From Pseudacidovorax intermedius (GTDB lineage: Bacteria; Pseudomonadota; Gammaproteobacteria; Burkholderiales; Burkholderiaceae_C), in the NCBI RefSeq assembly GCF_003350475.1, contig NZ_QQAV01000002.1, forward strand, positions 496,001-560,000: 64,000 nucleotides of DNA, in the 5' to 3' direction. The notes below the pieces were generated by a model. It saw only the letters and a list, made by a program, of their open reading frames with translations, was not told the origin of the DNA and did no database searches. This document shows, one piece after another, positions 1-64,000 of this stretch; the first letter of the stretch is position 1, and each line of letters begins with the position of its first letter. Both the position numbers and the translations under genes were made by a program.

Positions 1-249
1 GACAAGTCGCGCGAAGTGCCCATTCATCTGCGCAACGCGCCCACCAAGCTGATGAAATCGCTGGGCCATGGCAAGGCCTACCGTTATGCGCACGACGAGC
101 CCGAAGGCTATGCAGCCGGCGAGACCTACCTGCCTCAGGGCATGCCCGAACCGCGCTGGTATCAGCCGGTGCCCCGCGGCCTGGAAACCAAGATTGCCGA
201 GAAGTTGGCGCATCTGCGCCGGCTCGACGCGCAGGCCGGCGAAGACTGA
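1..249 (+). CDS. rarA: Replication-associated recombination protein A, C-terminal fragment
   Basis: The frame is open from base 1 and ends at a TGA at 247-249, so only the last 82 residues are present. They match the C-terminal tetramerisation region of RarA/MgsA, the AAA+ ATPase related to clamp loaders that acts at stalled replication forks. The recognisable stretches are [11 protein letters not shown], the [13 protein letters not shown] segment and the [14 protein letters not shown] tail. The ATPase motifs lie outside the window. The next gene starts 233 bases downstream, with an intrinsic terminator in between. Confidence 0.85.
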
Positions 250-342
250 GCCCGTCTTTCAACGTATCCGCTAAAGCGCCGACCCCTTCACGCCGCTGCG
301 GGAAACCCCCAGCTGCCGCGCACCAGAGTAGCGCGGCCGCGT

Positions 343-366
343 GTCTAAAATCCCGCCCACTTAGAC
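343..366 (+). promoter_or_regulatory. Candidate promoter or operator before the liv operon
   Basis: A perfect six-base inverted repeat, GTCTAA (343-348) and TTAGAC (361-366), is separated by 12 bases. It overlaps a TAAAAT hexamer at 346-351 that resembles a sigma-70 -10 box. I see no convincing -35 box. If this is the liv promoter, the terminator at 366-396 lies inside the leader. The rest of 250-482 shows no coding potential. Confidence 0.35.
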
Positions 367-396
367 CCGCCTTCCACCCATGCTGGCGGGTTTTTT
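366..396 (+). terminator. Intrinsic terminator between rarA and livH
   Basis: The arms CCCGCC (366-371) and GGCGGG (385-390) are separated by 13 bases and followed by six T residues (391-396). It either ends rarA transcription or acts as an attenuator in the liv leader, 86 bases before livH. Confidence 0.7.
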
Positions 397-482
397 GCTA
401 CCTGAACCACGGCGCCAATCCGGTGCTCCGGCTTGGCAGAAGGCGTCCTCACCGGGACGCATAACAAAAGGGACCTCTCTTT

Positions 483-1412
483 ATGGAAATATTGCTGCAG
501 CAGATCATCAACGGTCTGGTTCTCGGCAGCATGTACGCCCTGATAGCCCTCGGCTACACCATGGTGTACGGCATCATCAACCTCATCAATTTCGCCCACG
601 GCGAGGTCCTCATGGTCGGCGCATTGACCAGCTGGACCATCATCGGCTGGATGCAGTCGGCCATGCCGGGCACCCCCGGCTGGATCATCCTGATCCTGGC
701 CACCCTGATCGCCTGCGTGGTGGCGGCCACCCTCAATTTCACCATCGAGAAAGTCGCCTACCGGCCGCTGCGCAACAGTCCCAAATTGGCCCCGCTGATC
801 ACGGCCATCGGCATGTCGATCCTGTTGCAGACGCTGGCCATGATCATCTGGCGCCCCACCAACAAGGCCTATCCGACGCTGCTGCCCAGCGACTCGGTGC
901 ACATCGCGGGTGCGGCCATCTCGCCGACGCAGATCATGATCCTGGTGGTCACCGCGATCTCGCTGGCGGTGCTGACCTGGCTGGTCAACTACACGCGGCT
1001 CGGCCGCGCCATGCGGGCCACCGCCGAGAACCCGCGCGTGGCTGCGCTTATGGGCATCCGGCCGGACACGGTCATCTCGGCCACCTTCATCATCGGCGCC
1101 GTGCTGGCGGCCATCGCGGGTGTCATGTATGCCTCCAACTACGGCATCGCGCAGCACGCCATGGGCTTCATCCCCGGCCTCAAGGCCTTCACCGCCGCCG
1201 TGTTCGGCGGCATCGGAAACCTGGCCGGTGCCGTGGTGGGCGGCCTGCTGCTCGGCGTGATCGAGGCCGTGGGCGCGGGTTACCTGTCCGACGTCACGGG
1301 CGGCGTGCTGGGCAGCCAGCACAGCGACATCTTCGCCTTCATCATTCTGATCATCACGCTGACCGTGCGGCCGTCCGGCCTGCTCGGCGAGCGCGTGGCG
1401 GACCGGGCCTGA
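483..1412 (+). CDS. livH: Branched-chain amino acid ABC transporter permease LivH
   Basis: This 309-residue integral membrane protein is the first permease of a HAAT-type importer for leucine, isoleucine, valine or related compounds. The N-terminus carries the family signature GLVLGSMYALIALGYTMVYG followed by NLINFAHGE, and the C-terminal half has the conserved AFTAAVFGGIGNLAGAVVGG loop that contacts the ATPase. The start is supported by AAGGGA at 468-473. livM follows after 16 bases, and livG and livF complete the operon. No livK binding-protein gene is linked within the window, so the substrate could be an amino acid, an amide, urea or an aromatic acid. Confidence 0.93.
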   Translation: MEILLQQIINGLVLGSMYALIALGYTMVYGIINLINFAHGEVLMVGALTSWTIIGWMQSAMPGTPGWIILILATLIACVVAATLNFTIEKVAYRPLRNSPKLAPLITAIGMSILLQTLAMIIWRPTNKAYPTLLPSDSVHIAGAAISPTQIMILVVTAISLAVLTWLVNYTRLGRAMRATAENPRVAALMGIRPDTVISATFIIGAVLAAIAGVMYASNYGIAQHAMGFIPGLKAFTAAVFGGIGNLAGAVVGGLLLGVIEAVGAGYLSDVTGGVLGSQHSDIFAFIILIITLTVRPSGLLGERVADRA

Positions 1413-1428
1413 CGGCCAAGGAGGCTCC

Positions 1429-2619
<1,191 letters not shown>

Positions 2620-2640
2620 GCCGAAGGAAGGAACACTCTC

Positions 2641-3411
2641 ATGGCAGACACCATCCTTCACGTGAAGGGCATCTCCAAGCGTTTCGGCGGGCTTCAGGCC
2701 CTGTCGGACGTGGGCATCCGCATCGAGCGCGGCCAGGTCTATGGCCTGATCGGCCCCAACGGCGCGGGCAAGACCACCTTCTTCAACGTCATCACCGGGC
2801 TGTACACGCCGGACAGCGGCAGCTTCGAGCTGGCCGGCAAGCCCTACCAGCCCACGGCCGTGCACGAAGTGGCCAAGGCCGGCATCGCGCGCACCTTCCA
2901 GAACATCCGTCTCTTCGCCGAGATGACGGCGCTGGAGAACGTGATGGTCGGCCGCCACGTGCGCACGCATTCGGGCGTGTTCGGCGCCATCTTCCGCACC
3001 TCGGGCTTCAAGGCCGAAGAGCGGGCCATCGCCGATCGCGCACGCGAGCTGCTCGACTATGTGGGCGTGGGCAAGTACGCCGATTTCAAGGCCCGCACGC
3101 TGAGCTACGGCGACCAGCGTCGGCTCGAGATCGCCCGTGCCCTGGCTACCGACCCGCAGTTGATCGCACTGGACGAACCCGCCGCCGGCATGAACGCCAC
3201 CGAGAAGGTGCAGTTGCGCGAGCTGATCGACCGCATCCGCAAGGACAACCGCACGGTGCTCATCATCGAGCACGACGTGAAGCTGATCATGGGCCTGTGC
3301 GACCGCGTCACGGTGCTCGACTACGGTAAGCAGATCGCCGAAGGCACGCCGGCCGAGGTGCAGAAGAACGAGAAGGTGATCGAGGCCTACCTCGGCACCG
3401 GTGGACACTGA
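2641..3411 (+). CDS. livG: Branched-chain amino acid ABC transporter ATPase LivG
   Basis: This 256-residue cytoplasmic ATPase powers the Liv importer as a heterodimer with LivF. The Walker A motif GPNGAGKT spans residues 38-45, the signature region reads LSYGDQRRLEIARAL, and Walker B with its catalytic Glu reads LIALDEPAAG. The AAGMN segment after Walker B and the C-terminal GTPAEVQKNEKVIEAYLG are typical of LivG. A GGAAGGAA ribosome-binding site precedes the ATG. The stop lies 10 bases before the preferred livF start. Confidence 0.94.
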   Translation: MADTILHVKGISKRFGGLQALSDVGIRIERGQVYGLIGPNGAGKTTFFNVITGLYTPDSGSFELAGKPYQPTAVHEVAKAGIARTFQNIRLFAEMTALENVMVGRHVRTHSGVFGAIFRTSGFKAEERAIADRARELLDYVGVGKYADFKARTLSYGDQRRLEIARALATDPQLIALDEPAAGMNATEKVQLRELIDRIRKDNRTVLIIEHDVKLIMGLCDRVTVLDYGKQIAEGTPAEVQKNEKVIEAYLGTGGH

Positions 3412-3421
3412 AAGGTCGCGC

Positions 3422-4138
3422 ATGGCACAGACTCTGTTGAAAGTGAGCGGCCTGAAGGTCGCGTACGGCGGCATCCAGGCCGTCAAGGGCGTGGACTTCG
3501 AGGTGCGCGAGGGCGAGCTGGTGTCGCTGATCGGCTCCAACGGCGCCGGCAAGACCACCACCATGAAGGCCATCACCGGCACGCTGCCGGCGCTGGCTGG
3601 CGAGATCGAGTTCATGGGCAAGTCCATCAAGGGCCGTGGCGCCTGGGACCTGGTCAAGGAAGGCCTGGTGATGGTGCCGGAAGGCCGCGGCGTGTTCACG
3701 CGCATGACGATCACCGAGAACCTGCAGATCGGCGCCTACACGCGCAACGACAAGGCCGGCATCGCGCAGGACATCGACCGCGTCTTCACCACCTTCCCAC
3801 GGCTGAAGGAGCGCGCCACGCAACTGGCGGGCACCATGTCCGGCGGCGAGCAGCAGATGCTGGCCATGGGCCGTGCGCTGATGGCGCGTCCCAAGGTGCT
3901 GCTGCTGGACGAGCCCACCATGGGCCTGTCGCCCATCATGTGCGACAAGATCTTCGAGGTGGTCAAGCAGGTCTACGACCAGGGCGTCACGGTGCTGCTG
4001 GTGGAGCAGAACGCCAGCCGCGCGCTACAGATTGCCGACCGTGGCTACGTGATGGAGTCGGGCCTGATCACCATGAACGGCGATGCCAAGGTCATGCTGA
4101 ACGATCCGAAGGTGCGCGCGGCCTACCTGGGCGAGTGA
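3422..4138 (+). CDS. livF: Branched-chain amino acid ABC transporter ATPase LivF
   Basis: This 238-residue second ATPase has Walker A GSNGAGKT at residues 38-45, signature MSGGEQQMLAMGRAL and Walker B VLLLDEPTMGL. I chose the ATG at 3422 because GAAAGG lies just upstream and the protein then begins MAQTLLKVSGL, as in homologues. An in-frame GTG at 3401 would add seven residues and overlap livG by 11 bases. This is the last gene of the liv operon. A hairpin terminator follows at 4182-4208. Confidence 0.93.
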   Translation: MAQTLLKVSGLKVAYGGIQAVKGVDFEVREGELVSLIGSNGAGKTTTMKAITGTLPALAGEIEFMGKSIKGRGAWDLVKEGLVMVPEGRGVFTRMTITENLQIGAYTRNDKAGIAQDIDRVFTTFPRLKERATQLAGTMSGGEQQMLAMGRALMARPKVLLLDEPTMGLSPIMCDKIFEVVKQVYDQGVTVLLVEQNASRALQIADRGYVMESGLITMNGDAKVMLNDPKVRAAYLGE

Positions 4139-4181
4139 CGTGGCAGGCGGCCCTGTGGGGCCGCCACAGCCAGGAAAAAGA

Positions 4182-4212
4182 AACGGGCCGCGCTTTCGCC
4201 GGCCCGTTCTGC
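4182..4212. terminator. Terminator between convergent livF and the Bug gene
   Basis: The arms AACGGGCC (4182-4189) and GGCCCGTT (4201-4208) enclose an 11-base loop, followed by CTGCTTT on the plus strand. Runs of A on the other side allow it to act in the minus direction too, which suits two convergent genes. Confidence 0.6.
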
Positions 4213-4244
4213 TTTGGGGGCACCGCCGGGGCGGCGTCAGGCGC

Positions 4245-5225
4245 TCAGTCCACCTTCGCGCCCGTTGCCTTGACCACCTGTTCGTACTTGGCCAGCTCGC
4301 TCTTCATGAAGGCGCCGAACTGCTCGGGCGTCGTGGGCACCGGCTCGGCGAAGAGGGCAGCGAAGCGGGTTTTGGTCTCGGGCGCGTTGAGCGCGCCGAC
4401 AAAGGCCTGGTTCAGCCGGTCGATTACGTCGCGCGGTGTGCCCGCCGGCGCCACCAGGCCCCACCAGGTGTCGATGGAAAAGCCCTTGAGCGTGTCCGCC
4501 ACCGGTGGCACGTCCGGAAGGAAGGGACTGCGCTGCAGCGTGGTCACGGCCAGTGCCTTGAGTTTGCCGCCCCGGATGTTGGGTGCGGCCGTGGCCAGGT
4601 TGTCGAAGTTGAAGTCGACCTGGCCGCTGAGCAGCGCCAGCTGCGCGGGGTTGCCGCCGTTGTAGGGGATGTGCACGGCGAAGATGCCGGCCGCCTTCTT
4701 GAACATCTCGCCCGCCAGGTGGCCGGCGCTGCCGTTGCCGCCGCTGCCGTAGTTCAGCTTGGCCGGGTTGGCCTTGGCGTAGGCGATCAGGTCCTTGAGG
4801 CTGTTGATCTTCAGGCGCTGCGCCGTCTCGGCATTCATCACCAGCACGTTGGGCACCCGCACCATCTGGCTGATGGGCGCGAAGTCGGTGGCCGCGTTGT
4901 AGGGCATGCGGCTGTAGAGCCAGGGATTGACCGCGTTCGTCGCCGTGGCGGCGATGCCGATGGTCAGGCCGTCGGGCTGCGCCTTGGCCACCATGTCGGC
5001 GCCGATGTTGCCGCCCGCACCCGGCTTGTTGTCGATGATGATCGGGCCGCCGAATGCGTCCTTGGCACGTTCGGCCAGCGCGCGGGCCGTGACGTCGATG
5101 GGGCCGCCGGCGGCATAGGGCACGACCAGGCGGATCGGCCGGCTGTCGGCGCGCGCCACGAAGGGCAGGGCGGCGCTGGCGGCCAGCAGGGAGAGCACGG
5201 GGCGTCGGGTGATCGGGCGGGTCAT
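4245..5225 (-). CDS. Bug/TctC family periplasmic substrate-binding protein
   Basis: This 326-residue exported protein belongs to the Bug family of tripartite tricarboxylate transporter receptors, which is greatly expanded in Burkholderiales. The N-terminus MTRPITRRPVLSLLAASAAL is a signal peptide with paired arginines that might use the Tat route. The mature part starts with RPIRLVVPYAAGGPIDVTAR, followed by IIDNKPGAGGNIG, both ligand-site landmarks. The ATG at 5225 fits the signal peptide, and the longer upstream frame was not used. No TctA/TctB membrane genes are nearby, which is common for orphan Bug proteins. The ligand is unknown. Confidence 0.9.
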   Translation of the reverse strand: MTRPITRRPVLSLLAASAALPFVARADSRPIRLVVPYAAGGPIDVTARALAERAKDAFGGPIIIDNKPGAGGNIGADMVAKAQPDGLTIGIAATATNAVNPWLYSRMPYNAATDFAPISQMVRVPNVLVMNAETAQRLKINSLKDLIAYAKANPAKLNYGSGGNGSAGHLAGEMFKKAAGIFAVHIPYNGGNPAQLALLSGQVDFNFDNLATAAPNIRGGKLKALAVTTLQRSPFLPDVPPVADTLKGFSIDTWWGLVAPAGTPRDVIDRLNQAFVGALNAPETKTRFAALFAEPVPTTPEQFGAFMKSELAKYEQVVKATGAKVD

Positions 5226-5304
5226 GGTGTCTCTGGTTGTCTTGGGATCGGAAGGCCGCGCGCCGTCGGTCGACGGCAGGCGCGGCATGCGGCGGAGCAG
5301 GCGC

Positions 5305-6354
5305 TCAGGGCGCGGCCTTGTCGGCCTCGGAGGTGAAGGCGTCGGCGAAGAATTCCTCTTCGGGCAATCCGCCCTGGGCCACATAGTCGCGCTGCGCCGA
5401 CTGCACGACCACCGGCGCGCCACAGGCATACACCTGGTGGCCGGAGAGGTCGGGCGTGTCCTCGAGCACCGCCTGGTGGACGAAGCCGGTGCGGCCGGTC
5501 CAGTTGTCCTCGGGCACGGCGTTGCTCACCACCGGCACGTAGCGCAGCTGGGGCATCTCGGCCAGCTGCTCGCGGATCCAGCCGTCCATGTACAGGTCCT
5601 GCGGCCGGCGGCCGCCCCAGTACAGCGTGGCGGGCCGCTCGATGCGCTTGAACTTCATGTGCTCGATCAGCGCCTTGATGGGCGCGAAGCCGGTGCCGGA
5701 AGCCAGCAGCACGATGGGCTTGGTGCTGTCCTCGCGCAGGAAGAAGCTGCCGTAGGGGCCTTCGACGCGCAGGATCTCCTTCTCCTTCATCGCGCCGAAT
5801 ACATGGTCGGTGAACTTGCCGCCGGGCATGTGGCGGATGTGCAGTTCGATGCCGGTGCCCGGCTCGGACAGCGTGTGCGGCGCATTGGCCATCGAGTAGC
5901 TGCGCCGCGCGCCGTCGCGCAGCAGGAACTCGACGTACTGGCCGGCATGGAACTTCATCGGCTCGCCGGCCGGCAGCTGCAGGCGCAGCTGCATCACGTC
6001 GTGCGACAGGCGCACCAGCGTCTGCACGCGCACAGGCATCTTGCGGATGGGGAAGGCGTCGGCATCGACCACCTGGCGCGATTCGAGCACCACGTCGCTG
6101 GTGGCATGGGCGCGGCAGGTCAGGATGTAGCCGGCAGCGGCCTCCTCGGCGCTGAGGGCCTTGGACTGGTAGGGCTCCATCGTCACTTCGCCGGAGAGCT
6201 TCTTGCACTTGCAGGAGCCGCAGGCGCCGTCCTTGCAGCCGTAGGGCAGGCCGATGCCCTGGCGGATGCCGGCGGACAGGATGGATTCGCCGGCCTCGGC
6301 GTCGAAGCGGCGGCCACTGGGCTCCACGCTCACGGAGAACACGGTGTCGGACAT
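5305..6354 (-). CDS. Ferredoxin-reductase-like flavoprotein (CDP-6-deoxy-delta-3,4-glucoseen reductase-like)
   Basis: This 349-residue soluble electron-transfer protein has an N-terminal plant-type [2Fe-2S] domain with Cys40, Cys45, Cys48 and Cys80. An FAD-binding domain follows with RRSYSMANAP, then an NAD(P)-binding domain with LLASGTGFAPIKALIEH and the YACGAP motif. This layout is that of proteins annotated as CDP-6-deoxy-delta-3,4-glucoseen reductase and of oxygenase reductase components. No deoxysugar genes are near, so the annotated name is probably only a homology label. It ends 79 bases before the Bug gene on the same strand, and the two could be co-transcribed. Confidence 0.85.
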   Translation of the reverse strand: MSDTVFSVSVEPSGRRFDAEAGESILSAGIRQGIGLPYGCKDGACGSCKCKKLSGEVTMEPYQSKALSAEEAAAGYILTCRAHATSDVVLESRQVVDADAFPIRKMPVRVQTLVRLSHDVMQLRLQLPAGEPMKFHAGQYVEFLLRDGARRSYSMANAPHTLSEPGTGIELHIRHMPGGKFTDHVFGAMKEKEILRVEGPYGSFFLREDSTKPIVLLASGTGFAPIKALIEHMKFKRIERPATLYWGGRRPQDLYMDGWIREQLAEMPQLRYVPVVSNAVPEDNWTGRTGFVHQAVLEDTPDLSGHQVYACGAPVVVQSAQRDYVAQGGLPEEEFFADAFTSEADKAAP

Positions 6355-6490
6355 GGGTGGGTATTCTTCGGGGGTTGTGCCGGCGCTGGCGCCGCGTGGG
6401 GCGGGCGCGGCCGGTCAAGACTGCGGAAAGCGTTCGATTTTGCCTTCAAACCGTCTTCCCCTCGGTGCGCTGCCGGCGCGCTTCCGCCGC

Positions 6491-7381
6491 ATGCGGCTGC
6501 TCGTCGTCGGTTGCGGCGATGTGGGCCAGCGGGTGCTGCGCCAGCTCGGCGGGCGGATGCGGGTTCTGGCGTTGACGTCATCGCCCGAACGGGTGCCCGC
6601 GCTGCGCGCGGCCGGCGCTGTTCCGCTGGTGGGCGACCTGGACCGGCCTGCCACGCTGCGCCGCCTGGCTGGGCTTGCGCCCCGCGTGCTCCATTTGGCC
6701 CCGCCGCCGCGCGAGTCGGGGGCGGGTGACGACCGCGACCCTCGCACCCGTGCGCTGCTGCAAGCGCTGGCCCGCGGCGGCGCGGTGGCCGCGCCGGACG
6801 TGCTGGTCTACGGCTCCACCACTGGTGTGTATGGCGATTGCGGCGGCGACTGGATCGACGAGACCCGCCCGGTCGCGCCGGCCACCGCGCGCGGCCGACG
6901 TCGCGTCGATGCGGAGCGTGCGGTGCGCGAGGCCGGCGCGCGCGGCCTGGGGGCCAGCATCCTGCGCATCCCGGGCATCTACGCGCCCGACCGGCCCGCG
7001 GGCACGCCGCGCGAGCGCCTGCTGCGCGGCACGCCGGCTCTGCGGGTGGAAGACGATGTCTACACGAACCACATCCATGCCGACGACCTGGCGCGCGCCT
7101 GCATCGCCGCGCTCTTCCGGGGCCGGCCGCAGCGTATCTACCACGCGAGCGACGACACGCAGCTGCGCATGGGCGAGTACTTCGACCTGGCGGCCGACCT
7201 CTTCGGCCTGCCGCGGCCGCCGAGGCTGTCGCGTGCCGAAGCGGCCGCGCAGCTGTCGCCCATGCAGATGAGCTTCATGAGCGAGTCGCGGCGACTGCGA
7301 AACCGGCGGCTCAAGCAGGAACTGCGGGTGCGGCTGGCTTGGCCCGACGTGGCCCGGGGTCTCCAGGGCGCCGTCTCGTAG
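6491..7381 (+). CDS. SDR-family NAD(P)-dependent epimerase-like protein (YeeZ-like)
   Basis: This 296-residue protein opens with the Rossmann motif in LLVVGCGDVGQRVLRQL, as in extended and atypical short-chain dehydrogenases of the YeeZ group. Further landmarks are VLVYGSTTGVYGDCGGDWIDE, where YGSTTGVYG is the active-site region, and LRIPGIYAPDR. The ATG at 6491 places the nucleotide-binding loop at the N-terminus. There is no strong ribosome-binding site, and longer in-frame starts exist upstream. The gene is divergent from the flavoprotein at 6354. Its substrate is not known. Confidence 0.8.
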   Translation: MRLLVVGCGDVGQRVLRQLGGRMRVLALTSSPERVPALRAAGAVPLVGDLDRPATLRRLAGLAPRVLHLAPPPRESGAGDDRDPRTRALLQALARGGAVAAPDVLVYGSTTGVYGDCGGDWIDETRPVAPATARGRRRVDAERAVREAGARGLGASILRIPGIYAPDRPAGTPRERLLRGTPALRVEDDVYTNHIHADDLARACIAALFRGRPQRIYHASDDTQLRMGEYFDLAADLFGLPRPPRLSRAEAAAQLSPMQMSFMSESRRLRNRRLKQELRVRLAWPDVARGLQGAVS

Positions 7382-7438
7382 CTTTCGCAGGCGGCCTCTC
7401 GGCAGGGACGCCGTCGTGGTTCGCGCGCCGCGGATCGG

Positions 7439-7912
7439 TCACGCGCGCCGGCTGCCCACCGGCACCAAGCCGCGGCGTTCGATGGGCGTGGAGAACACGA
7501 TCGAGGTCCGCGTCTCGCCATAGCCGTTGATCGTGCCCAGGAAGCGTTCGAGCTCGGGCAGGCTGGGCGCGACCACCGTCATCAGGTAGGAGTCGGCGCC
7601 CGCCACGTGATGGCATTCCAGGACTTCGGCGGCGGTGCGCAGCCGCTCCAGGAAGGCCTTCTTGCCCGGCTGATGGACCGTGATGCCCACCATCGCCTTG
7701 ACCGGGTAGCCGGCGAGCGCCGGCTCCAGCTCGGCGCCGATGCGGCGCACCACGCCGGATTCCTGCAGACGTCTTAGCCGTTCCGCCGTGGCGGCGACGG
7801 AAAGGCCCGCCTGCTCGGCCAGGCTCTTCAGCGGCGCGCGGCCCTCCTGTTGCAGGGCGCCGAGCAGCCGCCAGGCGGTGTCGTCGAGCGGTTCGGTGGG
7901 TGTTCTGGCCAT
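7439..7912 (-). CDS. Lrp/AsnC family transcriptional regulator
   Basis: This 157-residue protein has an N-terminal winged helix covering about residues 8-58 (LDDTAWRLLGALQQEGRAPL, then SVAATAERLRRLQESGVVRR) and a C-terminal ligand-sensing RAM/AsnC domain (AMVGITVHQPG, then CHHVAGADSYLMTV). It is divergent from a LysE-type amino acid exporter at 8026. That is the classical arrangement for an Lrp-type activator of amino acid export, so an amino acid effector is likely. Direct repeats in the shared intergenic region may be its binding sites. Confidence 0.9.
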   Translation of the reverse strand: MARTPTEPLDDTAWRLLGALQQEGRAPLKSLAEQAGLSVAATAERLRRLQESGVVRRIGAELEPALAGYPVKAMVGITVHQPGKKAFLERLRTAAEVLECHHVAGADSYLMTVVAPSLPELERFLGTINGYGETRTSIVFSTPIERRGLVPVGSRRA

Positions 7913-7923
7913 CGGTAAATTGG

Positions 7924-7962
7924 GCCGGAAAAAGAGCCGGAAATCAAATCTGTCGCCGTAAA
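7924..7962. promoter_or_regulatory. Direct repeats in the Lrp-LysE intergenic region
   Basis: The octamer GCCGGAAA occurs at 7924-7931 and 7936-7943, and a one-mismatch copy GCCGTAAA lies at 7955-7962 inside an AT-rich stretch. Phased direct repeats between a divergent Lrp gene and its target are candidate regulator contacts. The assignment is inference. Confidence 0.35.
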
Positions 7963-8025
7963 TATTGGCTGGGAAAGCGGCTGCCGGCCTCGGATGATCC
8001 TTGTCGTCCCAACGCGGAGATTCCC

Positions 8026-8646
8026 ATGGCCGACATCCAGAACTACGGCAGCTTCCTCATCGCCATCCTGATCTTCCAGGCCGTTCCCGGTGCGGGCACC
8101 GTCGCCATCCTCGACGCCACGGCGCGCGGCGGCGTGCGGGCCGGCATGGCCTGCGTGGGCGGCACGCTGGCGGGCGACGCGCTGTTCATGGCCGCCGCCG
8201 CGCTGGGGCTCGCGGCGCTGTTGCAGGCCAGCCCGGCGCTCTTCGGGGCGCTGCAGTGGCTGGGCGCCGGCTATCTGCTGTGGATGGGCTGGGGCATGCT
8301 GCGGTCCACCGCTTCCGCGGCGACCGCCGCGCCCGACGCGCCCCGCAGCCCGCGCGCCTATGCATGGCGCGCCTTCGCGATCAGCCTGGCCAATCCCAAG
8401 GTGATGCTCTTCTTCGTGGCCTTCTTCCCGCTCTTCATCGCGCCCGGCGCTTCGGCGGTCACGCTGCCCCTCATGATGCTGCACGTGACGCTGCTGAGCC
8501 TGCTCTGGCAGGGCCTGCTGGTGGTCATGGGCCGCGAGGTGGCGCGGCGTTTCGCCAGGCGTCCTGCCGCCCGCACCGTCGCGACCCGGCTGGGGGGCAT
8601 GGCGCTGGTCGGGCTGGGGCTGAAGCTGGTCGCAGGACTTCGGTGA
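8026..8646 (+). CDS. LysE family amino acid exporter
   Basis: This 206-residue membrane protein of the LysE/RhtB translocator family probably exports an amino acid or derivative. It has the N-terminal FQAVPGAGTVAILDATARGG motif, a variant of the usual PGP loop, then GDALFMAAAALGLAALL and the ISLANPKVMLFFVAFFPLF signature in the second half. The ATG at 8026 follows a GGAGA sequence. The divergent Lrp gene 113 bases away is its likely regulator. Confidence 0.9.
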   Translation: MADIQNYGSFLIAILIFQAVPGAGTVAILDATARGGVRAGMACVGGTLAGDALFMAAAALGLAALLQASPALFGALQWLGAGYLLWMGWGMLRSTASAATAAPDAPRSPRAYAWRAFAISLANPKVMLFFVAFFPLFIAPGASAVTLPLMMLHVTLLSLLWQGLLVVMGREVARRFARRPAARTVATRLGGMALVGLGLKLVAGLR

Positions 8647-8704
8647 CCCGCTGCTGTGCGGGAGAGCGGCAGTCAGTGCCTGCCGCGAGGGCGTGGCATG
8701 GAGG

Positions 8705-10423
8705 TCATGGACGGGCCAGTGCCGCCAGCGCCTCGCCGTCCGTCCGGTACTGCGCGAACAGCGGCCCCGGCGCCAGCAGCCCTGCACGGTCCAGCACCTG
8801 CTGCGCGGGGAGCTTCAGGCCCGACAGGTGCAGCATCACGCCGCGCCCCTCCAGCAGCCGCCGGATGTTGCCGAACACCTCGGCGCCGGTCAGGTCCACG
8901 CGGTTGACGGGCTGCGCGAACAGGCACACGTGGCGCAGGTCCGGATGCCTGGCCAGTGCCTCGGTGATGTGGCGCTCCAGCGTGCTGGCTGAGGCGAAAT
9001 CCAGTTCCGCGTCCATGCGCAGCGCGTAGAGGTCCGGCGCCAGCGGCGGCAGGTGCCACAGGTGGCGGTCGCGCAGGCTGCCGTCCGCGTGCAGCCCCAC
9101 CTCGATGATGCGCGGATGCAGATGCCGGTACATGTAGTGCGACAGCGCCGCCAGCAGCCCGCCCAGCACGCCCCAGTAGATCGAGGGCGCCGTCGCGACG
9201 GTCAGCACGAAGGTGCCGAAGGCGATGCCGGCCTCGATGCGCGAGATGCGCCACAGCTGCAAGAAGGAACGCGGCTTGAGCAGCCCGATGGTTGCTGTGG
9301 CGACGATGGCCGCCAGCACCGCCTGCGGCACGTGGTAGAGCAGCGGCATGGCCCACAGCAGCGCCACGGCCACCACCGCCACGTTGAACAGCGTGGCCCA
9401 CTGCGTCTGCGCGCCCGCATACAGCGTGATGGCCGAGCGCGAGAAGGACGAGCTGGTCGGAAAGCTGCCGGTGAGGCCCGAGGCCACCTTGGCCAGGCCC
9501 TGGCCGATCAGGTCCTGGTTCTCGTTCCAGAGCCTGCCGGCGCGGGCGTTGTCCACTTTGGCGCTGGAGGCCGTCTCCAGAAAGCTCACCAGCGTGATCA
9601 GGAAGGCCGGCAGCAGCAGCGTGCCCAGCGTGTGCCAGCCCAGCGCCTGCGGCAGGTAGAAGTCGGGCAGACCGCCTGGCAACTGGCCGACCACGGCGCC
9701 GCCGCCCAGCGCATAGCCCAGCAGCGCACTGATCAGGGCGGTGCCGGCCACCAGCAGCATGGTGGTCGGCATGCGCGGCGACAAGCGCTTGCCGAAGAAC
9801 AGCAGCGCCATGCTGCCCAGGCCGAAACCGATGGCGATGAAGTCCGGCGGCGGGCCCTGAATGACCTGTAGCGGCGTGCGGCCGGTGTAGCCCAGCAGCG
9901 CCGGCAGTTGCGACAGCGTGATCAGCACCGCCGCACCCTGGGTGAAGCCCATCAGCACCGGGGAATTGACGAGCCGCAGCAGCCAGCCGAAACGCGCCGC
10001 GCCCAGCAGGATCTGCATCGCGCCCGACAGCAGGGTGAGCCACACCGCCAGCGACACCCATTCGGCGCTGCCCGGCACGGCCATGGGCGCCAGCGTCGCG
10101 CCCACCAGGAGGCTGGTCAGGGCGGTGGGCCCCACCGACAGCCGCGCCGACGAGCTGAACAGCACCGCGATCAGCGCCGGCAGCAGGGCCGCATAGATGC
10201 CCGTGACCAGCGGCATGCCCGCCAGCGCCGCATAGGCCACGCCCTGCGGGATCACCATCAGCGCCACGGTAAGGCCGGCCAGCGCCTCGCTGACCAGCAG
10301 GCCGCGCGTGGGCCGGGGCCAGTCCAGGAAAGGCAGCCAGTGCTTCAGGGCCCGGGCCCGGCCCACGGGTGGGGACGCTGGCGACGGGGAGTGGGGGAGG
10401 TCGGGATCGGCAGGGGCAGTCAT
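8705..10423 (-). CDS. SulP family inorganic anion transporter with STAS domain
   Basis: This 572-residue protein has the SLC26/SulP architecture: about 430 residues of membrane segments followed by a cytoplasmic STAS domain from about residue 450. The sulphate-transporter signature region appears as GLTVALMVIPQGVAYAALAG near the N-terminus, with a second landmark GLASGLTGSFPTSSSFSRSA in minus-strand translation. The STAS part includes HVCLFAQPVNRVDLTGAEVF, with the conserved NTP-binding-like loop region. Substrates in the family include sulphate, bicarbonate and dicarboxylates, and none can be assigned here. The gene stands alone between LysE and the patatin gene. Confidence 0.9.
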   Translation of the reverse strand: MTAPADPDLPHSPSPASPPVGRARALKHWLPFLDWPRPTRGLLVSEALAGLTVALMVIPQGVAYAALAGMPLVTGIYAALLPALIAVLFSSSARLSVGPTALTSLLVGATLAPMAVPGSAEWVSLAVWLTLLSGAMQILLGAARFGWLLRLVNSPVLMGFTQGAAVLITLSQLPALLGYTGRTPLQVIQGPPPDFIAIGFGLGSMALLFFGKRLSPRMPTTMLLVAGTALISALLGYALGGGAVVGQLPGGLPDFYLPQALGWHTLGTLLLPAFLITLVSFLETASSAKVDNARAGRLWNENQDLIGQGLAKVASGLTGSFPTSSSFSRSAITLYAGAQTQWATLFNVAVVAVALLWAMPLLYHVPQAVLAAIVATATIGLLKPRSFLQLWRISRIEAGIAFGTFVLTVATAPSIYWGVLGGLLAALSHYMYRHLHPRIIEVGLHADGSLRDRHLWHLPPLAPDLYALRMDAELDFASASTLERHITEALARHPDLRHVCLFAQPVNRVDLTGAEVFGNIRRLLEGRGVMLHLSGLKLPAQQVLDRAGLLAPGPLFAQYRTDGEALAALARP

Positions 10424-10530
10424 GAAGCGGGCACCGTGCTCAGGCGACGGTGGCGCGCGATTGTCCGCCCACTGGCCTGCCGATCGGCGTCATGCCGGTG
10501 TCGGGCGCGCCGCTTGCTCGGCGCGGGCGC

Positions 10531-11622
10531 TCAGGGCGCCGCGCAGCTGTCGTCGAGCCCGGCCGCGCTGGCCAGCTTGCGCCAGCTGGAGCGCTGTTCC
10601 AGGCAGCTCTTCTGCCGGGCCTGCGCCGCCTGGGCCTGTGCCTGCTGGGCGGCCTGGGCGCGCTGCGCCTGCAGCTGCGCCACGCGCTCCTTGATGCGGG
10701 GCATGGCGGCCAGGGCCGCCTTCTCGCCTTCGAGGATGGCATTGGCCCGCTGGGTGAAGTCGGCGGCGCCGATGTCCAGCACGGCCGGCCGGATGGTCAC
10801 GTCCGCCCGGGCCAGCTCGGCGTGACCCAGCTTCTGGCCCATGATGGCGATGGACTGGCCCACGGTGCCCAGCAGGTCGCCCGGCGTGCGGCCACGGGCC
10901 TTGCTGGAGATGTCGACGGCGATCACGACGTCGGCCCCCAACTGCCGGGCCGCGTCCACGGGCACCGGGCTGACCACGCCGCCGTCGACATAGTGGTATT
11001 TGCCGATGGCCACGGGCTGGAATACGCCCGGCACGCTGCTGGACGCGCGCACCGCCTGCCCGGTGTTGCCGCGCGCGAACACGGTGCGCTCGCCGTCCTC
11101 CAGCCGCGTGGCCACGGCCACGAAGGGTTTGGCCAACTGCTCCAGGGGCTTGTTGTGAACCTGGGCGTTAACGTAGTCCTCCAGCTTCTGGCCCAGCACC
11201 AGGCCGCCGGACGAAAACTGCAGGTCGCGGATGCTGGCCTCGTCGAGCGCGACGGCCTTCTGCTGCAGTTCGAAGGCGTTCATGCCGCTGGCGTACAGGG
11301 CGCCGACCACGCTGCCTGCGCTGGTGCCGGCCACCACGGCGGGTGCGAGGCCGTTGGCCTCCAGCATCTTGATCACGCCGATGTGCGCGAAGCCCTTGGC
11401 CGCCCCGCCGCCGAGGGCGATGCCGATGCGGATCGGGGCGGGGACGCCGCTGGCGGCGGGTGCGGGGGAGACCGTGGCACTGGGCGCGGCGCTCGCCGTG
11501 CTTGCGGGCGTGCGAGGCACGCTACCGCAGCCGGCCAGTGCGGCCAGACCGAGGGCCGCGATGGGCCGCCACCCACGGATGCGGGCGCGGCGGGGAAGGG
11601 AAGGGGGAAGTCCTGCTGTCAT
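10531..11622 (-). CDS. Patatin-like phospholipase lipoprotein (RssA-like)
   Basis: This 363-residue protein has a signal sequence ending in a lipobox (LAGC, acylated Cys32), a Pro/Ala/Ser-rich linker to about residue 62 and a patatin domain. The oxyanion loop GGGAAKG (71-77), nucleophile motif GTSAG with Ser101 and catalytic Asp213 in DGG are all present, so a Ser-Asp dyad lipid acyl hydrolase is expected, anchored to the membrane. The last 60 residues are rich in Gln, Ala and Arg and could be helical. The ATG at 11622 is the only one that yields a clean signal peptide. Confidence 0.87.
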   Translation of the reverse strand: MTAGLPPSLPRRARIRGWRPIAALGLAALAGCGSVPRTPASTASAAPSATVSPAPAASGVPAPIRIGIALGGGAAKGFAHIGVIKMLEANGLAPAVVAGTSAGSVVGALYASGMNAFELQQKAVALDEASIRDLQFSSGGLVLGQKLEDYVNAQVHNKPLEQLAKPFVAVATRLEDGERTVFARGNTGQAVRASSSVPGVFQPVAIGKYHYVDGGVVSPVPVDAARQLGADVVIAVDISSKARGRTPGDLLGTVGQSIAIMGQKLGHAELARADVTIRPAVLDIGAADFTQRANAILEGEKAALAAMPRIKERVAQLQAQRAQAAQQAQAQAAQARQKSCLEQRSSWRKLASAAGLDDSCAAP

Positions 11623-11698
11623 CGGAAGGGACGGAGTGTGACCGCGGCGAAAAGTGCCCGGCCCGCACGCGCGTGGCCGGATCGCTGCGGCATTCCTG

Positions 11699-11721
11699 CC
11701 CTCCCGCCTTGCGGGGGAGGG
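11699..11721. repeat. GC-rich palindromic hairpin (REP-like)
   Basis: CCCTCCCGC (699-707 within this kilobase) is followed by a three-base loop and a near-perfect complement with one extra G. It has no T-run on either side. It resembles the short C-rich/G-rich intergenic palindromes that are frequent in Comamonadaceae genomes. It lies directly after the dehydrogenase stop at 11730 and may protect or end that transcript. Confidence 0.4.
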
Positions 11722-11729
11722 ACCCACCG

Positions 11730-12830
11730 TCAGCCGGCGATGTGCCGCGCCACCGCCTCGCCCAGTTCCGTCGTGCTGGCCTGCCCGCCCAGGTCCGGCG
11801 TGCGCGGTCCTTCGCGCAGCACCGCCTCGATGGCCGCCAGGATGGCGTCGTGCGCCTGCCGGCAGGCGCCTTCGCCGTGGCCGAGGAAGTCCAGCATCAT
11901 CGCGCCCGACCAGATCATGGCGATCGGGTTGGCGATGTTCTTGCCGTAGATATCCGGCGCCGAGCCGTGCACCGGCTCGAATAGCGACGGGAAGGTGCGG
12001 TCCGGGTTCAGGTTGCCCGAGGGCGCCAGGCCGATGGTGCCGGTGGTGGCCGGGCCCAGGTCCGACAGGATGTCGCCGAACAGGTTGGTGGCCGCCACCA
12101 CGTCGAAGCGGCCCGGCTGCAGCACGAAGCGCGCGGACAGGATGTCGATGTGCTGCTTGTCCAGCGCCACCTCCGGATAGGCCTTCTTCACCTCGTCGGC
12201 CTGCTTGTCCCACCAGGGCATGCTGATGGCGATGCCGTTGCTCTTGGTGGCCAGGGTGACGTGCTTGCGCGGCCGCGACTGTGCCAGCTCGAAGGCGAAC
12301 TTGAGCAGCCGCTGCGCGCCGACGCGGGAGTACACCGACTCCTGGATCACCATCTCGCGCTCCGTGCCCTCGTACATCACGCCGCCCAGCGAGGTGTATT
12401 CGCCCTCGGTGTTCTCGCGCACCACGAAGTAGTCGATGTCGCCGGGCTTGCGGCCGGCCAGCGGGCAGGGCACGCCCTCGAACAGGCGCACCGGGCGCAG
12501 GTTGACGTACTGGTCGAACTCGCGGCGGAACTTCAGCAGCGAGCCCCACAGCGACACATGGTCCGGAACGGTGGCCGGCCAGCCCACGGCGCCGAAGAAG
12601 AGGGCGTCCATGCCCTGGAGCTGAGCCTTCCAGTCGTCCGGCATCATCTTTCCGTGCGCCGCGTAGTAGTCGCAGCTAGCCCATTCGAAGTGGCTGTACT
12701 CGATGGCGATGCCGAAGCGCTTGGCCGCGGCGTCTAGGGCGCGCAGGCCTTCGGGCATGACTTCCTTGCCGATGCCATCGCCGGGCAGGACGGCGATGCG
12801 GAAGGGACGGGTTGGGGTGCTTGCGGCCAT
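11730..12830 (-). CDS. Tartrate/D-malate dehydrogenase family protein (TtuC/DmlA-like)
   Basis: This 366-residue NAD-dependent beta-hydroxyacid oxidative decarboxylase belongs to the isocitrate/isopropylmalate dehydrogenase family. It has the nucleotide-binding PGDGIGKEV at the N-terminus, the substrate-side RREFDQYVNLRPVRLF, the ENTEGEY signature and the metal-ligand region TNLFGDILSDLG. The first of these substrate motifs fits tartrate dehydrogenase/D-malate dehydrogenase rather than LeuB. The divergent LysR gene matches the dmlR-dmlA arrangement. D-malate, L-tartrate or a related acid is the likely substrate, but sequence alone does not settle it. Confidence 0.88.
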   Translation of the reverse strand: MAASTPTRPFRIAVLPGDGIGKEVMPEGLRALDAAAKRFGIAIEYSHFEWASCDYYAAHGKMMPDDWKAQLQGMDALFFGAVGWPATVPDHVSLWGSLLKFRREFDQYVNLRPVRLFEGVPCPLAGRKPGDIDYFVVRENTEGEYTSLGGVMYEGTEREMVIQESVYSRVGAQRLLKFAFELAQSRPRKHVTLATKSNGIAISMPWWDKQADEVKKAYPEVALDKQHIDILSARFVLQPGRFDVVAATNLFGDILSDLGPATTGTIGLAPSGNLNPDRTFPSLFEPVHGSAPDIYGKNIANPIAMIWSGAMMLDFLGHGEGACRQAHDAILAAIEAVLREGPRTPDLGGQASTTELGEAVARHIAG

Positions 12831-12865
12831 GGTGGGTCTCCAGATGCGGGAAGGGAAGCGATGGC

Positions 12866-12882
12866 GTGCATTCTCGTTGCAC
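12866..12882. promoter_or_regulatory. Candidate LysR-type binding site
   Basis: The inverted repeat GTGCA (12866-12870), seven bases, TGCAC (12878-12882) sits in the 99-base gap between the dehydrogenase and the divergent LysR gene. Interrupted dyads in such a gap are the usual recognition sites of LysR-type regulators. Confidence 0.45.
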
Positions 12883-12929
12883 ACGCTATCCATACAATCC
12901 TGCATCCGTGAAGACATTGGCCACGAATC

Positions 12930-13874
12930 GTGAGCAATATCCCTGCCAACGAAGACCTGCGCGTCTTCCTCATCGTGGCCCGCCAATCCAGCTTTGCGGC
13001 GGCGGCCGAGCAACTGGGCGTCTCGACCGCCTATGTCAGCAAGCGCATCCGCGTGCTGGAAGAGACGCTGGGCGTGCGCTTGCTGCATCGCACGACGCGG
13101 CGGGTGAGCGTGACCGACCAGGGCGAGCGTGTCTTCCACTGGGCGCAGCGCGTGCTCGACGATGTGGAGCAGCTGATGCAGGAAGTGGCCGTCACCCGCG
13201 GCGAGCCGCGGGGCCTGCTGCGCATCAGCAGCAGCTTCGGCTTCGGCCGCCGCGTGGTGGCGCCGATGCTGTCGGCCATGGCGCGACGCCATCCCGGCCT
13301 GCAGGTGCGGCTCGAGGTGCTGGACCGGCTGGTGGACGTCGCCGCCGAAGGCTACGACGTGGACGTTCGCGTGGGCGACGAGATCGCGCCGCACCTCATC
13401 GCCCGGCGGCTGGCGTCCAACCACCGCGTGCTGTGCGCCGCGCCCGCCTACCTGGCCCGTCGCGAGCCGCCACGCACGCTGCAGGACCTGGCCAGCCACG
13501 ACTGCCTGGTGATCAAGGAGCGCGACCATCCCTTCGGCGTCTGGCGGCTGCGTGCCGGCGCGCAGGAGGAGGCGGTGAAGGTCACCGGCCCGCTGTCGTC
13601 CAACCATGGCGAAGTGGCGGTGCAGTGGGCGGTGGACGGCCATGGCGTGGTGCTGCGCTCGCTATGGGATGTGGCCCCGCTGCTGGCCGACGGTCAGCTG
13701 GTGCAGCTGCTGCCCGAATGGCGGCAGGAGGCCAACGTCTGGGCCGTCTATCCCGAGCGCCTGGCCAGCTCGGCCAAGGTGCGGGTCTGCGTCGAGTACC
13801 TGATCGAGGCTTTCGCGGAAGTCAGCGCCGCCGATGCTGGAAGGCCGTCGGCGACTTCCCCGTCGCCTGCTTGA
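12930..13874 (+). CDS. LysR family transcriptional regulator (DmlR-like)
   Basis: This 314-residue regulator starts at GTG 12930. Its N-terminal winged helix includes FLIVARQSSFAAAAEQLGVS and AYVSKRIRVLEETLGVRLLHR (about residues 10-55). The effector domain follows from about residue 95 and includes the RISSSFGFGRRVVAPML and VDVRVG segments common in the group that contains DmlR. It is divergent from the tartrate/malate dehydrogenase and probably activates it. Its last 53 bases overlap the 3' end of the convergent AraC gene. Confidence 0.9.
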   Translation: MSNIPANEDLRVFLIVARQSSFAAAAEQLGVSTAYVSKRIRVLEETLGVRLLHRTTRRVSVTDQGERVFHWAQRVLDDVEQLMQEVAVTRGEPRGLLRISSSFGFGRRVVAPMLSAMARRHPGLQVRLEVLDRLVDVAAEGYDVDVRVGDEIAPHLIARRLASNHRVLCAAPAYLARREPPRTLQDLASHDCLVIKERDHPFGVWRLRAGAQEEAVKVTGPLSSNHGEVAVQWAVDGHGVVLRSLWDVAPLLADGQLVQLLPEWRQEANVWAVYPERLASSAKVRVCVEYLIEAFAEVSAADAGRPSATSPSPA

Positions 13875-14730
13875 ACATGGCACAGAACGCACTGTCGGTG
13901 GCATAGCCGCAGGCGGTGGCCACCTGGCTCACGGCCATGCCGCGGGCCAGCAGCGGCAGCGCATGGGCCAGCACCGCCTGCTGGCGCCAGGCCTGCCAGC
14001 TCATGCCCAACTGGTCGCGGAACAGGCGCGCCACGGTGCGCTCGCTGGCGCCGATGCCGCGGGCGCGCTCGGCCAGCGTGGCGCGGTCGTCGGGGGCGCG
14101 CAGCACCGCCTCGCACAGCTGTCGCAGGCGCTTGTCCTGCGGCAGCGGCACGTCGATGCGGATCTGCTGGGCGCGCTCCAGTTCGTCCACCAGCAGCGGC
14201 GCGATCCAGCGCTCGCGTTGCGGCGACGCGGGGTCGGCGGGCGGCAGGCCGTCCGGCGTGGTGTCCAGCGCCAGCATCAGGGCGCGCAGCAGCGGGCTGA
14301 TCTCCAGCACCTCGCAGCGCGCCCAGTCCGGGCCCAGCCAGCGGTGCAGGTAGACGGTGCGCAACTCGGCGTCTTCCACCAGCGTGATGCTGTGCGGCAC
14401 GTCCGCCGGCACCCAGAGTGCACGCGAGGGCGGGATGATGTAGCTGCCATCCCGCGTCGAAAGGCGGATCACGCCGCGGGTAGAGAAGGTGAGCTGTGGC
14501 CAGGGATGGGTGTGGGGCTCGACCTGGGTGTCGGCCGAGAGGAAATGTTCCTTGGCCCGCAGCGGTCGCAACGCATCGGGCGCGTAGAGGTGCGGCGTGA
14601 GCGGGCCCACGCTGTGCGCGGGGGCGGCTGCCGATGGCGCCGGGGCCGCACGCGGTACTGCGGAGGCCGTCCGCGGCAGCAAAGGGGCCCGCGCGGCGGG
14701 CGCTTCGGCGGGCGGTGCAAGGTCTGGCAT
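13822..14730 (-). CDS. AraC family transcriptional regulator with cupin sensor
   Basis: This 302-residue protein (ATG at 14730; an ATG at 14787 would add 19 residues) has a low-complexity Ala/Pro N-terminus. A cupin-type sensor follows with HTHPWPQLTFSTRGVIRLST, then a C-terminal double helix-turn-helix: TLAERARGIGASERTVARLF and GMAVSQVATACGYATDSAFC with MFKQATGKSPTAF. It is divergent from the MFS transporter at 14884 and probably controls it. Its 3' end overlaps the LysR gene on the other strand. Confidence 0.87.
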   Translation of the reverse strand: MPDLAPPAEAPAARAPLLPRTASAVPRAAPAPSAAAPAHSVGPLTPHLYAPDALRPLRAKEHFLSADTQVEPHTHPWPQLTFSTRGVIRLSTRDGSYIIPPSRALWVPADVPHSITLVEDAELRTVYLHRWLGPDWARCEVLEISPLLRALMLALDTTPDGLPPADPASPQRERWIAPLLVDELERAQQIRIDVPLPQDKRLRQLCEAVLRAPDDRATLAERARGIGASERTVARLFRDQLGMSWQAWRQQAVLAHALPLLARGMAVSQVATACGYATDSAFCAMFKQATGKSPTAFQHRRR

Positions 14731-14883
14731 GTTCTCGACAGAGGTTGGCAGGGTATCGGCATTCTGCCGTTTTTCGCCGCCTACCATGACGGGGCGCTGC
14801 GGGCCCGGGTCGGGTGACGCAGCCGCTTCCTCCAACGACAAGAAACCCGCCTGCTGCGTCCCCGAGGCGCGCGGCCCGCTGCC

Positions 14884-16131
14884 ATGACCACTGCTTCCGC
14901 GTCGCCCCCGGGCGGCTCTTCCTCCCTTCGCTCCGACGCCACCCTCATCGGCCTGGTGGGCCTGGCGCATGCCATCAGCCATTTCAGCCAGCTGATCCTG
15001 CCGCCGCTCTTCCCCTGGCTGAAGGACGCCTTCGGCGTGAGCTACACCGAGCTGGGCGCGGTGCTGACCGTGTTCTTCGTCACCTCCTGCGCGGTGCAGG
15101 CGGGCTCGGGCTTCATCGTCGACAAGCTGGGTCCGCGGCCGGTGCTCTTCGTGGGCCTGGGCTGCCTGGGCCTGGCGGCCTTCGGGTATGCCATGGCGCC
15201 CAATTACTGGGGCCTGGTTGCGAGCGCCGTGGTGGCGGGTGTGGGCAACGGCGTGTTCCACCCGGTCGACTACACCCTGTTCAACCGCAAGGTGGCGCCC
15301 ACCCGCCTGGGCCATGCCTACAGCGTGCACGGCATCACCGGCAGCCTGGGCTGGGCGCTGGCGCCGGCCTTCGTCGTGCCGCTGGCCATTGCCTTCTCCT
15401 GGCGCGTGGCGCTGGCCAGCGCCGGTGCTCTGGCCCTGACGGTGCTGGTGGTGCTGTGGTTCGGCCGGGCCGCGCTGGCGCTGGACGTCAAGGCGGTGCA
15501 GAAGGCCACGGGCCAGGGCCCGGGCACCGAAGGCGCCTTCGCCTTCCTGCGCATCCCGGCGGTGTGGATGTGCTTCGGCTTCTTCTTTTTCTACGCCATG
15601 GTCATCAGCGTGGTGCAGACCTTCGCGCCGCAGGCCGCCGGTCGGCTGCACGCCGTGCCGGTGGCGCTGGTCGCCATCTGCGTGACGGTCTACATGGTGG
15701 CCAGTTCGGTGGGCATGGTGCTGGGCGGCTTTCTGGCCTCGGACCCGACGCGCTGCGAGCGCATCGTGGGTGTGGGCTTCGGCATCGCGGCAGCGCTGGC
15801 GCTGGTGCTGGGCCTGGCGAACTTTCCGCCGGCGGTGGTGCCGGTGTTGTTCGGTGCCATGGGCTTCGCCTCGGGCATTGCCGGCCCCTCGCGCGACCTG
15901 ATCGTCAAGCGTTCGACGCCGGCGAATGCCAGCGGGCGGGTCTATGGCGTGGTGTATGCCGGCCTGGACATCGGCCAGGCGGTGGCGCCGCTGATCTTCG
16001 GCCGCCTGATGGACGCCGGCCAGTACACCAGCGTGATCCTGGGGCTGGCGATGGTGCAGGCCGTGCTGATCGCCAGCGCTTTCAATGTGCGCCGGGCGCG
16101 GCGCGAGCTGCTGACGCCGGCTTCGGCCTGA
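14884..16131 (+). CDS. MFS transporter (fosmidomycin-resistance-like group)
   Basis: This 415-residue major facilitator protein has about 12 hydrophobic segments. Landmarks are GLVGLAHAISHFSQLILPPL at the N-terminus, the loop 2-3 region FIVDKLGPRPVLFVGL, and GVGNGVFHPVDYTLFNRKV, which is typical of the Fsr-like group with its HP-Y-L motif. Transport direction and substrate are unknown; efflux is plausible. The divergent AraC gene is the likely regulator. It is convergent with arsC. Confidence 0.85.
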   Translation: MTTASASPPGGSSSLRSDATLIGLVGLAHAISHFSQLILPPLFPWLKDAFGVSYTELGAVLTVFFVTSCAVQAGSGFIVDKLGPRPVLFVGLGCLGLAAFGYAMAPNYWGLVASAVVAGVGNGVFHPVDYTLFNRKVAPTRLGHAYSVHGITGSLGWALAPAFVVPLAIAFSWRVALASAGALALTVLVVLWFGRAALALDVKAVQKATGQGPGTEGAFAFLRIPAVWMCFGFFFFYAMVISVVQTFAPQAAGRLHAVPVALVAICVTVYMVASSVGMVLGGFLASDPTRCERIVGVGFGIAAALALVLGLANFPPAVVPVLFGAMGFASGIAGPSRDLIVKRSTPANASGRVYGVVYAGLDIGQAVAPLIFGRLMDAGQYTSVILGLAMVQAVLIASAFNVRRARRELLTPASA

Positions 16132-16254
16132 CTTTCCCGCGCCACGGGTCGGCAGTGCAGGCCGCAGGAACACGACGAGGACTTGCAGGCCGCCGCCGAC
16201 CGATCCGCCGCGCGGTCGCTGTCGCGCTTTTCGCCCGGCATCGGGCGACGGCGC

Positions 16255-16611
16255 TCAGAGGATCTCCAGCACCACCTCCTTGGGCCGGCACAGCCGCGTG
16301 CCCTTGGGCGTGACCACCAGCGGGCGGTTGATGAGCACGGGGTGCGCCAGCATGGCGTCCAGCCGCTCTTCATCGCTGCGGTCCGGATCGAGCAGACCAA
16401 GCTCGGCGGCCAGCGGCTCCTTCTCGCGCAGCACTCCCCGCACGCCGAGGCCGCTGTCCGCGCAGAGGCGCCGCAGCGTCTCGCGGTCGGGCGGCGTCTT
16501 CAGGTACTGGACGACGGTGGGCTCGACGCCCCGTTCGCGCAGCATCGCCAGCGTGTTGCGCGAGGTGCCGCAGGAGGGGTTGTGATAGATCGTGGTGTCG
16601 TTGCTTGGCAT
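16255..16611 (-). CDS. arsC: Arsenate reductase (glutaredoxin type)
   Basis: This 118-residue thioredoxin-fold protein has the ArsC signature: YHNPSCGTSRNTLAML, with catalytic Cys14, and the downstream LINRPLVVTPKGTRLCRP segment, whose Arg residues bind the oxyanion. Family members reduce arsenate to arsenite using glutathione and glutaredoxin. No arsR, arsB or acr3 is nearby, so a housekeeping role or Spx/YffB-like function is also possible. The gene starts 29 bases from the divergent gene at 16641. Confidence 0.85.
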   Translation of the reverse strand: MPSNDTTIYHNPSCGTSRNTLAMLRERGVEPTVVQYLKTPPDRETLRRLCADSGLGVRGVLREKEPLAAELGLLDPDRSDEERLDAMLAHPVLINRPLVVTPKGTRLCRPKEVVLEIL

Positions 16612-16640
16612 CCGGGAATTATTCCCACCATACTGGCCGG

Positions 16641-17477
16641 ATGCGCTGCCGACCTCTCCTGCTTCTGCTGCTTGGGCTTGCGGCGACGGCTGCGGTGCCC
16701 ACGGCCGTGGCGCAGCCGCGGGGCGATGCAGCCGCCGCGGCATCGATGGTGGCGGCCGAGCGGCTCGCTCAGGCCATCGTCCGGATGGCCGCGCTGCGCA
16801 GCGACGACCATCTGCTCGACCTGGGCACGGCAGAAGGCCGCGTGGTCGTGGCCGCGGCGCTGGCCGGTGCACGCGCCACCGGCGTCGAGACCGAACCCGA
16901 GCTGCTCAACCGCGCCCGCCAGCGCGCGGCCCAGGCGGGCGTGGCGGACCGGGTCGTGTTCCGGGAGGAGGACCTCCTGCGCACGCGCCTCACCGGTGCC
17001 AGCATCGTCGTGATGCACCTGCCGCCCGAATCGCAGCAGCAGCTGCGCCCGGCGCTGCTGCGTCTGGCGCCGGGCACGCGGGTGATCTCCGACACGGACG
17101 GGTTGTCCGGCTGGCCGGCCGAGCAGACGCAGACCGTGGAACTGCTCGACCGCAGTCCCGGCCGTCTACGGACGCAGCGCATCTTCCTCTGGCGCGTGCC
17201 GGCACCGGTCGACGGCGCATGGTGCGCGCCGGGCGGCTTCCAGCTCAGCTTTCGTCAGTCGATGCTGGCGTACCAGGCCACCTTCGCGCGCGGCGCCGGG
17301 ACGCCCGTGCAATGGCGCGGCCGCATCGACGGCGCGAGCCTGCCGCCGCCGGTCGGTGGCCAACTGCGGCCCTGGCTGATCTGGAGCGACGGCCAGTTGC
17401 TGGTGCGGCGCGGCATTCCCGGGCTGCCGGACGGCATCCGCCTCTTGCGGCGGCCCGCTGCCGGCTGCCCGTCCTGA
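16641..17477 (+). CDS. Exported protein with SAM-methyltransferase-like fold
   Basis: This 278-residue protein has a clear N-terminal signal peptide (hydrophobic residues 5-19, cleavage probably after AVAQ near 25). It is followed by a Rossmann-type region with HLLDLGTAEGRVVVAAA (motif I, Asp60-Gly66) and an acidic residue after GVETEPELL, as in class I methyltransferases. The C-terminal 100 residues are not recognised. Export of a SAM-binding domain is unusual, because SAM is cytoplasmic. The protein may have lost catalysis, or the hydrophobic stretch may be a membrane anchor. Confidence 0.75.
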   Translation: MRCRPLLLLLLGLAATAAVPTAVAQPRGDAAAAASMVAAERLAQAIVRMAALRSDDHLLDLGTAEGRVVVAAALAGARATGVETEPELLNRARQRAAQAGVADRVVFREEDLLRTRLTGASIVVMHLPPESQQQLRPALLRLAPGTRVISDTDGLSGWPAEQTQTVELLDRSPGRLRTQRIFLWRVPAPVDGAWCAPGGFQLSFRQSMLAYQATFARGAGTPVQWRGRIDGASLPPPVGGQLRPWLIWSDGQLLVRRGIPGLPDGIRLLRRPAAGCPS

Positions 17478-17552
17478 GCCGCCCTGACCGGCCAGGGTGC
17501 GCAGGTGAGACGTCGTCAACCTGTGCCCGGCACCAGCCCGGACAATGCCGCC

Positions 17553-18020
<468 letters not shown>

Positions 18021-18074
18021 GCCGACGCAAGGCTCGGGCGGCCCGCCGCCAGGCCGCCCCGCGACTGCGCGCCC

Positions 18075-18578
18075 TCAGGCGGCGAGCAGCGCGTCCAGCC
18101 GCGAAAGCCCCGCGATGGTCTTCACGCAGGCCTCGGCCGCCTCGGTGCCCTTGACCGCGAAGTGGCGGTGGAAGTACTTGCGGTGCTCGATGTGCTCGTG
18201 GAAGTGGTGCGGCGTGAGCACGGCCGAGATCATGGGCACCTCGGTCTCCAACTGCACCTGCATCAGCGACTCGACCACCGTGCTGGCCACGAACTCGTGG
18301 CGGTAGATGCCGCCGTCGACCACCAGCGCGCAGCACACCACGGCGGCATAGCGGCCGCTGCGGGCAAGCCGCTTGGCGTGCAGCGGGATCTCGAAGGCGC
18401 CGGGAACGTCGAAGATGTCGATCTGCGAGGCGGGCACGCCCAGGCGTTCCATCTCGGCGAGGAAGGCGTCGCGCGCCTGGTGGACGATGTCTGCATGCCA
18501 CTGGGCCTCGACCAGCGCGATGCGCCGGTCACCCAAGGCGGGCAGGATCTGGAGGGGAAGGTCGTTGAGCTGACTCAT
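18075..18578 (-). CDS. ribH: 6,7-dimethyl-8-ribityllumazine synthase, type II (RibH2)
   Basis: This 167-residue enzyme condenses 5-amino-6-ribitylamino-uracil with dihydroxybutanone phosphate in riboflavin biosynthesis. The segments FDVPGAFEIPLHAKRLA, VDGGIYRHEFVAS and SAVLTPHHFHEH match the type II (RibH2) lineage known from Brucella and Mesorhizobium rather than the standard RibH. The ATG at 18578 is preceded by AAAGG. A full FMN riboswitch lies at 18705-18873 upstream, so flavin sufficiency should switch it off. A second, riboswitch-independent ribH elsewhere in the genome is likely. Confidence 0.9.
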   Translation of the reverse strand: MSQLNDLPLQILPALGDRRIALVEAQWHADIVHQARDAFLAEMERLGVPASQIDIFDVPGAFEIPLHAKRLARSGRYAAVVCCALVVDGGIYRHEFVASTVVESLMQVQLETEVPMISAVLTPHHFHEHIEHRKYFHRHFAVKGTEAAEACVKTIAGLSRLDALLAA

Positions 18579-18662
18579 GGTGTTGCCTTTGAACAAAGGG
18601 TTGGCCTGAATCAGGGCATCGAGAACACGCACGAAAAGCCGCGCCCGACCCGCAAGCCGCGC

Positions 18663-18677
18663 GCGGCATGACGCCGC
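18663..18677 (-). other. Hairpin between FMN aptamer and ribH
   Basis: GCGGC, five bases, GCCGC forms a short stem in the 127 bases between the aptamer and the ribH start. No T-run follows, so it is not a terminator. It could be part of a translational expression platform, but I cannot show pairing with the ribosome-binding site. Confidence 0.3.
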
Positions 18678-18704
18678 ACGCGACCAGGAGCCTGGCCGCA
18701 TCTC

Positions 18705-18873
18705 GCGCTCTCTTTCATCCGGACTGTGACCGTCGGCTTCGGAATCGCACCGAAATCTGCTGACCCCGCTACCACGGCCCGTCAAGACTGCAGCGGCGGG
18801 CGCTCGCGGGCTCGTGCGGAAGTCGCCTTCCACCATGACCGCCGGTAGGGAATTCCACCCTGCCCTGAGAACG
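18705..18873 (-). promoter_or_regulatory. FMN riboswitch (RFN element)
   Basis: Read on the minus strand, all conserved blocks of the FMN aptamer occur in order. These are CTCAGGGCAGGGTGGAATTC, CCTACCGGCGGT, GAGCCCGCGAGCG, GGTCAGCAGATTTCGGTG, TCCGAAGCCGACGGTCACAG and TCCGGATGAAAGAGAG. The element occupies most of the 362-base gap before ribH and ends 127 bases upstream of its ATG. It should bind FMN and repress ribH expression when FMN is abundant. Confidence 0.95.
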
Positions 18874-18877
18874 CTTG

Positions 18878-18899
18878 GCGGCCACCCGGAGGTGGCCGC
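18878..18899. other. Perfect hairpin between the DMT gene and the riboswitch
   Basis: GCGGCCACC (18878-18886), loop CGGA and GGTGGCCGC (18891-18899) form a nine-pair stem just after the DMT gene stop on the minus strand. It lacks a T-run on that side. It probably marks the 3' end of the long minus-strand cluster. Confidence 0.4.
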
Positions 18900-18940
18900 G
18901 GGCGGATTTTAGGAGCGGGTCAATAGCCTTGCTGTCGCCT

Positions 18941-19855
18941 TCATTCCGCCTGGGCCTCCAGCGTGCGCACCGGCTGGCGGTTGCGCTCGCTGCGGATCAC
19001 CTGCAGGCCCGAGCCCACCAGCAGCGCGATGCCGGCCCAGGCCCAGGCATTGGGCACGTCGTCCCAGACCGCATAGCCCAGTCCCACCGCGAAGAGCAGG
19101 GCCGAATAGCGGAAGGGCGCGGTGAGCGACACCTCGCCCTGGCGCATGCACTGGATCAGCAGGAAGTAGGCGGTGGCCAGGAAGGCGGAGGACAGCGCCA
19201 GCAGCCCGAGCTGCCCGGCCGTGGCCGGCTGCCAGCCCTCGGCCACCGACAGCGCGCCCGACAGCAGCGTGACGGCCAATGCGGTGGAGAGCGTGACCAC
19301 AATGGAGGGAATGGCCGGGTCCAGCCCACGCGTGAGCAGGTCGCGCGTGGCATGGAACAGCGTGGCCGAGAGGCACAGCAGCGCCCAGGCGTTGAAGCCG
19401 TCGCCGCGCGGCTGCACCACCAGCAGAACGCCGACGAAGCCGATCCCCACGGCCCACCAGCGCGCCGCGCCGGGCCGCTCGCGAAGGAAGATCGCGGCGA
19501 ATACCGTCATGAAGAGCGGTGCCGCGAGGTTGATGGCGGTGGCATTGCCCAGTGGCAGGCGGAACAGCGAGAGCAGGTACATCACCGTCGCGCAGGCATC
19601 CACGCTGGCGCGCAGCAGCACGCGCGGATGGCGCAGCGCGCCCAGGCGCCGGTGCTCACCCAGCACCACCGCCACGGCCAGCACCAGCAGCGTGGCCATC
19701 AGCCCGCGCAGGAAGATCAGCTGCCCGGCCGGCAGCCCTTGACTCACGAACTTGCTCAGTGCGTCGTTGACGACGAAACAGGCCATGGCGCCGAGCATGC
19801 AGCCGATGGCGCGCCGGCCGCGGCGGGCCGGATCAGGGAAGGAGAGGGAAGGCAC
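18941..19855 (-). CDS. DMT superfamily permease (EamA family)
   Basis: This protein of about 304 residues has two EamA repeats of five hydrophobic segments each. The first starts at AIGCMLGAMACFVVNDALSKF and includes LFRLPLGNATAINLAAPLFM; the second contains LATAYFLLIQCMRQGEVSLT and FRYSALLFAVGLGYAVW. The GTG at 19855 gives a normal family length and starts shortly after the isomerase stop at 19929. A longer reading frame continues further upstream and would overlap that gene. It is the last gene of the minus-strand cluster and may export an intermediate or take up a metabolite. Confidence 0.8.
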   Translation of the reverse strand: MPSLSFPDPARRGRRAIGCMLGAMACFVVNDALSKFVSQGLPAGQLIFLRGLMATLLVLAVAVVLGEHRRLGALRHPRVLLRASVDACATVMYLLSLFRLPLGNATAINLAAPLFMTVFAAIFLRERPGAARWWAVGIGFVGVLLVVQPRGDGFNAWALLCLSATLFHATRDLLTRGLDPAIPSIVVTLSTALAVTLLSGALSVAEGWQPATAGQLGLLALSSAFLATAYFLLIQCMRQGEVSLTAPFRYSALLFAVGLGYAVWDDVPNAWAWAGIALLVGSGLQVIRSERNRQPVRTLEAQAE

Positions 19856-19928
19856 GGAGGGCGAGGGTAACGCGGCTCGCCATCCGTTCTCCTTGGACCT
19901 GTCGGAGGGCAGAACGGCGCACAGCCCC

Positions 19929-20807
19929 TCACACCACGCTGCGATGCCGCTCGATGCAGATGCGCAGCGTCTCTTCCCCGTCGCGCTGCCACCAGTCCTG
20001 CGTGGAGAAGATCTCCACCTCGCAGTGCCCCGCATAGCCTGCGGCCTCGACCCAACCGCGCAGCTGCTGCAGCTCGATCACGCCGTCGCCCATCATCCCG
20101 CGGTCGTTGAGCAGGTCGCGCGTGGGTGTGAGCCAGTCGCACACGTGGTAGGCCAGCAGGCGCTCGCGGCCGGCGCGGGCGGTCTGGGCTTCGAGCTTCG
20201 GGTCCCACCAACAGTGATAGGCATCGAGGGCGACACCCAGCATGCCGGTGCGGTCGGGGTCCAGTTCGTCGCACAGGTCCAGCGCATGTTCGAGCGTGTT
20301 GATGCAGGCCCGGTCGGCGGCCTGCATGGGATGCAGCGGCTCGATGGCCAGCGGCATGCCCACGCTGCGTGCGTACTCGAGGGAGGCGGCGATGCCGTCG
20401 CGCACCTCGCCGCGCGCGCGGGCGATGCTCTTGTAGGCGGGCTTTCCTTCCAGCGCACCGGGCAGGGCGCCGACCACCAGCACCAGGCAGGGCGCATCCA
20501 GCGCCTTGGCCTCGTCGATGGCGCGGCGGTTGTCGTCCAGCGCGGCGCGCAGGCCGGCCGCATCGGCGGCGGGATAGAAGCCGCCGCGGCAGTAGCCTGA
20601 CAGCTGCATGTCCAGCGCCCGAAGCTGTCTGCCCACGGCCTCCAGGCCGGCCGCGGCCACCTGGTCGCGCCAGGGGCTGATGGCGCGGACGCCCTGCTCG
20701 GCGCACTGGTCGATGATGCGCGCCAACGGCACCTCGGCGCCACGCTGGCGGCGGAGGGTGGCGGTGTTGATCGACAGCCAGCGGCTGTCCTGCGACAGGT
20801 CGCGCAT
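19929..20807 (-). CDS. Sugar phosphate isomerase/epimerase family TIM-barrel protein
   Basis: This 292-residue protein belongs to the xylose-isomerase-like/AP endonuclease 2 superfamily. Metal-site landmarks are the PLAIEPLHPM segment, VALDAYHCWWD, YHVCDWL and the late EVEIFS. Its ATG overlaps the stop of the DUF993 gene by one base (TGATG), so the two are translationally coupled. Members isomerise or epimerise sugars, inososes or keto-sugars. In this cluster it probably follows the Gfo/Idh dehydrogenase, but the substrate is unknown. Confidence 0.87.
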   Translation of the reverse strand: MRDLSQDSRWLSINTATLRRQRGAEVPLARIIDQCAEQGVRAISPWRDQVAAAGLEAVGRQLRALDMQLSGYCRGGFYPAADAAGLRAALDDNRRAIDEAKALDAPCLVLVVGALPGALEGKPAYKSIARARGEVRDGIAASLEYARSVGMPLAIEPLHPMQAADRACINTLEHALDLCDELDPDRTGMLGVALDAYHCWWDPKLEAQTARAGRERLLAYHVCDWLTPTRDLLNDRGMMGDGVIELQQLRGWVEAAGYAGHCEVEIFSTQDWWQRDGEETLRICIERHRSVV

Positions 20808-22000
20808 CAGCCCTCCACCCCGTGCGTGGCCAGCAGCGCCTTCATGCGCCGCACCGCCAAGTCCGGATCGGCCAGCAGGTGCGCGGCGTCGGCCAGGCGG
20901 AACAGCTCGGCCAGGTGCGGCAGCGAGCGCGTGCTCTGCTGGCCGCCCACCATCGTGAAGTGCGACTGGTGGCCGTTGAGCCAGGCCATGAACACCACGC
21001 CCGTCTTGTAGAAGCGCGTGGGCGCCCGGAAGATGTGGCGCGACAGCGGCACCGTCGGCGCCAGGATCTCGTGGAAGCGCGCCGTGTCGCCCTGCGCCAA
21101 TGCGGCCAGCGCCGCGCTCGCCGCCGGCGCGATGGCGTCGAAGATGCCCAGCAGCGCATCGCTCTTGCCGTGCGTGGGCTCGGTGCCCGCGCCGTCGCCG
21201 GCGATCAGCTCGGCATAGTTGAAGTCGTCGCCGGTGTACATGCGCACGCCCGGCGGCAGCCGGCGGCGCATGGCGATCTCCTTGTCCTTGTCGAGCAGCG
21301 AGATCTTGATGCCGTCCACCTTGTGCGGATGCGCGGCGATGATGCCCAGGGCCGTGTCCATGGCGGCGTCCACGTCGGCGGTGCCCCAGTAGCCGGCCAG
21401 CGCCGGGTCGAACATGTCGCCCAGCCAGTGCAGCACCACCGGCTGCTTCGCCTGGCTCAGCACGCGGTCGTACACGCGCTCGTAGTCGGCCGGGCTCTGC
21501 GCCACGCGGGCCAGGGCGCGGCTGGCCATCACGATCAGCTTGCCGCCCAGGCCTTCGATGGCGGCCATCTGCGTCTCGTAGCCGCGGATCACGTCGTCCA
21601 CGCTGCGCACCTCGGCCAGGTCCAGGTGGTCGGTGCCGCAGCCGGAGGCGAGGAAGGCGCCCGGCACGTCGCGCGCCGCGTCGATGGAGCGGCGGATGAG
21701 CTCCAGCGAGGTGGGCCAGTCCAGGCCCATGCCGCGCTGGGCCGTGTCCATGGCCTCCGCCACGCCCAGCCCCAGCGACCACAGGTGGCGGCGGTAGGCC
21801 AGGGTGGCGTCCCAGTCGACGGCGCATTGCAGCCAGGGGTCGATGGCCGCCAGCGGGTCGGCCACCACATGCGCGGCGGAATAGGCGATGCGGTCGAAGC
21901 GCGCGCCCGGCTGCGGCTGCACCGGCGTGGCGCCGCTGAGCGTGTAGGCGGCCAGGCGGCCGTCGGCGTCGGGCAGGCGAAGGGTCAGGGCCATGGTCAT
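20807..22000 (-). CDS. DUF993 / dihydrodipicolinate synthase-like protein
   Basis: This 397-residue protein is of the DUF993 family, usually labelled dihydrodipicolinate synthase family. The TIM-barrel appears in LIVMASRALARVAQSPADYE, VVLHWLGDMFDPALAGYWG, KVDGIKISLLDKDKEI and RMYTGDDFNYAELI. The GIKIS lysine is placed like the Schiff-base lysine of class I aldolases of the DapA fold; I infer this from position only. The gene is coupled to the isomerase downstream and lies 19 bases after the Gfo/Idh gene. No biochemical function is established for the family as far as I know. Confidence 0.85.
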   Translation of the reverse strand: MTMALTLRLPDADGRLAAYTLSGATPVQPQPGARFDRIAYSAAHVVADPLAAIDPWLQCAVDWDATLAYRRHLWSLGLGVAEAMDTAQRGMGLDWPTSLELIRRSIDAARDVPGAFLASGCGTDHLDLAEVRSVDDVIRGYETQMAAIEGLGGKLIVMASRALARVAQSPADYERVYDRVLSQAKQPVVLHWLGDMFDPALAGYWGTADVDAAMDTALGIIAAHPHKVDGIKISLLDKDKEIAMRRRLPPGVRMYTGDDFNYAELIAGDGAGTEPTHGKSDALLGIFDAIAPAASAALAALAQGDTARFHEILAPTVPLSRHIFRAPTRFYKTGVVFMAWLNGHQSHFTMVGGQQSTRSLPHLAELFRLADAAHLLADPDLAVRRMKALLATHGVEG

Positions 22001-22019
22001 TTCCTCGTCGGCGCGGCCA

Positions 22020-23195
22020 TCAGACCTTCAGCGGCGGCACGTCGATCCAGCGCCGCTCCTTCCAGGAGTCGAGCGCGGCCTCCACCAGCTGCACACCCTT
22101 GGCGCCTTCGGGCAGGGTCCACTTGTAGGGCGCGTCTTCCACCACATGGCGGATGAAGTGCTCCCACTGGATCTTGAAGCCGTTGTCGTAGGTCTCGACG
22201 TCCGGAATCTCCTGCCACTGGTCGAAGAAGTTCATCGTCTGCTTGATGTCGGGGTTCCACACCGGCCGCGGCGTGGCCACGCGCGACTGGGCGCGGCAGC
22301 TCTGCAGGCCGGCGACGGCCGAGCCCTCGGTGCCGTCGACATGGAAGGTCACCAGGTCGTCGCGGCGCACGCGCGTGACCCAGCTCATGTTGATCTGCGC
22401 GATCACCGGCTCGCCGTTGTGGCCGGTGAGTTCGCAGGTGGCGTAGGCTGCGTCGTCGGCGGTGGCCTCGTAGGGTTTGCCGGCCTCGTCCCAGCGCTTC
22501 GGGATGTGCGTGGTGCCCAGGCAGCTGACCGATTGGACTTCGCCGAAGAGGTTGTCGAGCACATAGCGCCAGTGGCACATCATGTCCAGGATCATTCCGC
22601 CGCCGTCTTCCTTGCGGTAGTTCCAGCTGGGGCGCTGGATCGGCTGCAGGTCGCCTTCGAACACCCAGTAGCCGAACTCCAGCCGCACCGACAGCATGCG
22701 GCCGAAGAAGCCGGCGCGGCGCAGCATGTCCAGCTTGCGCAGGCCGGGCAGGAAGAGCTTGTCCTGCACGGCGCCGTGCTTGATGCCCTTCGTTCGACCG
22801 GCCTCGTCGGCCAGGCGCGCGATTTCCACCGCCTCGTTGAGGTTGGTGGCGATGGGCTTCTCGCAGTACACGTGCTTGCCGGCGCGGATGGCCTTGGCCA
22901 GCAGCTGGGGGCGCATCTGCGTGGTGCCTGCGTCGAAGAAGACGGTGTCGTCCGCGTTGGCGAGCGCCGCATCCAGGTCGGTGCCCCAGCGCTCGATGCC
23001 ATGGGCGCGGGCCAGCGCCTCGATCTTGTCGGCATTGCGGCCGATGAGGATGGGGTCGGGCATCACGCGGTCGCCGTTGGCGAGTTGGACGCCGCCTTGC
23101 GCGCGGATGGCGCAGATGGAGCGGATCAGGTGCTGGTTCATGCCCATGCGTCCGGTGACGCCGTGCATGATCAGTCCGAGTCGTTGTGTGGCCAT
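22020..23195 (-). CDS. Gfo/Idh/MocA family oxidoreductase
   Basis: This 391-residue NAD(P)-dependent oxidoreductase starts at ATG 23195 after a GAGGAG ribosome-binding site. The N-terminal Rossmann region contains LIMHGVTGRMGMNQHLIRSI, and the family EKP motif occurs in KHVYCEKPIATNLNEAVE. The C-terminal domain has GGGMILDMMCHWRYVLDNLF, where the catalytic His is expected near the MCHW segment. Relatives oxidise sugars, inositols or keto-acids. It lies between the enolase-superfamily gene and DUF993, which suggests an oxidation followed by isomerisation and cleavage. Confidence 0.9.
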   Translation of the reverse strand: MATQRLGLIMHGVTGRMGMNQHLIRSICAIRAQGGVQLANGDRVMPDPILIGRNADKIEALARAHGIERWGTDLDAALANADDTVFFDAGTTQMRPQLLAKAIRAGKHVYCEKPIATNLNEAVEIARLADEAGRTKGIKHGAVQDKLFLPGLRKLDMLRRAGFFGRMLSVRLEFGYWVFEGDLQPIQRPSWNYRKEDGGGMILDMMCHWRYVLDNLFGEVQSVSCLGTTHIPKRWDEAGKPYEATADDAAYATCELTGHNGEPVIAQINMSWVTRVRRDDLVTFHVDGTEGSAVAGLQSCRAQSRVATPRPVWNPDIKQTMNFFDQWQEIPDVETYDNGFKIQWEHFIRHVVEDAPYKWTLPEGAKGVQLVEAALDSWKERRWIDVPPLKV

Positions 23196-23235
23196 GGAAG
23201 GCTCCTCTCTAGAAATGGCAAGGGAAAGGGGCGGC

Positions 23236-24693
23236 TCAGACCATGGACGGCGCGTGGTCGAGCGGTGCGAGATGGTCGAAGTCGGGCAGGGCGCCGGTGG
23301 CAAAGCCAGGCTGGGCGAACAGCGAGTCCAGCGCGATGGCGCCCTCGCGGATCGCCAGCCGGGGCCGGCCGGCGCTGCACTCGTACAGATCGGGGTGGGC
23401 CGTGGCAAAGGCCTGGGCTTCGGCATCCGGTGCGGTACCGAAGCCATCCACGTAGTGGTGGCCGTTGCGCTCCGCATGCGTGAGGCCGAGCAGGGCGGCC
23501 CAGGCCAGGTCCTGCTGGACCGACAGGCCGGCCTGGCAGGTGAGGTCTTCAGCCGACAGGAAGGGCGGCGTGCCATCGGCGCTCGCCTGACGCTCGCAGC
23601 GCGCGCGGTTGGCCAGTGCCTTCCAGATGCCCTTGCAGCCTTTGCTGGAGATGCCGGCCCAGCCTGCGGCGCGCGCCTGCACGAAGCTGTCCAGCGCGGC
23701 ATCGCCCTCGTCCAGCAGCAGCGGCGCAGGAAGATGCAGCGCCGCCAGGCCGTCGACGAAGCTGCCGTCGCGCGGCAGCGGCTGCTCCAGGTAGAGCAGT
23801 GCCTGCGGCCGCTGCGCCACGCGCGGCAGCGTGCGCAGGCCGTCGGCGAGTTGCGTCAGCCGGTCGATGTCGGCGTACTGCTCGTTGCCGTCGAGCGTGT
23901 AGCGGTGCTGCGGGCAGAGGCGGTCCAGCACGGCGAGCACGGCGTCCAGGCGCTCGATGTCGGCCTGCGGGTCGCCGCCCAGCTTGATCTTGAAGAAGCG
24001 GTGGCCATAGCGGCGGATCACCGCGGGCAGGGTGACGGGCAGTGCCCCGGCGTCCGGCTCGGCCGGTTCGTCGCTCAGCGCATCGAGCATGCCGATGGTG
24101 TGGCGTGCCTGCAGCGAGGCGGACGGGCGCCGCGTGCGCAGCCAACCGTTCCAGTCCCAGCCGGCCAGATCGGGCAGCAGCGGCGTGTCGGCCAGGCCGG
24201 GAAGGTTGCGCGCCAGCGCCTCGTGGACCGGCAACCCGGCGGCGCGGCAAAGCGCGTCGAGCACGGCGCGGTCCAGCACGGCCTGGCCGAAGGTGGTGCT
24301 CAGGGCGGTCTCGCCCGCCGATCGGCCTGCAGCGGCCAGCGCGCCGCAGTGCCGCTCGAAGAGGCCGAAGGCGCTGGCCGCCTTGTCGTTCTCGTAGGCT
24401 TGCGCGGCACGGGTGAAGGCTGTGGCCAGGTCGGCGATGTTGCGGCTGGCATCGCGCTCCGGGCGCTTGTCGAACCACCGCGGCACCATCATCTCGGCGG
24501 CATGGCCGAATGCGCTGCCGTGGCCGGCCACCTCGATCTCGGCCCGCACGAAGAGCTGCGGGCAGCGGGTGAGCGTGACCTGTCCGAAGCGGAAGGGCAG
24601 GCGCAGCCGCATGTCGCGCACGCCGGCCTCCACCCGCCGCACGCGCAGCGGCAGCCCGGCGCCGGCCGACGAAGAACCCGCCTCAGTGCGCAT
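23236..24693 (-). CDS. Enolase superfamily (mandelate racemase/muconate lactonizing-like) enzyme
   Basis: This 485-residue protein has the capping domain (FRFGQVTLTRCPQLFVRAEI) followed by a barrel with RFFKIKLGGDPQADIERL (a KxK motif, candidate base), TLDGNEQYAD and LEQPLP (metal ligands Asp and Glu), LLLDEGDAAL and ISSKGCKGIWKAL. It is about 80-100 residues longer than typical superfamily members, mostly at the C-terminus. Its start overlaps the ABC ATPase stop by 11 bases. These enzymes abstract a proton next to a carboxylate to dehydrate, epimerise or lactonise acids. The substrate is unknown. Confidence 0.82.
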   Translation of the reverse strand: MRTEAGSSSAGAGLPLRVRRVEAGVRDMRLRLPFRFGQVTLTRCPQLFVRAEIEVAGHGSAFGHAAEMMVPRWFDKRPERDASRNIADLATAFTRAAQAYENDKAASAFGLFERHCGALAAAGRSAGETALSTTFGQAVLDRAVLDALCRAAGLPVHEALARNLPGLADTPLLPDLAGWDWNGWLRTRRPSASLQARHTIGMLDALSDEPAEPDAGALPVTLPAVIRRYGHRFFKIKLGGDPQADIERLDAVLAVLDRLCPQHRYTLDGNEQYADIDRLTQLADGLRTLPRVAQRPQALLYLEQPLPRDGSFVDGLAALHLPAPLLLDEGDAALDSFVQARAAGWAGISSKGCKGIWKALANRARCERQASADGTPPFLSAEDLTCQAGLSVQQDLAWAALLGLTHAERNGHHYVDGFGTAPDAEAQAFATAHPDLYECSAGRPRLAIREGAIALDSLFAQPGFATGALPDFDHLAPLDHAPSMV

Positions 24694-25510
24694 CCAGGTG
24701 GCCCTGCGCGTAGAAGTGCGCGCGCAGCTGGCGCGCGTAGGCGGCGAAGGCCTCGGTACCCATCACGTCCAGCGGACGGGGGCGGGGCAGGTCGATGTCG
24801 TAGGTGGCGGCGATGCGGCCGGGTCGCTCGCTCATCACCAGCACGCGGTCGGACAGGAACACCGCCTCCGGGATGCTGTGGGTGATCAGCAGCACCGTCT
24901 TGCCCGAGGCCTGCCAGATGCGCTGAAGCTCCAGGTTCATGCGCTCGCGGGTCATGGCGTCCAGCGCGCCGAAGGGCTCGTCCATCAGCAGCACGGGCGG
25001 GTCGTGCAGCAGGGCGCGCAGGATCGCCACGCGCTGCTGCATGCCGCCCGACAGCTGCCAGGGGTACTTGTGCTCGAAGCCCTGCAGCCCGGCCATGGCG
25101 ATCAGCGACTCGGCCCGCTGGCGCGCGGCGGCCATGGGCATGCCGCGGATCTCGGCCTGCAGCAGGATGTTGTCGATCACCCTGCGCCAGGGCAGCAGCA
25201 GGGCGCTCTGGAAGACGATGCCGACGTCGGTCTGCGGTCCGGTCACCGGCCTGCCCGCCAGCCGCAGCTCGCCGCCGGAGATGGGCAGCAGGCCGGCCAC
25301 CATCTTCATCAGCGTGCTCTTGCCGCAGCCCGAAGGCCCCACCACCGAGACGAACTCGCCGGCGCGGATCTGGAAGTCCAGCGGGCGCAGCGTCTCGACC
25401 TCGCCCTCGCGGGTGCGGTAGACCTTGCGAACGCCCCGGCCTTCGATCAGCACCTGGCCGGTGCGGGCGCCGGCGGCCAGCGGAACGACGTTGGACGGCA
25501 CGGCACTCAT
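24683..25510 (-). CDS. ABC transporter ATPase, NitT/TauT type
   Basis: This 275-residue ATPase has Walker A GPSGCGKST, signature LSGGMQQRVAILRAL, Walker B VLLMDEPFGALD and the H-loop LITHSIPEAVFL. It matches the SsuB/TauB/NrtD-type importer ATPases. The ATG at 25510 is preceded by GAAGG and lies 32 bases after the binding-protein stop, so the operon order is permease, binding protein, ATPase. Confidence 0.93.
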   Translation of the reverse strand: MSAVPSNVVPLAAGARTGQVLIEGRGVRKVYRTREGEVETLRPLDFQIRAGEFVSVVGPSGCGKSTLMKMVAGLLPISGGELRLAGRPVTGPQTDVGIVFQSALLLPWRRVIDNILLQAEIRGMPMAAARQRAESLIAMAGLQGFEHKYPWQLSGGMQQRVAILRALLHDPPVLLMDEPFGALDAMTRERMNLELQRIWQASGKTVLLITHSIPEAVFLSDRVLVMSERPGRIAATYDIDLPRPRPLDVMGTEAFAAYARQLRAHFYAQGHLDAH

Positions 25511-25541
25511 GGATTCGCCTTCGGGGTGGCCAATGCCTCGC

Positions 25542-26540
25542 TCATTGCGGCAGGAAGTCGTTGGTGACCCAGTCCTGGGCCTTGCCACGCTGCGCAGCGT
25601 CGAGGCCGCCGTACTGGACCAGCAGGTCGAGCGACTCGTCGATGTCCTTCATCGAGGCGCGCAGCGGCCGCAGCTTCTGCGTGTCGGCCGTGTGATAGAG
25701 CGGCGTGGTGAGCTTGATGCCGATGACCAGGGTGTCGCGCTGACCGGCCTTGCTGTTGGCCTTGAGCATTGCGTCGATGGCGGCCTCCGGCTCCTTCTCG
25801 GTGGCCTCGAAGGCGCGCGTGGTGGCGCGCATGAAGCGCCGTACCAGGTCGCCCTTGTTGGCCAGCGTGTCCTTGTGGGTCACGATGCCCGAGCTGATCA
25901 GGTTGACGCCGTAGTCGGCGAAGCGGATGACCTGCACCGGCTTCTTGGTGGCATCCTGCACCTTGATGTTCTGGTCCATCAGGTAGCCCAGCAGGAGGTC
26001 GGCCTGGCCGTGGATCACGGCATTGAGCTTGGTCTGCGCATCGCCGGAGACCACCTTGTACTGGCCTTCCTGCAGGCCGGTCTTCTTCAGGAACAGCGGC
26101 CAGATCTGGCTCATCGAGTCGCCGGGCGTCATGGCCACCGTCTTGCCGATGATGTCCTTGGGTGTCTTGATGTTCTTCTCGGCCAGGCCCATGACCGACA
26201 TGGGGCTGACCTGCAGCGCCACGCCCACCGCCTTCACCGGCGCGCCCTTGGTGGCGGCCTTGATCATGGTCGGCACGTCCACGTAGCCGAAGGTGGCCGA
26301 GTTGGCCGCGACGGCCTGGATCGAGACCGCGGAGCCGCGGCCCTCCTGGATGTCGAGGTCGATGCCCTCGTCGGCATAGAAGCCTCGTTCCTTGCCGATG
26401 AAGAAGGGCGCGTGCTCGCTGTACACGTACCAGTTCAAGAGCAGCGTGACCTTGTCGCGCTGCTGCGCGAAGGCAGGTGCGGCCATGCTGGCAGCCAGGG
26501 CGGCCGTAGCGGCCGCGCGCAGAAGGTGTCGACGTTCCAT
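25542..26540 (-). CDS. ABC transporter substrate-binding protein, NMT1/THI5-like
   Basis: This 332-residue periplasmic protein has a signal peptide MERRHLLRAAATAALAAS with paired arginines, ending near PAFAQ. The mature part begins KVTLLLNWYVYSEHAPFFIG and GFYADEGIDLDIQEGRGS, the characteristic start of NMT1/THI5-type receptors that bind pyrimidine precursors, sulphonates, nitrate or aromatic acids. YVYSEHAPFFIG deviates from the aromatic N-terminus of thiamine-precursor binders, and the ligand cannot be named. The permease lies immediately upstream and the ATPase immediately downstream. Confidence 0.9.
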   Translation of the reverse strand: MERRHLLRAAATAALAASMAAPAFAQQRDKVTLLLNWYVYSEHAPFFIGKERGFYADEGIDLDIQEGRGSAVSIQAVAANSATFGYVDVPTMIKAATKGAPVKAVGVALQVSPMSVMGLAEKNIKTPKDIIGKTVAMTPGDSMSQIWPLFLKKTGLQEGQYKVVSGDAQTKLNAVIHGQADLLLGYLMDQNIKVQDATKKPVQVIRFADYGVNLISSGIVTHKDTLANKGDLVRRFMRATTRAFEATEKEPEAAIDAMLKANSKAGQRDTLVIGIKLTTPLYHTADTQKLRPLRASMKDIDESLDLLVQYGGLDAAQRGKAQDWVTNDFLPQ

Positions 26541-26586
26541 GCGAAGTGTCTCCTTGAGGGGCGAAGGCGAAAGGGGGCGGCGTCGA

Positions 26587-27408
26587 TCAGGCCGTGGCCT
26601 GAAGGTCGTGGCGCTGCGAGGCGTGCCAGGGCATGAGCCATCGCTCCACCACCTCGACCGCCAGGAACAGCAGCACACCCATCATCGAAAGCACCACCAG
26701 CGCCGCGAACATCAGCGGCAGGTCGAAGGTGCCCGTGGCGCGTTGCAGCACGAAGCCGATGCCGGAGTTGGCGCCGACGAACTCGCCCACCACGGCGCCC
26801 ACCACCGCCAGCGTGACCGACACCTTCAGTCCGCTGAAGATGGCGGGCAGGGCTTGCGGCAGGCGGAACTTGAGGAAGATCTTGAGCGGGTTGGCGCCCA
26901 TCGAGCGGGCCAGGTCGATCACGTCCGGCTCCACCGACTTGAAGCCCTGCACCGTGGATACGACCACGGGGAAGAAGCCCAGGAGGAAGGCGGCGATGAC
27001 CTTGGGCACGATGCCGAAGCCGAACCACACGACGAACAGCGGTGCCACCGCCACCTTGGGCACGGACTGCGAGAACACGAGCAGCGGGTAGACGAAGCTT
27101 TCGACCGTGCGCGAATAGGCGATCCACATCGCGATCGGCACGCCGATCACCGCCGAAGCGATGAAGCCACCCAGCGTGGCATAGAGCGTGGGCAGGCTCT
27201 GCTGCAGCAGCATCGGCCACTCGGCCACCAGCTGCTTGACCACCGCGGCGGGCGGTGGGATCAGGTAGGGCGGGATCGAGAAGACGCGCACGGCCAGGTC
27301 CCACAGCACCAGCAGCAGCACGAGCAGCCAGACGGGGCGCGTGGCCGGATGCATGAGCCAGCGTTGCAGCTCGAAGCGCGGGCGGGCAGAGGGGGTCGAT
27401 CCATCCAT
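26587..27408 (-). CDS. ABC transporter permease, NitT/TauT type
   Basis: This 273-residue membrane protein has about six hydrophobic segments and the BPD_transp_1 coupling motif in DLARSMGANPLKIFLKFRLPQALPAIFSGL (only the EAA-like GANPLKIFLKFRLP is diagnostic). The ATG at 27408 shares its first base with the last base of the dioxygenase stop (TGATG). A GTG one codon upstream is an alternative start. Translational coupling with the dioxygenase suggests that they act on the same compound. Confidence 0.92.
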   Translation of the reverse strand: MDGSTPSARPRFELQRWLMHPATRPVWLLVLLLVLWDLAVRVFSIPPYLIPPPAAVVKQLVAEWPMLLQQSLPTLYATLGGFIASAVIGVPIAMWIAYSRTVESFVYPLLVFSQSVPKVAVAPLFVVWFGFGIVPKVIAAFLLGFFPVVVSTVQGFKSVEPDVIDLARSMGANPLKIFLKFRLPQALPAIFSGLKVSVTLAVVGAVVGEFVGANSGIGFVLQRATGTFDLPLMFAALVVLSMMGVLLFLAVEVVERWLMPWHASQRHDLQATA

Positions 27409-28148
27409 CACGACACCTGCAGCTTCAGCGAGTGGTCATAGGGCAGGGCCGGCTTCGCGAAATGGTTGGTGTTGCTCACGAAGTGCAGCGCGCAGGCCCG
27501 GCGCCAGTGGCGACTCTCGTTGGGGCCGGAGTAGTGGAAGGTGTTGCCATGGTGGAAGCTCACCCCGCCTTTGCGCACCGGCGCAGGGGTCATCGGCTGG
27601 CGGTCCAGGATCTCGTGCGGCACTTGCAGGTTGTAGGGCTCGTTCTCCGGCGCGAAGTGTTCGTACACCGGCCCCAGGTTGGTGCCGTCGCCGTAGTAGA
27701 GGCAGCCGTTCTCCAGCGTGGCGTCGTCCAGGGCGATCCAGGCGGTCACCATGCCCTCCGGATCCTCGGGGCCGAAATAGAAGTTGTCCTGGTGCGCTGG
27801 CTTGGGGCCACCCCCTTCGGGCGGCTTGAAGAAGATCTGGCTGAAGTACACCGACACGCCCGGGCCGATCAGCGTCTCCACCAGATCGAGCAGTCGTCGG
27901 TCGCGCGCCAGGGCCTGCACGGCCATGCGCTGGGTGTGGGGGTTGTCCAGCTTGCGCAACACGGTGCGGGCCTGAACGCCGCCGTCGACGTACCAGGCGC
28001 GCTGCTCGGGCGGCAGGGCGCCCAGGAAGGACTCGCCCCAGGCCTCGATGTCGTGCACCACGGCATCCATCTCGGTCGGGGTGAACACGCCATTGACCGT
28101 CAGGTGGCCATGGTGCCGGTAATAGGCGGCGTCGTACGCATCCATCAT
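27408..28148 (-). CDS. Phytanoyl-CoA dioxygenase (PhyH) family protein
   Basis: This 246-residue Fe(II)/2-oxoglutarate-dependent oxygenase fold has the iron-binding HxD at His119-Gln-Asp121 (PAHQDNFYFG). The distal His and the 2-oxoglutarate Arg lie in the segment HHGNTFHYSGPNESRHWRRA, with His205 as the likely ligand. All three facial-triad positions are therefore present and activity is expected. A GAGGAG site precedes the ATG. Members hydroxylate small molecules such as ectoine, phosphonates or taurine-like compounds. Placement between a binding protein and an ABC permease suggests that it makes the first attack on the imported substrate. Confidence 0.87.
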   Translation of the reverse strand: MMDAYDAAYYRHHGHLTVNGVFTPTEMDAVVHDIEAWGESFLGALPPEQRAWYVDGGVQARTVLRKLDNPHTQRMAVQALARDRRLLDLVETLIGPGVSVYFSQIFFKPPEGGGPKPAHQDNFYFGPEDPEGMVTAWIALDDATLENGCLYYGDGTNLGPVYEHFAPENEPYNLQVPHEILDRQPMTPAPVRKGGVSFHHGNTFHYSGPNESRHWRRACALHFVSNTNHFAKPALPYDHSLKLQVS

Positions 28149-28188
28149 GGGACTTCGCTCCTCGAGTTTGGAAGGCGGAAGGGGCCGG

Positions 28189-28206
28189 GGCGGCGGCGCC
28201 GCCGCC
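28189..28206. repeat. Perfect 18-bp GC palindrome between cluster genes
   Basis: GGCGGCGGC (28189-28197) is directly followed by its reverse complement GCCGCCGCC. It lies between the Bug gene stop and the PhyH start on the minus strand. In RNA it would form a stable stem that could protect the upstream Bug message and give it a higher level than the rest of the operon. Confidence 0.5.
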
Positions 28207-28211
28207 GTGCG

Positions 28212-29189
28212 TCACTGCTGGGCCGCCAGGCCGGCGGCCTTGACCACCGAAGCGTTGCCGGCGATCTCGTCCTTGATGTAGGCGTCGAACTGCTCGGGCT
28301 TGAGCGTCCAGGTGTCGGCGCCCAGCTTGGCGAAGCGCTCCTTGACCTCGGGCGTGGCCAGGGCCTTGAGCACCTCGGCGTGCAGCCGCTCGATCACGGG
28401 GCGCGGTGTCTTGGCCGGGGCCATCATGCCGATCCAGAAGTTGAATTCGGAGCCGGGCACGCCGGCTTCGGCCGTGGTGGGCACGTCGGGCAGAGCGCTG
28501 GCGCGTTTCGGCGATCCCACCGCCAGGGCCAGCAACTGGCCTTCGCGGATCTGCCCGATCACGGGGGCGATGGGCGAGAAGTAGTAGTCGACGCGGCCGG
28601 CCAGCACCTCGGTGACGGCCTCGGCCGAGCCCTTGAAGGGAATGTTGGTCGCAGCTATGCGCGCCGCCAGCTTGAACTTCTCGGCATTGAGGTGCGTGGC
28701 GCTGCCCTGGCCGGCCGAGGCGAAGTTGAGCTTGCCCGGCTGGGCGCGCGCGGCGGCCAGCAGATCGCCCAGCGTGCGGTAGCCCTTCTGCGGCGACACC
28801 ACCAGCGCATTCGACAGCGAGGAGATCGGTGTCACGCCCGCAAAGTCGCGCACTGTGTCGAAGGGCAGCTTGGCGAAGGTGGACGGGCTGACGGTGTGCG
28901 AGGACGAATGGATCATCACCGTGTAGCCGTCCGGCGCGGCCGAGGCGACGGCCGCCTGCCCGATGGTGCCGCTCGCGCCGCCGCGGTTGTCGATGACCAG
29001 CTGCTGGCCCATGCTCTGGCTCATCTTGTCGGTGATGGCGCGGGCAATGATGTCGGTGGTGCTGCCGGCCGCGAAGGGCACGATCACGCGGATCGGCTTG
29101 CTGGGGTAGGCGGCCTCGGCCAGTGCGGGCGCCGAGGCGACGGACAGGGTGAAAGCGGCCGCCAGGGCGGCGCCGGCAACAAAGCGCAT
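28212..29189 (-). CDS. Bug/TctC family periplasmic substrate-binding protein
   Basis: This 325-residue exported protein has a signal peptide MRFVAGAALAAAFTLSVASA and a mature start at AYPSKPIRVIVPFAAGSTTD, then VIDNRGGASGTIG, the hallmarks of Bug receptors. It is the first gene after the 18-bp palindrome, with an AGGAGA ribosome-binding site, and heads the minus-strand cluster. No TctA/TctB genes accompany it, while a full NitT-type ABC importer with its own receptor follows. The cluster therefore has two unrelated binding proteins. Confidence 0.9.
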   Translation of the reverse strand: MRFVAGAALAAAFTLSVASAPALAEAAYPSKPIRVIVPFAAGSTTDIIARAITDKMSQSMGQQLVIDNRGGASGTIGQAAVASAAPDGYTVMIHSSSHTVSPSTFAKLPFDTVRDFAGVTPISSLSNALVVSPQKGYRTLGDLLAAARAQPGKLNFASAGQGSATHLNAEKFKLAARIAATNIPFKGSAEAVTEVLAGRVDYYFSPIAPVIGQIREGQLLALAVGSPKRASALPDVPTTAEAGVPGSEFNFWIGMMAPAKTPRPVIERLHAEVLKALATPEVKERFAKLGADTWTLKPEQFDAYIKDEIAGNASVVKAAGLAAQQ

Positions 29190-29209
29190 CGGTCTTGTCT
29201 CCTGTTTTT

Positions 29210-29227
29210 ATTCACCAATTGGTGAAT
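29210..29227. promoter_or_regulatory. Perfect 18-bp palindromic operator, probable TetR site
   Basis: ATTCACCAATTGGTGAAT is a perfect 18-base palindrome, 20 bases upstream of the Bug start codon and 64 bases downstream of the tetR stop. A degenerate copy lies directly before tetR at 29942-29959 (13 of 18 bases identical). Length, symmetry and position are those of a TetR-family operator overlapping the promoter of the catabolic cluster. Confidence 0.75.
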
Positions 29228-29290
29228 TTAGGAGATTCTGTCTCCGAGGCTCTCGCGCCGTCAACGCGTCCTCGTCGGTAGATACCCGGG

Positions 29291-29935
29291 TCAGTGCATC
29301 AGGTAGCCCAGCACCAATTCCGTCATGTGGGACAGCCGCTGCGCCATGGCCTTGGGCGCGCGCAGGTCACGCCCGAAGATGGCCGAGAGCGTGTGGTTGT
29401 TCGACAGGTAGAAGTAGCACAGCGAGGCGATCGAGATGTAGAGCTGGATGGGGTCGACGCCCGCGCGGAAGACGCCCGAACGGCGGCCTCGCTCGACCAC
29501 GCCGTCCAGAAGCTGCACCAGCGGCGAGTTCATCTCCTGGATGCGGTCGGAGCGGCGCAGATGCTCGGCGCGGTGCAGGTTCTCGCTGTTGAGCAGGGTG
29601 ATGAACTCCGGATGCTCCAGGTAGTAGTGCCAGGTGAAGGAGATCAGGCGCCGCACCGCCTCCACCGGCTCGACCTCGTCCAGGTGCAGCTGCTGCTCGG
29701 CCATGCGGATGTCGGCATAGACGCGCTCGAGCACGGCCAGGAACAGGTCGTCCTTGCTGCCGAAGTAGTAGTAGATGAGGCGCTTGTTGACGTCGGCGCG
29801 TTCGGCGATGCGGTCCATCCGTGCGCCGGCAAGGCCGTGTCCGGCGAACTCTTCGCGCGCAGCCAGCAGGATGGCGGCCTGCGAGCGGTCGGCATCGCGC
29901 AGGCGCGTTTCGGAGAGGGTGGGGTCGTCGCTCAT
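29291..29935 (-). CDS. TetR/AcrR family transcriptional regulator
   Basis: This 214-residue regulator has its N-terminal helix-turn-helix at about residues 18-63 (ILLAAREEFAGHGLAGARMD, then RIAERADVNKRLIYYYFGSKDDL). The C-terminal part includes HYYLEHPEFITLLNSENLHR and SIASLCYFYLSNN, as in the RutR/YcdC-like group whose members sense catabolites. It is oriented with the cluster and flanked by two related palindromes, one before the cluster and one before itself. It is therefore probably a self-regulating local repressor relieved by the substrate or an intermediate. Confidence 0.9.
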   Translation of the reverse strand: MSDDPTLSETRLRDADRSQAAILLAAREEFAGHGLAGARMDRIAERADVNKRLIYYYFGSKDDLFLAVLERVYADIRMAEQQLHLDEVEPVEAVRRLISFTWHYYLEHPEFITLLNSENLHRAEHLRRSDRIQEMNSPLVQLLDGVVERGRRSGVFRAGVDPIQLYISIASLCYFYLSNNHTLSAIFGRDLRAPKAMAQRLSHMTELVLGYLMH

Positions 29936-29941
29936 CTTTTA

Positions 29942-29959
29942 ATTCACTATATGGTTAAC
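29942..29959. promoter_or_regulatory. Degenerate copy of the TetR operator before tetR
   Basis: ATTCACTATATGGTTAAC matches the perfect palindrome at 29210-29227 in 13 of 18 positions and lies 7-24 bases upstream of the tetR start. It sits in the 102-base divergent gap to the TPP enzyme gene, so it could affect both directions. Autoregulation of tetR is the simplest reading. Confidence 0.6.
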
Positions 29960-30037
29960 TAAGGCCGCCGGCAACGCGGGCTGCCGATAATCGCCCAACT
30001 TTCTGCAGCTTCCGGCGCCCGCGCCTCACTTCACCTC

Positions 30038-31744
30038 ATGACCGCTTCCCGTCCCGCCGGCCATCTGCTGGTCGAATGCCTCGTCGCCCAAGGTGTTTCC
30101 CATGTATTCGGCGTGCCGGGCGAAAGCTTCCTGGCGGCGCTCGATGGCTTCCATGACCACGAGGCGCAGATCCGCTTCGTGGCCTGCCGGCAGGAAGGCG
30201 GTGCCGCCTTCATGGCCGAGGCCCACGGCAAGCTGAGCGGGCGCCCGGGCGTGTGCTTCGTGACGCGCGGGCCGGGCGCCACCAACGCGTCCATCGGTGT
30301 GCATACCGCCTTCCAGGATTCGACGCCGATGGTGCTGCTGGTCGGGGATGTGGGCAGCGATTTCCGCGACCGCGAGGCCTTCCAGGAGGTGGACTTCGCC
30401 AGTTTCTTCGGCCCCAGCACGAAGGGTTTCGCCAAGCGGGTCGAGCGCGTGGACGATGCCGATCGCTTGCCGGAGTACGTGGCCCGTGCCTTCGCGACCG
30501 CCATGAGCGGCCGCCCGGGCCCGGTGGTGCTGGTGCTGCCCGAGGACATGCTGCGGGCGCCGACCGCAGCCCTGCCGCTGCCGCGCGTCGAACCGCCGCA
30601 GGCCTGGGCCGACCCGGGCGCGCTTCGCACCCTGCGCACGATGCTGCTGGCCGCCGAGCGGCCGCTGGTCATTGTGGGCGGCGGTGGCTGGACGCCGCAG
30701 GCTGCCCAGGCACTGCAGCGCTTTGCCGAGAACTGGCAACTGCCGGTGGCCAATGCCTTCCGCTTCCAGGACACCTTCGACAACCACCATCCGCTCTACG
30801 CCGGCGACGTGGGCATCGCCATCAACCCGCGCTTGGCGGCCCATGTGCGCGAGAGCGACCTCGTGATTGCCATCGGTCCGCGGCTGGGCGAGATGACCAC
30901 GGGCGGCTACACGCTGCTGGAGGCGCCGCGCAGTCGCCAGAAGCTGGTGCATTTCCACGCCAGCGGGGAAGAGCTTCATCGCGTGTACCAGGCCGACCTG
31001 GCGTTCAACACCACCATGAATGCCGCGGCCCGTGCGCTGGAAGTGCTGACCGCCCCGCCGGAGGTGCCCTGGGCCGGCTGGGCGCAGCAGGTCCATGCCA
31101 GCTACGAGGCCAACCTGGTGCCGCAACCACTGCCCGGCCCCGTCGACATGGCCGCCATCGTCGGCGTCGTGCAGAAGCACCTGCCCGCCGATGCGGTGGT
31201 AACCAATGGCGCCGGCAACTTCGCCAGCTGGATGCACCGCTTTTTTCGTCACCATGGCCTGGCCAAGGGCTTCAAGACGCAGCTCGCGCCCACCAGCGGC
31301 GCGATGGGCTACGGCGTGCCGGCGGGCATCGCCGCCAGCATCGTGTCGGGCCGGGTGGCCTTCACCGTGGCGGGCGACGGCGACTTCCTGATGAACGGCC
31401 AGGAACTGGCCACGGCCATGCAGCAGGGCGGCCGCAGCATCGTGGTGCTGCTCAACAACGGCATGTTCGGCACCATCCGCATGCACCAGGAGCGCGAGTA
31501 CCCCACGCGCATCAGCGGGACGGCCCTGGGCAATCCGGATTTCTGCGCACTCGCCCGCGCCTACGGCTATGCGGCGGAACGCGTGACGCGCACAGAGGAC
31601 TTCGAGGCGGCGTTGTTGCGCGCGCTGGAGGCGCCGACCGGCACACTGATCGAGATTCCGCTCGACCCCGAAGTGATCACCACGCGCACGACGCTCGGCG
31701 CGATCCGGGAGGCTGCCATCGCCAAGGGCGCGGCTGCTGGCTGA
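30038..31744 (+). CDS. Thiamine pyrophosphate-dependent enzyme, acetolactate synthase-like
   Basis: This 568-residue enzyme has the three-domain TPP fold. The N-terminal domain has HVFGVPGESFLAALDG and RQEGGAAFMAEAHGKLSGRP (the cofactor-activating Glu). The central domain follows, and the C-terminal TPP motif GDGDFLMNGQELATAMQ ends in NN. It resembles the large catalytic subunit of acetohydroxyacid synthase, but no small subunit gene is adjacent, so it is probably a decarboxylase or ligase of another 2-oxo acid. It is divergent from tetR across 102 bases that hold an operator-like site, and a GATAAT -10 box lies about 50 bases upstream. Confidence 0.85.
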   Translation: MTASRPAGHLLVECLVAQGVSHVFGVPGESFLAALDGFHDHEAQIRFVACRQEGGAAFMAEAHGKLSGRPGVCFVTRGPGATNASIGVHTAFQDSTPMVLLVGDVGSDFRDREAFQEVDFASFFGPSTKGFAKRVERVDDADRLPEYVARAFATAMSGRPGPVVLVLPEDMLRAPTAALPLPRVEPPQAWADPGALRTLRTMLLAAERPLVIVGGGGWTPQAAQALQRFAENWQLPVANAFRFQDTFDNHHPLYAGDVGIAINPRLAAHVRESDLVIAIGPRLGEMTTGGYTLLEAPRSRQKLVHFHASGEELHRVYQADLAFNTTMNAAARALEVLTAPPEVPWAGWAQQVHASYEANLVPQPLPGPVDMAAIVGVVQKHLPADAVVTNGAGNFASWMHRFFRHHGLAKGFKTQLAPTSGAMGYGVPAGIAASIVSGRVAFTVAGDGDFLMNGQELATAMQQGGRSIVVLLNNGMFGTIRMHQEREYPTRISGTALGNPDFCALARAYGYAAERVTRTEDFEAALLRALEAPTGTLIEIPLDPEVITTRTTLGAIREAAIAKGAAAG

Positions 31745-31810
31745 CGTGCTGAACGGCCGGGTGTCGGCTTTTTCGATCCAGGCCCACTGTCAGGCCCGAT
31801 AGGCAAAGAA

Positions 31811-31837
31811 AAAGGGACGTGCATTGCACGTCCCTTT
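31811..31837. terminator. Bidirectional terminator between the TPP enzyme and the H1-like gene
   Basis: AAAGGGACGTGC (31811-31822), loop ATT and GCACGTCCCTTT (31826-31837) form a perfect 12-pair stem. T residues follow on the plus strand and A residues precede it, serving both convergent genes. Confidence 0.9.
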
Positions 31838-31858
31838 CTGCTGGCCGGAAGGCGCGTC

Positions 31859-32257
31859 TTACTTGACGTGCGAGCCGATCAGCGAGGCCAGTTCGAACAT
31901 CGAGACCTGGGCCTTGCCGAAGATTTCCTTCAGCTTGGCGTCGGCGTTGATCATCCGCTTGTTGGCCTTGTCCTGCAGGTTGTTCTTCTTGATGTAGTCC
32001 CACAGCTTGCTCACGATGGCAGTGCGGGGCAGCGGGGTGCTGCCGACCACGGCGGCCAGCGCGGGGCTGGGGGTGAGGGCCTTCATGAAGGCGGCGTTGG
32101 GTGTGCGCTTGGCAGCGACCTTCTTGGCAGCAGCCTTCTTCGCCGGTGCGGCGGCCGTCTTGGCCGGAGCTGCCTTCTTCGCCGGGGCCGCCTTCTTGGC
32201 AGGCGCCGCGGCCTTCTTCGCCGGCGCCTTCGCCGGAGCTTTCTTTGCAGTTGCCAT
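31859..32257 (-). CDS. SWIB/MDM2 domain protein with histone H1-like N-terminal tail
   Basis: This 132-residue protein combines a lysine/alanine/proline tail (residues 1-52, repeats of the type KKAAPAKK) with a SWIB domain from about residue 55 (LAAVVGSTPLPRTAIVSKLW and NNLQDKANKRMINADAKL). The tail resembles bacterial H1-like nucleoid proteins and should bind DNA without sequence specificity. SWIB domains are known from chromatin remodelling in eukaryotes, topoisomerase fusions in chlamydiae and many Burkholderiales. It is a probable nucleoid-associated protein. The repeat-rich tail may vary in length between strains. Confidence 0.88.
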   Translation of the reverse strand: MATAKKAPAKAPAKKAAAPAKKAAPAKKAAPAKTAAAPAKKAAAKKVAAKRTPNAAFMKALTPSPALAAVVGSTPLPRTAIVSKLWDYIKKNNLQDKANKRMINADAKLKEIFGKAQVSMFELASLIGSHVK

Positions 32258-32417
32258 GGTTGAGTCCTTGTCGTTGGATAGATGCAGTCTTCCCAATGAA
32301 AACGGTGTCTTCCTGGGTGTCCCTGATGCTAATGGAGAAGAAACGCCTTTCCAAGGGAGAACAAGGCTTTTCAAAGGGCCGCGTTGCTTTTTTTCCGAGG
32401 GAACGGGCCTGCGCCAT

Positions 32418-33395
32418 TCAAAGCTGCGTCTGCGTTGTTCCGCGACTGCGCGAAGGCCATGTGGCCAGTACGACACCGGCCAGCGCGGCAGCAAAGGCCA
32501 GCAGTTGCAACGCCGACAGCGACTCGCCGAGCACGAACACGCCCACGAGCGCCGCCGCCACTGGCAACATCACCGTGAAGACACCGGCCTGCGAGGCTGG
32601 CACGCCACCCTTCAGTCCGGTCATCCAGAGCCACACCGTCCAGATGCTGGCCGCCAGGGCGTAGGCCACCAGCAGCATCCACATGCCCGACGGAACCGCG
32701 GCGAAGTCGAAATGCCAGGCCAGCGCGACGCCGAACGGGGTGCTCAGCGCCAAGCCCCACAGGTTGATCAGTGCGGAGATGCGGCGAGGCCCCAGCCGAC
32801 CCGTGAGCGATTTGCCGATGACCGCATAGGCCGCTTCGCACAGCACCGCGCAGAACACCAGCAGGTTGCCGAGCCAGGGCATTGCCGGCGCGCCGCCGGT
32901 GGCGTCCGCATGGGCCGGATGCGGGGCCAGCGCCAACAGGCCGATGCCCGCGGCGGCGCAACCGATGGCCGCCACCACGCGCGCGCCGATGCGCTCGCGC
33001 AGGAACAGCCAACTGCCGATGGCCACCATCGCGGGAATGGCCGCCATGATCACGCCCGCCGAGACCGCGCTCGTCATGCGCACGCCGAACAGCATGAAGA
33101 TGGAGAAGAGGAAGTTGCCTAGGAAGGATTCGAGGAACACCAGCACACGCGTTCGCCCGGTCATCGGCGGCTCGTCGGCGGGCTTGCGCAGCCAGTGCGG
33201 CATCGCGAGTGCAGCGATGCCGAAGCGCAGCCAGGCCAGCAGCAGCACCGGAAAGGTCGCCGCCAGTGGCTTGGACAGCGCCACATAGCTGCCGACGAGC
33301 GTCATGCTGAGCGCCAGGCAACCATAGGAAAGCAGGCGATGGGACGAGGTCGGCGCAGAGGAGGGCGTCACTAGACTGTTCTTTCTTTCCTTCAT
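32418..33395 (-). CDS. DMT superfamily permease (EamA family)
   Basis: This 325-residue membrane protein has two EamA repeats. Landmarks are SMTLVGSYVALSKPLAATFP, MTSAVSAGVIMAAIPAMVAI, FCAVLCEAAYAVIGKSL and GVFTVMLPVAAALVGVFVLG. It is a probable exporter of amino acids or other metabolites. It is divergent from the gamma-glutamylcyclotransferase-like gene with only 38 bases between the starts. It differs clearly in sequence from the EamA protein at 18941. Confidence 0.88.
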   Translation of the reverse strand: MKERKNSLVTPSSAPTSSHRLLSYGCLALSMTLVGSYVALSKPLAATFPVLLLAWLRFGIAALAMPHWLRKPADEPPMTGRTRVLVFLESFLGNFLFSIFMLFGVRMTSAVSAGVIMAAIPAMVAIGSWLFLRERIGARVVAAIGCAAAGIGLLALAPHPAHADATGGAPAMPWLGNLLVFCAVLCEAAYAVIGKSLTGRLGPRRISALINLWGLALSTPFGVALAWHFDFAAVPSGMWMLLVAYALAASIWTVWLWMTGLKGGVPASQAGVFTVMLPVAAALVGVFVLGESLSALQLLAFAAALAGVVLATWPSRSRGTTQTQL

Positions 33396-33433
33396 GCTCC
33401 GCTCTAGCGCTTTCGCGCGCGGGGCGGTCGATC

Positions 33434-33883
33434 ATGCCTGAGCCGCTGAACACCTTCCTTCCGGATCGCGCCCCGGCGCAGCCACGCGCCGTGTTCGTCT
33501 ATGGCACCTTGCGGCGCCGGGGCAGCAATGACATCCATCGCTTCGGACCACCGGCCCCGCGCTTCCGCGGCGCAGGCTGCATCGCCGGTGTGCTGCACGA
33601 CCTGGGGCCGTATCCGGGCGTGGTGCTCGGGGGAGACGGCCGGGTCGTGGGCGAGGTGTACGAGGTCGCGCCGGAGGTCGAGCGCGCACTCGATGCGCTG
33701 GAGGAGGTCCAGGATGACGACGAAGGCGAGTACCGTCGGCGCCACGTGTCGGTTGCGCTCGACGAGGGGCGGCAGGTTACGTGCCTGGTCTACGAGATCC
33801 ATCCACGGCACGTCCGCGGGACGCCGGTGATTCCGTCGGGCGACTGGATTGCGCATTGGCAGGCGCGGCAAGGGCGTGGATGA
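33434..33883 (+). CDS. Gamma-glutamylcyclotransferase family (AIG2-like) protein
   Basis: This 149-residue protein has the family substrate-binding loop YGTLR at residues 23-27 and the expected catalytic acid in VVGEVYEV (Glu74). Members convert gamma-glutamyl-amines or gamma-glutamyl dipeptides to 5-oxoproline; many bacterial copies are uncharacterised. It shares a 38-base intergenic gap with the divergent DMT permease. Confidence 0.85.
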   Translation: MPEPLNTFLPDRAPAQPRAVFVYGTLRRRGSNDIHRFGPPAPRFRGAGCIAGVLHDLGPYPGVVLGGDGRVVGEVYEVAPEVERALDALEEVQDDDEGEYRRRHVSVALDEGRQVTCLVYEIHPRHVRGTPVIPSGDWIAHWQARQGRG

Positions 33884-34222
33884 GCGATGGCTCCATGAGG
33901 TCAAGGCTCCGTCTTTTCGCCTGCGGTGCACCTGGGGATTTACGCGTTGCCGCCGTTCGATGGCCGGGCGCATCGCCTTCCACGCAAGGAAAAGGCATTT
34001 CTCATAGTGGGATATAGGATCGGACGGACGTACTTTTGTCTTTCATGACAAAGAAGTGAATTTCTCGATGCGGAATTTGATCTCTAACTCATTGAATTCA
34101 TTGGACTAAAAAAAGTCTTATATAAGACATAAGACACAAGAGGTGGCCATAAAGTAGAGGCCAAGCAGCGACCTCGCCGCCCAGCCTTCCGACCACGCAT
34201 TGCAACCTTGGAGTTCAGCACC
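33884..34222 (+). other. AT-rich regulatory gap before aceA
   Basis: This 339-base gap has no convincing gene. Its first half is ordinary GC-rich DNA. From about 33990 it becomes AT-rich, unlike the surroundings. It contains an inverted repeat TTTGTC (34035-34040), six bases, GACAAA (34047-34052), and the strong palindrome at 34115-34128. The isocitrate lyase promoter must lie here. Confidence 0.6.
34115..34135. promoter_or_regulatory. Palindromic operator candidate before aceA
   Basis: GTCTTATATAAGAC (34115-34128) is a perfect 14-base palindrome, followed at once by a further half-site ATAAGAC (34129-34135). It is 88 bases upstream of the aceA ATG. The shape fits a GntR-family dimer site. 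Isocitrate lyase is normally repressed outside acetate or fatty acid growth. The regulator itself is not in the window. Confidence 0.55.
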
Positions 34223-35554
34223 ATGCCTCAAGCCATCACCGAACAACTCAGCCGCGACCAGCAGATCAGCGCCCTCGAGAAGGACTGGGCGACCAACCCG
34301 CGCTGGAAGGGCGTGAAGCGCGGCTACAGCGCCGCCGACGTGGTCCGCCTGCGGGGCTCGGTGCCGATCGAATACACACTGGCCCAGCGCGGTGCCGAGA
34401 AGCTGTGGGAGAAGATCAACGGTGGTGCCAAGAAGGGCTACGTCAACGCCTTCGGCGCCATCACCGCCGGCCAGGCCATGCAGCAGGCCAAGGCCGGCCT
34501 GGAAGCCGTGTACCTGTCGGGCTGGCAGGTCGCCGCCGACGGAAACACGTCCGAGACCATGTACCCCGACCAGTCGCTGTACGCGTACGACTCGGTGCCC
34601 ACCATGGTCCGCCGCATCAACAACACCTTCAAGCGTGCCGACGAGATCCAGTGGGGCCGCGGCATCAATCCCGGTGATGCCGAGTTCGTCGACTACTTCC
34701 TGCCCATCGTGGCCGATGCCGAAGCCGGCTTCGGCGGCGTGCTCAATGCCTTCGAGCTGATGAAGAACATGATCGCGGCCGGCGCTGCGGGCGTGCACTT
34801 CGAAGATCAGCTGGCTGCCGTCAAGAAGTGCGGCCACATGGGCGGCAAGGTGCTGGTGCCCACGCAGGAGGCCGTCGAGAAGCTGATCGCCGCGCGTTTC
34901 GCCGCCGACGTGATGGGTGTGCCTTCGATCGTGCTGGCCCGCACGGACGCCGAGGCTGCCAACCTGATCACCAGCGACCACGACGCCAACGACAAGCCCT
35001 TTCTGACGGGCGAACGCACGCAGGAAGGCTTCTTCCGCGTCAAGAATGGCCTGGAGCAGTCCATCAGCCGCGGCGTCGCCTACGCGCCCTATGCCGACCT
35101 GGTGTGGTGCGAGACCGGTGTGCCCGACATCGGCTTTGCCCGCGAGTTCGCCCAGGCCGTGCATGCCGCCTGCCCGGGCAAGCTGTTGAGCTACAACTGC
35201 TCGCCCTCGTTCAACTGGAAGAAGAACCTGAACGAAAAGCAGATCGCTTCGTTCCAGGAAGACCTGTCGGCCCTCGGCTACAAGTTCCAGTTCATCACGC
35301 TGGCTGGCATCCACATCAACTGGTTCCAGACCTTCCAGTTCGCCCATGCCTATGCCCGCGGCGAAGGCATGAAGCACTACACCGAGATGGTGCAGGAGCC
35401 CGAGTTCGCCGCGCGCGAGAAGGGCTACACCTTCGTGTCGCACCAGCAGGAAGTCGGCGCCGGTTATTTCGATGACGTGACCACCGTCATCCAGGGCGGT
35501 TCGTCCAGCGTGAAGGCGCTGACGGGCTCGACGGAGGAAGAGCAGTTCCACTGA
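34223..35554 (+). CDS. aceA: Isocitrate lyase
   Basis: This 443-residue glyoxylate-cycle enzyme cleaves isocitrate to succinate and glyoxylate. The active-site loop KKCGHMGGK contains the catalytic Cys, and the flanking [11 protein letters not shown] and [18 protein letters not shown] carry metal and substrate ligands. [16 protein letters not shown] is the downstream signature. The ATG at 34223 follows GGAG; a TTG at 34208 is less likely. It is monocistronic, with its own terminator at 35583-35610 and a palindrome-bearing upstream region. Confidence 0.97.
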
Positions 35555-35582
35555 CCGGTTGAGCAGGTTCGTTCAGGGAGCA

Positions 35583-35610
35583 GGGCTCGGCCGGTGGCCG
35601 GGCCCTTTTT
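35583..35610 (+). terminator. Intrinsic terminator of aceA
   Basis: GGGCTCGGCC (35583-35592), loop GGT and GGCCGGGCCC (35596-35605) form a ten-pair stem with one G-U pair, followed by five T residues. It is 28 bases after the aceA stop. Confidence 0.9.
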
Positions 35611-35739
35611 GCTTGCTGCCTGCGCGTCGGGAATGCGCTGCGCCGGTCCGGCCTCTTGCGGTTCGCAAAGGTGCCTTGATCTTTCTTTGCAGCGTGTTGC
35701 GCATCGGCATCTGCAGCAGGGCTGCGGCCGAGCGCCCGC

Positions 35740-35745
35740 TACAAT
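35740..35745 (+). promoter_or_regulatory. Candidate -10 box of the thrS leader promoter
   Basis: TACAAT at 35740-35745 is a good sigma-70 -10 hexamer; no clear -35 box is seen. Transcription would start near 35752, giving a leader of roughly 200 bases before thrS that contains the leader peptide and the attenuator. Confidence 0.5.
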
Positions 35746-35795
35746 CGCGCGCTCATCGTCTGTCCACCAACAAGGGCGAGAAAGGCAATCTGGTT

Positions 35796-35858
35796 ATGAC
35801 ACCGCGAACTACTGGCACCGCATCGTTCGGTCCGCTTCCCCAGGGGAGCGGCCGGTAG
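35796..35858 (+). CDS. Threonine-rich leader peptide of thrS
   Basis: This 20-codon reading frame starts at ATG 35796 after AAAGG at 35781-35785 and encodes [10 protein letters not shown] followed by ten more residues and TAG. Four of the first eight codons specify threonine (positions 2, 5, 6 and 8), the amino acid charged by the downstream enzyme. Bases just after the stop (CCGCGC, 35861-35866) are complementary to the first arm of the terminator before thrS (GCGCGG, 35903-35908). Stalling at threonine codons would thus favour antitermination, as in classical attenuators. Confidence 0.7.
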
Positions 35859-35860
35859 GC

Positions 35861-35932
35861 CCGCGCAGCGCCGGCAGGTCCGGCACGCTCATCCAGCACG
35901 AAGCGCGGCTCACCCCCGCGCTTTTTTGTTTT
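35861..35932 (+). promoter_or_regulatory. thrS attenuator (antiterminator and intrinsic terminator)
   Basis: The terminator consists of AAGCGCGG (35901-35908), a seven-base loop, CCGCGCTT (35916-35923) and a T-rich run up to 35932, only 18 bases before the thrS ATG. CCGCGC at 35861-35866 can pair with 35903-35908 instead and would break the terminator. That segment is within reach of a ribosome halted at the leader stop codon (35856-35858), so completed leader translation should favour termination. Confidence 0.7.
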
Positions 35933-35949
35933 CCGCTCCGAGGTTTCCC

Positions 35950-37857
35950 ATGATCCAGATCACGCTCCCCGACAACTCCCGCCGCGAATACCCCGGCCCC
36001 GTGACGGTGGCCGAAGTGGCCCAGTCCATCGGCCCCGGCCTGGCCAAGAACACGGTGGCCGGCAAGGTGGACGGCAAGCTGGTGGACGCCAGCGACCTCA
36101 TCGACCACGACGCCCGTCTTCAGATCATCACGCCCAAGGACGAGGAAGGGCTGGAGATCATCCGCCACTCCTGCGCCCACCTGGTCGGCCATGCGGTCAA
36201 GCAGCTCTATCCCACGGCCAAGATGGTGATCGGCCCCGTGATCGACGAGGGCTTCTACTACGACATCTCCTACGAGCGTCCCTTTACGCCCGACGACATG
36301 GCGGCCATCGAGCAGCGCATGAAGGAATTGATCGCGCAGGACTACGACGTCATCAAGAAGATGACGCCGCGCGCCGAGGTGATCGATGTCTTCAAGTCCC
36401 GCGGCGAAGACTACAAGCTGCGCTTGGTCGAGGACATGCCCGACGAGCAGGCCATGGGCCTGTACTACCACCAGGAATATGTGGACATGTGCCGCGGCCC
36501 GCACGTGCCCAACACGCGCTTCCTGAAGGTCTTCAAGCTCACGAAATTGGCCGGCGCCTACTGGCGCGGCGATGCCAAGAACGAGCAGCTGCAGCGCATC
36601 TACGGCACGGCCTGGGCCGACAAGAAGCAGCTGGACCAGTACATCCAGCGCATCGAGGAGGCCGAGAAGCGCGACCACCGCAAGCTGGGCAAGGAGCTCG
36701 ATCTGTTCCACATCGACGACGTCGCGCCTGGCGTCGTCTTCTGGCACCCGAAGGGCTGGGCCCTGTGGCAGGCCGTGGAGCAGTATATGCGCCAGGTCTA
36801 CAAGGACACGGGCTACCAGGAAGTGAAGGGCCCGCAGATCCTCGACAAGAGTCTGTGGGAGAAGACGGGCCACTGGCAGAACTACCGCGAGAACATGTTC
36901 GTCACGGAGTCGGAGAAGCGCGATTACGCGCTCAAGCCGATGAACTGCCCCGGCCACGTGCTCATCTTCAAGAGCGACCTGCGCAGCTACCGCGAACTGC
37001 CGCTGCGCTACGGCGAGTTCGGCCAGTGCCACCGCAACGAGCCCTCGGGCGGCCTGCACGGCATCATGCGTGTGCGCGGCTTCACGCAGGATGACGGCCA
37101 CATCTTCTGCACGGAGGACCACATCCTCGAGGAGTGCGTGGCCTACACGTCGCAGTTGCTCAAGGTGTATGCGGACTTCGGCTTCACGGACATCCTCTAC
37201 AAGGTGGCCACGCGCCCCGAGCATCGCATCGGCTCCGACGAGCTCTGGGACAAGGCCGAAGGCGCGCTGATGGAAGCGCTGCGCCGATCGGGCGTAGACT
37301 TCGTCATCGCCCCGGGTGATGGGGCCTTCTATGGCCCCAAGATCGAGTACACGTTGCGCGATGCCATCGGCCGCCAGTGGCAATGCGGCACGATGCAGGT
37401 GGATTTCAACATGGCAGAGCGCCTGGGCGCCGAGTACGTGACGGAGTCCAGCGGTCGCGCCCACCCGGTGATGCTGCACCGGGCCATCGTCGGCAGCCTC
37501 GAGCGCTTCATCGGAATGCTGATCGAGCACCACGCCGGCGCCATGCCCGTCTGGCTCGCGCCGGTGCAGATTTCGGTGCTGAACATCACGGATGCGCAGG
37601 CGGACTACGCTGCAGAAGTTGCGAAAACGCTGCGCCATCAAGGGTTTAGGGTGCAGCTCGATCTGCAGAACGAGAAGATCACGTATAAAATACGCAAGCA
37701 TTCGCTGCAAAAGCTTCCCTACATCCTCGTCGTCGGCGACAAGGAGAAGGAAGCCGGTGCCGTCGCGGTGCGCGCCCGAGGCAATGTCGATCTCGGGGTC
37801 ATGTCGGTGGAGGCGTTCTCCCAAAAGATCGCCGACGACATCTCCAGCAAGCGTTGA
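35950..37857 (+). CDS. thrS: Threonine-tRNA ligase
   Basis: This 635-residue class II synthetase is complete. It has the N-terminal TGS domain ([20 protein letters not shown]), the editing domain with [15 protein letters not shown], the catalytic core with zinc ligand Cys333 in [10 protein letters not shown] and motif 2 in [20 protein letters not shown], and the anticodon-binding domain at the C-terminus. The ATG at 35950 matches homologues; an earlier in-frame start is unlikely because it falls inside the terminator. A threonine-rich leader peptide and terminator precede it. infC follows after 106 bases. Confidence 0.97.
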
Positions 37858-37925
37858 CAACCCTCAGGTCCGAGCTTTACTGCCGGGCCTGTGCTTTGCC
37901 TGGGTGCGTGCCAATAACGGCGTTA

Positions 37926-37942
37926 GCTACAAAATTTGTAGC
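37926..37942. repeat. 17-bp dyad upstream of infC
   Basis: GCTACAAA (37926-37933), a central A and TTTGTAGC (37935-37942) form a perfect dyad in an AT-rich stretch, 22 bases before the infC start. Similar GCTA...TAGC dyads recur between genes in Comamonadaceae. Here it may be an operator, an mRNA hairpin near the infC ribosome-binding site, or a dispersed repeat. Confidence 0.5.
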
Positions 37943-37963
37943 ATATGATGAAGGACTGAAGCC

Positions 37964-38560
37964 ATCGCTACTGCATTTCGCGACCGTCGCCAACGCGAGG
38001 AACGCCAACACCGCCTGAACCGGGAAATCATGGCCCCGGAAGTTCGCCTGTTCGGACCCGAAAACGAGGCCCTGGGCGTTGTGAGCCTTTCCGAGGCATT
38101 GCGTCTGGCCGGCGAGCACGACGTGGACCTGGTCGAGGTGGTTGCTGCCGCCAATCCGCCGGTCTGCCGGTTGATCGAGTACGGCAAGTTCAAGTTCCTC
38201 GAACAGAAGAAGGCCGCCGAGGCGAAGTCGAAGCAGAAGGTCATCGAGGTCAAGGAAGTCAAGTTCCGGCCCGGTACCGACGATGGCGACTACAACATCA
38301 AGATGCGCAACATCCGTCGTTTCCTGGACGACGGCGACAAGTGCAAGATCACGCTGCGCTTCCGCGGTCGCGAGATTACGCACCAGGAGCTGGGCCTGGC
38401 CCTGCTGCAGCGCATCCGGGACGAGCTGGGCGACGCCATCGTGGTCGAGCAGTTCCCCAAGCTGGAAGGCCGGCAGATGATCATGATGATCGCGCCGGGC
38501 CGCAAGAAGGGTGGGGCGGCTCCCAAGGCCGCCGAGCCGGCAACGTCCGGCCAGGCCTGA
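37964..38560 (+). CDS. infC: Translation initiation factor IF-3 (ATC start)
   Basis: This 198-residue IF-3 promotes fidelity of start-codon choice and subunit dissociation. I place the start at ATC 37964, which gives the expected N-terminus (I/M)[20 protein letters not shown] and has AAGGA at 37951-37955 with eight-base spacing. The first ATG, at 38030, would remove 22 conserved residues. A non-AUG start is the known autoregulatory device of infC, because IF-3 discriminates against such codons. The N-domain is followed by the linker [11 protein letters not shown] and the C-domain with [18 protein letters not shown]. Confidence 0.93.
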
Positions 38561-38702
38561 AGCGCGAGCTTCGCCTGCCTGCAAAGGATTTCGCCGCTGG
38601 CGCCGCAAGGCGCGGGTGGCGGGATGAAGAAGTGCCTCGAAGGCCAACAAGTTCGGGAAGGATTCCCGGCGCCTTGCGAGCACAAGTAAAAGGAGCATTC
38701 AC

Positions 38703-38906
38703 ATGCCCAAGATGAAGACCAAGAGCAGCGCGAAGAAACGCTTTCGCGTTCGTCCCGGTGGCACCGTCAAGCGCGGTCAAGCCTTCAAGCGTCACATCCT
38801 GACCAAGAAGACCACCAAGAACAAGCGCCACCTGCGCGGTGCGGTGACGGTTCACGAGACCAACATGGTTTCGATGGCCGCCATGCTGCCCGGCCAAGGC
38901 ATTTGA
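38703..38906 (+). CDS. rpmI: 50S ribosomal protein L35
   Basis: This 67-residue basic protein begins [20 protein letters not shown], the L35 signature, and ends in the conserved MLPGQGI. It lies between infC (142-base gap) and rplT (28-base gap), the standard IF3-L35-L20 operon. In E. coli, L20 represses translation of rpmI and rplT through an mRNA structure in this region; the same may apply here. Confidence 0.97.
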
Positions 38907-38934
38907 TCAACCGACGAACTAGGAAGGATTCAAT

Positions 38935-39294
38935 ATGCCTCGCGTCAAACGTGGTGTAACCGCTCGCGCCCGCCACAAGAAGGTTCTCGCCCTTGCCAAG
39001 GGCTTCCGCGGTCGTCGCGGCAACGTCTTCCGCATCGCCAAGCAGGCGGTGATGAAGGCGGGCCAGTACGCCTACCGTGACCGCCGCGCCAAGAAGCGCG
39101 TTTTCCGTCGTCTGTGGATTGCGCGTATCAACGCCGCCTCCCGTGAACTGGGCCTGACGTACAGCCAGTTCGCCAACGGCATCCGCAAGGCCGGCATCGA
39201 GATCGACCGCAAGGTCCTCGCCGACATCGCCGTGCACGACAAGGCGGCTTTCGCCGGCATCGTGGAGCAGGTCAAGGCCAAGCTGGCTGCTTGA
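38935..39294 (+). CDS. rplT: 50S ribosomal protein L20
   Basis: This 119-residue protein begins [20 protein letters not shown] and contains [20 protein letters not shown] and [20 protein letters not shown], the L20 signature. It assembles early on 23S rRNA and is the usual autorepressor of its operon. The ribosome-binding site is AGGAAGG. A terminator-like hairpin follows at 39347-39380, before pheS. Confidence 0.97.
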
Positions 39295-39303
39295 TTCCGC
39301 CCA

Positions 39304-39332
39304 GTGCGCGTCCGCTCCGGCGGAGTCGCGCA
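39304..39332 (+). other. GC-rich hairpin downstream of rplT
   Basis: GTGCGCG at 39304-39310 and CGCGCAC at 39326-39332 flank a further inner stem TCCGC/GCGGA. It has no T-run. It may stabilise the rplT 3' end ahead of the true terminator. Confidence 0.4.
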
Positions 39333-39346
39333 CGCCCACGGTTCCA

Positions 39347-39380
39347 GGGCTGGCGCTTGAAAAAGCTCCGGCCCTTTTTC
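39347..39380 (+). terminator. Intrinsic terminator after rplT
   Basis: GGGCTGG (39347-39353) pairs with CCGGCCC (39368-39374), extended inside by GCTT with AAGC, and is followed by five T residues. It separates infC-rpmI-rplT from pheST, although partial read-through into pheS is possible. Confidence 0.8.
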
Positions 39381-39472
39381 ATGGGCCCCGCGGCGCGTGC
39401 ATCGACTCCCGGTCGGTGCCATCGCGTCCCGCGGTCAGGGCCCTCTCCATTTCTCCGCATCGCACGCATTCC

Positions 39473-40516
39473 ATGAACGAACTGGACACCCTGGTCGACC
39501 AAGCCCGTGCCGCCTTCGCCGGCGCCCGGGCACCCGCTGAGCTCGAGAACGCGAAGGCGCAGTTCATGGGCAAGTCCGGCCGCGTCACGGAACTGATGAA
39601 GGGCCTGGCCCAGCTGCCGGTCGACGAGAAGAAGAGCCGCGGCGCCGCCATCAACGTGGCCAAGCAGGCCATCGAAGCCGCGCTCAATGCCCGTCGGCAG
39701 GAGCTGGCCGATGCGGAACTCAATGCCCAACTGCAGGCCGAGGCGCTGGATGTCACGCTGCCCGGCCGCCGCCGCGCCGGGGGCGGTCTGCACCCCGTGG
39801 CGCGCGCGCAGGAGCGCATCGAGGCCATCTTCGCCAGCATGGGCTTCGACGTGGCCGACGGCCCCGAGGTCGAGACCGACTGGTTCAGCTTCACCTCGCT
39901 GAACAACCCGCCGAACCACCCCGCGCGGTCGATGCAGGACACCTTCTACGTCGACATGAAGGACGACGACGGCCAGCTGTTCAACCTGCGCCCGCACACC
40001 TCGCCGATGCAGGTGCGCTATGCGCAGGCCCATGCGCGCCAGTACGCCGGCCAGGAGAGCATGCCCGACATCCGCGTGATTGCGCCGGGCCGCACCTACC
40101 GTGTGGACAGCGATGCCACGCATTCGCCCATGTTCCATCAGGTCGAGGGCCTGTGGATCGGCCAGAACGTCAGCTTCAAGGACCTGAAGGTGATGTACCT
40201 GGATTTCATCCAGGCCTTCTTCGAGACCAGTGCGCTCAAGTTGCGCTTCCGTCCCAGCTACTTCCCCTTCACCGAGCCCAGCGCCGAAATCGACATCATG
40301 TTCGAGAAGGGGCCGCTGGCCGGCCGCTGGCTGGAGGTGTCGGGCTCTGGCCAAGTGCATCCGCAGGTGGTGCGCAACATGGGCCTGGACCCGGAGAAGT
40401 ACATCGGCTTCGCCTTCGGCTCGGGCATCGACCGCCTGGCCATGCTGCGCTACGGCGTGAGCGACCTGCGCCTCTTCTTCGACGGCGACCTGCGTTTCCT
40501 GAACCAATTCCAATAA
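39473..40516 (+). CDS. pheS: Phenylalanine-tRNA ligase alpha subunit
   Basis: This 347-residue catalytic subunit has an N-terminal coiled-coil (residues 1-90), then motif 1 in [20 protein letters not shown], motif 2 in [20 protein letters not shown] and motif 3 in [18 protein letters not shown]. It forms an alpha2-beta2 enzyme with PheT, which begins 15 bases downstream. The ATG at 39473 gives the usual N-terminus; no phenylalanine-rich leader peptide is visible upstream. Confidence 0.97.
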
Positions 40517-40531
40517 GACGAGGGCGACCCG

Positions 40532-42961
40532 ATGCAATTTCCCGAATCCTGGCTGCGCGCCTTCTGCAACCCGCCCCTGTCCTCCGAAGCCTTGGCCGAT
40601 ACGCTGACCATGGGCGGCTTCGAAGTCGAGGAGCGCCGCCCCGCCGCGCCACCCTTCACCAAGATCGTCGTGGGCGAGGTCAAGGAGGCCGTGCAGCATC
40701 CCAATGCCGACCGCCTGCGCGTGTGCCAGGTAGACGCCGGCCAAGGTGCCCTGTTGAACATCGTCTGCGGTGCGCCGAACGCCCGTGTGGGCATCAAGGT
40801 GCCCTGCGCGCTGGTCGGTGCAGAACTGCCGCCTGGTGAGGATGGCAAGCCGTTCAAGATCAAGCTGGGCAAGCTGCGCGGCGTGGAAAGCCAGGGCATG
40901 CTGTGCTCCGCCCGCGAGCTGGGCCTGAGCGACGACCACGGCGGTCTGCTCGAGCTTGCTGACGATGCGCCGGTGGGCGCCGACGTGCGCGATCTGCTGC
41001 AGCTCGACGACGTGCTGATCACCATCAAGCTCACGCCCAACCTGGCGCACGGCCTGTCGGTGTACGGGATCGCGCGCGAGCTGTCGGCGCTCACCGGTGC
41101 GCCGCTGCAGACGCCGGCCATCGAGCCGGTGCAGCCGCAGTTGGACGACAAGCTGCCGGTGCGCGTTGAAGCCGCCGACCTGTGCGGCCGCTTCTCCGGC
41201 CGCATTGTGCGCGGGGTGAACACGCGCGCCGCCACGCCGGCCTGGATGGTCGACCGCCTGGCGCGCTGCGGCCAGCGCAGCGTGTCGCCGCTGGTGGACA
41301 TCTCCAACTACGTGATGTTCGAGTACGGCTCGCCCTCGCACATCTTCGACCTGGACAAGATCCACGGCGGCCTGACGGTGCGCTGGGGTCGCGCGGGCGA
41401 GCAGCTCAAGCTGCTCAACGGCAACACCGTCACTGTCGACGAACAGGTGGGTGTGATCGCCGACGAGCGCGAGGTCGAGTCCCTGGCCGGCATCATGGGT
41501 GGCGACGCCACGGCCGTGTCCGACGACACGAGCAGCATCTACATCGAGGCGGCCTTCTGGTGGCCGGCCGCGATCCAAGGCCGTTCGCGCCGCTTCAACT
41601 TCTCGACCGACGCCGGGCACCGCTTCGAGCGTGGCGTGGACCCGAGCCGCACCGTGGCCATGATCGAGCGCATCACCCGCCTGGTGCAGGAGATCTGCGG
41701 CGGCCAGGCTGGCCCCATCGACGATCAAGTCTTGAAGCTGCCCGAGGCCGCGCCGGTCACCCTCCGCGTCGCTCGCGCCGAGCGTGTGATCGGCATGCCG
41801 ATCACCCAGGCGCAGTGCGCGGACGTGCTGCGCAAGCTGCACCTGGACTTCACCGAAGGCGAGGGCACGCTCACCGTCACGCCGCCGCCGCACCGCTTCG
41901 ACATCGCCATCGAAGAGGACCTGATCGAGGAGGTCGCGCGACTCGTCGGCTACAACAACCTGCCGTCCACGCCGCCGCTCGCGCCCATTCGCGCCCGCGT
42001 GCTGTCCGAGTCGCAGCGCAGCCGCTTCGCCGTGCGCCACCGCCTCGCCGACCTGGGCTACCAGGAAACGATCAACTTCAGCTTCGTCGAAGCCGCCTGG
42101 GAGCGCGATCTGGCCGGCAACGCCAACCCGGTGCAGCTGCTCAATCCCATCGCCAGCCAGATGAGCGTGATGCGGTCCTCGCTGATGGGATCGCTGCTGG
42201 CCGTGCTCAAGTTCAACCTGGACCGCAAGGCGCCGCGCGTACGCGTGTTCGAGGTGGGCCGCGTCTTCATACGCGATGACGCCGTCCCGACCAGCGACAC
42301 CAGCGTCAAGGGCGTGCGCCAGCCAGTGCATGTGGCGGGCCTGGCCTGGGGCGACGACGCGGCCTCGCGCTGGGACGGCAAGCCGCAGCGCGTGGACTTC
42401 TACGACGCCAAGGGCGATGTCGAGGCGCTGCTCGCGCCGCGCGCCGTGCGTTTCGAGAAGGCCGAACATCCTGCGCTTCATCCGGGCCGCTGCGCCCGGG
42501 TGCTCGTGGATGGCCAGCCGGTCGGCTTCATCGGCGAGCTGCATCCGCGCTGGCGCCAGCAGTGGGACCTGCCCTTCGCGCCCATGCTGTTCGAACTGTC
42601 CGTCGACGCCGTGACGGCGCGGGCCATGCCGGCCCTGCGTCCGGTGCCGCGCCACCAGTCCGTGGAGCGCGACATCGCGGTGGTGGTGGCCGAATCGGTC
42701 GGCCACGACGCCCTGCTGGACGCCGTGCGCGCCGCCGACACCGGTGGCCTGCTGCGCGATGCGGCGCTGTTCGACATCTACCGGCCGGCGCCTGAGGCAA
42801 ACGCTGCCGCGCCCGGTGCCCTCGCCGCGGGCGAGAAGAGCATGGCCGTGCGCCTGGCCTTCCTGGGGGAGGCCACGCTGACCGACGAGCAGGTCGATGC
42901 CGCCGTGGCGGCCATCTTGGCGAAGGCCCAGCAACGGGTCGGCGCCCGCCTGCGCGGCTGA
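40532..42961 (+). CDS. pheT: Phenylalanine-tRNA ligase beta subunit
   Basis: This 809-residue subunit has the complete bacterial arrangement: N-terminal tRNA-binding (EMAP/OB-like) domain containing [20 protein letters not shown], the B3/B4 editing domain with [20 protein letters not shown] and the [18 protein letters not shown] segment, the B5 domain, the catalytic-like domain and the C-terminal anticodon-binding FDX domain ending in [20 protein letters not shown]. ihfA follows after 16 bases, as in E. coli. Confidence 0.97.
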
Positions 42962-42977
42962 CACCGAGGACGACGAC

Positions 42978-43358
42978 ATGGAATTCAAGATCGACGCCAT
43001 CGAGACGCCCGCGCTGACCAAGGCGCAGCTGTCGGAACTGCTGTTCGAGCAGATCGGCCTCAACAAGCGCGAAGCCAAGGACATGGTCGAGGCCTTCTTC
43101 GAGGTCATCGCCCAGCGCCTGATCGAAGGCGACGAGGTCAAGATCTCGGGCTTCGGCAACTTCCAGATCCGGACGAAGGCGGCGCGGCCGGGGCGCAATC
43201 CGCGCACGGGCGAATCGATCCCGATCGGCCCGCGCCGGGTGGCGGTCTTCCACGCCAGCGCCAAGCTCAAGGAGCAACTGCACGAGGCCGTCGCGGCCGA
43301 CGCCGCATCCCCGGTCACCGCCGCCCCCATCGAGGCCGAGCGCGCCGAGCTTGGCTGA
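42978..43358 (+). CDS. ihfA: Integration host factor alpha subunit
   Basis: This 126-residue DNA-bending protein of the HU/IHF family has the DNA-binding arm signature in [21 protein letters not shown] with its intercalating Pro. [20 protein letters not shown] forms the dimer helices. It is about 27 residues longer than E. coli IhfA because of an Ala/Glu-rich C-terminal tail. The ATG at 42978 follows GAGGACGACGAC. It is co-directional with pheT (16-base gap), as in many Proteobacteria. Confidence 0.95.
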
Positions 43359-43518
43359 TGCCAGTGCGAGCCCGCAGGGCGCCCGAGCGCACGCAGCGCT
43401 GCGGCACCCGGGCACGAGGACCCAGTCACATCTGCGCGCACTTTGAACGTTCGGTGTCTGGTATGTGCTGCACTGCTGGAGTAACCTCGCACGTTTGCCT
43501 CGCACCGTGTTGATTTCG

Positions 43519-44046
43519 ATGGAGAACAGCCTCCCTCCGATTCCCGTCAAGCGCTACTTCACCATCGGTGAGGTGGCTGAGTTGTGCGGGGTCAAGCCGC
43601 ATGTGCTGCGCTACTGGGAGCAGGAATTCACGCAGTTGCGGCCTATGAAGCGCCGAGGCAATCGCCGCTACTACCAGCACCACGAGGTGCTGATGATCCG
43701 CCGCATCCGGGACCTGCTCTACGAGCAGGGCTTCACGATCAGCGGCGCCCGCAACCGGCTGCAGGAACTGGCGCAAGCCGAGCGCGAGCGCCGTCGCCGT
43801 GGGGACGTGCCTGCGGACGAGGCCGACACCCAACCTGCCTTCGCCGAGCCGTCCTTCGACGACGCGCCCGTCTTCGAGGAGCCGCCCACGTTCGTGGCGG
43901 AAGGCGCGCGGCACTCGGCGCATCGTGTCGCGGCCGACGCCGAACTGGTCGCCGGGTCGCCGTTGCCGATGATCTCGGGCGCCTATCCCGTGGCGCTGCT
44001 GCGCCGCGAGCTGGTGGAGATCCGCGACCTGCTCAGCTTCTACTGA
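43519..44046 (+). CDS. MerR family transcriptional regulator
   Basis: This 175-residue protein has an N-terminal MerR winged helix (KRYFTIGEVAELCGVKPHVL, then RYWEQEFTQLRPMKRRGNRR, about residues 10-80). The C-terminal part is acidic and proline-rich and lacks the cysteines of metal sensors, ending in the conserved LLRRELVEIRDLLSFY. This gene follows ihfA in many Burkholderiales, usually annotated only as MerR; its targets are unknown. The ATG at 43519 was chosen because the helix starts shortly after it. Confidence 0.9.
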   Translation: MENSLPPIPVKRYFTIGEVAELCGVKPHVLRYWEQEFTQLRPMKRRGNRRYYQHHEVLMIRRIRDLLYEQGFTISGARNRLQELAQAERERRRRGDVPADEADTQPAFAEPSFDDAPVFEEPPTFVAEGARHSAHRVAADAELVAGSPLPMISGAYPVALLRRELVEIRDLLSFY

Positions 44047-44096
44047 GCGAACCGAATTTCTCTCTTCGAAGTTCGCGAAGACGGTGGAATCCGGTA

Positions 44097-44102
44097 TATA
44101 CT
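44097..44102 (+). promoter_or_regulatory. Candidate -10 box of the tRNA-Pro gene
   Basis: TATACT at 44097-44102 lies ten bases before the mature tRNA 5' end, in an AT-rich patch between the MerR stop and the tRNA. The leader would be only a few bases. No clear -35 box is visible. Confidence 0.5.
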
Positions 44103-44111
44103 TTATGGCTT

Positions 44112-44188
44112 CGGTGTGTGGCGCAGCCTGGTAGCGCACTTGCATGGGGTGCAAGGGGTCGAAGGTTCGAATCCTTTCACACCGACCA
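44112..44188 (+). tRNA. tRNA-Pro (anticodon GGG)
   Basis: The acceptor arm CGGTGTG pairs with CACACCG (44178-44184). The anticodon stem CTTGC/GCAAG encloses the loop ATGGGGT with anticodon GGG, and the T-loop TTCGAAT is present. The discriminator A and the CCA end (44186-44188) are encoded. It reads CCC and CCU proline codons. Confidence 0.97.
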
Positions 44189-44203
44189 CTATTAAAGAAG
44201 CTG

Positions 44204-44245
44204 AAAGCCGCTGTGGAGTCAAATCCACAGCGGCTTTTTGTTTTG
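44204..44245 (+). terminator. Intrinsic terminator after tRNA-Pro
   Basis: AAAGCCGCTGTGGA (44204-44217), a six-base loop and TCCACAGCGGCTTT (44224-44237) form a perfect 14-pair stem followed by a T-rich run. It is 15 bases after the tRNA end. Confidence 0.93.
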
Positions 44246-44301
44246 GGTGTTGTGTGTCTCGCGGGCTGAATGGCCCGGCTTTCGAAAACAGGAGTTCCGT
44301 T

Positions 44302-45126
44302 TTGGACATCGTTCTGCTGACCAAGGCCGCCATCATGGGCATCGTGGAAGGGCTCACCGAGTTCCTTCCGATTTCCTCCACGGGTCACCTCATCCTCGCA
44401 GGCTCGCTGCTGGGCTTCGATGACGGCAAGGCCAAGGTCTTCGACATCGCGATCCAGACCGGCGCGATCTTCGCGGTGATCCTGGTGTACTGGCAGAAGA
44501 TCAAGTCCACCGTCGTGGCCTTGCCCCGTCAGCGAAAGGCGCAGCGTCTGGCGCTCAACGTGCTGATCGGCTTCCTGCCCGCCGTGGTGCTGGGCCTGCT
44601 GTTCGGCAAGGCCATCAAGGCACACCTGTTCATCCCGACCGTGGTGGCCAGCACCTTCATCATCGGCGGCTTCATCATCCTCTGGGCCGAGAAGCGGCCG
44701 CCGGGTGCCGTGCGCGTCGAGCATGTGGACGACATGACGCCCTGGGACGCGCTCAAGGTCGGCCTGGTGCAGTGCTTTGCCATGATCCCCGGCACAAGCC
44801 GCAGCGGCTCCACCATCATCGGCGGCATGCTGCTGGGCCTCTCGCGCAAGGCGGCTACGGACTTCTCTTTCTTCCTGGCTATCCCGACGCTGATCGGCGC
44901 GGGCGTGTACAGCCTCTACAAGGAGCGGGCGCTGCTGTCGGTGGCCGACATCCCGATGTTCGCGGTGGGCCTGGTCTTCTCCTTCATCAGCGCCTGGCTG
45001 TGCGTGCGCTGGCTGCTGCGCTACATCTCCACCCACAGCTTCATTCCCTTTGCCTGGTACCGCATCGTGTTCGGCCTGATCGTGCTGGGCACGGCCTGGA
45101 GCGGCATGGTGGTCTGGGCGGATTGA
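44302..45126 (+). CDS. uppP: Undecaprenyl-diphosphate phosphatase (TTG start)
   Basis: This 274-residue membrane enzyme recycles undecaprenyl diphosphate for peptidoglycan synthesis and confers intrinsic bacitracin tolerance. The (E/Q)xxxE motif is Glu16-Glu20 in [16 protein letters not shown], and the phosphate-binding PGTSRSGST starts at Pro163. The start is TTG at 44302 with AGGAG seven bases upstream; the protein then begins [18 protein letters not shown], as in homologues. It is convergent with the alpha/beta hydrolase, with a shared terminator. Confidence 0.95.
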
Positions 45127-45150
45127 GTGGCGCGGGGCAGGTCATCGCGC

Positions 45151-45231
45151 CCCGGCTTCGATAAGCTCAGCCTGAACGGTTTGGGGGCGCATAGGTCGGG
45201 TGTAGCGCGCTTCCCTGAGCCTTCGCATGAG
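45151..45231. repeat. REP-like intergenic element
   Basis: The sequence GGCTTCGATAAGCTCAGCCT (from 45154) followed by GAACGG, and an imperfect inverted partner around CCCTGAGCCTTCGCATGAG (45213-45231), match the widespread extragenic palindromic element with core TTCGA-AAGCTCAG found in Comamonadaceae and other Proteobacteria. It sits between the convergent uppP and hydrolase genes. Confidence 0.6.
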
Positions 45232-45241
45232 GTGCAAACAG

Positions 45242-45272
45242 AAAAGCCACCGGTCGCAGGCCGGTGGCTTTT
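45242..45272. terminator. Bidirectional terminator between uppP and the hydrolase
   Basis: AAAAGCCACCGG (45242-45253), a seven-base loop and CCGGTGGCTTTT (45261-45272) form a perfect 12-pair stem with T-rich ends in both directions, serving both convergent genes. Confidence 0.92.
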
Positions 45273-45334
45273 GTCCTTTGGCGCCCCGCATCGTGCTCGC
45301 CGACCCCCATGCCCCACGCGGGCCGAGAAAGTCC

Positions 45335-46255
45335 TCAGAGCAGGTTGCGCAGCGTCGCTTCGATGGCCGCTGCCGTGGCGATCGGCTTTTCCATCGGGAA
45401 GAGGTGTGTGCCGTCCAGCATGCTGATGCGCCCGCGCGTCAGGCGCAGGGTGGCGGCCATGCCGGCGCGCTTCATCTCCAACGACTGGCGGCCACCGATG
45501 AAGGCGCAGGGGCACTGCAGCGGCCGGCTGCGCAGCAGGCGGCCGATGTTGTCGGGCAGGTTGTCGTAGATCGCGGTCTCGACGTCGCGGTCGAAGGCGA
45601 GGGCGCGGGCATCGCCATGCACGAAGGTGCCATGGTCGATGTAGTCGTGCAGCACCTGGGGATCCCAGCGCGCGAAGGCCTTCTTGTGTCGGAAGTGCTC
45701 GAACACCGCCTCGCGGTCTTCCCAGCTGTCGCGGCGCTTGCGGCTCACCATGCCGGGCGAGACGCGGCGCATCAGCGGGGTGCGCTTGACCAGGCCCAGC
45801 GTGCCGGCGCGCCAGCCGTCGATGATGGGCGAATCGATCATCACCACCCCGCGCGCCAGCAAGGGATGTTTCGACGCGCACATGACGCTCAGGATGCCGC
45901 CCAGCGAATGCCCGACCAGGAACGGGGCGGTGCCCGCCGCGTCGGCCACGGGCGCGGCGAATTCCGCCAGTTGTTCCACCAGATGCGGCCAGTTGTCGGT
46001 GACCGGGAAGCGCGGGTCGTGGCCGAACTTCTCGATGGCGTGCACCGCGAAACCACGGGCGCGCAGGCTGTCGAGCATCACCCGGTAGGTGCTGGCCGGA
46101 AAGCTGTTGCCGTGAGAGAAGACGATGGGCGGCAGCGTGGCCGCGGCGGATGGCAAGGGCGCGGAGGCAGGCACGGTCGGCAGCAGGCGGTGGATGCGGG
46201 AATCAGGAGGACAGGGGGCGAACGCCGGTAAGGGGTGTGGCGCCGCTCGGCTCAC
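45335..46255 (-). CDS. Alpha/beta hydrolase
   Basis: This 306-residue alpha/beta-fold hydrolase has PPIVFSHGNSFPASTYRVML (oxyanion HG), the nucleophile elbow GHSLGGILSVMCASKHP, an Asp in VVMIDSPIIDG and a late catalytic His in MLDGTHLFPMEKP. The triad is complete, so esterase, lipase or lactonase activity is likely, with an unknown substrate. The first 35 residues are Pro/Ala-rich and the true start may be internal. It follows the Anbu gene on the same strand after 43 bases. Confidence 0.88.
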   Translation of the reverse strand: MSRAAPHPLPAFAPCPPDSRIHRLLPTVPASAPLPSAAATLPPIVFSHGNSFPASTYRVMLDSLRARGFAVHAIEKFGHDPRFPVTDNWPHLVEQLAEFAAPVADAAGTAPFLVGHSLGGILSVMCASKHPLLARGVVMIDSPIIDGWRAGTLGLVKRTPLMRRVSPGMVSRKRRDSWEDREAVFEHFRHKKAFARWDPQVLHDYIDHGTFVHGDARALAFDRDVETAIYDNLPDNIGRLLRSRPLQCPCAFIGGRQSLEMKRAGMAATLRLTRGRISMLDGTHLFPMEKPIATAAAIEATLRNLL

Positions 46256-46298
46256 AAGGTGGAGATGAACTCGGTGCGGCCACAGCGGGCCGGCCTTC

Positions 46299-47129
46299 TC
46301 AGATGAGCTTCTCGTCCCGCGTGGATATCTTGCGCAGCGCCCCGTGGCGGCCGGCCGGCATCTTCAGCGGATGCGCCGTCTGGTCGTCGTTCCAGACCGG
46401 GTCTTCCAGGCTGTCGAAGACTTCGCGCAGCTTGCGGCCCCAGCCGTCGCGGATCATGCGGAAGTAGGGGTTGTCGGCGTCGATGCAGATCACCTTGTCG
46501 GTCTGCAAGCGGTTGGCTTCGTACACCACCAGGTCCAGCGGCAGGCCCACCGACAGATTGGACTTCATGGTCGAGTCCATCGACACCAGCGCGCACTTTG
46601 CGGCCTCGTCCAGCGGCGTGTCGGGCGTGAGCACGCGGTCGAGCACGGGCTTGCCGTACTTGGCTTCGCCAATCTGGAAGTAGGGGGTTTCGGGCGTGGC
46701 CTCGATGAAATTGCCAGCCGAGTAGACGAGGAAGAGTCGCATGCCCTCGCCCTTGACCTGGCCGCCGAGGATGAAGCTCACGTTGAAGTCCACGCCCGCC
46801 GCCTTCAGCGCCTCGCCGTCGCGGTCGTACACATGGCGCACGGCCGAGCCCAGCACGCGCGCGGCGTCAAACATGCTCTTGGCGTTCCAGATCGTGATGG
46901 GCGGGCCCTCGCGGCCGCGCTCTTCCAGCTCTTCGATCTGCAGGATCTCGCGCACCGACTGCGAGATCGACAGGTTGCCGGCCGACAGCAGCACCATCGT
47001 GCGGTCGCCGGCCTTCTCGTAGACGATGGTCTTGCGGAAGGTGCTGATGTGGTCCACGCCCGCGTTGGTGCGGGAATCCGACAGGAAGACCAGGCCGGCG
47101 TTGAGTTTGATGCCTACGCAGTACGTCAT
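46299..47129 (-). CDS. Anbu-type proteasome-like peptidase
   Basis: This 276-residue member of the Ntn-hydrolase proteasome beta superfamily is of the Anbu (ancestral beta subunit, BPH) group. It begins MTYCVGIKLNAGLVFLSDSR with TNAGVDHISTFRKT, so Thr2 would be the N-terminal nucleophile after methionine removal. VSMDSTMKSNLSVGLPLDLV is the C-terminal signature. Anbu genes usually sit with alpha-E, ATP-grasp and transglutaminase-like genes in a peptide synthesis/hydrolysis operon. Here it is flanked by mutS (35-base gap) and a hydrolase, without those partners. Confidence 0.9.
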   Translation of the reverse strand: MTYCVGIKLNAGLVFLSDSRTNAGVDHISTFRKTIVYEKAGDRTMVLLSAGNLSISQSVREILQIEELEERGREGPPITIWNAKSMFDAARVLGSAVRHVYDRDGEALKAAGVDFNVSFILGGQVKGEGMRLFLVYSAGNFIEATPETPYFQIGEAKYGKPVLDRVLTPDTPLDEAAKCALVSMDSTMKSNLSVGLPLDLVVYEANRLQTDKVICIDADNPYFRMIRDGWGRKLREVFDSLEDPVWNDDQTAHPLKMPAGRHGALRKISTRDEKLI

Positions 47130-47164
47130 GGTGATGCGCGGTCGGCGGGCGGGCCGCGGAGGCT

Positions 47165-49822
<2,658 letters not shown>

Positions 49823-49884
49823 TTGCTTGTCGATGTCCAGGGGCCGCGCATGCCTGCTGCCGGATGGCGGATGCTGTGCGCGAG

Positions 49885-49910
49885 GTCGGCCCGCTGCGGG
49901 GCGGGCCGAC
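49885..49910 (-). terminator. GC-rich hairpin after poxB
   Basis: GTCGGCCCGC (49885-49894), a six-base loop and GCGGGCCGAC (49901-49910) form a perfect ten-pair stem 36 bases beyond the poxB stop and before mutS. There is no T-run, so termination here is uncertain. Confidence 0.4.
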
Positions 49911-49945
49911 GAAGGGCGTGGATTATCGACCCGGGCGCCCCGTCC

Positions 49946-51670
49946 TCAACGCCACAGGTTCGTCCGCGCCAGCTCCATCACCTCGTCCCCGCGCCCATTC
50001 ATGATGGCCTTGAGCAGGTACAGCCCGAAGCCCTTGGCCTGCTCCGCCTCGATCTTGGGCGGCAGCACCAGTTCCTGCTTGGCCGTGACCACGTCCACCA
50101 GCGCCGGGCCGTCGTGGGCGAAGGCGGCGGCCAGGGCGCCGTCAAGCTCGGCGGAGTCGGTCACGCGGATGCCGCGCACGCCCATGGCCGTCGCCATCGC
50201 CGCGAAGTCCGGGTTCGCCAGGTCGGTGCCGGTGTCCAGGTAGCCGCCGGATTTCATCTCCATGGCGACGAAACCCAGGCTGCCGTTGTTGAAGACGATT
50301 ACCTTCACCGGCAGGCCCAGCTGCACCAGGCTCAGGAAGTCGCCCATCATCATGGTGAAGCCGCCGTCGCCCGAGAGCGAGACCACTTGCCGCCCGGGCG
50401 CTGCCGCCTGTGCGCCCATGGCCTGCAGCATGGCGTTGGCCATGGAGCCATGGTTGAAGGAGCCGATAAGCCGGCGCCGGCCGTTCATCTTCAGGTAGCG
50501 CGCTGCCCACACCGTGGGGGTGCCCACGTCGGCGGTGAAGACGGCATCGTCGGCCGCCATCGCGCTCACCCGCTGCGCCACGTACTGCGGGTGCAGCGGT
50601 CGACCCGCACCGGTGGGCACGGCCAGGTCGTCCAGGCCCTCGCGCGCCTTCGCATAGTGGGCCAGTGCGCCATCGAGGAAGCGCCGGTCGTCGTGGTCTT
50701 GGAGTCGCGGCAGCAGTGCGGCGATGGTGTCGCCCACGTCGCCGACCAAGCCCTGCGCCAGCGGCGCCCGGCGGCCGAGGGCGCCGGGGTCGCGGTCGAT
50801 CTGCACGATGTGCGCGTCCTTGGGATAGAAGGCGCGATACGGAAAGTCGGTGCCCAGCATCAGCAGGGTGTCGGCGTTCTCCATGGCGTGGTAGCCGGAG
50901 GCGAAGCCGATCAGGCCGGTCATGCCCACGTCGTAGGGGTTGTCCCATTCCACATGCTCCTTGCCGCGCAGTGCATGAACGATGGGCGCCTTGAGCCGCT
51001 CGGCCAGGGCCACCACGGCATCGTGGTGCCCGGCACAGCCGCTGCCGGCGAGGATCGTGATGGCCCGGCTTCCGTCGAGGTGGGCGGTGAGTTCGTCGAG
51101 CGCGGCGTCCGGCGGCACGATGCGCGGCCGCGGCGCCAGGGGGATGCGGGGCGCCGCGTCGACCGGCGCAGCGGCCAGCGCCACGTCGCCGGGGATCACC
51201 AGCACCGCCACACCCCCTCGCCCCACGGCCGTCTGGATCGCGCGGTGCAGCACAGCCGGCATCTGCGCCGGGTTGGAGACCAGCTCCACATAGTCCGCGC
51301 ATTCGCGGAACAGCTCCTGCGGATGCGTCTCCTGGAAGTAGCCCAGCCCGATCTCCGAGGAGGGGATGTGCGCGGCGATGGCCAGCACCGGCACCCGGTT
51401 GCGCTGGCAGTCGAACAGGCCGTTGATGAGGTGCAGGTTGCCGGGCCCGCAACTGCCCGCGCAGACCGCCAGCCGGCCGGTGAGCGCCGCCTCGGCGCCG
51501 GCGGCGAAGGCGGCCGATTCCTCGTGCCGCACATGCATCCATTCGATGCGGCCCAGCCGGCGCAGGCTGTCGTTCAGGCCGTTGAGGCTGTCGCCCGTCA
51601 CGCCCCAGATGCGCTCGACGCCGAGATCGGCAAGGCTTTGGGCGAGGAGGTCGGCGACGGTGAAAGGCAT
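49946..51670 (-). CDS. poxB: Pyruvate dehydrogenase (quinone), PoxB type
   Basis: This 574-residue TPP- and FAD-dependent peripheral membrane enzyme oxidatively decarboxylates pyruvate to acetate and CO2 and passes electrons to ubiquinone. Homology to E. coli PoxB runs throughout: [58 protein letters not shown] and the TPP motif [18 protein letters not shown] ending in FNN. The C-terminal helix [19 protein letters not shown] is the lipid-binding region of PoxB. It is monocistronic and divergent from nothing close; in E. coli it is a stationary-phase gene. Confidence 0.95.
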
Positions 51671-51863
51671 GGCGGCTCCAGGTTGAGGGTAAATACGAAT
51701 GGACTCACGTTCATCCTACAAATGCCACCAGGTGGGCTGCGTAGGAGCTAAGCGATAGCGGCGCTCCCGGTCCGCGGTGTGGGCGTCCATTGGCTCGCAC
51801 AGCAGGGCGCTCTGGGGCGAATTGCGTCCCTGACGCGCAATGCCAACGGTCTCAGGGCGCGCG

Positions 51864-52445
51864 TCAGGACCAGCCCACGCGCCCCTGCGACGCGTCGGTG
51901 ATGGCCGCTATCAGGGCCGGCGCCGCGTCGTCGACCACCTCGAAGCGAAAGCGCACGACGCTGCCGTGGTCCACCTCCAGCAGCGCGGCGTCGGCATTCG
52001 CCAGGGCGCGGCGAACGGTGCCTTCCAGCGCATAGGGCACCTCGCAGCTCAGCAGGACACGCCGCTGCAGCGGCACGGCCTGCGCGGCCTTCAGGGCTTG
52101 CGCCACGGCGTCGGTGTAGGCGCGGACCAGGCCGCCGGCGCCCAGCTTCACGCCGCCGAAGTAACGCACCACCGTGGCCAGAACGCCTTCCAGGTCATGG
52201 TGGCGCAGCACCTCCAGCATCGGCCGGCCGGCGGTGCCCGCGGGCTCGCCGTCATCCACGGCCGCCGACTGCCCGCCTGCCATCAGTGCCCAGCAGACAT
52301 GGGCCGCATCCGGATGCTGGGCTCGCAACTGCGACACGATGGCCTGAGCCGCCGCCCGGTCGGGCACCGGCTGCACGCAGGCCAGGAAGCGGCTCTTGCG
52401 TACCAGCAGTTCGAAGCTGGCGGGCGCCGCGATGGAAAAAGGCAT
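51864..52445 (-). CDS. YigZ/IMPACT family protein
   Basis: This 193-residue protein has the UPF0029/Impact N-terminal domain with KSRFLACVQPVPDRAAAQAI, DDGEPAGTAGRPML and ATVVRYFGGVKLGAGGLVRA, and a C-terminal YigZ-type alpha/beta domain. Eukaryotic IMPACT regulates translation through GCN1; the function of YigZ is unknown. It is divergent from the DUF1304 gene. Confidence 0.92.
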   Translation of the reverse strand: MPFSIAAPASFELLVRKSRFLACVQPVPDRAAAQAIVSQLRAQHPDAAHVCWALMAGGQSAAVDDGEPAGTAGRPMLEVLRHHDLEGVLATVVRYFGGVKLGAGGLVRAYTDAVAQALKAAQAVPLQRRVLLSCEVPYALEGTVRRALANADAALLEVDHGSVVRFRFEVVDDAAPALIAAITDASQGRVGWS

Positions 52446-52528
52446 GGGAACAGGGCGACAGGCGCCGCGACGGTCGGGTCGGCGATGATGCCGCAGGCCG
52501 AATGGCGGTCGAGGAAAGAGAGAACAAC

Positions 52529-52882
52529 GTGATCGGAAATCTGCTGACGGGCCTGGTGGCCCTCATCCACGTCTACATCCTGATGCTGGAGATGTTCTTA
52601 TGGGACACGCCGCGCGGCCACAAGGCCTTCGGCCTCACGCCCGAGTTCGCACGGGCCACCCGCGTGCTCGCGGCCAACCAGGGGCTCTACAACGGCTTCC
52701 TGGCGGTGGGGCTCATCTGGGGACTGTGGCTCGGCGCTGCCGGCCTTGCGGTCAAGCTCTTCTTCCTGGGCTGCGTGGCGGTGGCAGGGCTGTACGGTGC
52801 TGCCACGTCGAACCGAAAGATCCTGTTCGTGCAGACCGTGCCGGCCGTGCTCGCCATGGCCGCGCTGCTGGCGCTCGGCTGA
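52529..52882 (+). CDS. DUF1304 membrane protein
   Basis: This 117-residue protein has four hydrophobic segments and the family landmarks ALIHVYILMLEMFLWDTPRG, NQGLYNGFLAVGLIWG and GLYGAATSNRKILFVQTVPA. I prefer the GTG at 52529, which places the first membrane helix at the N-terminus and has AGGAAAGAGAG upstream; an ATG at 52502 adds nine polar residues. Function is unknown. Its 3' end meets the convergent trxC gene after 27 bases. Confidence 0.88.
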   Translation: MIGNLLTGLVALIHVYILMLEMFLWDTPRGHKAFGLTPEFARATRVLAANQGLYNGFLAVGLIWGLWLGAAGLAVKLFFLGCVAVAGLYGAATSNRKILFVQTVPAVLAMAALLALG

Positions 52883-52909
52883 AGCGGACGCGCCGGCGAC
52901 GCCCGGTCT

Positions 52910-53374
52910 TCAGACGGTCGGCGCGCGCCGCAGCGCGTGCTGCGTCCAGCGCACGATGTCGGCGCTGCCCATCGCGCCGGGCTGGCGGGCGATCTCGCGG
53001 CCACCGACGAACAGGGCCAGCGTCGGAATGCTTCGGATGTTGAAGCGCGCGCCCAGCGCAGGCTGCGCCTCGGTGTCGACCTTGGCCAGGCGCACATGCG
53101 GTTCCAGGGTCCGGGCCGCCTGCTCGAAGGCCGGCGCCATCTGCCGGCAAGGGCCGCACCACGGCGCCCAGAAGTCCACCAGCACCGGCAATTGGCCGCG
53201 CCCCACATGCCGCTCGAAGGCCGCCGTGTCGAGCGCCACCGGATGGCCGGTGAACAGCGGCTTGTGGCACTGACCACAGTCAGGGGCGCTGCCCAGCTGT
53301 TGGGTACGCACGCGGTTGGTGGTCTGGCAGTGAGGGCAGACCACATGCAGGCTGTCGGCCGTCTTCTCGCTCAT
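52910..53374 (-). CDS. trxC: Thioredoxin TrxC (thioredoxin 2)
   Basis: This 154-residue protein has an N-terminal zinc ribbon (Cys13-Cys16 in CPHC and Cys33-Cys36 in CGQC) followed by a thioredoxin domain with active site WCGPC (Cys73, Cys76). This is the TrxC arrangement, a disulphide reductase induced under oxidative stress in E. coli through OxyR. The cis-Pro is present in RSIPTLALF. It appears to be the last gene of a minus-strand trio with a small hypothetical protein and a second thioredoxin-like protein. Confidence 0.95.
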   Translation of the reverse strand: MSEKTADSLHVVCPHCQTTNRVRTQQLGSAPDCGQCHKPLFTGHPVALDTAAFERHVGRGQLPVLVDFWAPWCGPCRQMAPAFEQAARTLEPHVRLAKVDTEAQPALGARFNIRSIPTLALFVGGREIARQPGAMGSADIVRWTQHALRRAPTV

Positions 53375-53401
53375 GGGCTTCTCCGATCGTGCGCGTGGAC
53401 T

Positions 53402-53758
53402 TCAGGCGGCGGCCGGGCCGGAAGCCTGGCCACCGGCCGGCGCGGCACCCTTGCGGGCCAGGGCCTGCGCCCGGTCGATGGCCGCCCGCGCGGTCTGCTC
53501 GGCGGCCAGTGAGGCCTCCAGCGGCGACCGGCACAGGCCGGCATGCTGGTAGCGCAGGTTCTCGTACACGGCGGCTGCGGCCGGCGAAGCCTGCAGCAAG
53601 GGCTGCAACACGTCGGTGTCCTGGACCTGGTCCAGCGCGGCGGCCAGCCGCTGGGCCACGAGCCGGTACTGGCCCGCGTCGGGGTGGCCGCGCTCCATCC
53701 GCTCCAGATCGTGAGCGAGCAGCACGGCATGGGGGGTATGGGTGCGAGAGGTGTTCAT
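53402..53758 (-). CDS. Hypothetical protein in the thioredoxin gene trio
   Basis: This 118-residue protein starts MNTSRTHTPHAVLLAHDLER and is probably helical, with several Ala/Gln/Leu-rich stretches. It has no cysteine, no signal peptide and no motif I recognise. The stop is 27 bases upstream of trxC and the start 88 bases downstream of the thioredoxin-like gene, so co-transcription is likely. It is real by position and codon use, but its function is unknown. Confidence 0.6.
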   Translation of the reverse strand: MNTSRTHTPHAVLLAHDLERMERGHPDAGQYRLVAQRLAAALDQVQDTDVLQPLLQASPAAAAVYENLRYQHAGLCRSPLEASLAAEQTARAAIDRAQALARKGAAPAGGQASGPAAA

Positions 53759-53846
53759 GCCCCCGAGTTTTGGGGCGTGCATGCGCATTGCAAGAGGCGC
53801 CGCTGCGCTGCCGCAGTTGCACGCGGCGGGCGCCTGGCTCCGTGCC

Positions 53847-54167
53847 TCAGGCCAACTGCCGCAGGGGTTCCCGCACGGCATCGGCAGATGCGGGGCGAAC
53901 CACCCGGGCCACTTCCTGGCCGTCTTTCAGGAACACCAGCGTCGGCCACAGCTTGACGCTGAAGGCCCGGCCCAGCGGGCGGCCGCTGCCGTCTTCCACC
54001 TTGATGTGGCGCAGGCCCTCGGGTGCTTCGGCCAGTGCTTCGGTGATGGCGGGCTGGGCGCCCTTGCAGATGCCGCACCAGTTGGCGCCGAATTCGAGGA
54101 CGGTGGGGCCGGTGAGGGCGGCCACTTCATCCTGGCGCAGGGTTTCCGGTTCGTAGGGTCGGGTCAT
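53847..54167 (-). CDS. Thioredoxin-like protein
   Basis: This 106-residue single thioredoxin domain has the active site WCGIC (Cys31, Cys34) in FGANWCGICKGAQPAI and the cis-Pro in KLWPTLVFLKDGQEVAR. The dipeptide between the cysteines, Gly-Ile, differs from the Gly-Pro of TrxA, so its redox potential may differ. The ATG at 54167 was chosen as the last start before the domain; the frame stays open upstream without homology. It is the first gene of the trio that ends with trxC. Confidence 0.88.
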   Translation of the reverse strand: MTRPYEPETLRQDEVAALTGPTVLEFGANWCGICKGAQPAITEALAEAPEGLRHIKVEDGSGRPLGRAFSVKLWPTLVFLKDGQEVARVVRPASADAVREPLRQLA

Positions 54168-54289
54168 ATCGGGAGTGTGGCAGCGTCGGGCCGGCCGCGT
54201 GTGCGGCAGGGCCGGCATGGAATGTCGGTGGCTGCCCGGGAAGGGAAGGGGTACATCGGACGCTGGCGGCAGAAGGGCCGGCCCCGCGG

Positions 54290-55387
54290 TCAACCGCCCC
54301 GCCGCCCCAGCTTGCGGTAGACCGTCGCCCGGCTCACGCCGAGCAGCCGGGCCGCCTCGGCGACATTGCCCTGGGCCTCGTCGACCGCCTGGCGGATCCA
54401 CGCGTCCTGTGCCTCCTTCAAGCGTGGGCGCCCGGCCGCGCGCGGGCCGGTCCCGCCGCTTCGCGTGGCACGCAGCTGGGTGCGCAGGCCGTTCCACAAC
54501 GGGACTTCGAGCGGCGCGGCGCCGCGGCTGGCAGCGTCGAAGAGCAGAGGCGCGGGCGCCGCGAACACTTCGTCGGCCGGCCAGGGGCCCGTGCCCTGCA
54601 GGCCGAGCAACTGACGTGCGAGCGCGTTGGCGCCCGTGATGCATCCGTCGGTGTCCAGCACCAGCAGCCCGTCGCTGTCGGCACCTTCGACGGGGCCCAG
54701 GCAGCCGGGCCAGTTGAGCTGCAGCAGCAGGGCATGCGGCTGCGCGCGCAGCAGGCGGTTGCCGATGGCCTGGCCGGCATGGCGGGCCAGGTGCTGCAGC
54801 TCGGGCCGCTCCTCCACCTGCACGCCCGTCAGGTCCAGCATGCCGATGCAGCGGCCCTGCGGGTCGAAGAGCGGCGCGCCGGCGCAGGTGTAGACGCTGG
54901 TGTCGTCGAAGAAGTGCTCGCCGCGGTGGAGCCAGACCGGCGCCTGCTCCGCCAGGGTGGCACCGATGGCCGTGGTGCCGACGGCCCGCTCCGACAGATC
55001 CACCCCCACGCGGGCGATGTCGGCGATGGCGCGGTCTTCCTGTGCGGGCAACGCGCCCACGTCGAGCACCGTGCCCTCGGCATCGGTCAGCAGGGCGAAG
55101 TAGCGGGTGGCGGCAATGGCGCGCGACAGGCGGTCCATCACTGGACGGGCCGCCTCGATCAGCCGCCGGCTGGCCTCGGTGGCCTGGCGCAGCCGGGGGG
55201 CCGAGACCGGGTCGAACTGCACGCGCTCGTTCGGCTGACGGCCGGCGGCCAGGCAGCGCTGCCAGGAGCGTGTGATCCAGGGCTCGATGGGCGGCGCATG
55301 GCGTCCTTGGGTGCCATGCAGCCAGTGCCCGCGCGCCAGCGCAATGGCGCCGGCGCGGTCGGGCGCGGGACGGACCGGTGTCTCCAT
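54290..55387 (-). CDS. GAF/Fis-type regulator lacking an AAA+ domain (AcoR-like)
   Basis: This 365-residue protein has the start of AcoR-type activators (residues 1-60, including RSWQRCLAAG), a GAF domain (about 65-195, with TDAEGTVLDVGALPAQEDRA and VGVDLSERAVGTTAIG), a PAS-like segment near 225-290 and a C-terminal Fis helix-turn-helix (AWIRQAVDEAQGNVAEAARL and GVSRATVYRKLGRR). The central sigma-54-interacting AAA+ domain, about 240 residues in AcoR, is missing and there is no GAFTGA motif. It is divergent from the molybdenum hydroxylase operon and probably regulates it without sigma-54 ATPase activity. Confidence 0.85.
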   Translation of the reverse strand: METPVRPAPDRAGAIALARGHWLHGTQGRHAPPIEPWITRSWQRCLAAGRQPNERVQFDPVSAPRLRQATEASRRLIEAARPVMDRLSRAIAATRYFALLTDAEGTVLDVGALPAQEDRAIADIARVGVDLSERAVGTTAIGATLAEQAPVWLHRGEHFFDDTSVYTCAGAPLFDPQGRCIGMLDLTGVQVEERPELQHLARHAGQAIGNRLLRAQPHALLLQLNWPGCLGPVEGADSDGLLVLDTDGCITGANALARQLLGLQGTGPWPADEVFAAPAPLLFDAASRGAAPLEVPLWNGLRTQLRATRSGGTGPRAAGRPRLKEAQDAWIRQAVDEAQGNVAEAARLLGVSRATVYRKLGRRGG

Positions 55388-55544
55388 GGGGGCTTTTCGT
55401 GGGGGTGTTCCATTTTGAGAATTTCGGGCCCGACCGTCCATCGCGCTAGGGTTTTGCCTGAGCGCTGCCCCTGGGTGGGCGCGGAACATGAGACGCTTCG
55501 GCCCTCGTGCCACCCAGCCATCCCCTCGAATGGAGACAGCCAGC

Positions 55545-56048
55545 ATGCAGGTATCCCTCAGTGTCAATGGTCGCGCCGTCAATGTGGACGCAGCGCCCAA
55601 CACCCTCCTCGTCACAGCCATCCGCGAGCATCTGCAACTCACCGGCACCCACGTGGGCTGCGACACCGCCCAGTGCGGCGCCTGCACGGTGCACATGAAC
55701 GGACGTGCGGTGAAGTCCTGCAACATCCTGCTGGCCCAGGCGGCCGGCGCCGAGATCACCACCATCGAGGGCATCGCCCAGCCCGACGGCACGCTGCATC
55801 CGATGCAGGCCGCCTTCAAGGAATGCCATGGCCTGCAATGCGGCTTCTGCACGCCCGGCATGGTGATGAGCGCCATCGACCTGTGCCAGCAGCATCCCGG
55901 TGCCGACGAGCAGGAGATCCGCGAGCTGCTCGACGGCAACCTGTGCCGCTGCACCGGCTACCAGAACATCGTCAAGGCCGTGAAGATGGGCGGCCAGGGC
56001 ATGGCCGAAGGCCAGTCCGCCACCTCGTCCGCCACCGCCACGGCCTGA
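55545..56048 (+). CDS. [2Fe-2S] small subunit of a xanthine dehydrogenase/CoxS-type molybdenum hydroxylase
   Basis: This 167-residue electron-transfer subunit has two [2Fe-2S] clusters: a plant-type cluster (Cys39, Cys44, Cys47, Cys59) and an alpha-helical cluster (Cys99, Cys102, Cys134, Cys136 in [10 protein letters not shown]). The last 20 residues are a low-complexity Ser/Thr/Ala tail. The ATG at 55545 is 15 bases after another in-frame ATG at 55530. It is the first gene of the seven-gene operon, 157 bases from the divergent GAF/Fis regulator. Confidence 0.93.
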
Positions 56049-56065
56049 GCGAAAAGGAGTCCGCC

Positions 56066-58507
<2,442 letters not shown>

Positions 58508-58534
58508 TCACCCTCGAAGGAAGGAGACTTTTCC

Positions 58535-59326
58535 ATGTACGCATTCACCTTCGAACAGCCCGCCGCACTCGACGAAGCACAACGCCTGGCAGCCGCTGGC
58601 GGCAAGCCGCTGGCCGGTGGTCAGACGCTGCTGGCTTCGATGAAGCTGCGCCTGTCGGCACCCGAACAGCTGGTCGACCTGGGCCGCTGCAAGGAGCTGT
58701 CGGGCATCGGCCTGCAGAACGGCGAGCTGGTCATTGGCGCCATGACGCGTCATGGCGAGGTCGCGGTCAATCCGCAGGTGCGCGAGGCCTATCCCGCGCT
58801 GGCCGACCTGGCCTCGCGCATCGGCGACCGCCAGGTGCGGGCCATGGGCACGCTGGGCGGCTCGGTGGCCAACAACGATCCGGCCGCCTGCTACCCGAGC
58901 GCCGTGCTCGCCTCGGGCGCGACCATCGTCACCACGCAGCGCGAGATCGCGGCCGACGACTTCTTCCTGGGCCTGTTCGCCACGGCGCTGGAGGAGGGCG
59001 AGCTGATCAAGGCGATCCGCTTCCCGCTGCCCAGGCAGGCGGCGTACGAGAAGCTGCGCCAGAAGGCCTCGCACTTCCCGCTGGTGGGCGTGTTCGTGGC
59101 CCGCTTTGACGACGGCGTGCGTGTGGCTGTCACCGGCGCGGGCAACGGCGTGTTCCGCCATGCGGGGCTGGAGCAGGCCCTGTCGCAGGCCTTCACGGCC
59201 CAGGCGGCCGGCGGCGTGGAGATCGACGCCAGCGAGCTCAACAGCGACCTGCACGGCACAGCGGCCTACCGCGCCAACCTGATCAGCGTGCTGGCGCAGC
59301 GCGCCGTGATCAAGGCGAGCCGCTAA
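58535..59326 (+). CDS. FAD-binding medium subunit, CoxM type
   Basis: This 263-residue subunit passes electrons from the Fe-S clusters to the acceptor through FAD. The FAD pyrophosphate loops are AGGQT (27-31) and TLGGS (106-110, followed by VANNDPAACYP). The AAGGAAGGAG ribosome-binding site is strong. It follows the large subunit by 27 bases and precedes the MoxR ATPase by 10. Confidence 0.93.
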   Translation: MYAFTFEQPAALDEAQRLAAAGGKPLAGGQTLLASMKLRLSAPEQLVDLGRCKELSGIGLQNGELVIGAMTRHGEVAVNPQVREAYPALADLASRIGDRQVRAMGTLGGSVANNDPAACYPSAVLASGATIVTTQREIAADDFFLGLFATALEEGELIKAIRFPLPRQAAYEKLRQKASHFPLVGVFVARFDDGVRVAVTGAGNGVFRHAGLEQALSQAFTAQAAGGVEIDASELNSDLHGTAAYRANLISVLAQRAVIKASR

Positions 59327-59336
59327 GCTCGGCACG

Positions 59337-60275
59337 ATGACCGACGCCGCCCGCCTCCCACCTGCGCCCGACCTTTCCTCCATCGACGCGCTGGAACGGG
59401 GGCTGGCGTCGCGCGGCTACCTGGCCGACCGGCGGCTGGCGACGGCCGTCTTCCTCGCCCTGAAGCTGCAGCGGCCGCTGTTGCTGGAGGGCGAGCCCGG
59501 CGTTGGCAAGACCGAACTGGCCAAGGCGCTGTCCGGCCTGCTCGGCCGACAGCTGCTGCGCCTGCAGTGCTACGACGGCCTGGAGCAGCGCGAGGCGCTG
59601 TACGAGTGGAACTACGCCGCGCAGTTGCTGCACCTGCGTGCCTCCGAGGCCGGTGTCAATGCGAAGGACGAAGGCGCGCGCGACGCGGAGGCCGAGGTCT
59701 ACCAGCCGCGCTACCTGATCCAGCGCCCGCTGCTGCAGGCCCTGCAGTCGCCCGCCCCCGGCGCCGTGCTGCTGATCGACGAGGTGGATCGGGCCGACGA
59801 GCCCTTCGAAGCCTTCCTGCTCGAATACCTGGGCGAATACCAGGTCAGCATTCCCGAGCTGGGCACGGTGCGTGCCGCGGTGCCGCCCGTGACCCTGCTC
59901 ACCAGCAACCGTACCCGCGACCTGAACGATGCGGTCAAGCGCCGCTGTCTCTATCACTGGCTGGACTACCCCGAGCGTGAGCGCGAGCTGGCCATCGTTC
60001 GCGCCCAGGTGCCGCAGGCTGGCGAGGCGCTGTCGGCCCAGGTGGCCGATTTCGTTCAGCGCGTGCGCGCGCAGCCCTTCGCCAATGCCTTCCAGCGTGC
60101 GCCTGGCATCGCCGAGAGCGTGGAATGGGCGCGAGCGCTGGTGGCGCTGGACACGGTGGTGCTCGACCCCGAGGTGGTGGTCGATACCGCCGGCATCCTG
60201 TTCAAGCAACGCGACGATGTGGCGGCGCTGAACCACCAGCTCGCCACCGAACTGCTTGCGCCGGAAGCCGCCTGA
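59337..60275 (+). CDS. MoxR family AAA+ ATPase (CoxD-like)
   Basis: This 312-residue ATPase has Walker A GEPGVGKT (52-59), Walker B AVLLIDEVDRAD and sensor 1 in LTSNRTRDLNDAVKRR. In the cox system of Oligotropha, CoxD and CoxE are maturation factors needed to build the active metal site. A parallel role for this Mo enzyme is likely, working with the VWA protein that starts 16 bases downstream. Confidence 0.92.
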   Translation: MTDAARLPPAPDLSSIDALERGLASRGYLADRRLATAVFLALKLQRPLLLEGEPGVGKTELAKALSGLLGRQLLRLQCYDGLEQREALYEWNYAAQLLHLRASEAGVNAKDEGARDAEAEVYQPRYLIQRPLLQALQSPAPGAVLLIDEVDRADEPFEAFLLEYLGEYQVSIPELGTVRAAVPPVTLLTSNRTRDLNDAVKRRCLYHWLDYPERERELAIVRAQVPQAGEALSAQVADFVQRVRAQPFANAFQRAPGIAESVEWARALVALDTVVLDPEVVVDTAGILFKQRDDVAALNHQLATELLAPEAA

Positions 60276-60291
60276 CAAGGAGCCGGTCGCC

Positions 60292-61503
60292 ATGCGAGGC
60301 ATCCAGCAACTCGGCGACGCACGGCGCGGCAAGCTGGCCGGCCACCTGGCGGGCTTCGGCCGGGCGCTGCGGCGGGCTGGCGTGCGCATCGATCCTTCGC
60401 GCATCGCGCTGGGGCTGGAAGCGGCGCTGCTGGTGGGCATCGAGCAACGGGCCGACCTGCAGGCGGCGCTGGAATCGGTGATGGTCAGCCGCGAGCAGGA
60501 CCGGCAGGTCTTCCGGGAACTCTTCGATGCCTGGTTCCAGGACCCGGCCCTTGCCCAGAAGATGCTTGCGCGCATGCTGCCCAATGCCGAGGGACGCGCC
60601 GAGCCGGTGCAGCGCCGCAACCGCGTGCGCGAGGCCCTGGCTGCGCCCACCACGCTCAAGCCTGCCCCGCAGGACGAGGAACTGCAACTCGACGCCGCCA
60701 TGAGCGCCGGCACGCGCGAGCGCCTGCAGCATGCCGACTTCAACAGCCTGGGCGCCGCCGAATACCGCCTGGTCGAACGCCTGGCACGCGAGAAGGCGCT
60801 GCCCGTGCCCACCTATGCCTCGCGCCGGCTGCGGCCGGTGGCGCAGGCCGGTGCGTCGGCCCGCATCCACTGGCCCGGCGTGTGGCGCCAGGCCGCGCGG
60901 CACGGCGGCGAGATCCCGCGCCTGCCGCGCCAGGTGCGGCGCGCACGGCCTCGGCCGCTGCTGGTGCTGGTCGATGTCTCCGGCTCCATGGAGCGCTATG
61001 CGCGGCTGCTGCTGGCCTACCTGCATGCGGCCACTCGGCCGCTGGTGGGTGAGGGCGCACGGCGGGACGTCTTCGCCTTCGGCACCGGCCTGACCGACCT
61101 CACGCCGGCATTCCGCCATGCCGACACCGACGTGATGCTGGCGGAGGCCGGCCGCGCTATCGCGGACTTCGCGGGGGGCACCCGGCTGGGCGAGGCGCTG
61201 GCACAACTGCGCCGGCATCACGCGCGGCGCCTGGTCGGCCGGCGCACACTGGTGCTGCTGATCAGCGACGGTCTGGACACCGGCGAGCCGTCCGAGCTGG
61301 ATACCCAACTGCAATGGCTGCGCCGCCATACGGGTGCGCTGCTGTGGCTCAATCCGCTGCTGCGCTTTGCCGGCTATGCGCCGCTGGCGCGTGGCGCCGC
61401 GCTGCTCGACCGGCATGCCGATGCCATGCTGGCCGTGCACAACCTGCAGGCGCTGGACGAACTCGCCGACAGCCTGGCCGCGCTCATGCGCCGCCTGCGC
61501 TGA
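60292..61503 (+). CDS. VWA domain protein (CoxE-like)
   Basis: This 403-residue protein has an alpha-helical N-terminal half and a C-terminal von Willebrand A domain with the MIDAS motif DVSGS at Asp228-Ser232 and later FGTGLTDLTPAF and LLISDGLDTGEPSELDTQL. It pairs with MoxR-type ATPases in cofactor maturation. The ATG at 60292 follows AAGGAG; longer in-frame starts overlap the MoxR gene. Confidence 0.92.
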   Translation: MRGIQQLGDARRGKLAGHLAGFGRALRRAGVRIDPSRIALGLEAALLVGIEQRADLQAALESVMVSREQDRQVFRELFDAWFQDPALAQKMLARMLPNAEGRAEPVQRRNRVREALAAPTTLKPAPQDEELQLDAAMSAGTRERLQHADFNSLGAAEYRLVERLAREKALPVPTYASRRLRPVAQAGASARIHWPGVWRQAARHGGEIPRLPRQVRRARPRPLLVLVDVSGSMERYARLLLAYLHAATRPLVGEGARRDVFAFGTGLTDLTPAFRHADTDVMLAEAGRAIADFAGGTRLGEALAQLRRHHARRLVGRRTLVLLISDGLDTGEPSELDTQLQWLRRHTGALLWLNPLLRFAGYAPLARGAALLDRHADAMLAVHNLQALDELADSLAALMRRLR

Positions 61504-61531
61504 TTCCTTCTTTTTTCTTCAGGAGACCCAC

Positions 61532-62089
61532 ATGGACATGCAAGGCAGCCGCCCGCTGGGCGTGACCCAGCAACAGGCCTGGGAGGCCCTCAACGACCCC
61601 GAGACGCTCAAGCGCTGCCTGCCCGGCTGCGACAAGTTCGAAGCGACCGGCGAGGGCCAGTACACCGTCACCATGGCCGTCAAGGTCGGCCCCGTGTCGG
61701 CCAAGTTCAGCGGCAAGGTCACGCTCAGCGACATCCAGCCGCCGGAGAGCTACCGCCTCAGCTTCGAAGGGCAGGGCGGCGTGGCCGGCTTCGGCAAGGG
61801 CGCGTCCTCGGTCTCGCTGGCACCCACCGACACCGGCTGCACGCTCAGCTACACCGTGCAGGCGCAGGTGGGCGGCAAGATCGCGCAGCTGGGCCAGCGC
61901 CTGATCGACGGCGCGGCCAAGTCCATGGCTGACGACTTCTTCAAGCGCTTCGATGCCGAGATGCAGCGCGTGCACGGCGTTCCGCCCGCGGCTGCCGCCG
62001 AGCCGGCAGAAGAGGCCAAGACCGGCGCCGTCGCCGGCCTCATGCAGAAGATGGGCTTCGGCAAGAAGGACAAGACGGAAGAAGGCTGA
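61532..62089 (+). CDS. CoxG-like SRPBCC protein
   Basis: This 185-residue protein of the CO dehydrogenase subunit G family has a START-like fold: QQAWEALNDPETLKRCLPGC, VKVGPVSAKFSGKVTLSDI and GGKIAQLGQRLIDGAAKSMA. The C-terminal 35 residues are Ala/Glu/Lys-rich. CoxG-type proteins recruit the enzyme to the membrane and, as shown in mycobacteria, can deliver quinone to it. The strong AGGAGA site and 28-base gap place it in the operon. Confidence 0.92.
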   Translation: MDMQGSRPLGVTQQQAWEALNDPETLKRCLPGCDKFEATGEGQYTVTMAVKVGPVSAKFSGKVTLSDIQPPESYRLSFEGQGGVAGFGKGASSVSLAPTDTGCTLSYTVQAQVGGKIAQLGQRLIDGAAKSMADDFFKRFDAEMQRVHGVPPAAAAEPAEEAKTGAVAGLMQKMGFGKKDKTEEG

Positions 62090-62103
62090 GAAGGTCGAAC
62101 ACC

Positions 62104-63117
62104 ATGGAAAACCTCGACGTGATGGTGCTGCGCCAGCTGCGCGACTGGCGCCAGGCCGGCCGCCGGGCGCTGCTGGCGACGGTGGTGCGCACCTGGGGCT
62201 CCTCGCCGCGGCCGGTGGGCTCCATCATGGCGCTGGCTGAGGACGGCGCGGTGGTCGGCTCCGTCTCCGGCGGCTGTATCGAGGACGACCTGATCGCCCG
62301 CCACAGCCGCGTGGGTCAGCAGGCCATGCCCATGGGCGCGCCGGCGCGCGTCAAGTACGGCATCACGGCAGACGAGGCGCACCGCTTCGGCTTGCCTTGC
62401 GGCGGCACGCTGGAACTGGTGCTGGAGTTCGATCCGGATGCCACCGTGCTTGCCGAGCTGGTCCAACGCCTGGAAGGCGGCCAGCTCACGCAGCGCATCG
62501 TGCACCTGAGCGATGGCGCCGTCACGCTCGAAACGGCGCACGCCCCTGCCGAGCTCGCCATCGACGACGCCCGGCTGGTCAACACCTTCGGCCCCGAATA
62601 CCGCATGCTGTTGATCGGCGCGGGCCAACTGGCCGAGTACCTGGCGGCCATGGCCAGCTTCAGCGGCTTCGCCGTCACGCTGTGCGACCCGCGCGAGGAA
62701 TACCGCGGCGCCTGGTCACTGCCCAACGTGCGCCTGTCCACCGAGATGCCCGATGACGCCGTCGCCGCCTTCCGGCCCGACCGGCGCAGCTGCGTGGTCG
62801 CCCTCACACACGACCCCAAGCTCGATGACCTGGCGCTGCTGGCGGCGCTGGAGAGCGAAGCCTTCTACGTCGGCGCCATCGGCTCGCGCCGCAATGCCCA
62901 GGCGCGGCGCGAGCGGATGATCGAGCACTTCGACCAGACGCCAGAATCGCTCGCCCGCCTGCGGGGGCCCATCGGCCTGTACATCGGCAGCAAGACTCCG
63001 CCCGAGATCGCCGTGAGCGTGATGGCCGAGATCCTGGCCGTCAAGAACGGCGTGGCCCTGCCGCGCGAGATGGAAGTGGCGCAGGCCAAGGAACAGCTGC
63101 AGGCGCAGCCGGGCTAG
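62104..63117 (+). CDS. XdhC family molybdenum cofactor maturation protein
   Basis: This 337-residue protein has the XdhC/CoxI N-terminal domain (VVRTWGSSPRPVGSIMALAE and GSVSGGCIEDDLI) and a C-terminal Rossmann domain (MLLIGAGQLAEYLAAMASFS, then FYVGAIGSRRNAQAR and GLYIGSKTPPEIAVSVMAEI). It inserts and sulphurates the molybdenum cofactor of hydroxylases. It lies 14 bases after the CoxG-like gene and closes the operon. Confidence 0.93.
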   Translation: MENLDVMVLRQLRDWRQAGRRALLATVVRTWGSSPRPVGSIMALAEDGAVVGSVSGGCIEDDLIARHSRVGQQAMPMGAPARVKYGITADEAHRFGLPCGGTLELVLEFDPDATVLAELVQRLEGGQLTQRIVHLSDGAVTLETAHAPAELAIDDARLVNTFGPEYRMLLIGAGQLAEYLAAMASFSGFAVTLCDPREEYRGAWSLPNVRLSTEMPDDAVAAFRPDRRSCVVALTHDPKLDDLALLAALESEAFYVGAIGSRRNAQARRERMIEHFDQTPESLARLRGPIGLYIGSKTPPEIAVSVMAEILAVKNGVALPREMEVAQAKEQLQAQPG

Positions 63118-63278
63118 CAGCGCTCGGGCCACCCGCGCCGCCGCCGCCGCGACGGACGGTCCGGCATGATCGCCGCATGCGCGCGGCGGAAGCAGGGAGC
63201 CGGGGCACTGGGCCTGTGCCTGCAGGCGCGGACCCGGCGCGCTACAGTGCCGGACTTCCGTTTTCCAGACTCTCCGCC

Positions 63279-64000
63279 ATGCAACGTATCCAGCTCGGTC
63301 GCAGCGATCTGCACGTCACGCCCATCTGCCTGGGCACCATGACCTTCGGCGAACAGGTGGACGAGCCCACCGCGCACGACATCCTCGACCATGCGGTGGC
63401 CCGCGGCGTCGATTTCCTCGACACCGCCGAGATGTACGCCGTGCCCGCCCGCAAGGAAACCTACGGCGCCACCGAGACCATCCTCGGCAACTGGTTCGCC
63501 AAGAACCCGGGCCTGCGCCAGAAGCTCACGCTGGCCACCAAGGTGGCGGGCCCCTCGCGCGGCATGCCCTGGGTGCGCGAAGGGGGCGGCATGACGGCTG
63601 CCGACATCGTGGCCTCCTGCGAGGGCAGCCTGCGCCGGCTGCAGACGGACGTCATCGACCTTTATCAGATCCACTGGCCCGAGCGCAATGTGCCCGCCTT
63701 CGGCACCATGTACTACGACCCCACCAAGGAACGCACGCAGACCTCGATCCACGAGCAGCTCGAAGCGCTGGCCGGACTGGTGAAGGCGGGCAAGGTGCGC
63801 TACATCGGCCTGTCCAACGAGACGCCCTACGGCGTGCACGAGTTCGTGCGGCTGGCCGAGCAGCACAACCTGCCGCGCGTGGCCACGGTGCAGAACGTGT
63901 ACTGCCTCATCAGCCGTGCGCTCGAGAACGGCCTGGACGAGACCATGCACCGGCTGGACGTCTCGCTGCTGGCCTACTCGCCGCTGGGTTTCGGCCTGCT
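63279..64000 (+). CDS. Aldo/keto reductase, 3'-truncated by the window end
   Basis: The frame begins at ATG 63279 and is open to the last base, giving 240 complete codons. It is a Tas-like NADPH-dependent aldo/keto reductase with tetrad residues Asp48, Tyr53 (DTAEMYAVP), Lys88 (ATKVAG) and His132 (QIHWPER). LGTMTFGEQVDEPTAHDILD is the N-terminal landmark of that group. The 161-base gap to the Mo-hydroxylase operon suggests a separate unit. The C-terminal cofactor loop is outside the window. Confidence 0.9.
   Translation, partial: MQRIQLGRSDLHVTPICLGTMTFGEQVDEPTAHDILDHAVARGVDFLDTAEMYAVPARKETYGATETILGNWFAKNPGLRQKLTLATKVAGPSRGMPWVREGGGMTAADIVASCEGSLRRLQTDVIDLYQIHWPERNVPAFGTMYYDPTKERTQTSIHEQLEALAGLVKAGKVRYIGLSNETPYGVHEFVRLAEQHNLPRVATVQNVYCLISRALENGLDETMHRLDVSLLAYSPLGFGL

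Follow-up and report, generated by a model that had tools for sequence, protein, structure and literature searches.

The open reading frame that precedes the threonyl-tRNA synthetase (ThrRS) gene in the window, the 64,000-nucleotide stretch of Pseudacidovorax intermedius DNA analyzed here, is best read as encoding the leader peptide of a ribosome-mediated attenuator of thrS transcription that would respond to the supply of charged Thr-tRNA (probability about 0.88). The cell would thereby, very probably, make more ThrRS when charged threonine tRNA is short. The region before thrS holds a short, translatable frame with a ribosome-binding site, an excess of codons for Thr (which the product of the downstream gene loads onto tRNA), an intrinsic terminator between frame and gene, and an antiterminator that by complementarity excludes the terminator (its model energy is not above that of shuffles); the strand that forms this antiterminator lies close enough to the stop codon to be reached by a ribosome positioned there. 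We favor attenuation because the biased codons, the terminator, the two mutually exclusive pairings, and the geometry at the stop codon make up the classical anatomy, and because the gene fits the codons. Sequence comparison shows that the frame is conserved and biased in its codons, that a terminator follows it, and that the alternative complementary segments exist and are suitably placed; that the frame is translated, that ribosomes stall on it, that the RNA switches, and how strongly thrS responds are inferred.

In the proposed mechanism, a ribosome would translate the Thr-rich peptide as RNA polymerase transcribes the leader. With Thr-tRNA scarce, the ribosome would stall early, at Thr codons 2, 5, 6, or later, and cover codons 3–6 (segment 1); the segment directly after the stop codon (segment 2) would be free to pair with the terminator 5′ arm, no terminator would form, and thrS would be transcribed. 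With Thr-tRNA ample, the ribosome would reach the stop codon and cover segment 2, the terminator would form, and transcription would end. In many relatives segment 1 can itself pair with segment 2, and an untranslated leader would terminate there too. Such an attenuator would be a third solution for thrS, beside the enzyme-bound operator of Escherichia coli and the T-box of Bacillus. It spans nine or more families of a single order, seems to have disappeared from several genera, and would show the ease with which one synthetase gene swaps its sensor.

Leader anatomy, codon bias, and the conserved start

The original prediction described a 20-codon frame with a good ribosome-binding site and Thr at codons 2, 5, 6, and 8, and every element is present: the codons are ACA, ACT, ACT, and ACC, and the SD-like sequence is GAAAGG (Table 1). 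The CCGCGC that was proposed to follow the stop codon and to pair with the terminator 5′ arm is there as well; segment 2 pairs with GCGCGG of that arm at −12.6 kcal/mol, and 6% of shuffles do as well. A terminator lies directly before thrS, as claimed, with 17 bases rather than the proposed 18 between the last T of its tail and the gene. A terminator scan of 701 bases returned two matches against 0.4 expected, the second being that of the upstream gene (at 35582–35606), whose frame ends at 35554 and which, from its sequence, we take to encode an isocitrate-lyase-like protein. A promoter scan reported none; TAGAAT/TACAAT-like hexamers recur near the same spot across the genus alignment. The synthetase is 99% identical to ThrRS of Pseudacidovorax sp. 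RU35E, in agreement with an origin in the Comamonadaceae, and the name thrS is assumed from family knowledge and from the original prediction.

Table 1. Features of the thrS leader region in the window.
Feature	Positions	Strand	Basis
-10-like TACAAT, probable leader promoter	35740–35745	+	Sequence and genus alignment (inference); no good -35 found
Conserved leader block, including SD-like GAAAGG (35780–35785)	35770–35785	+	Genus alignment; base counts in 130 leaders
Leader ORF, 20 codons (ATG 35796–35798) and stop TAG (35856–35858)	35796–35858	+	Sequence; start and Thr-rich tails kept in relatives
Segment 1, CGCGAACTAC, inside codons 3–6	35803–35812	+	Can pair with post-stop segment in many relatives
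Segment 2, CCCGCGC (from 35860; CCGCGC 35861–35866), putative antiterminator strand right after stop codon	35860–35866	+	Pairing and placement
Segment 3, terminator 5′ arm GAAGCGCGG, followed by 7-base loop	35900–35908	+	Terminator scan
Segment 4, terminator 3′ arm CCGCGCTTT (35916–35924) and T-rich tail (to 35932)	35916–35932	+	Sequence and terminator scan
thrS, threonyl-tRNA synthetase, controlled gene	35950–37857	+	ORF; 99% ThrRS identity

Beyond its start, the peptide diverges fast yet stays Thr-rich, with tails after MTPRT such as MTPRTTTTPTKV, MTPRTTTSTTTMV, and MTPRTTTTTFTGT. Among 124 distinct peptides, Thr accounts for 289 of the 1179 codons that follow codon 5 (24.5%), compared to 86.6 ± 7.6 (7.3%) in shuffles and to 2.1 and 2.4% in the other two frames; an enlarged set of 171 distinct tails gives 353/1586 (22.3%). 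The Thr share in the 124 peptides is 44% at codons 6–9 and 10% at later codons. Throughout the stretch past codon 5, Thr is spelled by a mix of codons (ACC 141, ACG 79, ACA 38, ACT 31), while codon 2 is ACA and codon 5 is ACT, each in 123/124 peptides, at positions (codons 1–5) that the search motif partly fixes. Absence of the Thr codons from close relatives had been named as grounds for giving up the attenuator; at least two are found in 124/124 distinct peptides and at least three in 119, and the corresponding figures in the enlarged set are 171/171 and 150/171. Comparison of the tails in 52 pairs gives a per-site ratio of nonsynonymous to synonymous changes of 0.68, a weak protein-level constraint of the kind expected if little besides Thr matters.

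Codons 1–5 are almost invariant in the family, which would also be expected if the nascent MTPRT peptide stalled the ribosome in response to a signal other than Thr-tRNA supply. This arrest-peptide explanation is highly improbable given that leaders of other families begin MTPLT or MRPPT, that arrest peptides are usually longer than five residues, and that codons 6–9 are so heavily Thr.

The nucleotides at the leader start are constrained as well. In loci collected independently of the motif, bases −3 to +9 around the start are almost unchanged (23/23, and 12/12 but for one base), and this conservation seems to exceed the apparent need of Thr codons and pairing and is not fully explained by them. 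It is conceivable, if unlikely, that the 19-base core GGUUAUGACACCGCGAACU over the leader start has a second job, for instance in ThrRS recognition or in the control of leader initiation; thrS would then be under two linked signals, tRNA charging read through the ribosome and enzyme level read through the same RNA. The same conservation could be taken to mean that ThrRS binds the leader RNA in the manner of E. coli, with the conserved bases as its site, and the triplet before U−1 is GGU or CGU, both of which match Thr anticodons in our reading. Positions −9 to −5 vary, however (commonest base 33–71%), and +1 to +10 hardly vary, so that the triplet could not be presented in an anticodon-like loop closed by a stem on its flanks. 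On this ground the idea that GGU/CGU mimics the anticodon was rejected, and the check for an E. coli–type operator, covering that site alone, found no flanking stem around the conserved GGU. In addition, thrS itself starts about 150 bases downstream of the leader start in the window, and the Thr-rich tails would be left unexplained, which makes operator binding by ThrRS extremely improbable. Under the attenuation reading, the 182 distinct leaders now collected form a comparative set for what a leader needs beyond its codons, which is useful because the start-codon bases are far more conserved than the peptide tail.

Distribution in the family and order

Leader DNA was matched in 15/15 genomes of the genus, that of the window included. 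The best-kept blocks in the genus alignment of thrS upstream regions are the SD block, the start with codons 2–6, and the terminator arms. CCGCGC is present in 14/15 genomes, and the one without it (L015) has the tail TEGFEHPTGR. Across the family, the 19-base core GGTTATGACACCGCGNACT occurs in 191/299 genomes and 102/141 genera, as a single copy in each, and a reversed control pattern had no match in the 299 genomes. From the 108 genomes without GGTTATGACACCGCGNACT, 36 were searched and 30 upstream regions were read; relaxed forms of the core appeared in 11 of these 30 (for example with a GTG start in L295 or ACG at codon 2 in L282), which makes 191 an underestimate. The genomes lacking the exact core include L290, which has a divergent leader when read by eye. 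The divergent leaders upstream of thrS in L093 and L290 read MFRTTLTGS and MQIFRTSLPTS, and in both the terminator GTGCGG/CCGCAC and the post-stop CCGCAC appear, by eye, to have changed together.

The core is tightly linked to the gene. Fetched by the core alone, 89 of 90 family loci have thrS within 320 bases, and the remaining one (L163) stops at a contig end; of 50 loci from a search of the order, a set that shares some places with the first, 49 have thrS within the same distance. Approached from the other side, 33 named Burkholderiales loci fetched through ThrRS and not through the motif carry the core in 23 cases, 20 of them exact. Carriers include Variovorax, Xenophilus, Aquincola, Comamonas, Piscinibacter, and Hydrogenophaga, and further Rubrivivax, Methylibium, Rhizobacter, Roseateles, Paucibacter, and Acidovorax.

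In the order, GTTATGACACCGCNNACT with at most one mismatch was found in 72/399 genomes, leaving 327 without a match; the reversed control, by our own count, matched 21/399, so that the single-mismatch matches are partly due to chance. Of the 74 listed places, 56 were examined, and all but one (L225) lie before thrS. Copies linked to thrS were found in nine families of the order. Only 12 of 30 ThrRS-fetched loci across the order have the core, which indicates that many of its families lack it in this form. Outside the order, the pattern matched 10/226 genomes of the class, compared to 7 for the reversed control by our own count; none of the 10 loci had a ThrRS match, and no thrS-linked copy was found among the genomes sampled there. 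Similarly, the region before thrS contained the motif in none of 46 loci taken by name as gammaproteobacteria outside the order, and four of these loci had an ORF with at least four Thr there, none with the features of the leader.

Within the order, the leader has apparently been lost in several genera. This loss and the spread over nine families extend the original prediction, as does the pairing of codons 3–6 with the post-stop segment described below. Among family members without a recognized leader, 15/25 keep a similar GC-rich hairpin with a T-run, placed between the promoter region and thrS, indicating that the hairpin can persist without the peptide. One of the 15, L277, retains what by eye resembles the remains of a leader, cut short by an early stop (ATGACACTGTGA).

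Alternative pairings and modeled switching

A terminator finder placed a hairpin with a T-run after the leader stop in 130/131 leaders of the first set, missing L215, and between leader stop and thrS in 179/182 distinct leaders of the enlarged set. In L124, L215, and L279 the hairpin it chose lies upstream of the stop codon or overlaps it; these three were kept in the complement count over 158 regions, and entered the second model described below only if they passed its spacing filter. The terminator arms vary in step among leaders (GCGCGG/CCGCGC, GTGCGG/CCGCAC, GGCGTGG/CCCACGCC, ATGCGG/CCGCAT).

Loss of the alternative pairing in relatives was the other outcome that would have spoken against attenuation. 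A perfect complement of at least 6 bases between the post-stop region and the terminator 5′ arm is present in 65/158 distinct regions, compared to 21.0 ± 3.8 (maximum 33) in shuffles. Swapping arms between leaders gave 47.9 ± 3.5 (maximum 57), a maximum below the real count, which indicates that true partners fit better at 6 bases; there is no clear advantage for complements of 7 bases (17 real versus 16.3) or 8 bases (6 versus 4.9). The complement begins a median of 5 bases (interquartile range 4–7) past the start of the stop codon, in a spacer whose median length is 43. It thus adjoins the stop codon, as release by the ribosome requires, and the comparison supports the classical attenuation that was originally suggested.

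The second pairing, in which codons 3–6 complement the post-stop segment over at least 7 bases, occurs in 35/158 regions against 4.0 ± 1.9 (maximum 10) in shuffles. By duplex energy both pairings are moderate: segment 1 with the post-stop region has a mean z of −1.07 and 32% of leaders at p≤0.05 (reversed control −0.02 and 8%), and segment 3 with the post-stop region has −0.99 and 24%. The window's own codon 3–6 pairing with the post-stop region is no better than in shuffles, and the energy of folding computed for the 210 bases by themselves (z 0.52, no better than shuffles) is uninformative. Pairing of the SD block with the post-stop region was also considered; it seemed persuasive within individual lineages (for class A, the consensus from 27 leaders shows AGGC:GCCU) but was dropped as a general feature, since its mean z of −0.56 and 13% at p≤0.05 over 178 leaders hardly exceed the −0.38 and 13% of the reversed control. 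Separately, the second half of the leader ORF, in the window (35842–35853) and in the genus, can form a GC-rich hairpin (GGTCCGCTTCCCCAGGGGAGCGGCC) that is part of the minimum-energy fold and may compete with switching.

Switching was modeled in two ways. A first model comprised 130 leaders with segment 3 truncated after its last paired base. It gave a stalled pairing of 0.33, compared to 0.45 with shuffled spacers, and stall exceeded stop in 52/130 leaders, with the reverse in 10. With the 3′ arm present, the terminator won in every state (mean 0.93–0.97), which would agree with a choice taken while the RNA is still being transcribed. The second model, chosen after the outcome of the first had been seen and the one relied on here, comprised 177/182 leaders, included four extra bases of the terminator loop, and applied a spacing filter. 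It computed how probable it is that the post-stop region holds the terminator 5′ arm at a time when the 3′ arm has yet to be made, with 27 bases masked as the assumed footprint of a ribosome.

For real leaders in the second model, the 2:3 pairing is 0.478 with the ribosome stalled at codon 5, 0.169 with it at the stop codon, and 0.247 without a ribosome; the first of six sets of shuffled spacers gave 0.485, 0.34, and 0.375, respectively. The pairing lost at the stop codon thus amounts to 65% in real leaders compared to 22–30% in the six shuffled sets, while in absolute terms the stalled-state helix is not above that with shuffled spacers. Stall exceeds stop in 108 leaders versus 60–75 in shuffles, with the reverse in 7 versus 12–19, and the mean pairing falls steadily with the codon in the A site, from 0.543 at codon 2 to the value at the stop. 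By this measure the copy in the window is a moderate case: its predicted pairing is 0.23–0.30 at codons 2 and 4–7, 0.08 at codon 3, 0.01 at codon 8, 0.75 at codons 14–15, about 0 at the stop codon, and 0.71 without a ribosome.

That stalled pairing does not rise above shuffles in absolute terms, together with the hairpins kept by leaderless relatives, would suit a constitutive leaky terminator, in which the hairpin sets only a basal thrS level and the short ORF is translated but switches nothing. Such an arrangement, however, gives no role to the enrichment of Thr in a single frame or to the complementarity beside the stop codon, and we consider it very unlikely.

Known synthetase controls and the genomic setting

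In E. coli, ThrRS binds tRNA-like hairpins in the thrS operator and blocks translation, with no known leader peptide; the likeness is that the ThrRS level is adjusted via the thrS leader RNA. In Firmicutes such as Bacillus, a T-box before thrS responds to uncharged tRNA-Thr, and its RNA binds the tRNA directly. It resembles the present leader in acting by transcription antitermination and differs in being free of a peptide, whereas the thrS leader has a peptide ORF. A T-box covariance model had no match in the window region and none at the gathering score in 16 related loci, where known RNA families returned tRNAs only. Thr_leader (RF00506) has Thr codons in a leader with an attenuator, as in the thrS leader, but controls biosynthesis genes. 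Neither it nor any other Rfam family matched 34500–40500 at E up to 1. Thr_leader is the thrABC leader of enterobacteria. It appears as a label in one source (PMC2659441), and autoregulation of E. coli thrS receives a passing mention in another (PMC2965389).

Leader peptides of synthetase genes are already known (pheST, cysS, trpS, leuS), and thrS would be a further synthetase gene of this kind. Searches of open-licence PubMed Central papers brought up no recognizable thrS leader peptide, although a 2004 FEMS survey of proteobacterial attenuators could contain a case. In the uORFC-8-2 motif, a cysS leader of Rhodobacterales with proposed ribosome-mediated attenuation (PMC8632094), a short ORF with cognate amino acid codons is likewise followed by an intrinsic terminator and a synthetase gene, but the codons are for Cys, with tandem Cys near positions 14–15, the gene is cysS, the group is the alphaproteobacteria, and the sequence is unrelated. 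A second source places an attenuator at pheST in gammaproteobacteria and candidate attenuators at trpS and leuS in Streptomyces (PMC1262725), which share the synthetase gene, leader peptide, antiterminator, and terminator and differ in amino acid and bacterial group; the same source reports that threonine operons of Actinobacteria have no conserved RNA structure upstream.

In a published promoter table for Cupriavidus metallidurans, thrS stands under the tag Rmet_R0015, and infC and rpmI are separate entries (PMC9045368). In several families of the Burkholderiales a tRNA gene sits immediately ahead of the leader or of thrS itself. There the leader would probably be read from the tRNA promoter, giving a tRNA–leader–thrS transcript, and thrS would be the main target. 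Downstream of thrS in the window, ORFs follow that are presumably infC, rpmI, rplT, and pheS. Inspection by eye revealed no Phe leader before pheS in the window. The rplT–pheS gap (39344–39380) contains an imperfect-looking copy of a hairpin with a T-run, and in seven relatives the same gap carries a hairpin with a T-run like AAGGGCTGGCGCTTGAAAAAGCNCCAGCCCTTTTTT.
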